Positions 1-37,494 of a DNA stretch of 37,494 bases are shown piece by piece. The stretch comes from Pseudomonadota bacterium (GTDB lineage Bacteria > Pseudomonadota > Gammaproteobacteria > Burkholderiales > Eutrophovitaceae). How positions within the stretch are numbered: the first letter of the stretch is position 1; each line of letters starts with the position of its first letter. The stretch is taken from NCBI GenBank assembly GCA_027624715.1, contig JAQBTV010000010.1, positions 1 to 37,494 on the forward strand. The letters run 5' to 3'. Made by a program: the position numbers and the translations under genes. Under the pieces are notes generated by a model. That model saw nothing but the letters and a program-made list of their open reading frames with translations, was not told where the DNA came from and searched no databases.

Positions 1-66
1 AATACAGAAGTGGCATATGAACTTTCTGTTTTGTACCGAGGAATGAACCGTTTAAAAGAGTCATAA
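1..66 (+). CDS. 3' end of an unidentified upstream gene (partial)
   Basis: Frame 1 is open from the window edge and ends in TAA at 64-66, giving 21 residues with the C-terminus RGMNRLKES. It may be the tail of a gene that starts before the window. The stretch is too short to assign a family, and an open frame of this length can occur by chance. It is followed by 64 bases before ppc. Confidence 0.3.
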   Translation, partial: NTEVAYELSVLYRGMNRLKES

Positions 67-130
67 GTGCAGTTGGAATTATCTGTGGCACGACAAGTCG
101 CTAAGGGCGATAGTTAAGTATGGGTGACAT

Positions 131-2908
131 ATGAACAAGTACATTAAAACGAAGAAACCCTCGCGTAAGGAATACGTACTTAGAAAGGATATGAGGCTTC
201 TTGGAGGTATGCTCGGAGACACGATTCGTGATCATGAGGGGCAGACAATATTTAATCTTGTTGAAAAAACTCGGCAGTTATCGGTTTTGCTTCAACGCAG
301 AGGTTCCGATGGAGCTAAACGTAAGTTATTTAAAAGACTGAGATCCTTAGATAGTTTTGAGACCAGCGTTGTCATTAGGGCTTATTGTTATTTTTCCTTA
401 TTAGCTAATATCGCTGAAGACCAGCATCATGTTCGCCGCCGCCGTGCGCATGAGGCTGCTCGCTCGGGGCCGCAAGCCGGATCTCTGGATGCGGTGATGA
501 TGATGCCAGAAATTCAAGCATTATCATTGCATGACCTTGAAGAATTTTTTTCTTCCAGCTTAATAGTCCCAGTTCTCACTGCACACCCGACCGAGGTGCA
601 GCGAAAAAGCATCTTAGATCTTAAAAAAACGATTGTCGATTTACTGAACAAAAGAGATCGAGAGAATTTAACGCCAGTCGAGTTATCCAGAAATGATGAG
701 TTGCTCCGTAGGGCCATACTTACCCTTTGGCAGACCCGAATTTTGCGGGAGTTGAAGCTCAGTGTGCAGGACGAAATAGACAATGGAATTTCATATTATG
801 AGTCCACTTTTTTAACTGAACTTCCTCGTCTATACGGCGATATTGAAGATCGTATGTATTCAGGTTCGATACAATCGACCCCTCCCTCAGCTTTGGCAAG
901 CTTTTTTAAGATGGGCAGCTGGATTGGAGGAGATCGAGATGGCAACCCCTTTGTCAATGACGAGGTTATGACGTATGCCGTCGGTAAACAAAGTCAAGTG
1001 TTGTACCAGTTTTATCGACGGGAACTTGAGGCGTTGACTGGTGAGCTATCTCAGTCAGATTGGCGTGTTCAGGTTACTGATCAATTGATTGCTTTGGCAG
1101 ATCAGTCAATGGATATTTCTGACCATATGAAAGACGAACACTATCGACGCGCGTTAATGGCAATACGTACTCGGTTGGCGAATACGTTTGGTGAGGGGCG
1201 AAAAGCCTCTTCTTCGATTGAAAATGCGCCACTCGTTTATTTAAGTCCTGAAGAGTTTTCTACTGACCTAAAAATTGTCAGTGATTCGCTTTACCAAAAT
1301 AGGAGTGCTCTAGTCGCGCGTGGAAGAATTCGAGCCCTACTAAGAGCGGCAGATATTTTTGGTTTTCACTTGGCTTCGCTAGACTTAAGACAGCATTCAG
1401 GGGTTCATGAAAGCGTGATATCTGATCTTTTTGCGCGGGGCATGAGCAGGTTAGGTTATGGGGGGCTTGATGAAAAGGAAAAGCGGAGTTGGTTGCTAAG
1501 CGAGTTAAGAGTAAACAGGCCGCTTAGGTCAACTTTTCTTAATTATGATGAATTGACCCGCAAGGAATTAAAGATATTAGATAACGCTAATAAGCTGCAA
1601 GGAGACTACGGCAAGGCTTCAATTTCAAATTATGTGATTTCCCAAACTAACGATGTAAGCGATATTCTTGAGGTGGCGCTACTTTTAAAGGAGTCCGGCG
1701 GTTTAAGTGCTGGGGAAAATCCATACTCATCTATGAATATAGTGCCATTATTTGAAACGATTGAGGATTTAAGAAATTCTTCTGATGTGATGAGTGTCCT
1801 TTTTTCTGATCCTTTTTATAGAAAATTGTTGCGTAATAAAGATAACGTTCAGGAAGTCATGTTGGGCTATTCAGATAGCAACAAAGATGGAGGCTACCTA
1901 ACGGCGACCTGGGAGATTTACAATGCAGAAAAAGAACTCGTTAAGGTATTTGAAAAGCACGGCGTGAAGTTGAGGATATTTCATGGCCGAGGCGGGACAG
2001 TTGGTCGCGGTGGGGGGCCTAGTTATGAGGCGATCCTCGCTCAACCTTCAGGAAGTGTAGCCGGTCAGATTAGAATTACAGAACAGGGAGAAGTAATTGC
2101 CAGTAAATATTCTGACCCTGAAATTGGTCGACGCAATCTTGAAACCTTAGTGGCAGCAACGCTTCAAGCGACTTTAGTCCCACAGAGTCTGAATCAGTCA
2201 GTGATACTTTCCGAATATGAAGATATTTTGCGTGAAATGGCACGAGACAGTTTTGTCGCCTACCGTTCGTTGGTTTTTGATGATCCTGGATTCGTTGAGT
2301 TTTTCTATCAAGCAACACCTATTGCAGAAATTGCTGATCTTAATGTGGGAAGTCGGCCGGCGTCTCGGAGCAAGTCTACGCGTATTGAGGATTTGAGGGC
2401 GGTTTCCTGGGTATTTTCATGGTCTCTAGCAAGGATAATGCTGCCTGGTTGGTACGGTTTTGGCTCGGCTGTCCAAGTGTGGGTTGAAAGTCACGGTGAC
2501 GATGCGGTTGAGAAGTTGCAGGGTATGTATAGAGATTGGGCATTTTTCAATGTCATGCTTTCAAATATGGACATGGTGCTCGCTAAAAGTGATTTTGGTA
2601 TTGCCCGTCGGTATGCTGAATTGGTTCAAGATGTTGACCTCAGAGATCGTATTTTCCGGCGGATTGAAGAGGAGTGGGAGCTTTCAGTTAAATGGTTGCT
2701 TAAGATTAGTGACCAAACCTATTTACTCGAGAAAAACCCGGCTCTATCAAGAAGTGTGCAGAGTCGATCGCCATACATTGATACGTTAAATCATTTGCAA
2801 ATTGAATTGATGCAGCGATACCGTTGCGGTAATCATGATGAACAGCTAAAGCGCTCGATACTCCAAACGATTAATGGGATTTCAGCTGGCCTCAGAAATA
2901 GTGGTTAG
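131..2908 (+). CDS. ppc: Phosphoenolpyruvate carboxylase
   Basis: Cytosolic enzyme that adds bicarbonate to phosphoenolpyruvate to give oxaloacetate, refilling the TCA cycle. The 925-residue length is typical of bacterial PEPC (E. coli about 883). Family signatures are clear: LTAHPTEVQRKS with the catalytic His at residue 152, WIGGDRDGNPF near residue 265, the glycine loop FHGRGGTVGRGGGPSY with His 618, GYSDSNKDGGYL just before it, and the buried C-terminus ending RNSG, close to the RNTG end of the E. coli enzyme. The ATG at 131 follows a GGTGA sequence. It runs convergently with the flavin reductase gene, with only 3 bases between stop codons. Allosteric control by acetyl-CoA and aspartate is usual in the family but cannot be read from the sequence. 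Confidence 0.97.
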   Translation: MNKYIKTKKPSRKEYVLRKDMRLLGGMLGDTIRDHEGQTIFNLVEKTRQLSVLLQRRGSDGAKRKLFKRLRSLDSFETSVVIRAYCYFSLLANIAEDQHHVRRRRAHEAARSGPQAGSLDAVMMMPEIQALSLHDLEEFFSSSLIVPVLTAHPTEVQRKSILDLKKTIVDLLNKRDRENLTPVELSRNDELLRRAILTLWQTRILRELKLSVQDEIDNGISYYESTFLTELPRLYGDIEDRMYSGSIQSTPPSALASFFKMGSWIGGDRDGNPFVNDEVMTYAVGKQSQVLYQFYRRELEALTGELSQSDWRVQVTDQLIALADQSMDISDHMKDEHYRRALMAIRTRLANTFGEGRKASSSIENAPLVYLSPEEFSTDLKIVSDSLYQNRSALVARGRIRALLRAADIFGFHLASLDLRQHSGVHESVISDLFARGMSRLGYGGLDEKEKRSWLLSELRVNRPLRSTFLNYDELTRKELKILDNANKLQGDYGKASISNYVISQTNDVSDILEVALLLKESGGLSAGENPYSSMNIVPLFETIEDLRNSSDVMSVLFSDPFYRKLLRNKDNVQEVMLGYSDSNKDGGYLTATWEIYNAEKELVKVFEKHGVKLRIFHGRGGTVGRGGGPSYEAILAQPSGSVAGQIRITEQGEVIASKYSDPEIGRRNLETLVAATLQATLVPQSLNQSVILSEYEDILREMARDSFVAYRSLVFDDPGFVEFFYQATPIAEIADLNVGSRPASRSKSTRIEDLRAVSWVFSWSLARIMLPGWYGFGSAVQVWVESHGDDAVEKLQGMYRDWAFFNVMLSNMDMVLAKSDFGIARRYAELVQDVDLRDRIFRRIEEEWELSVKWLLKISDQTYLLEKNPALSRSVQSRSPYIDTLNHLQIELMQRYRCGNHDEQLKRSILQTINGISAGLRNSG

Positions 2909-2911
2909 TTC

Positions 2912-3937
2912 CTAAGGTTTTGGATCAACCGAAGGGGTAAACGCATCAGCGAAAAATGCGTCCTCAGGCAAACCGCACTGCTCGGTGAAGTCTTTATGGG
3001 CGGCTTCTACCATTGCAGGCACGCCGCATGAATACGCCTCATGGTTCGCCATATCAGGAAAATCTTCCATTGCGGCGATATGAACCATGCCGGTTCGCCC
3101 CTCCCATTTATCTTCTAGTTCGCCATCGGAGACGACAGGAATGAAACTAAAGTTTTGATGATCTTTTTGCCACTGACTAGCCAGATCGCTCATGTAGATA
3201 TCTCCAGGTCTTCGTCCACCCCAGTAGAGCGCCATCGGCCGGTCAATACCTTGTTCAAAGGTATATTCAATAATACTTTTAATTGGAGCAAAACCAGTTC
3301 CACTAGCGACAAAGATTATGGGTTTGTCGGTGTCTTCTCGCAGGAAAAAGGTTCCGAGGGGCCCCTCAAACCTAAGGATATCTTTCTCTTTAAGTGTCTC
3401 AAAAACTTGTGTTGTGAAAGCGCCATTCGCCATGTTTCGGACATGCAATTCGAGATATTCGGATTCATGTGGGGGGTTGCCCATCGAGTAGCTGCGTCGT
3501 TTCCCCCCACTTAACAGGACATCAATGTACTGCCCTGCAAAAAATTGGAAACGTTCGTTAGATGGCAGTTTTAACTTTAGGATAATAATGTCGTCGGTAA
3601 CGCGAAGTATTGACTGGACGCGACTTGGCAATCGACGAACTTCAATATCTCCAGTTGTTTCGATCTCTCTCGCCTCGATAATTAGATTACTGAGAGGGAT
3701 TGCTTGGCAGAACAAAGTAAGGCCATTACGTTTTTCGAAATCGACGAGTGCAGAGCTTTGAGGGTTACCGTGATCGACCGTTCCCTCGATAATCTTCCCT
3801 TTGCATGCTGCGCAAGCCCCATTACGGCATCCGTATGGTAGCGTATATCCAGAGCGCATTGCCGCCGCGAGGATGGTTTCGTTTTCTTCGGTTGTGAATG
3901 AATTGCCGCTAGGTTGGATCGTGACTTTATGCGCCAT
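2912..3937 (-). CDS. 2Fe-2S ferredoxin-FAD/NAD(P)H reductase (AscD/CDP-6-deoxy-glucoseen reductase-like)
   Basis: A 341-residue soluble electron-transfer protein with three modules. The N-terminus is a plant-type ferredoxin with cluster Cys 37, 42, 45 and 77 (CRNGACAAC, then LTLFC). A flavin-binding domain follows with RSYSMGNPP, the usual RxYS motif for FAD. The C-terminal NAD(P)H domain has VASGTGFAPIKS and ends with CGVPAMVEAA. Betaproteobacterial genomes usually annotate this gene as CDP-6-deoxy-delta-3,4-glucoseen reductase, but no deoxysugar genes are near, so it more likely serves another unknown acceptor. It is transcribed divergently from the SDR gene at 4018. Family assignment is secure; substrate is not known. 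Confidence 0.85.
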   Translation of the reverse strand: MAHKVTIQPSGNSFTTEENETILAAAMRSGYTLPYGCRNGACAACKGKIIEGTVDHGNPQSSALVDFEKRNGLTLFCQAIPLSNLIIEAREIETTGDIEVRRLPSRVQSILRVTDDIIILKLKLPSNERFQFFAGQYIDVLLSGGKRRSYSMGNPPHESEYLELHVRNMANGAFTTQVFETLKEKDILRFEGPLGTFFLREDTDKPIIFVASGTGFAPIKSIIEYTFEQGIDRPMALYWGGRRPGDIYMSDLASQWQKDHQNFSFIPVVSDGELEDKWEGRTGMVHIAAMEDFPDMANHEAYSCGVPAMVEAAHKDFTEQCGLPEDAFFADAFTPSVDPKP

Positions 3938-4017
3938 TGTGAAGATAACCTTAAACTGAGTTAGTGATAAATTTTAATACCTAAATATTATGAGCGTAAC
4001 TGAAATAAATATTGAAT

Positions 4018-4899
4018 ATGCATAGGTTGTTGATCGTCGGGTTTGGAGATGTTGGGAAACGATTTGCCGCCCGTTATGCCTCTCGTTTTAACTTGTCTGT
4101 TGTATCGAGGACGAAGACTGGGGAGTCTCCTTCCTGGATAAGATCAATCAATTGGTTGCATGCAGATCTTGATGAACCGAGAACTCTGCAGAAGCTGGCG
4201 GGCCTGTCGGAAGGTGTGATTTATCTCGCGCCTCCAAATTCATCCGGGGATACTGATATGCGAATTCGCAATTTTTTAAGATCTATTGCATCAGGTGTAA
4301 GCATACCACAGCGACTTGTTTATATGAGCACGACCGGTGTCTATGGCGATTGCGCGGGTGAATGTGTGAGTGAAACGCGGGCGACTAACCCTCAAACAGG
4401 CCGTGCACGAAGACGGCTTGATGCAGAAGCGCAAGTGCGAGCCTGGTCGCAACGCACGGGGTGTGCGTCAATGATTCTGCGAGTGCCAGGGATCTATGCG
4501 TCCGATCGACTTCCGTTGAGTAGGCTCAAGAAGGAGTTGCCGACTTTAATGGCTGATGAGGATAGCTTCTCTAACCATATTCATGCTGACGATTTGGCGC
4601 AGATAGTTTTTCTGACACTTTTCCGGGGTAAGAGCGGTCGAATATACAATTGTATTGATGATTCGAGGATAAAAATTGGTGATTATTTAGATCTGGTAGC
4701 GGATAGGTCAGGGCTCTCAAAGCTGAGACGAATCACTAAGTCTGAAGCGAGAGACGTGTTACCTGAAATGTTGTGGTCATTTCACGCGGAGTCTCGATTG
4801 GTTTTGAATGATCGGATGAAAAAAGAGCTTAAGGTACGCTTACGGTACGCGACAGTACAGGACGGTGTGCCGATAACAAGCCGTGTGTCAGATGACTAG
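4018..4899 (+). CDS. NAD(P)-binding SDR/epimerase family protein (YeeZ-like)
   Basis: About 293 residues with an N-terminal Rossmann motif GFGDVG (residues 7-12) and the later SDR-type stretch MSTTGVYGD. There is no classical YxxxK pair in the expected place, so it belongs to the extended/atypical SDR group often annotated as NAD-dependent epimerase/dehydratase. Its substrate is unknown. I chose the ATG at 4018 rather than the TTG two codons earlier. It overlaps the next gene by 8 bases, so it is probably cotranscribed with the DsbD-alpha and TlpA genes, and it is divergent from the ferredoxin reductase. No functional link between these neighbours can be read from the sequence. Confidence 0.75.
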   Translation: MHRLLIVGFGDVGKRFAARYASRFNLSVVSRTKTGESPSWIRSINWLHADLDEPRTLQKLAGLSEGVIYLAPPNSSGDTDMRIRNFLRSIASGVSIPQRLVYMSTTGVYGDCAGECVSETRATNPQTGRARRRLDAEAQVRAWSQRTGCASMILRVPGIYASDRLPLSRLKKELPTLMADEDSFSNHIHADDLAQIVFLTLFRGKSGRIYNCIDDSRIKIGDYLDLVADRSGLSKLRRITKSEARDVLPEMLWSFHAESRLVLNDRMKKELKVRLRYATVQDGVPITSRVSDD

Positions 4900-5356
4900 A
4901 ATGTTCGTCCTCAATCGATGCATCGTCGCATTGTTAGTCTTTTGCTGCTTCCCACAGTTTGTTGTATCCAGCAGGGCTGAGACGCCTGGCGCGAGCGACT
5001 TTTATAGGTTATCTGCAACGTTAGTCAAGGGTAATAAGTTAGTACTCGCTTACGATATTCACCCCTGTTGCTATTTGTATAAGCGTAGTTTCTCGTTTCA
5101 AGTGTTAGACTCTGATGTGATCGTTAGTCAGGTTTCGTTTCCGGAGTCTTTGAGGCATAACGATGAATTTTTTGGAGAAGTAGAGATTTATAGAGGAGAA
5201 GTTCTCATTACTTTGGATCTAAACTTTACTAGAGTCGGTCGGCGAAGCGACTCATTAAGCGTCACCGCATGGCATCAAGGATGTTCAGACGAGGGTATTT
5301 GTTTTTTGCCTGATCGTAATGTATTGAGCTTTACTACTTTCCCCGGCCCTCAATGA
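4892..5356 (+). CDS. Stand-alone DsbD alpha (N-terminal) domain protein, periplasmic
   Basis: About 154 residues. A hydrophobic signal sequence (about residues 7-28, ending near SSRAE) leads to a periplasmic domain resembling the immunoglobulin-like alpha domain of DsbD. The key evidence is HQGCSDEGICF, matching the QGCADAGFCY redox motif of E. coli DsbD, with both cysteines kept at the same spacing (Cys 131 and Cys 137). The protein stops right after this domain: the membrane beta domain and thioredoxin gamma domain of full DsbD are absent. It overlaps the TlpA gene by four bases (ATGA), so the two are probably made together and may exchange electrons. ATG 4892 or 4901 could be the start. 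A separate CcdA-like membrane reductant supplier would be needed for a DsbD-like role. Confidence 0.78.
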   Translation: MTRMFVLNRCIVALLVFCCFPQFVVSSRAETPGASDFYRLSATLVKGNKLVLAYDIHPCCYLYKRSFSFQVLDSDVIVSQVSFPESLRHNDEFFGEVEIYRGEVLITLDLNFTRVGRRSDSLSVTAWHQGCSDEGICFLPDRNVLSFTTFPGPQ

Positions 5357-5889
5357 ATAACGGTGGATTGAAAATAGTGACGAGACGCTTGTTCGTAACT
5401 TGTGTCGTGATTGCGTCGGTAGTAGCTGGTATTTTGTTGAGTAATAGTCGTCCAGAATTAGATGAACGCGCATTCAGAGGTGCGCAACGAGCTCAGTTCA
5501 AGGATCTCAGTGGAAATTGGCAGCAGATCTCAAGTTGGGAGGGTAGTTATCGAATTGTTAATTTTTGGGCGACCTGGTGTCCACCCTGCCTCGAGGAGAT
5601 TCCTCTATTCGTTCGGCTTCAAGATGAGTTTGGGGATCGTAATGTCACTTTCATTGGGATCGCCTTGGATGATGTTGATCGTGTTCGTGAATTCGTTGGG
5701 GATAATGAGATAAATTACCCCATATTGATTGGGTCCGGGGACGCTCTTCGCATTTCAGAGATTCTTGGTAACCAACGTTCAGGGCTACCTTTCACGGTGT
5801 TTTTAAGCCCCTCAGGAGACTTGGTCGATATCCATTCTGGCGCAGTTCCAGAGTCTAAAATACGACAATTTGTAGATAAAATCCGCTAA
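5353..5889 (+). CDS. TlpA/ResA-like membrane-anchored thioredoxin
   Basis: A 178-residue protein with an N-terminal hydrophobic segment (about residues 13-28) that should anchor it in the inner membrane, followed by a periplasmic thioredoxin fold. The active site is WCPPC (Cys 76 and Cys 79) in the context NFWATWCPPCLEEIP, typical of the TlpA/ResA family. Such proteins reduce disulfides in the periplasm, for example on apocytochrome c or on copper-site assembly proteins. The start codon overlaps the stop of the DsbD-alpha gene, which makes that protein a likely redox partner. The cytochromes of the sox and pet operons in this window are possible clients, by inference only. Confidence 0.85.
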   Translation: MNNGGLKIVTRRLFVTCVVIASVVAGILLSNSRPELDERAFRGAQRAQFKDLSGNWQQISSWEGSYRIVNFWATWCPPCLEEIPLFVRLQDEFGDRNVTFIGIALDDVDRVREFVGDNEINYPILIGSGDALRISEILGNQRSGLPFTVFLSPSGDLVDIHSGAVPESKIRQFVDKIR

Positions 5890-5983
5890 ATTGCTTCTAA
5901 AACACGTTAGAATCGCTAATGAGCTGGTCTACGTTGGCCTTAATTCAGGTTTTCTAAAGTGGGCGCTATAGAGATGGCCACTC

Positions 5984-6017
5984 TTTCGGTTTAAGACACC
6001 ATAAATGCGTGTATAAT
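5984..6017 (+). promoter_or_regulatory. Candidate sigma-70 promoter for aroQ-accBC
   Basis: The 201-base gap before aroQ holds a perfect TATAAT at 6012-6017. A weak -35 (TTTAAG, 5990-5995) lies 16 bases upstream. Transcription would begin near 6024, giving a leader of about 67 bases. There is no start-to-stop coding signal in the rest of this gap. Confidence 0.45.
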
Positions 6018-6090
6018 CGGCGAACATGCTGTTAAGTTACATAAATAGATACCCATTTACGCTTTTTATACTAAATTTAAGGCTTTGAAT

Positions 6091-6564
6091 ATGTCAAATG
6101 AACGTATACCACTAGAGGCCTGCGATATTCTTGTGCTGAACGGTCCAAATCTCAATCTATTGGGCACGCGAGAGCCCGGCTTATACGGTGTTGAGACGCT
6201 CGCCTCAATAGAAGCGAGGATGGTTTCGAAAGCGCAAGTAGCCAAGATAAAATTAGTATGTTGTCAAACCAATTACGAAGGTGAGTTAGTCAGCCTTATT
6301 CAGCAAATAAGAACGGCTGGAGCAAAATTTTTGATTATCAACGCCGCGGCTTATACCCACACCAGCATCGCCATCCGTGATGCGATCTCGGCCGTTGATG
6401 TTCCTTTTGTTGAAGTTCATTTATCGAATATCTACAAGCGTGAGCGCTTTCGCCATCATTCGTATCTTAGTGATAAGGCTGACGCAGTGATCTGCGGACT
6501 CGGCGCTATGGGTTATGACGTTGCGTTAGATTATGTACTGGGAAAACTGAAGGGAAGCTTGTAA
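6091..6564 (+). CDS. aroQ: 3-dehydroquinate dehydratase, type II
   Basis: Cytosolic shikimate-pathway enzyme that dehydrates 3-dehydroquinate to 3-dehydroshikimate. The 157-residue size fits the dodecameric type II family (about 150). Visible motifs are [17 protein letters not shown] with the catalytic Tyr in the last [21 protein letters not shown] and [17 protein letters not shown] with the active-site His. ATG 6091 is chosen because an AAGG sits 7 bases upstream; the TTG at 6085 is too close to it. The stop overlaps the accB start by one base, so the two are translated from one message, an arrangement common in proteobacteria. Confidence 0.96.
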
Positions 6565-7010
6565 TGGATTTAAGAAAATTAAAAAAATTAATTGATCTCG
6601 TGCAGGAGTCCGGGATTGGTGAGCTTGAAATCACAGAAGGTGAGGAGACAGTTCGAATTAATAGTGGCAACAGTAGGCCAATTTCATCCGATACACCGCC
6701 ACCGGAGACGCGTTTGGTAGCGCCGCTCGTCCAGTCAGAGGTGGCTGCAGTTGTTGAGGTGGTTCCTGTAGATGAAGGGTTTGTGATGAAGTCTCCTATG
6801 GTAGGCACGTTCTACCGTGGTTCTAACCCGGAATCTGCACCATTTGTTGAGGTCGGCCAGACAGTCTCCGAGGGCGAGACGTTGTGTATTGTTGAGGCAA
6901 TGAAGTTGCTTAATGAAATTGAGTCCGAGAAGTCCGGCGTTATTAAAAAAATTCTCGTTGAAAACGGACAACCTATTGAGTATGGCCAGCCGCTTTTTCT
7001 GATTACTTAA
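6564..7010 (+). CDS. accB: Acetyl-CoA carboxylase biotin carboxyl carrier protein
   Basis: BCCP subunit of the acetyl-CoA carboxylase that makes malonyl-CoA for fatty-acid synthesis. The 148 residues comprise an N-terminal region ([12 protein letters not shown]), a linker relatively poor in Ala and Pro compared with E. coli, and a C-terminal biotinyl domain. The biotin-accepting lysine is Lys 114 in [10 protein letters not shown], and the hallmark [11 protein letters not shown] lies upstream. The gene starts within the aroQ stop codon and is followed 72 bases later by accC, the partner that carboxylates its biotin. Confidence 0.97.
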
Positions 7011-7070
7011 CCCCAATGTGAGGTTTTATAAATCTAGACTTTATATTTGTAAGAAATTCGATAATGGGGT
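7010..7070 (+). repeat. Six-base inverted repeat spanning the accB-accC gap
   Basis: ACCCCA at 7010-7015 is exactly complementary to TGGGGT at 7065-7070, just before the accC start at 7083. The enclosed loop is about 49 bases and AT-rich. It could form a weak long-loop hairpin near the accC ribosome entry region or be chance; there is no T-run after it. Confidence 0.25.
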
Positions 7071-7082
7071 GTAAAAACATTT

Positions 7083-8426
7083 ATGTTTGACAAGATTTTA
7101 ATTGCGAATCGCGGCGAGATCGCTCTGAGAATTCAGCGAGCGTGTAGGCAGATGGGCATTAAAACTGTAGCCGTCCATTCTGAGGCGGATGCAGAAGCTA
7201 AGTATGTGCGCCTTGCAGATGAGTCAGTATGTATCGGCCCAGCTTCGAGCACGGACTCTTATCTGAATGTACCGGCAATCATTAGTGCAGCTGAAGTAAC
7301 TGATGCGCAAGCGATTCATCCGGGCTATGGCTTTTTGTCGGAGAATGCCGATTTTGCTGAGCGGGTTGAGCAAAGCGGGTTTGTCTTCATTGGGCCAAAA
7401 CCAGAGACGATCAGGCTAATGGGCGATAAGGTCAGCGCAAAAGCTGCGATGATCAAAGCTGGTATACCTGTTGTCCCCGGAAGCAAGGGGGCTCTTCCTA
7501 GTGACCCAAAAGAAATTGTAGTTATTGCCAGAGATGTTGGCTATCCCGTGATCATAAAAGCTTCTGGAGGTGGGGGAGGGCGGGGTATGAGAGTTGTTCA
7601 CACCGAAGCGGCATTGCTTAATGCGGTGAACATGACAAAACAAGAAGCTCAAGTAGCCTTTGGTAATCCAACTGTTTACATGGAAAAGTTTTTAGAGAAT
7701 CCGCGACATATTGAAGTTCAAGTTTTAGCCGATCAACATAAGCACGCTATATATTTGGGTGATAGAGATTGCTCCTTACAGCGACGCCATCAAAAGGTTA
7801 TTGAAGAGGCACCAGCACCACATATTCCACCCAGGGAGAGAGTAAAAATTGGGGAGAAGTGTGCCGAGGCATGCCGAAAAATTGGATATCGAGGAGCTGG
7901 AACGTTTGAGTTTTTATATGAGAATAAAAAATTTTATTTCATTGAGATGAATACAAGGGTACAAGTAGAGCACCCTGTAACCGAAATGATTACAGGCGTA
8001 GATATCGTAAAAACCCAAATTTCTGTTGCGTATGGAGATAAATTACCCTTTCGGCAAAAAGATATTCAATTTAAGGGGCACGCAATTGAGTGCAGGATCA
8101 ATGCCGAACATCCCTTCAAATTTACTCCATCACCCGGAACGATTACTACGCTCCATATCCCCGGCGGACCTGGCATTCGCGTAGATTCACACGCATATCA
8201 GAATTATTATGTGCCGCCATACTATGATTCTTTAATCGGCAAGTTAATTGCGCACGGAGACACGCGAGCGCAAGCACTTGCTAGGATGAAAGTTGCGCTA
8301 TCTGAGATGATTGTCGAGGGGATTGAGACTAATATTCCGCTGCACCGTGAATTGGTGTCCGATGCAAATTTTATTGAAGGTGGTGTAAGTATTCATTACC
8401 TTGAGAAAAAACTCGCTAACCCTTAG
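7083..8426 (+). CDS. accC: Acetyl-CoA carboxylase, biotin carboxylase subunit
   Basis: Uses ATP and bicarbonate to carboxylate the biotin on AccB. The 447 residues match the family (E. coli 449). N-terminal [16 protein letters not shown] is the standard start, the ATP-grasp glycine loop [14 protein letters not shown] is intact, and the catalytic segment [15 protein letters not shown] is present. The full-length C-terminal lobe ends LEKKLANP. It is in the aroQ-accB-accC unit; the carboxyltransferase genes accA and accD are not in the window, as is usual. Confidence 0.98.
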
Positions 8427-8463
8427 TGGAGTTTATTTTCAGCGATCTTCTTGTGTCTTAATC

Positions 8464-9360
8464 ATGGCTTGGCAGGCTTTAGAGTTCAAAGTTTCTGGAG
8501 CACACCTGGAGGCCTTGAGCGATGTGTTGTTCGAAGCTGGAGCTCTATCGGTCGACATCACTGATGCGGATGAGGGGTCACTCAACGAGAAGGCGATTTA
8601 TCTCGAACCAGGAGAGGAAATTCTGCTTTCTTGGAGGGACAATTTGGTTGTCGGACTTTTTGATCAAGATATTGACGTTACTGATATTATTTCCATTGTG
8701 TCTGATGCCCTGCAACCCATACAGTTACCAACGCCTCAAGTACGCCTTATTGATGATCAAGATTGGGTCAGGCTAACACAGCAGCAATTTGAATCCATCC
8801 AAATTACAAAGCGCTTGCAAATTTCACCGAGTTGGTCGGCCGGCAAACGTGCGTCAAAAATCAATATTATTCTTGATCCGGGTCTTGCATTTGGTACAGG
8901 CAGTCATGCTACGACACAACTTTGCTTGCATTGGCTAGAGAACAATTTAGTTCCCGGGCAGGAAGTCATAGACTATGGCTGTGGATCTGGGGTTTTAGGA
9001 ATAGCCGCAAAGATGTTTGGTGCAGGTAGCGTAGTTGGAATCGATATAGATGAAGATGCCTTAGAGGCAACTCGGTACAATGCGTATAGAAACGGGGTTG
9101 ATTTGAAGGTGGTTCCTGCGGGAGACACTTTTACAGAACAAGTAGATATCGTCATTGCAAATATTCTGCCAGCACCTTTAAAGGTCTTAGCGCCATTGTT
9201 AGATAAGCTGGTTAAGCCAGGTGGACACATTGTGTTGTCAGGTATTTTGGTGGCTCATGAGCAAGAGTTGCTTGGTATTTACGGGCAATGGTTTGAAATG
9301 AGCACATTTCAAACCATGGATGATTGGGTTTGTTTACAAGGCACCAAGCTGAGTTTATAA
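8464..9360 (+). CDS. prmA: Ribosomal protein L11 methyltransferase
   Basis: SAM-dependent enzyme that methylates ribosomal protein L11. About 298 residues from ATG 8464, close to the E. coli protein (293); an upstream TTG at 8401 would add residues lying inside accC and is unlikely. Motifs: LDPGLAFGTGSHATTQLCL, the SAM-binding DYGCGSGVLGIAA, and ANILPAPL corresponding to the NILAGPL segment of E. coli. It lies 37 bases after accC and 4 bases before the next gene, so it is part of the same transcription unit. Confidence 0.95.
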   Translation: MAWQALEFKVSGAHLEALSDVLFEAGALSVDITDADEGSLNEKAIYLEPGEEILLSWRDNLVVGLFDQDIDVTDIISIVSDALQPIQLPTPQVRLIDDQDWVRLTQQQFESIQITKRLQISPSWSAGKRASKINIILDPGLAFGTGSHATTQLCLHWLENNLVPGQEVIDYGCGSGVLGIAAKMFGAGSVVGIDIDEDALEATRYNAYRNGVDLKVVPAGDTFTEQVDIVIANILPAPLKVLAPLLDKLVKPGGHIVLSGILVAHEQELLGIYGQWFEMSTFQTMDDWVCLQGTKLSL

Positions 9361-9364
9361 CGCT

Positions 9365-10204
9365 ATGGAATTATTTCTTGTCTGTCCCAAGTGCACACAT
9401 TTGTTCGGGTCGACTTCAACGCGACTCATGGAGCAATCCGGTCGTGTTGAGTGCCTCTCTTGTAGCAATTCTTTCGATGGATATGCCCACTATCGTTTTG
9501 ACATTTTGGAAGAGCCTATAAAAGTTACGCTAGATGAGGCAATAAAAGAGAAGAGTCGTTTCGGCCAGAGGCATACATTGGATTTAGGTAGCTCTAACGG
9601 TGCAAAGAAGGCCGTCGGGAAGAAAGATGCGGCATTGCAGGACGTGGCCGTTCGAGTGGTTCGCTCGGCGGAAGTTGATACAAACTTATACGAAGCCGTG
9701 TTCGCACCTCTCCCGGTGTCGAGGTCGCGTTGGTGGTATGCGAATCTCATGTTCTTTTTAATTTTTATATTAATTCTCATGTTTGGCTTTAATCGGCAGA
9801 TATACGTAAATAGCCCTCTTGTTGCTAAAGGGGCTGTAAAAATATGTGGCACTCTTGGTTGTGAGGTCGGGATCCCTAGACAGATTAATGCGTTAAGGTT
9901 GATTGGAGCGGACCTCTTGGTTAGGCCTGATTGGGGGGATTCTTATTACCAGTTTCGCGCGACGATTCAGAACGTTGGAAAACAGCAGTTGCAATTTCCA
10001 GCAATGGAACTGAAATTAACTGACGCTCAAGGACGAATTGTTACAAGCCGAGTTATTTATCCGATCGAGTATATTGGGGAGACTACGCAAGCGGGAATAA
10101 AAGCTAAGGGAGAACAACAATTAAATTTAATGTTTCGTATTGAGGGTGCTCCTCCGTTTGCCTTTGATAGTTATCTGTTTTATCCGAAAAAGAACAGACT
10201 TTAG
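9365..10204 (+). CDS. Zinc-ribbon and DUF3426 domain membrane protein
   Basis: A 279-residue protein of unknown function. The N-terminus is an MJ0042-type zinc ribbon with CPKC (Cys 7 and 10) and CLSC (Cys 30 and 33). A variable hydrophilic stretch follows, then one transmembrane helix around YANLMFFLIFILILMFGF (roughly residues 122-142), and a C-terminal domain with CGTLGCEV and beta-rich sequence typical of DUF3426. The topology suggests a cytoplasmic metal-binding end and an outside domain. It starts 4 bases after prmA; this pairing is common in betaproteobacteria, but the role has not been defined to my knowledge. Confidence 0.8.
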   Translation: MELFLVCPKCTHLFGSTSTRLMEQSGRVECLSCSNSFDGYAHYRFDILEEPIKVTLDEAIKEKSRFGQRHTLDLGSSNGAKKAVGKKDAALQDVAVRVVRSAEVDTNLYEAVFAPLPVSRSRWWYANLMFFLIFILILMFGFNRQIYVNSPLVAKGAVKICGTLGCEVGIPRQINALRLIGADLLVRPDWGDSYYQFRATIQNVGKQQLQFPAMELKLTDAQGRIVTSRVIYPIEYIGETTQAGIKAKGEQQLNLMFRIEGAPPFAFDSYLFYPKKNRL

Positions 10205-10259
10205 TTGCGCTATTCTGCTAGTACTTATGCACGAGTAGATCAGAATTTTTGGAGTGAGA

Positions 10260-10643
10260 ATGTTAAATGATGAGAAGATAAAGTTTAGCGAGACGCATCA
10301 GTGGATCCAACTTAATGAAGAGGGTGTTGCATCAGTTGGTATAAGTGATTACGCTCAGGATTCTCTCGGGGACGTAGTCTATATTGAGTTGCCCTCACTG
10401 GGTTCTGTATTCAAAGCAGGCGAGCAATGTGGGCTTATCGAGTCGGTGAAGACTGCATCTGACTTATTTATCCCGGTGGCTGGAGAGGTTGTCGCTGTCA
10501 ATGAGGTATTGAGAGAGCAGCCCGAATTAATTAATGAACTGCCTCAAAAGACATGGATATTTAAGGTGAAGGTGATAGATGTGAGACCCATTGAGGCGCT
10601 AATGAGTCAAGCTCAATACCTTGAATTTGTAGCGACAGAATAG
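10260..10643 (+). CDS. gcvH: Glycine cleavage system H protein (GcvH-like lipoyl protein)
   Basis: A 127-residue lipoyl carrier. The lipoylated residue is Lys 64 in IESVKTASD, the classic GcvH site, and YAQDSLGDVVYIELP is typical of the family. ATG 10260 is preferred over GTG 10254 because GGAG at 10251-10254 then sits 5 bases upstream. The region that usually reads NxxPYGEGW is replaced by NELPQKTW, a modest divergence. GcvT and GcvP are not next to it, so it would need partners elsewhere if it works in glycine cleavage. It points towards the sox operon on the other strand. A relation to the GcvH-like LbpA proteins of sulfur oxidisers is conceivable but the sequence looks like ordinary GcvH. 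Confidence 0.88.
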   Translation: MLNDEKIKFSETHQWIQLNEEGVASVGISDYAQDSLGDVVYIELPSLGSVFKAGEQCGLIESVKTASDLFIPVAGEVVAVNEVLREQPELINELPQKTWIFKVKVIDVRPIEALMSQAQYLEFVATE

Positions 10644-10662
10644 GTCTTACGTCGTTTTTAGT

Positions 10663-10680
10663 ATAGCTGTAATCAGCTAT
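10663..10680. other. Perfect 7-bp hairpin between gcvH and the sox operon
   Basis: ATAGCTG (10663-10669), loop TAAT, CAGCTAT (10674-10680). It lies 20 bases after the gcvH stop, between two convergent units. No T-run follows the stem on either strand, so it is not a classical intrinsic terminator; it might protect a 3' end or assist termination. Confidence 0.45.
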
Positions 10681-10711
10681 GGATATAGATTAATGATTAA
10701 CGGTGATATGC

Positions 10712-10798
10712 ATGAAAATTAAAATAACAATCATGGAACGACTGTTGTTTGTTGCAGTTTTAGGACTACTGTTGAAGTTTGCCTCGCTTCAATTCTGA
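10712..10798 (+). CDS. Possible 28-residue hydrophobic small protein
   Basis: An ATG-to-TGA frame of 28 residues beginning MKIKITIMERLLF and continuing through a leucine/valine-rich stretch that could form one membrane helix. It sits in the 172-base gap between gcvH and soxA. The upstream GGTGAT is a weak ribosome site. Nothing identifies a family, and an ORF this short can be random; treat it as a candidate only. Confidence 0.25.
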   Translation: MKIKITIMERLLFVAVLGLLLKFASLQF

Positions 10799-10815
10799 AA
10801 GCTTAGCCTCTAAAT

Positions 10816-11643
10816 TTAGCGACGGTAGACAGATGATTGTAGGGGTAATCCGTTACTCAGGTATGAATGAAAGAACTCTAGGTTATTAAGCACTTCGCTT
10901 CCAGATTCAAATGGAACGGCGCCAACTGCCTCCATGCAGCGCTGGTATCTCATCTGTAGTGTGTAGAGACGCTCCCCTCCTCTAAATACGGGAAAATGAA
11001 CGGCCTGGCCAATAGTTGGAGACAGGAGCTCATCTCGAAAATAGCGGCCTCCGTTTGTTAGGTGGCAGGATGCACAGGCTAAGTTATATTGACCAATGCG
11101 TCTAAAATAGAAGGACTTGCCGAGCGCATACTTAATTAAGGCTTCTTCGGTGGACACTTCAATTTGCATCAGCATGCCGTCTGATAAAGATCTCGCGTAA
11201 GCACTTAGAGCTCCCATCGTTTCGGGATCAATATGATTCAACTTTGTTTCCCCGTTTTGCTCGAGACAAAAATTGAGCGCCATTTCAAATGTGACTACTT
11301 GTTTGTATGTTGTATCGTAGTAAGGAAATTTGCCAGCGACATTAACTCCTTTATTCTCAAAGCAATTATCAAATGTTTGGCCATTCTTAAAAAGGGTACC
11401 CCATATTTTTTTACCTTGATCGATCATCTCCTGAAAAGGTGGGAAATCCATGATACTGTTGTATTGATCAAGCGCATCTTCACTCAACATCATAGAGCCG
11501 TGGATGTATTGAGATATAGGTACGTCAGGTATGTTCGCTGCGAAAGTAGCTATAAACAGCTGTCGGTCTTCTTCTGGGTTGCTCCATGTCTGAGAAGATG
11601 CAATAAGAATGATTAGAGCTGTAAGATATTTAAGAGGGCGCAT
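10816..11643 (-). CDS. soxA: SoxA, c-type cytochrome of the SoxAX thiosulfate-linking complex
   Basis: Periplasmic subunit of L-cysteine S-thiosulfotransferase, which with SoxX joins thiosulfate to the carrier SoxYZ. The 275 residues begin with a Sec signal (about 1-21). One haem motif, CASCH (Cys 190, Cys 193, His 194), is present. The position of the second haem seen in dihaem SoxA has lone cysteines instead (Cys 94 and Cys 126, likely a disulfide), so this is a monohaem form. Cys 236 in RYQRCMEAVG matches the conserved cysteine that binds the haem iron. It is the last gene of the minus-strand soxX-soxY-soxZ-soxA unit, 9 bases after soxZ. Confidence 0.93.
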   Translation of the reverse strand: MRPLKYLTALIILIASSQTWSNPEEDRQLFIATFAANIPDVPISQYIHGSMMLSEDALDQYNSIMDFPPFQEMIDQGKKIWGTLFKNGQTFDNCFENKGVNVAGKFPYYDTTYKQVVTFEMALNFCLEQNGETKLNHIDPETMGALSAYARSLSDGMLMQIEVSTEEALIKYALGKSFYFRRIGQYNLACASCHLTNGGRYFRDELLSPTIGQAVHFPVFRGGERLYTLQMRYQRCMEAVGAVPFESGSEVLNNLEFFHSYLSNGLPLQSSVYRR

Positions 11644-11652
11644 GGCAGTATC

Positions 11653-11967
11653 TTAGGAGATCGTCGTCTTTCCGACCCCTGATGCACCCATGTTGTCCTC
11701 CCACTCGACGCTCAACTCATCACCACCAACCGCGTTAGGCACCCAGTAGTTCAAATACGGATTTTTGGACACGGATCGGCTCCAGTGAGCTTGCATGATT
11801 GGTTTTCCATTATGGCTAATTTTGACGGTATGAATGAAGTACTTTGGAATCAATTCCTTCGTATGCTTATCTTTTCGATAACCCGTTTCCATTGGATGGA
11901 AAATCATTATTTTGACATCCGCTACGTTGTCTTTAAGGCTTACTCTAAAGCGTACTGTTTTATCCAT
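11653..11967 (-). CDS. soxZ: SoxZ, thiosulfate carrier partner of SoxY
   Basis: About 104 residues starting MDKTVRFRVSLKDN; an upstream TTG at 12006 would overlap soxY and give an over-long, basic N-terminus. SoxZ has an immunoglobulin-like fold, no signal peptide, and is exported as a complex with Tat-targeted SoxY. Family sequence is visible in KIMIFHPMETGYRKD and in the C-terminal GGDELSVEWEDNMG. It lies 23 bases after soxY and 9 before soxA. The heterodimer carries the sulfur substrate on the SoxY C-terminal cysteine. Confidence 0.92.
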   Translation of the reverse strand: MDKTVRFRVSLKDNVADVKIMIFHPMETGYRKDKHTKELIPKYFIHTVKISHNGKPIMQAHWSRSVSKNPYLNYWVPNAVGGDELSVEWEDNMGASGVGKTTIS

Positions 11968-11990
11968 TTTTTTTCGTATCTTTCTCTGAT

Positions 11991-12458
11991 TTATTCTTCT
12001 CCGCAACCGCCGATAGTTACATTAACTTGTCGAGCACTTCTGTAGAAAATCCCTTCCGCCAATACGATGACATGCACAAATGCTGTCTCACCCATCTTTA
12101 TCCTAGATGCAATGAATGGTTCTACGCCAGCCGTGAACATGTAATCTGACACTAAGGGTTGAGGATTCTTTTCCGCGAACACAAAAATTCGCTCAGTTTT
12201 TGGAATTTTGCTAAGAATCTTGATAGGAACGATTGCGCCATTTTCAGCAATTTCGGGTAGGGACAGCTCGATGTTTTTGCCCGCATCACGCAGCTCGTCT
12301 GGGTTTCTTATTCCAATACTCCGAAATGTATTAACGATATCGATCTCATTGTAGGCTTTTTCATTCCAGCGTGCGTACCCGTTGATGGGTATTAATAGCG
12401 TACTTATTATTGTAAGTGCTGATTGGAGAAATGCTCTACGTTGTTTTGAAAGCGTCAT
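11991..12458 (-). CDS. soxY: SoxY, sulfur carrier protein (variant C-terminus)
   Basis: Covalent sulfur carrier of the Sox pathway, active in the periplasm. I take the ATG at 12458, giving 155 residues and a twin-arginine signal SKQRRAFLQ (Arg 7-8) with a hydrophobic core to about residue 28. The longer frame to 12575 would run into soxX. The carrier cysteine is Cys 152 near the end of VTIGGCGEE. The family normally ends GGCGG; here the last glycine is replaced by two glutamates, so the swinging arm is one residue longer and acidic. It starts 5 bases after soxX. Gene order X-Y-Z-A is the usual core. Confidence 0.92.
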   Translation of the reverse strand: MTLSKQRRAFLQSALTIISTLLIPINGYARWNEKAYNEIDIVNTFRSIGIRNPDELRDAGKNIELSLPEIAENGAIVPIKILSKIPKTERIFVFAEKNPQPLVSDYMFTAGVEPFIASRIKMGETAFVHVIVLAEGIFYRSARQVNVTIGGCGEE

Positions 12459-12463
12459 AAATT

Positions 12464-12847
12464 CTATAGCGTGTAAAGGTAATCGATGATCGTTTGAATT
12501 TGTGCTTCGCTTAAAATTTCGTGCGCGCCAAAAGGTGGCATGATCGTATCCGGGTAAGTATCCCGCGCGTCCCAAATTTGTTTGAAGAGTACTTCTCTAG
12601 AGGGGAACCGACGTTTCATGTCCTTAAGTGGCGGAGCAATATTAGCTAGGGTTACTGCGAGCTTATCGTTGGGGGCGCTGTGACAAGCAAGACAATTTCC
12701 ATAATCATAATTGTGAGTAAGCTCCCGGCCACTGCGAACAGAATCAGTTTCTGCTTTAGAGTTAATCGGCGATAACAGGATAGCCAATAGGCTTAAGAAG
12801 AAAGATAAGGGAGGGATCAGTTTGTGTTTTCGTAAAGTTCGTACCAT
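12464..12847 (-). CDS. soxX: SoxX, monohaem c-type cytochrome
   Basis: Small periplasmic cytochrome that pairs with SoxA and accepts electrons when thiosulfate is attached to SoxYZ. The 127 residues include a Sec signal (about 1-32), the haem motif CLACH (Cys 52, Cys 55, His 56) and the probable axial Met in DTIMPPFGAHEILS. The C-terminus IDYLYTL is normal for SoxX. It opens the sox unit, 40 bases after the moaC stop on the same strand, so it may be read from the moaC promoter or from one in that gap. Electrons could pass to the cytochrome c oxidase branch fed by the bc1 complex encoded nearby. Confidence 0.93.
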   Translation of the reverse strand: MVRTLRKHKLIPPLSFFLSLLAILLSPINSKAETDSVRSGRELTHNYDYGNCLACHSAPNDKLAVTLANIAPPLKDMKRRFPSREVLFKQIWDARDTYPDTIMPPFGAHEILSEAQIQTIIDYLYTL

Positions 12848-12887
12848 TTTTTTAGAATCAAATTAGTATGTAAAAGTCCCTATTTAA

Positions 12888-13367
12888 TCACTCGTCGGCA
12901 GTCCATGTGCCGGATTTACCACCACTTTTTTCTAAGAGCCTCACATCACGCATTAACATACCGCGGTCTACTGCTTTACACATATCGTAGATGGTGAGTA
13001 ACCCAACGGACACAGCTGTTAGCGCCTCCATTTCAACGCCAGTCTTTCCCCATGTTTCTACCCTAGCGGTACACAGAACCGAGTGAAAATTTTGTTGGAT
13101 ATTGAAATCTACGGTAACTCGAGTAATGGTCAGTGGGTGGCACAAAGGAATTAATTCAGATGTTCGTTTAGATGCCTGAATCGCAGCGATTCTGGCGATA
13201 CCAAGTACGTCGCCTTTTTTGGCCTCTCCTGCTTGAATCAGTCTAAGCGTGTCGGGGAGCATGCTGATGATGCCGCTGGCAATAGCCACTCGCTTGGTTT
13301 CGTCTTTATCTCCCACGTCAACCATATGCGCTTGTCCAGTCACATCAAAATGGGTTAAGTCACTCAA
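12888..13367 (-). CDS. moaC: Cyclic pyranopterin monophosphate synthase
   Basis: Second step of molybdenum cofactor synthesis, turning the MoaA product into cyclic pyranopterin monophosphate. The 159 residues carry [38 protein letters not shown] with catalytic Asp and Lys, and the C-terminal KSGGKSG loop. Length fits E. coli MoaC (161). It precedes soxX on the same strand by 40 bases and is divergent (87 bases) from the M48 protease gene. No other moa or mob gene is in the window; the neighbouring Sox proteins here do not use molybdenum (SoxCD would). Confidence 0.96.
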
Positions 13368-13454
13368 GGTATTAACGTCCTTCAGAAATTCACTTTAGTT
13401 GAACTTTTCAATGATAAAGTTATTGAGATTGTATGTATCGTTTATGATAACACT

Positions 13455-14900
13455 GTGAATCGGATACTTTTGTTAATTTTTTTCTATGTGATGTGGGCAG
13501 GGAAAAGTGCGCTAGCCCAAGATCTTCCTGATTTGGGGGACCCATCTCGTGATGATTTTTCTCCATTTCAAGAGCAGACTATCGGGGCATCGATCATGGG
13601 TAATATACGATCAAGACCTGCTTACGTGTCGGATCCCGAGATTGCTGATTACCTCAACCACCTAGGGTATCAATTAGTAGCCAATAGCGATTCTCCCGCT
13701 ACTGACTTTTATTTTTTTGTGCTTATTAATCAGACACTAAATGCTTTTGCCTTACCCGGTGGGTATGTTGGCGTTCATTCTGGATTGATTCTAGATTCGG
13801 ATAATGAGTCGATGTTGGCTGGAGTCTTGGCGCATGAAATCGCTCATGTGACGCAGAGACACATCGCCCGAGTTATTGCGGGACAAAGCAGGGTGCGAAT
13901 CGGTTCATTAGCGGCCATGGCGGCAGCCATTCTAGCGGCTCGATCAAACGGAGATGTTGCGCAGGCTGCTGTGATGACTTCTGCTGCGTTACCGATACAG
14001 AGTCAGTTAAATTTTACACGCGAGCATGAGCGGGAGGCCGATCGCATTGGGCTTCGAATACTGAAGCAGGCCAAGTTTGACCCTCATCAGGTCCCGTTAT
14101 TTTTTAAATATTTGCAACGCCAATCAAGACTTTATGAATCAGGAATTCCTGATTATTTGAGAACTCATCCTATTAATTCAGAGAGGATTGCTGACATAGA
14201 GGCTAGATTAGCGAAAGTGTCTTCAAATCAAGTTGAAGACAGTATCGCGCTCCTGTTTGTTAAGGCTCGTTTAAGGATCTACCAAGATGGATCTTTAAAA
14301 GCGATTGAATTATTTAAAGAACAACTTAATTCGCAAGACAAAAAAGCTAGAGTCGCCGGAATGTATGGGTTACTTTGTGCTCAGATATTTTCAAACGAGT
14401 TAAATGTGGTCACGCTTGATGAGGCGAGAGCAGAGCTCGATACAGCATTGAGCTTCGAGCCAGGACATCCAATGCTCTTGTCGTTAGAGGCTGATTTCGA
14501 GCGGTTGTTCGGGGATCTTGAGCGTGCTGACGCGTTGTATGCTGAGGCTTTGGTGCGATATCCAACGAGAAAGTCACTCGCGTATGGTTACGCGGAACTT
14601 CTCTTGTCCTCTGAGAGATTTACAGATTTAGAAAAATTAATGTCGAACCTTGTTTGGAATGCTGAAGTCCGTGACTCGAGGTATTATGAATATCGAGCAA
14701 AAGCATATGCTGGTTTGAAACGAAAAATGGCCATGCACCTAGATTATGCAGAGGGTCTTGCATTGAAGGGAAATTTAGTCGGAGCTATTAATGAGCTGCT
14801 TTCAGCACAAAGAGCAACCGATGGTGATTTTTTTCTGCGTACTTCGGTTGTTTCTCGTCTGCGGGAGCTAGAGGAAATGCAAAGAGCGTTGGAGAAGTGA
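13455..14900 (+). CDS. bepA: BepA-like periplasmic M48 metalloprotease with TPR domain
   Basis: A 481-residue envelope quality-control protease/chaperone resembling E. coli BepA (YfgC, 487). GTG at 13455 begins a Sec signal (about 1-21, ending ALAQD). The zinc site is HEIAH (127-131) with Glu 194 in EREAD as third ligand. The loop FALPGGYVGVHSG is conserved. The C-terminal half, from about residue 270, is helical and TPR-like. In E. coli the protein assists LptD and BAM assembly and degrades misfolded outer-membrane proteins. It is divergent from moaC and 57 bases before coq7. Confidence 0.9.
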   Translation: MNRILLLIFFYVMWAGKSALAQDLPDLGDPSRDDFSPFQEQTIGASIMGNIRSRPAYVSDPEIADYLNHLGYQLVANSDSPATDFYFFVLINQTLNAFALPGGYVGVHSGLILDSDNESMLAGVLAHEIAHVTQRHIARVIAGQSRVRIGSLAAMAAAILAARSNGDVAQAAVMTSAALPIQSQLNFTREHEREADRIGLRILKQAKFDPHQVPLFFKYLQRQSRLYESGIPDYLRTHPINSERIADIEARLAKVSSNQVEDSIALLFVKARLRIYQDGSLKAIELFKEQLNSQDKKARVAGMYGLLCAQIFSNELNVVTLDEARAELDTALSFEPGHPMLLSLEADFERLFGDLERADALYAEALVRYPTRKSLAYGYAELLLSSERFTDLEKLMSNLVWNAEVRDSRYYEYRAKAYAGLKRKMAMHLDYAEGLALKGNLVGAINELLSAQRATDGDFFLRTSVVSRLRELEEMQRALEK

Positions 14901-14957
14901 TATGAGATTTGATATTGATGGATGATGCAAAATTCTAATTTGAATTAGGGGTGGTTG

Positions 14958-15584
14958 ATGTTTTCATTTGTAGATGGAGTGATTGAAGAGCTTGATCAGA
15001 GTCTCAGGGTATTAACCGGGGCGGTATCGGCGCATCGTGATTTGCAGGTTTCGGAGTCCGATGTAGAGCTTAATGACCAGCAAAAAAAAATGTCTGCTAA
15101 ATTTATGCGAGTGAATCATACGGGTGAAGTGTGTGCCCAAGCGCTGTACCGGGGCCAAGCCGCGGTTGAGACAAATACAGACATTAAGGGTGAGCTGATT
15201 CAATCAGCTCGAGAGGAGCTGGATCATCTTGTGTGGACGAAGCAACGAATAGAAGAATTGGGTGGGAAAACGAGTGTACTCAATCCACTATTTTATGGTG
15301 GTTCATTCGCTATTGGAATGTTAGCGGGACTGTTTGGTACACAAACCAGTCTTGGTTTCTTGCGAGAAACAGAACGCCAAGTTGAGTCGCATCTGTCTGA
15401 GCACTTGGACCGGTTGCCTGTCGAAGATGTGCGTAGTCGCGTAATTATTTCTCAAATGAAACAGGAGGAGCGGTACCACGCGGATCGCGCTCAGCGTCTT
15501 GGTGCGAGTTCGTTACCTAAGCGTGTGAGTGTATTGATGGGTTTGATGTCGAAAATCATGACAAGAACAACGTTTTTTGTTTAA
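14958..15584 (+). CDS. coq7: Demethoxyubiquinone hydroxylase (Coq7/UbiF replacement)
   Basis: Diiron enzyme for a late hydroxylation in ubiquinone synthesis, bound to the inner membrane. About 208 residues. Iron ligands are recognisable in NHTGEVCAQALY, REELDHLVW, ETERQVESHLSEH and KQEERYHADRA, matching the Glu/ExxH pattern of the Coq7 carboxylate family. ATG 14958 follows AGGGGTGG at 14947-14954, better than the TTG at 14955. Its stop is one base from that of the OsmC gene on the other strand. Coq7 uses oxygen, in keeping with aerobic life. Confidence 0.94.
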   Translation: MFSFVDGVIEELDQSLRVLTGAVSAHRDLQVSESDVELNDQQKKMSAKFMRVNHTGEVCAQALYRGQAAVETNTDIKGELIQSAREELDHLVWTKQRIEELGGKTSVLNPLFYGGSFAIGMLAGLFGTQTSLGFLRETERQVESHLSEHLDRLPVEDVRSRVIISQMKQEERYHADRAQRLGASSLPKRVSVLMGLMSKIMTRTTFFV

Positions 15585-15585
15585 T

Positions 15586-16020
15586 TCAGTCCTGACTTTC
15601 GGCCGAGGGGACATAAATTTCAAAATCATGAGTAATTTGAGCTGATTTACCGAGCATTATCGATGCGGAGCAATACTTTTGCGCAGATAAGTTGATCGCG
15701 CGTTCTACAATATTTTTGCTGATATTTTCCCCATAAATCTTGAAATGTAAGTGAATCCAGGTGAAGATTTTTGGATCAGTTTCTGCTCGTTTTGCCTCAA
15801 TTTCTACGGTGAGATCAGTGATGTTTTGCCGTGATTTGCGCAAAATGGTCACTACATCATAAGCGCTGCATCCGCCGAGGCCCATTAAAAGCATTTCCAT
15901 GGGACGTGCCCCCTGATTCTTGCCACCAGCTTCTGCTGAGCCATCCATTGTTATGGTGTGCCCGCTACCGCTATTTGCGTTAAAGGCAACGCCGTCCAAC
16001 AACTTAATTGTTGTTTTCAT
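15586..16020 (-). CDS. OsmC/YhfA-family protein
   Basis: A 144-residue OsmC-fold protein. The two family cysteines are visible: GGCSAYDVVTILRKSR and KYCSASIMLGKSAQITH. OsmC and Ohr members reduce organic peroxides, while the YhfA branch, which this resembles by length and the Cys context, has no settled role. It converges on coq7 and faces away from petA across a 218-base intergenic region. Confidence 0.85.
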   Translation of the reverse strand: MKTTIKLLDGVAFNANSGSGHTITMDGSAEAGGKNQGARPMEMLLMGLGGCSAYDVVTILRKSRQNITDLTVEIEAKRAETDPKIFTWIHLHFKIYGENISKNIVERAINLSAQKYCSASIMLGKSAQITHDFEIYVPSAESQD

Positions 16021-16238
16021 TGATGATCCATTTTTAGGGAAGAACTTTTGATTGTATAAGTTTAACCAATTTTATTTAGTTTGGAATTGCGGCATACGCA
16101 TATCACAAAAATAACAATATAATCATGTAGTTATAAAGGTACGTCTAGATTTAATTTTGCACTACGCTGTATAATTAAAAAATATTAAACTTAGTGATTC
16201 TTTACTAATCTATTGTTTAGTTTCGAGGAGGTTTGAGG
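16021..16238. promoter_or_regulatory. AT-rich divergent regulatory region for osmC-like gene and petABC
   Basis: This 218-base AT-rich gap has TATAAT at 16170-16175 on the plus strand, about 60 bases before petA, with no good -35 at 17 bases. A second TATAAT lies at 16118-16123. Either could serve the pet operon. The petA ribosome site GAGGAGG is at 16225-16231. No ORF or clear hairpin was seen. Confidence 0.35.
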
Positions 16239-16835
16239 TTGAGTTCTGAAAATTCAGTGAATGAGCAACGTCGTATGCTTGTTGTATCGACCGGTGCGGT
16301 CGGTGCGGTAGGCGCGTTAGCTGCGATATCGCCACTTTTTGTCAGCATGGCGCCTAGCGAGCGGGCAAAAGCTGCAGGTGCTCCCGTAGAGGTTGACTTG
16401 ACTAAGTTGGAACCGGGAATGCTCATTACGGAGGCGTGGCGCGGGAAACCGGTTTGGATTTTGCACCGTACGGATGAGATGTTGAGTAAGCTGGCGGAGA
16501 CTGCCAATCTCGTGTCAGATCCCGACTCTAAATTGCCGATGCAGCCGGATTATGCGAAAAATGTTGAGCGCTCAATTAAGCCTCAATATCTGGTCTTAGT
16601 GGGTATTTGCACCCACCTTGGCTGCTCGCCCACTCAAAAGCTTGAGGCGGGAGCAGCTTCTGGCCTTGGGGCAGACTGGAATGGGGGGTTCTTTTGTCCC
16701 TGCCACGGCTCTAAATTTGATCTTGCTGGGCGCGTATATAAAGGTGTGCCAGCACCCGCGAATCTAGAGGTTCCTCCGCACCAATTTTTATCTGATTCCC
16801 GATTGTTAATTGGGGACGACGTAGCTAGGAGTTAA
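16239..16835 (+). CDS. petA: Ubiquinol-cytochrome c reductase Rieske iron-sulfur subunit
   Basis: Electron-transfer subunit of the bc1 complex, anchored by an N-terminal helix (about residues 11-32) with its head in the periplasm. The 2Fe-2S ligands are Cys 124 and His 126 in CTHLGC, and Cys 153 and His 156 in CPCHGS; Cys 129 and Cys 155 form the expected disulfide. I prefer TTG 16239 as start because GAGGAGG ends 7 bases upstream; TTG 16233 would be only one base away. It heads the petABC operon, 4 bases before petB. About 198 residues, normal for beta/gammaproteobacteria. Confidence 0.95.
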   Translation: MSSENSVNEQRRMLVVSTGAVGAVGALAAISPLFVSMAPSERAKAAGAPVEVDLTKLEPGMLITEAWRGKPVWILHRTDEMLSKLAETANLVSDPDSKLPMQPDYAKNVERSIKPQYLVLVGICTHLGCSPTQKLEAGAASGLGADWNGGFFCPCHGSKFDLAGRVYKGVPAPANLEVPPHQFLSDSRLLIGDDVARS

Positions 16836-16839
16836 TTTG

Positions 16840-18093
16840 ATGCTTAGACCAGTAATGACCTGGATTGATGAACGCTTCCCCATGAGTAAGATGGTGCGGG
16901 AGCATCTCACTGAATACTATGCACCAAAGAATTTCAACTTTTGGTACTTCTTTGGCGCTTTAGCCTTAGTTGTGTTGGCGATACAAATTCTTTCTGGCAT
17001 TTTTCTTACGATGCATTACAAGCCAGATGCTGATAAAGCATTTGCATCTGTGGAATACATCATGAGGGACGTACCTGCGGGATGGTTAATTCGGTACATA
17101 CACTCGACTGGAGCGTCCATGTTCTTTGTCGTTATTTACTTGCACATGTTTAGGGCGCTTTTGTATGGTTCATACCGAAAGCCTCGAGAATTATTATGGA
17201 TCTTTGGGATGGTAATTTACTTGTGCCTGATGGCGGAAGCATTCTTTGGTTATCTTTTGCCTTGGGGGCAAATGTCTTACTGGGGGGCTCAGGTAATCGT
17301 CAACTTATTTGGTGCTATTCCTTTTATTGGTCCTGATTTGGCTATTTGGATTAGAGGAGACTACGTTGTTTCCGATGCAACGCTAAGTCGATTCTTCGCG
17401 CTACACGTGATCGCCGTGCCCATCGCTCTACTTGGGCTTGTGGTGGCGCACATTATTTCTCTCCATGAGGTGGGCTCTAATAATCCTGACGGTATTGACA
17501 TTAAAAAACACAAAGACCCAATAACAGGTAAGCCTCTGGATGGTATCCCTTTCCATCCCTATTACACGGTGAAAGATTTATTTGGTCTTGTGGTCTTCCT
17601 GATCATATTTGCATCGATTGTTTTCTTTGCCCCAGAAATGGGTGGGTACTTCTTAGAGCACAACAACTTCATTCCAGCAGATCCGTTAAAAACGCCACCG
17701 CATATTGCGCCCGTTTGGTATTTCACACCTTTTTACTCGATTTTAAGAGCGGTTCCGCCGATGTTTGGCTCTCAATTCCCGGGTGTTTTAGCTATGGGTG
17801 GCGCAGTCATCATTTTGTTCTTGTTACCTTGGTTGGATAAGAGCCCGGTGCGATCAATAAGGTATAAAGGGCTACTTTTTAAGACATCGTTGGCGATTTT
17901 TGTAGTGTCATTCTTGCTACTTGGATATTTAGGGCTAAAGCCTATTAATATTTGGGGTCAAATCGGAGGTGCTGATGTGGCCACGTTGGTGGCACAGCTT
18001 TGTACGGCACTTTATTTTCTGTTTTTCCTATCCTTACCTATCGTTTCTCGACTTGATCGAACAAAGGCGGAGCCAGACCGGGTGACTTCATGA
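16840..18093 (+). CDS. petB: Cytochrome b of the bc1 complex
   Basis: Inner-membrane subunit that binds two b haems and holds both quinone sites. About 417 residues with eight or so hydrophobic helices. The haem ligand pairs are His 88/His 102 and His 189/His 204, with the usual 13- and 14-residue spacing. Other hallmarks are WGAQVIVNLFGAIPFIG, and PVWYFTPFYSILRA near the PEW-type Qo loop, here PVWY rather than PEWY, as is also seen in several proteobacteria. ATG 16840 follows petA by 4 bases; it overlaps petC by 4 bases (ATGA). Confidence 0.97.
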   Translation: MLRPVMTWIDERFPMSKMVREHLTEYYAPKNFNFWYFFGALALVVLAIQILSGIFLTMHYKPDADKAFASVEYIMRDVPAGWLIRYIHSTGASMFFVVIYLHMFRALLYGSYRKPRELLWIFGMVIYLCLMAEAFFGYLLPWGQMSYWGAQVIVNLFGAIPFIGPDLAIWIRGDYVVSDATLSRFFALHVIAVPIALLGLVVAHIISLHEVGSNNPDGIDIKKHKDPITGKPLDGIPFHPYYTVKDLFGLVVFLIIFASIVFFAPEMGGYFLEHNNFIPADPLKTPPHIAPVWYFTPFYSILRAVPPMFGSQFPGVLAMGGAVIILFLLPWLDKSPVRSIRYKGLLFKTSLAIFVVSFLLLGYLGLKPINIWGQIGGADVATLVAQLCTALYFLFFLSLPIVSRLDRTKAEPDRVTS

Positions 18094-18800
18094 AGAGTAC
18101 TTTAATCTTTTTGAGTTTCTTGTCTGTAGTTGGATTGGCAAGCGCAGCAGTTGGTGGGCATAGGCTGGATAGAGCTAATATTGACGCCTCTGATGCGGAA
18201 TCGCTACAACGGGGAGCAAAAATATTTGTAGATCGGTGCGTGAGTTGCCATTCAGCCGCTTCTATGCGTTATAACCGACTTACTGATATAGGCCTCTCAG
18301 AGAATCAGATCAAGCAGTATTTTATTGCTGACGATATGGTTAAAGTGGGTGACACCATAAAGAGTGCCATTCCAGCGTCAGATGCAAAAGCCATGTTCGG
18401 TGTGTTGCCGCCTGATTTGTCTGTCGTTTCTCGGTCAAGAGGGGCAGATTGGCTCTACACGTATCTACGAAGTTTTTATAAAGATGACACTGCAACTACG
18501 GGTTGGAATAACCTTCTTTATCCTAATGTTGCCATGCCAAACGTCTTCTCGCAGGAACAGGGTGTTTTTAGTGCTGTGCATTCTATGAGCGGACTAAGTC
18601 TAACGGTTGAAACGGAAGGGTCATTAACAGCCGACACATTCGATGATCTGATGTTAGATTTAACAAATTTTTTAGTTTATATGGGAGAGCCAGCGGCGGA
18701 AAAACGCAAGCAAATTGGCAGTCTCGTGATTATCTTCCTGATTCTTTTTGCTTTCATGGCTTGGGCTGTCAAAAGAGAATTTTGGAAGGACATACATTGA
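18090..18800 (+). CDS. petC: Cytochrome c1 of the bc1 complex
   Basis: Periplasmic haem subunit that passes electrons from the Rieske protein to soluble cytochrome c. The 236 residues include a signal peptide (about 1-19), the haem motif CVSCH (Cys 50, Cys 53, His 54) followed by SAASMRYNRL, a likely axial Met in the MPNVFS segment, and a C-terminal membrane anchor (about residues 208-228) before KREFWKDIH. The start overlaps the petB stop. The usual petABC order is intact. Confidence 0.96.
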   Translation: MKSTLIFLSFLSVVGLASAAVGGHRLDRANIDASDAESLQRGAKIFVDRCVSCHSAASMRYNRLTDIGLSENQIKQYFIADDMVKVGDTIKSAIPASDAKAMFGVLPPDLSVVSRSRGADWLYTYLRSFYKDDTATTGWNNLLYPNVAMPNVFSQEQGVFSAVHSMSGLSLTVETEGSLTADTFDDLMLDLTNFLVYMGEPAAEKRKQIGSLVIIFLILFAFMAWAVKREFWKDIH

Positions 18801-18849
18801 TAAAGAACGTTAAGAAAAAGGCGTTAATTAAAAACGGGGGACAACAAAA

Positions 18850-19449
18850 ATGATGACGCTCTACTCGGGCACGACATGCCCTTTTAGCCAAAGATGTAGG
18901 ATTGTTTTAATAGAAAAAGGTATGGATTTTCAGATTGTAGATGTGGATTTATTTGATAAACCGGAGGATTTAGCTGTGATGAATCCTTACAATCAAACAC
19001 CGGTTTTAGTAGATAGAGATTTTGTACTTTATGAATCAAATATCATTAACGAGTATATTGATGACCGATTTCCGCATCCGCAATTGATGCCGGCTGATCC
19101 TGCGCTTAAAGCAAGAGCTAGATTGTTTCTGTTTCATTTTGAGGATGATCTTTTTTCGTATATTCCAGCCATGGAATCCGGAACGGTACGTCAGGCTGAG
19201 CAGGCTAGGAGCCAGGTTCGAGATGGTTTGATTCAAATTGCTCCGGTTTTTTTGCGTCAGAAATATATGCTAGGTGACGATTTTTCTATGCTTGATGTGG
19301 CTATCTCGCCACTCCTTTGGCGACTGGATCTTTATGGTATCCATCTTCCCAAACAAGCGGCTCCCATCATGAAGTATGCGGAGCGATTATTTAGCCGTTC
19401 TGCTTTTGTTGAGGCATTAACGCCCTCAGAAAAGGTGATGCGTAAGTGA
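18850..19449 (+). CDS. sspA: Stringent starvation protein A
   Basis: A GST-fold, RNA-polymerase-associated regulator of stationary-phase genes. The 199 residues begin with TLYSGTTCPFSQRCRIVLIE, keeping the thioredoxin-like N-terminal domain, and contain NQTPVLVDRDFVLYESNIINEYID typical of SspA (shown in part). SspA proteins lack glutathione transferase activity. ATG 18850 or 18853 may be used; GGGGGAC lies upstream. It follows petC by 49 bases and overlaps sspB by 4, the normal pairing. Confidence 0.93.
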   Translation: MMTLYSGTTCPFSQRCRIVLIEKGMDFQIVDVDLFDKPEDLAVMNPYNQTPVLVDRDFVLYESNIINEYIDDRFPHPQLMPADPALKARARLFLFHFEDDLFSYIPAMESGTVRQAEQARSQVRDGLIQIAPVFLRQKYMLGDDFSMLDVAISPLLWRLDLYGIHLPKQAAPIMKYAERLFSRSAFVEALTPSEKVMRK

Positions 19450-19868
19450 AGGCGCTTCCCTCAACTTGGCCCTATCTTATTCGGGCTATTTATGATTGGT
19501 GTTGTGATACATCGCAAACGCCCTATCTTTCGGTTCGGGTGTCAGAAGCATCTAATGTTCCTATGGAACACGCTCAGGATGGCGAAATCGTTTTGAACAT
19601 TGGTGCAGGCGCAACAAGAGATCTGCGAATTGAAAATGAAGCAATCACTTTTTCGGCTCGCTTTAATGCGATCCCTAGGGAAATTTACGTCTCAATTAAA
19701 GATGTGAAGAGGATTTTCTCTCGAGAATCTGGGCAGGGGCTTGCATTTGATTTACAAGATACTTCAGAGCAGCAGAGCCCAAATATTGTAGAAAATGAAC
19801 TGGTGGATCTAGTTCGTATTTCATCGAAGAAAAGGTTAAGGATCGTTAAGAAGCCAATTAGTGATTGA
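19446..19868 (+). CDS. sspB: ClpXP protease specificity factor SspB
   Basis: Adaptor that brings ssrA-tagged proteins from stalled ribosomes to ClpXP. The 140-residue protein starts at GTG inside the sspA stop. The substrate-binding domain is recognisable from STWPYLIRAIYDWCCDT, then PYLSVRV and IVLNIGAGATRDL. A flexible linker leads to KKRLRIVKKPISD, where LRIVK corresponds to the ClpX-binding LRVVK tail of E. coli SspB; five extra residues follow it. It is followed 22 bases later by tRNA-Thr. Confidence 0.93.
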   Translation: MKALPSTWPYLIRAIYDWCCDTSQTPYLSVRVSEASNVPMEHAQDGEIVLNIGAGATRDLRIENEAITFSARFNAIPREIYVSIKDVKRIFSRESGQGLAFDLQDTSEQQSPNIVENELVDLVRISSKKRLRIVKKPISD

Positions 19869-19890
19869 AGCATTTATAATCAATACTTCA

Positions 19891-19966
<76 letters not shown>

Positions 19967-19994
19967 TAATTTTGAATATTACCGGGAGGTTGTA

Positions 19995-20357
19995 ATGCTC
20001 ATTGTAAGCAATACGAAAAACCGATTGGGGTGGTTGCTAGGCTTTTTTCTCTGCGGGCTGGCAACTTTAGAAGTAGTTGCTGCTGAGGTGACCTTCGAGG
20101 ACGCGCAAATCCGTACTGTGCATGCGCGTAAGGCGATGGAAGAGATGAAAAGGCCATACGATGCCGCCATTGAGAAATCTCAAACGAGACGTGCTACGGT
20201 GGCTGATCTCACCGCAAAGTTGAAAGCTGCTCAAGCAGAGCTTGATGAGGCTGAGGTGCAAGTTCTCAGTCTTGAGAAGGAATATGAAAAGCTACAAAAA
20301 ATTTGGGCAGAGGAAGCAAAGAGGCTCAAGGAAATTCATAGTAAAGAACGTCGTTAG
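19995..20357 (+). CDS. Small secreted coiled-coil protein, function unknown
   Basis: About 120 residues. A Sec signal peptide (residues 1 to about 30, with the probable cut after VAA) precedes a highly charged, Ala/Glu/Lys-rich region with heptad-like spacing that should form one long coiled coil, ending HSKERR. ATG 19995 follows GGGAGGT at 19984-19990; the earlier in-frame start would lie inside the tRNA. It sits between tRNA-Thr and sucC (36 bases away). I do not recognise a family. It may be a periplasmic or envelope helical protein; no enzymatic motif is seen. Confidence 0.7.
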   Translation: MLIVSNTKNRLGWLLGFFLCGLATLEVVAAEVTFEDAQIRTVHARKAMEEMKRPYDAAIEKSQTRRATVADLTAKLKAAQAELDEAEVQVLSLEKEYEKLQKIWAEEAKRLKEIHSKERR

Positions 20358-20393
20358 TCCTACAATCAATATGAAAATCGGGTTAAAACTCGC

Positions 20394-21563
20394 ATGAAGA
20401 TCCACGAATATCAAGCGAAAGAAATTTTGCGTGCCTACGGGGTTAAAACCCCAAAGGGAGTCCCATGTTTTTCAGTAGAGGAGGCAGAAGCGGCTGCTCG
20501 AAAATTGGGTGGAAATGTCTGGGTCGTAAAAGCACAAATTCACGCTGGAGGACGCGGTAAGGGTGGTGGCGTCAAGCTTGTTAAATCCTTTGACGAAGTG
20601 AGGTCGGTCGCTTCAAGCATCCTTGGGATGCACTTGGTGACACATCAAACGGGCTCAGGTGGACAGTTAGTCAAACGCCTCATGGTTGAAGAGGGCGCGC
20701 AGATTGAAAAAGAGGTATATGTAGGCATGGTTGTTGATCGCTCGACTCAAACCATATGTCTTATGGCCTCCTCAGAGGGAGGTGTGGACATTGAGGAGGT
20801 GGCGGCTTCTACACCTGGAAAAATCTATAAAGTTTTCATTGATCCTAAGCAAGGGCTTGATCGAGTTGCGGCGCTTAAATTGAGTGAACAAATTGGAGTA
20901 CCTCGAGAGGTTCTAGAAAAAGGGGCTGACCTATTTGAGGGGTTATATCAAGCATTTGTTGATACCGATGCCTCGTTAGCGGAAATCAACCCCATGGTTC
21001 TCACAGCCGATGGCGACGTATTGGCGCTTGATGCGAAAATGAATTTCGATGCTAACGCATTATTCAGGCAGCCTAAGATCCTCGATATGCGTGATTTGGA
21101 TGAGGAGGATCCTGCCGAAATTGAGGCCTCAAAATTTGATCTGTCTTATATCTCTCTAGATGGAGACATCGGCTGCCTCGTTAATGGTGCAGGCTTAGCT
21201 ATGGCAACTATGGATGCCATTAAATTGTTTGGTGGTGAGCCAGCGAACTTTTTAGATGTGGGTGGTGGCGCCACCACTGAGAAAGTTACCGAGGCGTTCA
21301 AAATTATGTTGTCTAACCCAAAGCTAAAAGCCATTTTGGTAAATATTTTTGGTGGCATTATGCGCTGTGATGTTATTGCGACTGGTGTTGTCGAGGCGGC
21401 AAAACAGGTTGATCTCACTGTTCCATTGGTGGTTCGCATGAAGGGAACTAACGAAGATTTGGGTAAACAGATTTTAAGAGAGTCTGGGCTGCCAATTATT
21501 TCATCTGACAATATAGCTGATGCGGCTCAGCGGGCCGTCGAAGCAGCGCAAGGTGGTCAATAA
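20394..21563 (+). CDS. sucC: Succinyl-CoA synthetase (ADP-forming) beta subunit
   Basis: TCA-cycle enzyme subunit that binds nucleotide and succinate, coupling succinyl-CoA cleavage to ATP formation. The 389 residues match E. coli SucC (388). The start [17 protein letters not shown] is canonical, the ATP-grasp segment [13 protein letters not shown] is intact, and [13 protein letters not shown] with GGGAT upstream is conserved. It is followed by sucD after one base. The alpha-ketoglutarate dehydrogenase genes are not adjacent. Confidence 0.98.
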
Positions 21564-21564
21564 G

Positions 21565-22446
21565 ATGTCGATCTTAATAAATAAAAATACGCGAGTTATT
21601 ACCCAAGGAATTACGGGAAAGACCGGTCAGTTTCATACTCAAATCAGTCGGGATTACGCAAACGGTCAATCTTGTTACGTTGCTGGCGTGAATCCGAAAA
21701 AAGCTGGGCAAGATTTTGAGGGGATCCCGATTTATGGAACGGTGGTTGAGGCGAAACAGCAAACCGGGGCAACGGTATCTGTGGTTTATGTGCCCCCAGC
21801 CGGGGCCGCTGCTGCGATACTGGAAGCAGTAGAGGCGGAACTTGATTTGGTGATTTGTATTACTGAGGGAATTCCGGTTAAAGACATGATTGAGCTCCGG
21901 CATAGCATGCGTAGCATGAATAGTCGTACGTTATTGCTTGGGCCAAATTGCCCAGGTGTGATCACGCCTGATGAATTAAAAATTGGGATCATGCCGGGAC
22001 ATATTCATAGAAAAGGCCGTATCGGTGTGGTTTCTCGATCTGGGACGTTGACGTATGAAGCTGTTGCTCAATTAACTGAGTTGGGTCTCGGGCAAAGCAC
22101 GGCTGTCGGTATTGGTGGCGATCCTGTTAATGGCCTCAAACACATTGACGTATTAAAACTATTTAATGAAGATCCAGGAACTGATGCCGTTGTGATGATC
22201 GGTGAAATTGGTGGTACCGATGAAGAAACTGCAGCCGTTTGGGTTAAGGAGCACATGTCAAAGCCAGTTGTGGGATTCATAGCTGGAGTTACTGCGCCTC
22301 CTGGAAAAAGAATGGGACATGCAGGAGCTATCATTTCAGGCGGTCAGGGAACTGCCGAAGGAAAGCTTGAAATCATGGATGCCAGTGGCATTTCGATCAC
22401 TCGAGACCCATCTAAAATGGGATCGCTGCTACAGTCAGTTCTCTGA
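21565..22446 (+). CDS. sucD: Succinyl-CoA synthetase alpha subunit
   Basis: Catalytic partner of SucC that binds CoA and carries the phosphohistidine intermediate. The 293 residues from ATG 21565 begin MSILINKNTRVITQGITG, a canonical N-terminus; the longer frame within sucC is rejected. The active His is residue 252 in GHAGAIISGG. The CoA-binding GITGKTGQFH and GPNCPGVI motifs are clear. Its last 12 bases overlap the end of the CWC gene on the opposite strand. Confidence 0.98.
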   Translation: MSILINKNTRVITQGITGKTGQFHTQISRDYANGQSCYVAGVNPKKAGQDFEGIPIYGTVVEAKQQTGATVSVVYVPPAGAAAAILEAVEAELDLVICITEGIPVKDMIELRHSMRSMNSRTLLLGPNCPGVITPDELKIGIMPGHIHRKGRIGVVSRSGTLTYEAVAQLTELGLGQSTAVGIGGDPVNGLKHIDVLKLFNEDPGTDAVVMIGEIGGTDEETAAVWVKEHMSKPVVGFIAGVTAPPGKRMGHAGAIISGGQGTAEGKLEIMDASGISITRDPSKMGSLLQSVL

Positions 22447-22617
22447 CGTAATTTTTTTTGAATAGATGGCCTCGGCAATGCAGCTCGGGCACAAACAGGA
22501 GTAACCACGATCCCCAGATAAGATATTCGGGAAATCGGTAGCGCACCAGCACGGTTGAGTGTCGCGTATCCCACAATTAAACTCAGTCCTGCACCGCTCA
22601 CACAAGTTCACAGTCAT
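22435..22617 (-). CDS. Cysteine-rich CWC family mini-protein
   Basis: A 60-residue protein with eight cysteines at 6, 9, 15, 23, 25, 41, 43 and 46, including the diagnostic CWC triplet and a final CLCPSC. This pattern fits the cysteine-rich CWC family, thought to bind metal; its role is unknown. It starts 14 bases after the GST stop on the same strand, so the two are likely cotranscribed. Its 3' end overlaps the sucD 3' end by 12 bases. Confidence 0.75.
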   Translation of the reverse strand: MTVNLCERCRTEFNCGIRDTQPCWCATDFPNILSGDRGYSCLCPSCIAEAIYSKKITSEN

Positions 22618-22631
22618 TGTCTCCGCTCGAT

Positions 22632-23255
22632 TTAGTTCAGAAAAGGAACTGCCATTCCTTTTTTGACTGCCTCTCTATTTCCGATCGTGTCGTACCAGAT
22701 AGAAACGCTAGGATAATTGGCCAGTTCGATTTTATGCCATTCGTGTCGAGCCACCCAAGGAAATGTAGCGATATCGGCTATTGAGTAGTCTTCGGACATA
22801 AATTCATTTTTAGACAAGTGATCATCAAGCACACCATACAGCCGGGCAGTCTCTTTTTGATAACGATCAATAGCATAGGGAATTGGTTCTGGCGCGGCTC
22901 GAAGAAAATGATGGACTTGTCCAAATATTGGTCCAGGTCCGCCCATTTGGAACATGAGCCATTGAATGGCGGTGTACCGATTAGGGCCTGAGGCTGGCAG
23001 AAATCGCTGAAATTTTTCTGCTAGATAAATCAAAATGGCACCCGATTCAAAGAGTGCTAGAGGTGATCCACTATCTGTGTCGTGATCGACAATCGCTGGA
23101 ATTTTATTGTTGGGGCTGATCGCCAGGAACTCAGTAGAGAATTGTTCGTCTTTACCAATATTGATACTGATTGTTCGGTAGTCTGTGGCTAGCTCCTCCA
23201 GCATGATCGAGACTTTTCTGCCGTTCGGCGTTCCCCATGTGTATAAATCTATCAA
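22632..23255 (-). CDS. Glutathione S-transferase family protein (Nu-class/YfcG-like)
   Basis: A 207-residue GST with a thioredoxin-like N-terminal domain beginning DLYTWGTPNGRKVSIMLEEL. The TPNG motif replaces the usual catalytic Tyr/Ser and is typical of YfcG/YghU-type (Nu-class) enzymes, which have disulfide-bond reductase activity with glutathione. NKIPAIVDHD provides the cis-Pro loop, and ESGAILIYLAEK the glutathione-binding Glu-Ser. The C-terminal helical domain is complete. It is probably the first gene of a two-gene unit with the CWC protein. Substrate is unknown. Confidence 0.9.
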   Translation of the reverse strand: MIDLYTWGTPNGRKVSIMLEELATDYRTISINIGKDEQFSTEFLAISPNNKIPAIVDHDTDSGSPLALFESGAILIYLAEKFQRFLPASGPNRYTAIQWLMFQMGGPGPIFGQVHHFLRAAPEPIPYAIDRYQKETARLYGVLDDHLSKNEFMSEDYSIADIATFPWVARHEWHKIELANYPSVSIWYDTIGNREAVKKGMAVPFLN

Positions 23256-23343
23256 TGTAATCCCCCATGTTAAGTAGTTGTATGATGGTGGTCATCATGT
23301 AGGTTATTTACAAACAGTTTAAACGAAGAGGTTACTTAAGTCC

Positions 23344-23556
23344 TTGGTTAAGTGGATACTGACGATAACTCTTATTTTAGGTTTAGCCGCATACACTAAA
23401 CCTATTTTTCGCAAATTACTGGGAAAGTTGTTTGGTCGAGAGACGATGCCCGGTGATATCACGATGCATGTCTTTGGGCGAAAGTTATATTTGCCGTTTG
23501 GCTCGACGGTTTTATTTAGTTTTATTGCGACCTGCTTATATTGGAGTATTCGTTGA
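23344..23556 (+). CDS. DUF2905 family small membrane protein
   Basis: A 70-residue protein with a hydrophobic N-terminal helix (about residues 3-17) and a C-terminal hydrophobic stretch (about 52-68). The middle LGRET/PGDITMHVFGRKLYLPFGS resembles the LPGDI core of DUF2905. Function is unknown. The start is uncertain: TTG 23344 is used, with GAGG at 23328-23331 as a rather distant ribosome site. It is divergent from the GST gene (88 bases) and convergent with cca (24 bases). Confidence 0.7.
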   Translation: MVKWILTITLILGLAAYTKPIFRKLLGKLFGRETMPGDITMHVFGRKLYLPFGSTVLFSFIATCLYWSIR

Positions 23557-23580
23557 TGCCTTAATGGGTTTCATTCAACA

Positions 23581-24768
23581 TTATTTTTGTTTAGGAAGTC
23601 CGTGTTTCAAAGCGGTAACGCGCGTATTTCTTATGCGTTGATTGATGGTGCCGACATTTTCTCTATTCGGTAAGTCATCATATTTGAGTGATTTTAATAT
23701 GTCTAATGCATGCGTAAGACTTGCTAAATGTTGTGGATACGTTTCTTCCGCAAGGATGTGGCCGATAATTTTCGCGGCGGCCAAGACATTTTTAAAGCGT
23801 TCTGGGTTTCTTAAACCGTCAAGGTGCATCACAAGATCCAGCATATGTTCATTTGATAGCTCAGATGCGTGAGAGATTGAGCCAAGATGGCTTAAAAGAA
23901 GCACGGAAGTTTGATATTGAGACTTAGAGGCTCTGAGTCGGGTCAATAATGCTTTCGCATATTCGATATTACGGGCGACCACGTCGGGGCTTTTGTTCCT
24001 GATAATCGCGGTGAGGTCCTGTTCGGTCAATAACGAAAAAATTGCTACCCTAATTTCAATGGACGATTGATTGGCTGCGGCAAGGTCAAGAGCTTTGAAA
24101 ATGAGTTCTCGATTTCCAGGTTTAAGCGTACCGTGTGAGAATGTATTGCTAATTGCATTTAAAGCCCCGCAGTTTATCAAGTTATCGATCATTCGAGCTG
24201 GAGCTGTTCCCATGAGCCCCTTTGTGATCTCGTTCCAAATTCGTTCAGGACTCAAGTGCTCCAGCTCACCCGAATTAACGATATTAACCATGAGGCTGTA
24301 TGTCTCCGGGTGAATGTCGAAATCAAGTTTAGACGTAAATCGGCATACTCGAAGTACGCGCAGTGGATCCTCAACAAAGGCGCCGCTGACATGCCTGAGT
24401 ACTCTTTTTTTTAGGTCGGAAACTCCGTCAAATGGATCGATCAATGCGCCTTCAGTGGATTTGGCGATCGCATTAATCGTTAGATCTCTTCTCTCTAGAT
24501 CTTGCTCTAAGGTTACTGAGGGCTCCGCACGAAAGGTAAAACCTTGATGACCGTGGCCCGCTTTGCGCTCAGTGCGTGCAAGAGCATATTCCTCTTTCGT
24601 GCGAGGATGTAGAAACACTGGAAAGTCTCGACCTACCGGAATGAAACCTTGTGCGATCATTTCTTCGACACTCGAGCCCACTACCACAAAGTCTCGATCA
24701 GTGACCGGCAGACCCAGTAAATCATCCCTGACTGCTCCGCCAACTAGATAATAAGATGGTTTATTCAT
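23581..24768 (-). CDS. cca: CCA tRNA nucleotidyltransferase with degenerate HD domain
   Basis: Adds or repairs the 3' CCA of tRNAs. The 395-residue protein has the class II nucleotidyltransferase head [14 protein letters not shown] with catalytic Asp 24 and Asp 26 in TDRDFVVVG, then [10 protein letters not shown] and [12 protein letters not shown] with the nucleotide-selecting region. E. coli Cca also has a C-terminal HD phosphohydrolase domain. Here the region that should carry the HD pair (THDLGK in relatives) reads SLLTEQ and the flanking metal-binding histidines are not recognisable. So the phosphatase/phosphodiesterase activities are probably lost while CCA addition remains. It is the only cca seen, next to an NDUFA9-like gene 30 bases upstream. 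Confidence 0.92.
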
Positions 24769-24798
24769 AGAGATTACAGTGCTCGAATGGCGAGTTCT

Positions 24799-25704
24799 TT
24801 AAGTTAATTGAGAAAGGTAGCTTGGTGCAATGCTTTCAATTGTTTTGTAAGCGGTGATTACTGCTGTGTCACACGTATTATCGATGGACATGGATGCCAA
24901 GTTATCTCGAGTGATCAGGTTAAGTTGAAGCAGCTCTAATATTCTTACTTGCAGTTGGGCCGCCCAGTCCGGAAGTGGGATTATCCTTGGAGAGAATCGG
25001 CCAAATGCGGTGGCGTAGCGAACCAGTTCGATTAGTTCATACTGTCGTGGCCCACAGAGCTCTAGTAGCAATCTTTTTTCGTCTCCGTTGATGCAATTCA
25101 TTACAGCTTGAGTGACATCACCAACGAATATGGGTTGGAACTTTGCTGTAGGTTTGGCTAGTGGTATGAGGGGCAACCAATTGGCAAGCTTGGCGAACAT
25201 TGATAAAAAAGAGTCTCCATCGCCAAAAACGACCGATGGACGAAGTATGTACGAAACAATTGACTTTTGTAATGTCTCCGAAATAATTTTTTCTCCTTCA
25301 GCTTTTGATCTCAGATAGGCACTTGGCGCTGAGACTAGGGCTTTAAGTGCTGATAGGTGAATGAGTTTACTAATTTTTTTGTTATTACAACTGGAAACAA
25401 TTTTTTCCACAAATCTTGCATGAAACTTTGTAAAGTCACCCTTCCGAGTTTCATGGAGAATGCCCACACAATTAATGACGATGTCAACGCCTACAAATAA
25501 TTGATCAAGACTGTCAAGTTTGGAAATGTCAGTTTGAAGTAGCTCTACGTTTTGAAGGATGATCAAACCACCTTTTGTGCGCTCCCTGTTTCTAGTGGGT
25601 ATTCGAACTTGATAACCGGCTCTTGAGAGGGCGTGAGCCAGGTAGCCGCCGATAAATCCGGCGCCACCTAAAATCAATACTGTAGTCTGGTTGTATTTAT
25701 TCAT
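24799..25704 (-). CDS. NDUFA9-like NAD(P)-binding epimerase family protein
   Basis: About 301 residues, an SDR-fold protein related to the NDUFA9 accessory subunit of mitochondrial complex I. The N-terminal NAD(P) motif GGAGFIGGYLAHALSRAGY is clear, followed by VNCVGIL and LIHLSAL. The YLRSKAEGE stretch keeps a Tyr-x3-Lys pair. ATG 25704 is chosen over GTG 25716. Bacterial members are often near cca in betaproteobacteria; their role is not settled. It lies 30 bases upstream of cca on the same strand and is divergent from rpiA. Confidence 0.85.
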   Translation of the reverse strand: MNKYNQTTVLILGGAGFIGGYLAHALSRAGYQVRIPTRNRERTKGGLIILQNVELLQTDISKLDSLDQLFVGVDIVINCVGILHETRKGDFTKFHARFVEKIVSSCNNKKISKLIHLSALKALVSAPSAYLRSKAEGEKIISETLQKSIVSYILRPSVVFGDGDSFLSMFAKLANWLPLIPLAKPTAKFQPIFVGDVTQAVMNCINGDEKRLLLELCGPRQYELIELVRYATAFGRFSPRIIPLPDWAAQLQVRILELLQLNLITRDNLASMSIDNTCDTAVITAYKTIESIAPSYLSQLT

Positions 25705-25824
25705 TAAATTTCCCACTTATATGTTTTCTTGATGATATTCTATCTTCAAACAATTAAGTAATAAGAATATAGTCACATTAAAAATTCTTTAGCTGTAATT
25801 TTAAACATTAAAGTTTTAGGTTGA

Positions 25825-26484
25825 ATGATGACGCAAGATGATATGAAGCGTGCGGCAGCACGAGAGGCGGTAAACCATTTATCTAGAGGCGATATTGTTG
25901 GGGTCGGTACCGGCTCTACTGCAAATTACTTTATCGAAGAATTGTCCGTTTGGGGTGGGGCTACTGGAGCGGTGGCCAGCTCTGAGGCAACCGCTTCTCG
26001 CCTGCGTGATTGTGGGATTCGTGTTTTAGATCTTAATGAGGTAGGTGCCTTTGGTGTTTATGTTGATGGGGCAGACGAAATAAATCATAAGTTTGAAATG
26101 ATTAAAGGTGGTGGTGGTGCGCTCACTAGAGAAAAGATTGTTGCGGCTGTAGCTCAGAAATTTATTTGTATAGTTGATAAGAATAAGGTTGTCGATGTTT
26201 TGGGGACTTTTCCGTTACCTGTCGAGGTAATTCCGATGGCCAGTGCGCAGGTCGCGAGAGCGATAAGGGGCTTGGGAGGGACGCCAGAATTAAGGAAAGA
26301 TTTTTTGACGGATAACGGTAATTTGATACTGGACATTCATGGACTGAGTATTAAAAATGCTGTAGAACTGGAGCGGCAGCTCAATAATATAGTTGGCGTC
26401 GTTACGAATGGTATCTTTGCGAATAGACCTGCAGATATAATGGTTGTAGGGACAGGAGACGGTGTTCGCGTCTCAAAGAGCTGA
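25825..26484 (+). CDS. rpiA: Ribose-5-phosphate isomerase A
   Basis: Interconverts ribose-5-phosphate and ribulose-5-phosphate in the pentose phosphate pathway. The 219 residues equal the E. coli length. Motifs are [25 protein letters not shown] with catalytic Asp, [14 protein letters not shown] with catalytic Lys/Glu, and CIVDKNK. ATG 25825 or the in-frame ATG 25828 may be used. It precedes phoU by 90 bases. Confidence 0.97.
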
Positions 26485-26497
26485 ATTTATTGAGGTC

Positions 26498-26534
26498 TTG
26501 TAACGGATTCGTAATATTCATCCCGCATTATAAA
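26498..26534 (+). promoter_or_regulatory. Candidate Pho box and promoter upstream of phoU
   Basis: TTGTAAC (26498-26504), four bases, TCGTAAT (26509-26515) makes two imperfect 7-base repeats spaced by 4, the geometry of a PhoB site (consensus CTGTCAT repeats). TATAAA at 26529-26534 is placed 13 bases later, as expected when the box replaces the -35. A second -10, TATAAT, is at 26540-26545. The match to the consensus is partial. Confidence 0.4.
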
Positions 26535-26574
26535 AGATTTATAATATCCTACGACATTGAAGAAGCGTTAATTT

Positions 26575-27282
26575 ATGAATATTGAGCAACACACATTGAA
26601 GAAGTTTGATGCCGAACTCGAGGGTTTGCGTGCTCAGATCTTGAAGATGGGCGGTTTGGTTGAGGAGCAGATTGCTCAAGCATTAAACGCGTTAACGACC
26701 GGTGATTTAGCCTTATGCGAGCAGATTGAGGAAGGTGACCATAAAGTCAATGCGATGGAAGTTGATATTGACGAGAAAATAAGTCGCGTCATTGCCCTGC
26801 GTCAGCCGGCAGCTGGCGATCTTCGGTTGCTGATGGCCTTTGAAAAAACAATCACTGATTTAGAGCGAATCGGTGATGAGGCACACAAGATCGCACGTAT
26901 GACAAAACTCATATATACGAATGAACGCATCCGTATGCCTCGAACGAATGAGATACGACATATGTCAGACATCAGCTTGGCCATGCTGAGAAACGCCCTG
27001 GATGCTTTTGCCAGACTTGATGCCTCGCTCACAGCTGAAGTGATTGCTAGAGATGACGATGTTGATGAAGAATTCAAGGCCATACTGCGTCAACTAATCA
27101 CCATGATGATGGAAGATCCGAGAACAATATCTATGTCTATAGAAATGCTATTCATCGCTAAAGCGATTGAGCGTATTGGAGACCACGCAAAGAATATTGC
27201 TGAATACGTCATTTATATCGTTAAAGGCAAGGATGTCAGACACTCTCCTAGAGAAGAGGTCGAGCGTCAAGCAAAGAGCTAG
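26575..27282 (+). CDS. phoU: Phosphate signalling complex accessory protein PhoU
   Basis: Cytosolic negative regulator linking the PstSCAB transporter to the PhoR/PhoB system. The 235-residue protein is a tandem three-helix-bundle with the repeated metal-binding signatures LRLLMAFEKTITDLERIGDEA (in part) and AIERIGDHAKNIAE. Length is normal (E. coli 241). The pst genes and phoR/phoB are not present, so phoU is separated from its usual operon here; in betaproteobacteria the gene order is variable. A possible Pho box lies upstream. Confidence 0.95.
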   Translation: MNIEQHTLKKFDAELEGLRAQILKMGGLVEEQIAQALNALTTGDLALCEQIEEGDHKVNAMEVDIDEKISRVIALRQPAAGDLRLLMAFEKTITDLERIGDEAHKIARMTKLIYTNERIRMPRTNEIRHMSDISLAMLRNALDAFARLDASLTAEVIARDDDVDEEFKAILRQLITMMMEDPRTISMSIEMLFIAKAIERIGDHAKNIAEYVIYIVKGKDVRHSPREEVERQAKS

Positions 27283-27320
27283 ATATAGCTCAGATCACCA
27301 ATAGTTATAACAATGCTTAC

Positions 27321-27590
27321 TCAGTCAACGGGCACAAAACCCTCTGCGCTATCTGCGCCATCCCCGAAGAAGTATTTCTCCGTTTGCTCTTTTAAATATT
27401 TTCTCGCTTCAGGGTCTGACAGGTTGAGTCGATTTTCATTGACAAGCATTTTTTGTTGCTCCAGCCAGGTTGCCCAATATTTTTTAGAGACATTTTTGAA
27501 AATGCGCTCTCCCAATTCTCCAGGAAAAGGGGGGAAATTCATCGCTTCTTGATCAGGGCCTAATTTGATGCACGTCACAGTTTTAGTCAT
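27321..27590 (-). CDS. yggX: Probable Fe(2+)-trafficking protein YggX
   Basis: A small (89 residues) cytosolic protein that protects iron-sulfur clusters from oxidative damage. The family features are complete: the N-terminal [22 protein letters not shown] with the conserved Cys at residue 7, [22 protein letters not shown] (in part), and KYFFGDG. It is the last gene of the minus-strand series, 18 bases after argA. Confidence 0.95.
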
Positions 27591-27608
27591 TTTTTAGTTT
27601 GATAGCCA

Positions 27609-28925
27609 TTATTTGATTTCTTTCATATATATTTTTGAGCTTCTCTGATAGTTGTAAAGTTTTGCTTTAGCTCCGGGTAGATCTGTTAAGGTTTTTTTTC
27701 TGAAGCCGTTCTCCAAGAACCAATGAGACGATGCTGTCGTAAGGACGAAAACGTGGCTAAGCTTTTGTTTGGAGCAATTTGCTTCGATTTTTCTTAAAAG
27801 TCTTTCTCCGACCCCGGCATGTCGAAAGCTCGAGTGAACAGCCAAGCATGCTAACTCACCAATTTTTTCTTTGCTGAATGGATTCAGCGCAACGCAACCC
27901 ACAATCAGACCATCATGCTCTACAATCGTAAAATTTTGGATTTCTCTTTCTAAATTTTCTCGAGCCCTCTTTATTAAAACACCTTCATTTTCCAATGGTT
28001 CGATTAAGCTCAGTATGCCACCAATATCGTCGAGTGTCGCACTGCGAATCGTTTCTAAGGGGTCTCGGCTAATCATTGTGCCGATGCCTTCATGGGTGAA
28101 TAACTCTATCAATATGCCGCCATTGACTTTGCGGTCAATCACGTGAAGTCGATCAACACCGCCTTCAGAGGCTTTAATTAAACTTGCTCTTATGCGATCT
28201 TGCAGGGAGTTTTTTGTTTTATTTTTTGTATGTGATTTGAGTGCCGAGGTAGTGAGCTCTTTGAGAAGATTACCTTTTTTGTCGCTTAACCCCGCTTGGT
28301 CACTAAGGTAAATTAGCTTGTTGGCGCTTATGGCAATTGCAACTTCAGTAGCGACATCTTCATGAGTGAGATTAAAAATTTCTCCGGTTGCGGAGTAACC
28401 GAGTGGAGAAATCAGGACTAATTCACCGTCATCCAGTCTCTTTTTAATGGCCTCGTGCCTCACTTTCCTCACATCTCCAGAGAAGAGGTGGTCGACCCCG
28501 CTGATGACCCCTTTGGGTTGTGCAATGACAAAATTACCAGAGGTGACTCGTATGGGACTTCCTGCAAGAGGGGTGTTGGGAAGACCCATAGAGAGTAGCG
28601 CCTCAATCTCTAATCTAAGTCGGCCGTTTGCTTCTTTGACACACGCTAAGGTTTGTTCATCGGTCACTCTAATACGCCCGCTTGACAACACAGGTTTAAT
28701 TTTTTTGGCTTTTATTGCTCGTTCTATTTGAGGTCTCGCGCCATGAATCAGGACAATTTTAACCCCGACACTTACTAATAAATTGATGTCGTGCGTTAAA
28801 TCAGTAAAGTTTCCTTCTTCAATAACGTCTCCATCAAAAGCAATGACAAATGTCTGGCCACTAAACATGCGGATGTACGGTGCGGCCGACCGAAACCACA
28901 TCACGAATTCTGTTGGGGTGCTCAT
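27609..28925 (-). CDS. argA: N-acetylglutamate synthase (amino-acid kinase-like plus GNAT)
   Basis: First enzyme of arginine synthesis, acetylating glutamate with acetyl-CoA. The 438 residues have an N-terminal amino-acid-kinase-fold domain (about 1-285; arginine-binding in relatives) and a C-terminal GNAT domain containing CLAVHSSFRHAGVGERLLRKIE (in part) for acetyl-CoA. Length fits classical ArgA (E. coli 443). The N-terminus FRSAAPYIRMFSGQTFVI is typical. It starts 15 bases after the SDR stop and ends 18 bases before yggX. Feedback inhibition by arginine is known in the family. Confidence 0.95.
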   Translation of the reverse strand: MSTPTEFVMWFRSAAPYIRMFSGQTFVIAFDGDVIEEGNFTDLTHDINLLVSVGVKIVLIHGARPQIERAIKAKKIKPVLSSGRIRVTDEQTLACVKEANGRLRLEIEALLSMGLPNTPLAGSPIRVTSGNFVIAQPKGVISGVDHLFSGDVRKVRHEAIKKRLDDGELVLISPLGYSATGEIFNLTHEDVATEVAIAISANKLIYLSDQAGLSDKKGNLLKELTTSALKSHTKNKTKNSLQDRIRASLIKASEGGVDRLHVIDRKVNGGILIELFTHEGIGTMISRDPLETIRSATLDDIGGILSLIEPLENEGVLIKRARENLEREIQNFTIVEHDGLIVGCVALNPFSKEKIGELACLAVHSSFRHAGVGERLLRKIEANCSKQKLSHVFVLTTASSHWFLENGFRKKTLTDLPGAKAKLYNYQRSSKIYMKEIK

Positions 28926-28940
28926 TGGCAGTTCGATAAA

Positions 28941-29708
28941 TTATTTAGGGGTCAGTCTAATGGCGCCATCAAGCCTGATCGTCTCGCCATTGAGCATGAC
29001 GTTACTAAAAATACTCTGAACAAGTTGTGCATACTCGTACGGTCGGCCAAGTCTCGATGGGAAGGGTACTTGTTGTCCAAGTGAGTCTTGAACGTCTTTA
29101 GGCATGCCCATGAGCATTGCTGTTTCGAAAATGCCAGGTGCAATTGTTATGATTCGTATGCCGCTTCGCGAAAGGTCTCTTGCTATAGGTAATGTCATGC
29201 CAACAATCCCCCCTTTTGATGCTGCATAAGCTGCTTGACCAATTTGTCCATCAAACGCTGCGACCGAAGCTGTGTTGATGATAACACCTCGTTCGCCATC
29301 TGAGTTAGGCTCTTGCTTTGACATGACATCAGCGGCGATTCTGAGCATATTGAATGAGCCTATTAAATTGATGTTGATAACTCGTGCAAATGTTTGAAGT
29401 CTGTGCGGTCCATTTTTACCTACAGTTTTTTCCCCTATAGCGATTCCTGCGCAGTTAATGAGTCCCTGTAGCCCACCAAATTTAGACTGTGCTAATGCGA
29501 TAGTTGCTTCCGCGTGCTCTTCTTTTGTGACATCGCATTCTATAAAGCTCGCAGCGGCTCCGAGCTTTGTCTCTAGGGCTTTCCCAGCCTCGAGGTTCAT
29601 GTCAGCAATAACTACGCGGCCACCCTGGGCCACTACCATTTCAGCAGTTGCTGCGCCTAACCCAGAGGCGCCGCCAGTAACAATGATTGTGTTATCTTTA
29701 ATGTTCAT
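28941..29708 (-). CDS. Short-chain dehydrogenase, 3-hydroxyacyl-CoA dehydrogenase-like
   Basis: A 255-residue classical SDR. The NAD motif [15 protein letters not shown], the catalytic Ser in [11 protein letters not shown], and YAASKGG with Tyr/Lys are complete. The C-terminal sequence [19 protein letters not shown] resembles HSD17B10-type 3-hydroxyacyl-CoA dehydrogenases of fatty-acid and branched-chain degradation. The exact substrate is not visible. It lies 59 bases after rsmE and 15 before argA on the same strand, so all may be cotranscribed. Confidence 0.88.
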
Positions 29709-29767
29709 ATCTGTGCCCTCTGTTTATCTTGATCAAAAACAAGCGACAAAGTATAACTTTTCTGAGT

Positions 29768-30541
29768 TTAGAAGTCCCCAAATAGTGCTTGTGAGATTGC
29801 TACTAGGCTGATGCCGGCGGTCTCAGCTCGCAGTATTCTAGGGCCTAATTTCAGTTCTAAAAAATTATTGGATTTGGCCATCGCGAGCTCTTGAGCAGCG
29901 AACCCCCCTTCGGGGCCAATCGTAATGGTGAGTTTTTCTTGATCACGAGGGATATTTTTAAGGGTGTTCGAGCCACTAGGCGAGAGAATAATCTTTGTTT
30001 CTTTGATAGTCGTGCTGCATGTGGTTTCGAGATAATCAGCTAGAGATAAAAAGGTTCTAACCGAGGGTACCTTCGTGCGACCACTCTGCTCGCACGCTGC
30101 AATAGCCACTTTATGCCAATGCAACTTTTTCTTCTCTAACTGTTGGGCATAAATTTTGAGTGAGCTTCTCTCAGCCTTGAAAACATTAATTTCTTGGACG
30201 CCCAGTTCTGTTGCCTTTTGAATCAGCCAATTCATCTTGTCGTTTGACATGACAGATTGGACCAAAGAGATTTTTAGCTTCGGCTCTGGGTTCACATCTG
30301 AGAAGTTAAGAATCTCAGCCATACGGCGGTCATTGGAGGCGATGACTAATTTTGCTAAATATTCACCACCACTCCCATCAAATAAATAAAAGAGCGCGCC
30401 TTCTTTCAATCTCAATGATGATTTGGCATGATTTTCTATGTCTTTAGGGAGCTCCAGTAGGATCTCGTCTTCATTAATTTTTCTGGGAAAATAAAATCTA
30501 GCGCCAGATTTTGGCTGTTTCGTATTGTGGTTTAAACTCAT
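29768..30541 (-). CDS. rsmE: 16S rRNA (uracil-1498-N3)-methyltransferase
   Basis: SPOUT methyltransferase that methylates U1498 in 16S rRNA. About 257 residues from ATG 30541. The C-terminal knot has TITIGPEGGFAAQE and LGPRILRAETAGI, hallmarks of RsmE, and the N-terminal PUA-like domain is present (ARFYFPRKI). It is the first gene of the minus-strand run rsmE-SDR-argA-yggX. Upstream 150 bases separate it from the divergent monophosphatase gene. No strong ribosome site was seen before the start. Confidence 0.94.
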   Translation of the reverse strand: MSLNHNTKQPKSGARFYFPRKINEDEILLELPKDIENHAKSSLRLKEGALFYLFDGSGGEYLAKLVIASNDRRMAEILNFSDVNPEPKLKISLVQSVMSNDKMNWLIQKATELGVQEINVFKAERSSLKIYAQQLEKKKLHWHKVAIAACEQSGRTKVPSVRTFLSLADYLETTCSTTIKETKIILSPSGSNTLKNIPRDQEKLTITIGPEGGFAAQELAMAKSNNFLELKLGPRILRAETAGISLVAISQALFGDF

Positions 30542-30690
30542 GACAAGATTCAAGGGTAAGATGATTCTATGATCGTACGCGAAATGCAGGCTTTGAGTGA
30601 TGAGGGTAGAGTCACTAAGGTCTTTAATAGCGTCCCAACACTCATGGAAATATCAAGACGAGTTAAGTTTGCCCTTAGGTTTCGTTTGAC

Positions 30691-31506
30691 ATGTCAAAAT
30701 TTAGCGCTACTGCAGTCCTAGATCAGCTGACTGATCTGGTTAAACGGATCTCTGAAAAAGAGATTATCCCTAATTTTAAACGATCTACCCACGTTCGTAA
30801 AAGTGATGGAAGTCCGATATCCCCTATAGACGCTGCAGTACAGTCTGCTCTAGAGGATAGCTTGCCGAAAATATTGAATGTGCCGGTGCTGGGCGAGGAA
30901 ATGCCCGCAGATAAGCAATCTCAAATCTGGGGGTTGCGCGATTCCGGAATATGGTGTGTGGACCCGATTGATGGGACTACTAATTTTGTTAATGGCATTC
31001 CATACTTTGCGGTGTCGATTGCATATTTTTTGTCTGGAAAACCTACCCTGGGGTTAGTTCTTAATCCAATCAGTGGAGAAATTTTTACTGCGGAAGAAGC
31101 GGGTGGTGCGTACCTTGGAGATCAAAATTTATCGGACAATACTTCTCAGCATGCAACGCTAAAAGATTGTGTTGCTAGTGTTGACTTTAAAAGATTGCCG
31201 GAAGCTCTGAGGATGCGCTTAGTTTCCTCGCCGCCATATGCGTCTCAGAGAAATTTTGGTGCGGCTAGTCTTGAATGGTGTTATGTCGCATCAGGCCTAT
31301 TCGATGTTTACGTGCACGGCAACCAGAAGGTTTGGGATTATGCGGCTGGCGCCTTGATTCTTTCTGAAGCGGGGGGTGTGATGTCATCTTTTGTGAGTAC
31401 GAAAGAGTTCTTTTGGGCCAGTGATCTACTGTCGCGACCGGTTATTGCCGCGCGCGACCCTACTATTTTTGAGGATTGGTCGAATTGGTTGCATATTTCG
31501 TTGTAG
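30691..31506 (+). CDS. Inositol monophosphatase family protein (possibly HisN-like)
   Basis: A 271-residue Mg-dependent, Li-sensitive phosphatase family member. Metal-binding motifs are GEEMP, WCVDPIDGTTNFVNGIP, and the C-terminal WDYAAGALILSEAGG. Candidate substrates in this family include inositol-1-phosphate, histidinol phosphate and 3'-phosphoadenosine-5'-phosphate; the sequence does not decide. It is 105 bases upstream of ilvI and divergent from rsmE. Confidence 0.9.
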   Translation: MSKFSATAVLDQLTDLVKRISEKEIIPNFKRSTHVRKSDGSPISPIDAAVQSALEDSLPKILNVPVLGEEMPADKQSQIWGLRDSGIWCVDPIDGTTNFVNGIPYFAVSIAYFLSGKPTLGLVLNPISGEIFTAEEAGGAYLGDQNLSDNTSQHATLKDCVASVDFKRLPEALRMRLVSSPPYASQRNFGAASLEWCYVASGLFDVYVHGNQKVWDYAAGALILSEAGGVMSSFVSTKEFFWASDLLSRPVIAARDPTIFEDWSNWLHISL

Positions 31507-31541
31507 TAGAGCCCCTTCTGAGTGATGTAAGTCTTTGTTTG

Positions 31542-31570
31542 TTGACGGCAAACCGGGAAATGGGTATCGT
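31542..31570 (+). promoter_or_regulatory. Candidate sigma-70 promoter for ilvIHC
   Basis: TTGACG (31542-31547) and TATCGT (31565-31570) are separated by exactly 17 bases. Start would be near 31577, leaving a 35-base leader to ilvI. The leader is too short for a classical attenuator and no leucine/valine/isoleucine-rich leader peptide was seen. Confidence 0.5.
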
Positions 31571-31611
31571 AGAAGGCTTTATTTTTAAAAGCGTAATCGC
31601 TGGGTGCATTC

Positions 31612-33336
31612 ATGGAAATGATTGGGGGGCAAGTCGCCGAGTTATCGGGGGCTGAAATTGTTTCGCGCTGTTTGGCGGAGGAAAAAGTTGAATTCTTGTT
31701 TGGGTATCCTGGTGGAGCAGTGCTACCCATTTATGACGAGTTATTCAAACAAGATAAAGTTAAGCATATTTTAGTGCGTCACGAACAAGCTGCCGTGCAC
31801 GCCGCGGACGCGTTTGCGCGGGCCACTGGTAAAGTGGGGGTCGCCCTGGTGACTTCTGGTCCAGGGGTTACCAATGCGATCACTGGTATTGCTACGGCCT
31901 ATATGGATTCTGTCCCTATAGTAGTGCTTACAGGTCAGGTGCCAACTAAAGCCATTGGTGAAGATGCTTTTCAGGAGGTTGATACCGTTGGGATTACCCG
32001 ACCCTGTGTCAAACATAATATCTTGGTTAGGCGTGCGGCGGATATTGCCCCGGCTATAAAAAAAGCATTTTATTTGGCGGCGACGGGCCGACCAGGCCCA
32101 GTTGTTGTAGATATTCCTAAAGATATAACGCAGGATAAAACTAATTATTTTTATCCTGATACTGTTTCTTTGCGATCCTATAACTTAGTAACTCGAGGTC
32201 ATTCTGGGCAAATAAGAAAAGCCGTTGAATTGTTGGTATCGGCCAGGCGCCCGATGATTTATACGGGTGGCGGGATCATTATGGGTAACGCATCTGGGCT
32301 GCTTGCTCAGTTGGTCCGCGCCCTAGGTTATCCGTGTACGAATACGTTGATGGGCCTCGGTGGGTTCCCCGCAACAGATCCGTTATTCTTAGGTATGTTG
32401 GGCATGCATGGCACTTATGAGGCCAATATGGCGATGCAAGATTGTGATGTGTTGTTAGCCATTGGTGCACGGTTTGACGATCGAGTTATTGGAAATCCTG
32501 CTCATTTTATGAGTGTTGATCGTAACATTATTCACGTCGATGTGGATCCCTCATCAATATCAAAGCGTGTGAAGGTTGACGTTCCAATTGTTGGTGATGT
32601 AAAAGAAATTTTGAAGGTGATGCTCCAGTACATTGATGAGCTTTCAGCAAAATCGGGTAAGCCTGATATACAGGCATGGTGGCAGCAAATTTCAGAATGG
32701 CGAGAAAAAGACTGTTCGAAATTTACCTTATCAGATGAGGTCATTAAACCTCAGGCAGTCGTGCAAACATTTTATGAGCTCACTAAACATGAGGACGTAT
32801 TTGTCACGTCTGATGTAGGGCAACATCAGATGTGGGCCGCGCAATATTTTAAATTTGATCGGCCAAGAAGATGGATCAACTCCGGAGGCCTTGGCACCAT
32901 GGGGGTTGGTCTACCTTACGCTATGGGTGTTCAATTTGCTTATCCGGATGCAACTGTTGCGTGTATCACGGGTGAGGCGAGCATACAGATGTGTATACAG
33001 GAACTCTCCACAGCGAAGCAATACAGTTTGCCGATTAAAATCATCACCTTAAATAATCGCTACTTGGGTATGGTCCGGCAGTGGCAGGAATTTTTTCATG
33101 GGAATCGTTATTCCGAATCGTATGTGGATGCACTTCCAGACTTCGTTAAATTAGCCGAGGCTTATGGTCACGTCGGTATGCGTATTGAAAAGCCATCAGA
33201 TGTAGAGGGTGCACTCAAGGAGGCGTTAGCGCTTAAAGATCGGTTAGTCTTTATGGATTTCATTACCGATCAGGCTGAAAATGTTTTTCCGATGATCCCT
33301 GGTGGAAAAGGGCTATCGGAAATGATTCTTGAATGA
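31612..33336 (+). CDS. ilvI: Acetolactate synthase large (catalytic) subunit
   Basis: Thiamine-diphosphate enzyme of valine/leucine/isoleucine synthesis, condensing pyruvate with pyruvate or 2-oxobutyrate. The 574-residue protein has the catalytic Glu in LVRHEQAAVHAADAFAR, the FAD/substrate region LMGLGGFPATDPLFLGMLG, and the ThDP motif ITGEASIQMCIQELSTA ending near LNNRYLGMVRQWQ. Length fits IlvI/IlvB. It heads ilvI-ilvH-ilvC, a common proteobacterial order. ilvB is also used as a name. Confidence 0.96.
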   Translation: MEMIGGQVAELSGAEIVSRCLAEEKVEFLFGYPGGAVLPIYDELFKQDKVKHILVRHEQAAVHAADAFARATGKVGVALVTSGPGVTNAITGIATAYMDSVPIVVLTGQVPTKAIGEDAFQEVDTVGITRPCVKHNILVRRAADIAPAIKKAFYLAATGRPGPVVVDIPKDITQDKTNYFYPDTVSLRSYNLVTRGHSGQIRKAVELLVSARRPMIYTGGGIIMGNASGLLAQLVRALGYPCTNTLMGLGGFPATDPLFLGMLGMHGTYEANMAMQDCDVLLAIGARFDDRVIGNPAHFMSVDRNIIHVDVDPSSISKRVKVDVPIVGDVKEILKVMLQYIDELSAKSGKPDIQAWWQQISEWREKDCSKFTLSDEVIKPQAVVQTFYELTKHEDVFVTSDVGQHQMWAAQYFKFDRPRRWINSGGLGTMGVGLPYAMGVQFAYPDATVACITGEASIQMCIQELSTAKQYSLPIKIITLNNRYLGMVRQWQEFFHGNRYSESYVDALPDFVKLAEAYGHVGMRIEKPSDVEGALKEALALKDRLVFMDFITDQAENVFPMIPGGKGLSEMILE

Positions 33337-33376
33337 TATCCCTGAATAAACTTTTTATCTAATTAAGGCAATTACC

Positions 33377-33868
33377 ATGAGGCATATTCTTTCATTGCTT
33401 TTAGAGAATGAGTCGGGCGCTCTTTCGCGAGTTGCGGGCCTCTTTTCGGCGCGGGGATACAATATTGAATCTTTGACGGTAGCTCCTACAGAAGATCCAT
33501 CGTTATCGCGGATGACGATCGTTACTATAGGGTCGGACGAAGTGCTTGAGCAAATTACGAAACAGTTAAACAAACTTGTGGATGTGGTGAAGGTCATTGA
33601 CCTCACGGAGGGCAGTCATATTGAGCGAGAGTTAATGCTCGTAAAAGTGCGAGCTGTGGCGAAGGATCGAGAGGAGATGAAGCGTATTTCCGACATATTT
33701 AGAGGGCGTATTTTAGATGTTACGGATAAAACGTATACGATTGAGCTGACTGGGACCGGAGCGAAATTGGATGCTTTCTTTGATGCATTGGATCGAGAAG
33801 CCATTCTTGAAACGGTTAGGACGGGAGCATCAGGAATAGGGCGGGGTGATCGCATCCTAAAGGTCTAA
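33377..33868 (+). CDS. ilvH: Acetolactate synthase small (regulatory) subunit
   Basis: Valine-sensing regulatory subunit that activates IlvI. The 163 residues have an N-terminal ACT domain: HILSLLLENESGALSRVAGLF then GYNIESLTVAPTEDPSLSRMT (in part). The C-terminal domain carries RGRILDVTDKTYTIELTG. Length matches E. coli IlvH (163). It begins 40 bases after ilvI and ends 47 before ilvC. Confidence 0.97.
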   Translation: MRHILSLLLENESGALSRVAGLFSARGYNIESLTVAPTEDPSLSRMTIVTIGSDEVLEQITKQLNKLVDVVKVIDLTEGSHIERELMLVKVRAVAKDREEMKRISDIFRGRILDVTDKTYTIELTGTGAKLDAFFDALDREAILETVRTGASGIGRGDRILKV

Positions 33869-33894
33869 AAAAAATTGACTTAACAATAACGTAA

Positions 33895-34932
<1,038 letters not shown>

Positions 34933-35014
34933 GTTGATATGAGGTACTTTTGTGTAGAGGTTGGGTTCAAGCGTATTCTCAGAATCGATTGGGCAACGGG
35001 TTTTTGAGACTTAA

Positions 35015-35668
35015 GTGAACCGCGAATATCAACATCCTATAATAGCGAGAGAGGGATGGTCTTTTTTGCTCCTTGCGGGAGTGCTGGCCGGATTAAGTAT
35101 TGTTTACAGTGTTTATTTGGCCATTCCGCTATGGCTAATTTTTATCTTGATCTTACAGTTTTTTCGAGATCCGACTCGCGTTACTCCTGAGGGTGATCGG
35201 TTTGTTTGCGCGCCTGCAGATGGACGCGTTATTTTTGTAGATGAGGCTTTTGATCCTTACGCCAATAGAGAATGTTTGAAGATTAGTATTTTTATGAATG
35301 TATTTAATGTTCATTCTAATCGTATGCCTGTATCAGGATTGGTTGAGGCAAAGCATTATTATCCCGGTCGATTTTTTAATGCAGATCTCGATAAGGCATC
35401 CGAGAGTAATGAGCGTAACGCTCTTCTACTCGTTTCAAAAGAAGGTCATCAAGTGACGTGTGTGCAGATCGCAGGTTTGATTGCCAGACGAATTTTTTGT
35501 TACGTCAATGAGGGAATGGAAGTGATCAAGGGTGAGCGTTTTGGCTTTATCCGCTTTGGTTCGCGAGTTGATCTTTATTTGCCTAAATCGACTAAAGTTC
35601 TGGTAAGTCTAGGGGATAAGGTCGTGGGTGGAGAGACGATCGTTTCCGAGCTGCCAATGCAGGAGTGA
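35015..35668 (+). CDS. psd: Phosphatidylserine decarboxylase (self-cleaving proenzyme)
   Basis: Makes phosphatidylethanolamine from phosphatidylserine at the inner membrane. The 217-residue short form begins at GTG 35015 and has two hydrophobic segments near residues 12-33. The self-cleavage site is Gly 182-Ser 183 in RFGSRVD, where the Ser becomes the pyruvoyl cofactor. Other motifs are FRDPTRVTP, CAPADGRVIFVD and FMNVFNVHSNRMPVSG. It lies 6 bases before pssA, which makes its substrate; the pair directly couples head-group synthesis. Confidence 0.94.
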   Translation: MNREYQHPIIAREGWSFLLLAGVLAGLSIVYSVYLAIPLWLIFILILQFFRDPTRVTPEGDRFVCAPADGRVIFVDEAFDPYANRECLKISIFMNVFNVHSNRMPVSGLVEAKHYYPGRFFNADLDKASESNERNALLLVSKEGHQVTCVQIAGLIARRIFCYVNEGMEVIKGERFGFIRFGSRVDLYLPKSTKVLVSLGDKVVGGETIVSELPMQE

Positions 35669-35674
35669 AGCCAG

Positions 35675-36457
35675 TTGGACAGTGAAGATAAAACGGTATT
35701 GAGTGCCGAGGATCGATTACTTACTCGCAGGCAAAGATTTTTTTGGCTACCAAATGCCATTACTATTTGTGGTTTATTCTCAGGTTTTTATGCCATTGTG
35801 CAAGGAATGAATCACGAGTTTGGATTGGCGGCAATTGGTATTTTTGCGGCGATGATTTTTGATGGGTTAGATGGTCGGATTGCGCGCCTCACTAAAACGC
35901 AATCTGCTTTTGGTGCTCAGTTTGACTCTCTGGCAGATATGGTTGCTTTTGGTGCGGCGCCCGCTCTAGTGCTCTACGAGGCTGAGCTTCGCTCGATTGG
36001 CGGGAAGCTTGCCTGGGTCGCTGCGTTCATATATGTCGGATGTGCAGCGCTAAGGTTAGCTCGGTTTAATACCAATATCGAGAATTGGGACAAGTCGTAT
36101 TTTCAAGGTTTACCTAGCCCGGCTGCGGCAGGAGTGGTCGCTGGTTTTATATGGGCGACTACTGCGAATAATTTTCAAGGGCTACCATGGGTCGCCTGGC
36201 TCTTGGCTGTCATACTCGGCTTCACTATGGTCAGTAACATAAAATATTATAGCGGAAAGGAAATTAACCTTCGAAAGGCTGTGCCTTTCTCGGTTGTAGT
36301 TTTGATTTCGTTCTTTGTTATCCTAGTTATTAATTCAACAGATAATCTTCCCGAGTTACTGTTTTTAATCTTCCTATCTTATTTTCTATCGGGATTTGTG
36401 TTGTGGGTAGTGGTTTATTTTAAGCATCGACGCTCTCAAAGGGATCTGAAAGAGTAA
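35675..36457 (+). CDS. pssA: CDP-diacylglycerol-serine O-phosphatidyltransferase
   Basis: Inner-membrane enzyme making phosphatidylserine, the substrate of Psd. The 260 residues are of the PssA type II CDP-alcohol phosphotransferase family, with the motif DGLDGRIARLTKTQSAFGAQ then FDSLAD, that is DGxxAR-8x-G-3x-D-3x-D. There are about six to eight hydrophobic helices, ending in a basic tail. TTG 35675 is the inferred start, 6 bases after psd; no ATG upstream was available. It is followed after 225 bases by leuA. Confidence 0.93.
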   Translation: MDSEDKTVLSAEDRLLTRRQRFFWLPNAITICGLFSGFYAIVQGMNHEFGLAAIGIFAAMIFDGLDGRIARLTKTQSAFGAQFDSLADMVAFGAAPALVLYEAELRSIGGKLAWVAAFIYVGCAALRLARFNTNIENWDKSYFQGLPSPAAAGVVAGFIWATTANNFQGLPWVAWLLAVILGFTMVSNIKYYSGKEINLRKAVPFSVVVLISFFVILVINSTDNLPELLFLIFLSYFLSGFVLWVVVYFKHRRSQRDLKE

Positions 36458-36496
36458 TTAAGGACAGTATCAAAGCCATTCTGTCTGCTGAACGAC

Positions 36497-36525
36497 TTGC
36501 TACGGCTATGTAATAATTCTATATT
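36497..36525 (+). promoter_or_regulatory. Candidate promoter upstream of leuA
   Basis: TTGCTA (36497-36502) and TATATT (36520-36525) with a 17-base spacer. Start would be near 36532, giving a leader of about 150 bases with an interrupted run of T at 36592-36603. No strong stem precedes that T-run, so an attenuator cannot be confirmed. Confidence 0.4.
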
Positions 36526-36682
36526 GATGTGGACCGGCCATACGCCTCGAGTGTCTTTCGGGGGATTTACTAGATGCCGCCTGTTAGCAGTTTTGTTTTT
36601 TTTGGTAAAGTGTAAGCGGGCTTTTGATAATTTTTTAGATTGAAATAAGTGGATAAGGGCAGTTGCTAAATGGTGTGTTTCT

Positions 36683-37494
36683 ATGACTGATCATTTGATA
36701 ATTTTTGATACAACCATGCGGGACGGAGAACAAAGTCCTGGGGCATCAATGACTCGTGAGGAAAAGCTACGCATTGGCAAACAGCTTGAGCGTATGCGTG
36801 TTGACGTGATAGAAGCAGGTTTCCCAGCTGCGAGTAATGGTGATTTTGAATCAGTTAAGGCGGTAGCCGCAGCAATAAAAGACAGTACGGTTTGCGCTTT
36901 AGCAAGAACCTCAGAAAATGACATCAGGCGAGCTGCTGAGGCTGTCAAGCCTGCCAAGAGCGCTCGAATCCACACTTTTATCGCGACCTCACCAATCCAT
37001 ATGGAGAAAAAGTTACGGATGAGTGGTGATCAAGTTTTGGAGCTGGCCGTAAAATCGGTCACTTTAGCCCGATCGCTCTGTGAAGACGTGGAGTTTTCCC
37101 CTGAAGATGCAGGAAGGTCAGAGCCGGATTATCTTTGTAGAATTCTTGAGGCTGTTATTAAAGCAGGTGCTCGGACCATCAATATTCCTGATACCGTTGG
37201 CTACACTATGCCGGATCAGTTCGCAGAATTAGTGCGTAATCTAATCACCCGCATACCTAATGCGGATAAGGCTATATGGTCCGTTCATTGTCATAACGAT
37301 CTTGGAGTGGCTGTTGCGAATTCGTTAGCGTCGATTGCTTCTGGGGTGCGTCAAATTGAGTGCACAGTCAATGGGCTTGGGGAGAGGGCAGGCAATGCGT
37401 CTTTAGAAGAAATCGTGATGGCTGTTCGGACAAGACAAGATTTTTTCCAATGTGACACTAGGATTGATGCGACTCAAATTGTTCCTGCCTCTAA
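36683..37494 (+). CDS. leuA: 2-isopropylmalate synthase (5' part, cut by window edge)
   Basis: First committed step of leucine synthesis, condensing acetyl-CoA with 2-oxoisovalerate. The reading frame is open from ATG 36683 to the window end (270 residues). It shows [18 protein letters not shown], where DTTLRDGEQ is more usual, then [29 protein letters not shown] and [22 protein letters not shown], the metal-binding HxH and catalytic region of the family. The C-terminal regulatory domain lies outside. It follows pssA, the order seen in betaproteobacteria. Confidence 0.97.

Follow-up and report, generated by a model that had tools for sequence, protein, structure and literature searches.

A DsbD alpha domain encoded alone in the chromosomal slot of classical dsbD in a Burkholderiales family

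DsbD is known from textbooks as an electron cascade of three domains. In a 37,494-nucleotide stretch of a Burkholderiales genome (GenBank assembly GCA_027624715.1, contig JAQBTV010000010.1, positions 1 to 37,494; hereafter the window), we found that the alpha domain of DsbD is encoded on its own: the membrane beta domain and the C-terminal gamma thioredoxin domain are absent from the polypeptide. Comparison of loci supports reading this protein as the remnant of a resident classical dsbD, a reduction at the level of domains, because relatives in the order hold a full-length dsbD in the same slot beside tlpA and aroQ. The assembly that contains the window, on contig C10, comprises 1.77 Mb in 32 contigs and is 97.2% complete. 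Our surveys covered 17 genomes of the family, eight loci of the window's genus and an even sample of 60 genomes of the order.

Results

On the forward strand of the window, an apparent operon begins with an SDR/epimerase-like gene (4012..4899; PF01370), which also lies upstream in the loci of the family and the order and whose 3' end overlaps the start of the gene for the free-standing alpha domain (4892..5356). There are three candidate starts for the alpha gene, GTG 4883, ATG 4892 and ATG 4901. The following gene encodes a TlpA/ResA-like thioredoxin (5353..5889), and the open reading frames (4883/4892-5356 and 5353-5889) confirm that the two genes overlap at an ATGA, as the initial annotation had noted. 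Downstream on the same strand are a gene that we, like that annotation, take to be aroQ (6091..6564) and the presumptive genes accB (6564..7010) and accC (7083..8426; the gene used for our tree), all of them neighbours in the family and order loci as well. The window also encodes SoxA (CASCH), SoxZ, a SoxY that ends in GGCGEE and cytochrome b/c1 (c1 with CVSCH), at 10816-12575 and 16837-18800.

The alpha product is a one-domain protein of 154 aa that matches DsbD_N (PF11412; E 1.7e-20, 73.6 bits against a curated cut-off of 25) and that has, by eye, a signal-peptide-like N-terminus. Its redox pair is of the CX5C type (C131-SDEGI-C137, codons 5282..5302, forward strand), and the two cysteines correspond to E. 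coli C103 and C109 when aligned to 1l6p and 3pfu; its cap loop reads DEFFG. In E. coli nDsbD, C103/C109 are the redox pair and F70 lies in the cap loop (PMC7347389). C131, C137 and the cap-loop residues D91, F94 and G95 are invariant in all 15 rows of the family alignment. When we compared the alpha family profile with the PDB, we found nine distinct sequences at E <= 0.001, all of them named DsbD or DsbD-alpha (N-terminal domains). The AlphaFold model (mean pLDDT 83.0, pTM 0.69) has the immunoglobulin-type nDsbD fold, with a TMt of about 0.8 in comparisons with E. coli nDsbD (1jpe, 1l6p and 1vrs). These results agree with the initial annotation, which had described a DsbD alpha domain standing alone as a secreted protein with both redox cysteines. 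Thus the window protein has the domain family, the CX5C pair and the cap loop in common with classical DsbD (nDsbD/DsbDalpha); it differs in having no membrane and gamma domains, in being a free, predicted secreted protein and in carrying a genus-specific CC before the YLY strand.

The vicinal cysteines (C59-C60; codons 5066..5071, forward strand) replace a GY just before that strand, and within the family they are specific to the window's genus, with CC in 8/8 of its rows and in 0/7 rows of the other genera, which have GY. A motif scan over the collected loci gave 21 matches among 179, overlapping loci being counted repeatedly; 20 of these belong to the window's genus, and the 21st comes from a Woeseiaceae record (L175), whose DsbD is full-length with tandem alpha domains. 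CC as a mark of the free alpha form was rejected since this full-length protein has it too. Tandem-alpha DsbD proteins, which carry DsbD_N twice in 740-850 aa, were observed at loci L084, L085, L089, L094 and L175, the last shown by sequence, and several genomes of the 60-genome order sample have two DsbD_N matches in one frame.

A search for DsbD_TM at E <= 1 across the assembly returned a single match, on contig C1, and none at the window. When the whole window was searched by tblastn in six frames with a classical beta-gamma sequence and with the TM-gamma part of the genome's ScsB, the only two hits were weak, one at 4415-4519 (E 0.99) and one inside TlpA at 5437-5802 (E 0.011), as compared to E 1.6e-172 at a full dsbD locus that served as the control. 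The membrane and gamma domains are indeed missing, as had been proposed, and beyond the two weak matches there is no beta or gamma remnant in any frame. A hidden frameshift or assembly error that splits a full DsbD has a parallel elsewhere, in a DsbD apparently split into two frames of 275 + 289 aa (L152). For the window we give this explanation practically no credence, because the tblastn result and the same short gene in 15 family assemblies rule it out.

The short alpha frame is present in 15 of the 17 family genomes and in the same slot as far as contigs reach; the assemblies of the other two, G060 and G071, lack the slot, as judged from the absence of any aroQ match. The gene order in the family is Fer2 reductase, SDR, cutA, alpha, tlpA, aroQ, accB, accC, prmA. 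Here cutA is a name that we assumed at first and then carried between loci by homology; the gene is in the slot in seven loci of the other family genera and absent in the seven window-genus loci that reach the SDR gene. A tlpA frame follows alpha in 14 of the 15 genomes. In the exception (G074), no tlpA frame was recognised and the PEPC gene of the same assembly is also broken into frames. The ATGA overlap of alpha and tlpA is found in five of the eight genus loci (the window, L074, L075, L076 and L078) and is absent in L079-L081.

Elsewhere in the order, a full DsbD is often found in this slot, in the arrangement cutA-dsbD-tlpA-aroQ-accB-accC. Among 34 order loci with classical DsbD, which were chosen for long frames and are all full by that selection, cutA is directly upstream in 22, tlpA is next in 19, aroQ lies within three genes in 19 and tlpA followed by aroQ is seen in 14. 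We found the same arrangement in named loci from GTDB genomes, taken as the best 80 of 516 relatives: in 73 the frame is >= 500 aa long, with cutA directly upstream in 50, tlpA next in 44 and tlpA then aroQ in 28. The seven shorter ones comprise two cut by a contig end (L151 and L186), the apparent two-frame split of L152 and four with alpha alone, of which three are from the window's genus (L144-L146) and one is from a betaproteobacterium (L206) whose alpha is 36% identical to that of the window. The closest named record among these best 80 of 516 is Betaproteobacteria bacterium UBA3031. The statement in the initial annotation that betaproteobacteria usually have a full-length dsbD near TlpA and aroQ was therefore borne out for relatives in the order, and with it the suggestion of a domain-level reduction, the slot cutA-dsbD-tlpA-aroQ of the relatives being the slot of the window alpha. 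An origin of alpha from an unrelated gene was rejected by this slot homology.

Within the window's genus, alpha has dN/dS values of 0.20-0.34 (six pairs), as compared to 0.11-0.48 for tlpA (six pairs), 0.07-0.11 for aroQ (six pairs) and 0.16-0.19 for the SDR gene (three pairs). Because of these alpha values and the invariance of the redox cysteines in 15/15 rows, the sequence data argue for the free alpha being a working protein under purifying selection, with looser constraint than aroQ. The alternative is that the lone alpha retains little function and is a decaying stage between full DsbD and its total loss. We consider decay improbable: the slot is seen across the order as full DsbD, alpha-gamma, alpha and nothing, and alpha diverges faster than aroQ, as decay would have it; however, both cysteines and D91/F94/G95 are held invariant, dN/dS is 0.20-0.34 and alpha stands alone in the slot in each of four order families (f1, f29, f17 and f38).

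The only DsbD_TM (PF02683) protein of the genome is a 708-aa ScsB-type DsbD on contig C1, whose single chain joins an alpha-like N-terminal domain (VCKDLC) to a TM domain with NLMPC and ATPCTAP and to a thioredoxin domain (AAWCITC). ScsB belongs to the DsbD superfamily and is encoded on a different contig; the window alpha is not ScsB. By eye, there is no thioredoxin-like or ScsC-like gene in the 9-kb neighbourhood of the ScsB-type gene; a metallo-beta-lactamase/rhodanese frame sits at the border of this region. The initial annotation had placed CcdA elsewhere in the genome. In the 97.2%-complete assembly, where a gap is possible, we found no stand-alone CcdA: the single PF02683 match is inside the 708-aa ScsB-type protein, and nothing in the assembly scores above the cut-off of PF13386. 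What the search for ccdA or a full dsbD did find is the full ScsB-type DsbD on C1. Systems of CcdA and a free thioredoxin likewise consist of a transporter and separate periplasmic parts; in those, it is the TM part that stands free (PMC4460558), whereas in the window the alpha part is free and no CcdA was found.

The genome also has a DsbC gene (DsbC_N + Thioredoxin_2, FADPNCGYC) and a second TlpA-like protein (L007). ResB has no match in the assembly, and no Ccm/Ccs system was found in its 97.2%, although the genes may fall in a gap; the single PF01578 match is similar to what we take to be YpjD. The genome thus encodes Sox proteins and c-type cytochromes, yet no Ccm/Ccs was found, which may reflect an assembly gap or something unusual.

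To relate the free alpha to ScsB across the order, we recorded which DsbD forms are present in each of the 60 genomes. ScsB is found in 12 of the 13 genomes that lack classical DsbD and in one of the 47 that have it (Fisher p 1.2e-10, with kinship uncorrected and with a PF11412 match of the N domain at E <= 0.001 required for counting ScsB, so that it may be undercounted in classical genomes). Six of the 60 genomes have alpha alone (G000, G018, G029, G016 and G038) or an alpha-gamma form (G002) in the absence of classical DsbD, and all six have ScsB. The remaining genomes have ScsB only (six), classical DsbD and ScsB (one, G025), classical DsbD only (46) or none of these (one); the last is G052, which is 84% complete, has neither classical DsbD, ScsB nor alpha and is counted among the 13. 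For the 46 classical-only genomes, 40 were checked on sequence, including one frame cut by a contig end (G006) and one of 508 aa that matches only part of DsbD (G059), and six were assigned by frame length (G021, G036, G037, G039, G051 and G054). The sequence check extended to all 13 ScsB-type proteins, of which those of G009, G049 and G012 are longer than usual, at 885-1389 aa. The six ScsB-only genomes have no DsbD_N match outside ScsB. Where aroQ was found in these genomes, tlpA is directly upstream of it without alpha in 4/5 (G012, G009, G017 and G022), with the order cutA-tlpA-aroQ in G012; no tlpA was recognised at the aroQ of G049, and G019 has no aroQ match.

In an accC tree of 44 rows, the four families with alpha alone in the slot (f1, f29, f17 and f38) fail to group as a single clade. 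The alpha-alone label needs four changes, and the starred branches alone force four. The window's own family f1 is not one clade either, and the full-DsbD genome G023 pairs with the f1 genome G018 on a starred branch. Several independent reductions to alpha are the simplest reading of this one gene tree, on which transfer is also possible. In G016, the slot alpha (L063 4281-5213) appears by eye to have, at its C-terminus, a hydrophobic stretch and then arginines, which would fit re-anchoring in the membrane.

Forms other than the lone slot alpha were also found. In family f3 (G002 and G111), an alpha-gamma fusion of 298-299 aa without beta directly follows cutA at both loci (L065 4036-4935 and L121 4867-5763); neither is beside tlpA-aroQ, and G002 has ScsB as well. 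An additional short DsbD_N frame lies away from the slot in three genomes with classical DsbD (G046, G036 and G023), and free alpha domains are thus not confined to ScsB genomes. In G046, the free DsbD_N (L066 4214-4693) has a CX6C pair and scores 82.7 bits, with a PAP2/signal-peptidase-II frame upstream; by eye, a heavy-metal ATPase-like frame is also nearby. In G036 and G023, the extra DsbD_N is of another type, with a CX3C pair and 34-36 bits, and it lies directly behind a TlpA-like redoxin gene (L067 3445-4041, then DsbD_N at 4043-4516, in G036; L068 3637-4200, then DsbD_N at 4197-4754 with a 4-base overlap, in G023). These two pairs hint, from gene order, that TlpA-like proteins and free alpha domains may work together.

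The TlpA-like neighbour in the window is 178 aa long and belongs to the redoxin families PF00578/PF08534; it has a WCPPC motif and a hydrophobic N-terminal stretch, read by eye as a putative anchor. The TlpA/ResA/CcmG group has the same families and motif and, as judged by eye, such a stretch, and both ResA and TlpA are among the PDB relatives of the protein; it differs from the group in that its scores fall under the curated cut-offs (73.3 vs 170 bits for ResA-type PRK03147 and 54.5 vs 230 bits for TlpA).

This neighbour is central to the relay proposed in the initial annotation, in which CcdA reduces TlpA and TlpA then acts with alpha. The CcdA part of that proposal is not supported, an ScsB-type DsbD being found instead, while there are points both for and against the step from TlpA to alpha. 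Recast with ScsB, the relay would have ScsB reduce TlpA, which would replace gamma and reduce the free alpha, and alpha would pass the electrons on. The thioredoxin gene directly downstream with its ATGA overlap, the tlpA frame after alpha in 14 of 15 family genomes, the thioredoxin-like nature of the lost gamma itself and the unrelated pairs of a TlpA-like gene and a free DsbD_N gene outside the slot in G036 and G023 are all in keeping with such a step. However, tlpA also adjoins full dsbD, in 19 of the 34 order loci, where gamma is present, and it adjoins aroQ in four ScsB genomes without alpha; the adjacency of alpha and tlpA is ancestral, inherited from dsbD-tlpA. Moreover, relatives of the CcmG/ResA/CcsX type are described as kept reduced by DsbD or CcdA, that is, as clients (PMC4460558). 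We regard the ScsB-TlpA-alpha order as unlikely, although the pairs in G036 and G023 raised our estimate of it slightly.

In a further alternative, alpha would be an output adaptor that takes electrons from ScsB to TlpA, or to other clients, for example cytochrome c maturation or SoxY, and not to DsbC. SoxV/SoxW are the precedent for SoxY, and the cytochrome c1 (CVSCH), SoxA (CASCH) and SoxY (GGCGEE) of the window call for periplasmic reducing chemistry; the pairs in G036 and G023 fit here too. We think this alternative quite unlikely, as no Ccm/Ccs system was found (no ResB and a lone PF01578 match, with an assembly gap possible) and TlpA persists without alpha in four genomes.

Discussion

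The reading that we favour, tentatively and at somewhat less than an even chance, is that alpha is a selected remnant of the resident dsbD and acts as an adaptor fed by ScsB that serves DsbC and perhaps TlpA. What we observe is the position in the dsbD slot, the absence of beta and gamma, an active site that has been retained and, elsewhere in the genome, the genes for an ScsB-type transporter and DsbC; the electron flow is what we infer from them. ScsB would have made classical DsbD dispensable, and alpha would then have been kept repeatedly as a soluble adaptor. Transmembrane electron transport would now fall to the ScsB-type protein, whose C-terminal thioredoxin-like domain (AAWCITC) may take over from the lost DsbD gamma and reduce alpha in trans. 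TlpA is the other candidate donor to alpha. The free alpha would in turn reduce DsbC and perhaps also the neighbouring TlpA, and would thus let a transporter of another type serve the old DsbD clients.

Several precedents bear on this scheme. The three DsbD domains were reportedly found by Katzen and Beckwith in 2000 to work as separate chains in E. coli. E. coli nDsbD passes electrons from the gamma domain to DsbC, CcmG and DsbG (PMC7347389; also PMC3961690), and ScsB keeps ScsC reduced, a pair described as similar to DsbD and DsbC (PMC8900818). If ScsB is matched to ScsC in this way, it may not serve DsbC alone, and alpha would bridge the two.

Other observations count against the adaptor reading. 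ScsB has its own alpha-like domain, and an adaptor may not be needed. The six ScsB genomes among the 60 without DsbD_N outside ScsB indicate that some lineages with ScsB can do without alpha, and G052 has neither ScsB nor alpha. Free alpha domains also occur in three genomes with classical DsbD. The dN/dS of alpha is above that of aroQ. The position of DsbD_N behind a TlpA-like gene in G036 and G023 favours a link to TlpA over one to DsbC, and these two pairs lowered our confidence in the adaptor reading a little.

Taken across the order, it is conceivable, and we say so with more reserve than for the window alone, that several Burkholderiales lineages have rebuilt DsbD as a modular relay acting in trans, in which ScsB is combined with a salvaged, diffusible alpha for clients of the DsbC or TlpA type; the alpha-gamma fusion of family f3 would then represent another form of such salvage. 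No free-standing DsbD alpha protein is named in the titles and abstract openings of the literature searched, a collection with most subscription journals outside its coverage.

The same locus occurs as full DsbD, alpha-gamma, alpha and nothing, tied to ScsB, and so provides a natural domain-deletion series. Such a series could be used to test the pairing of domains in trans, the limits within which ScsB can replace DsbD and the role of nDsbD as a portable hub. Taken together, these data suggest that relays of reducing power may be rebuildable from separate parts, and the lone alpha arrangement is a recurrent, testable variation on DsbD.
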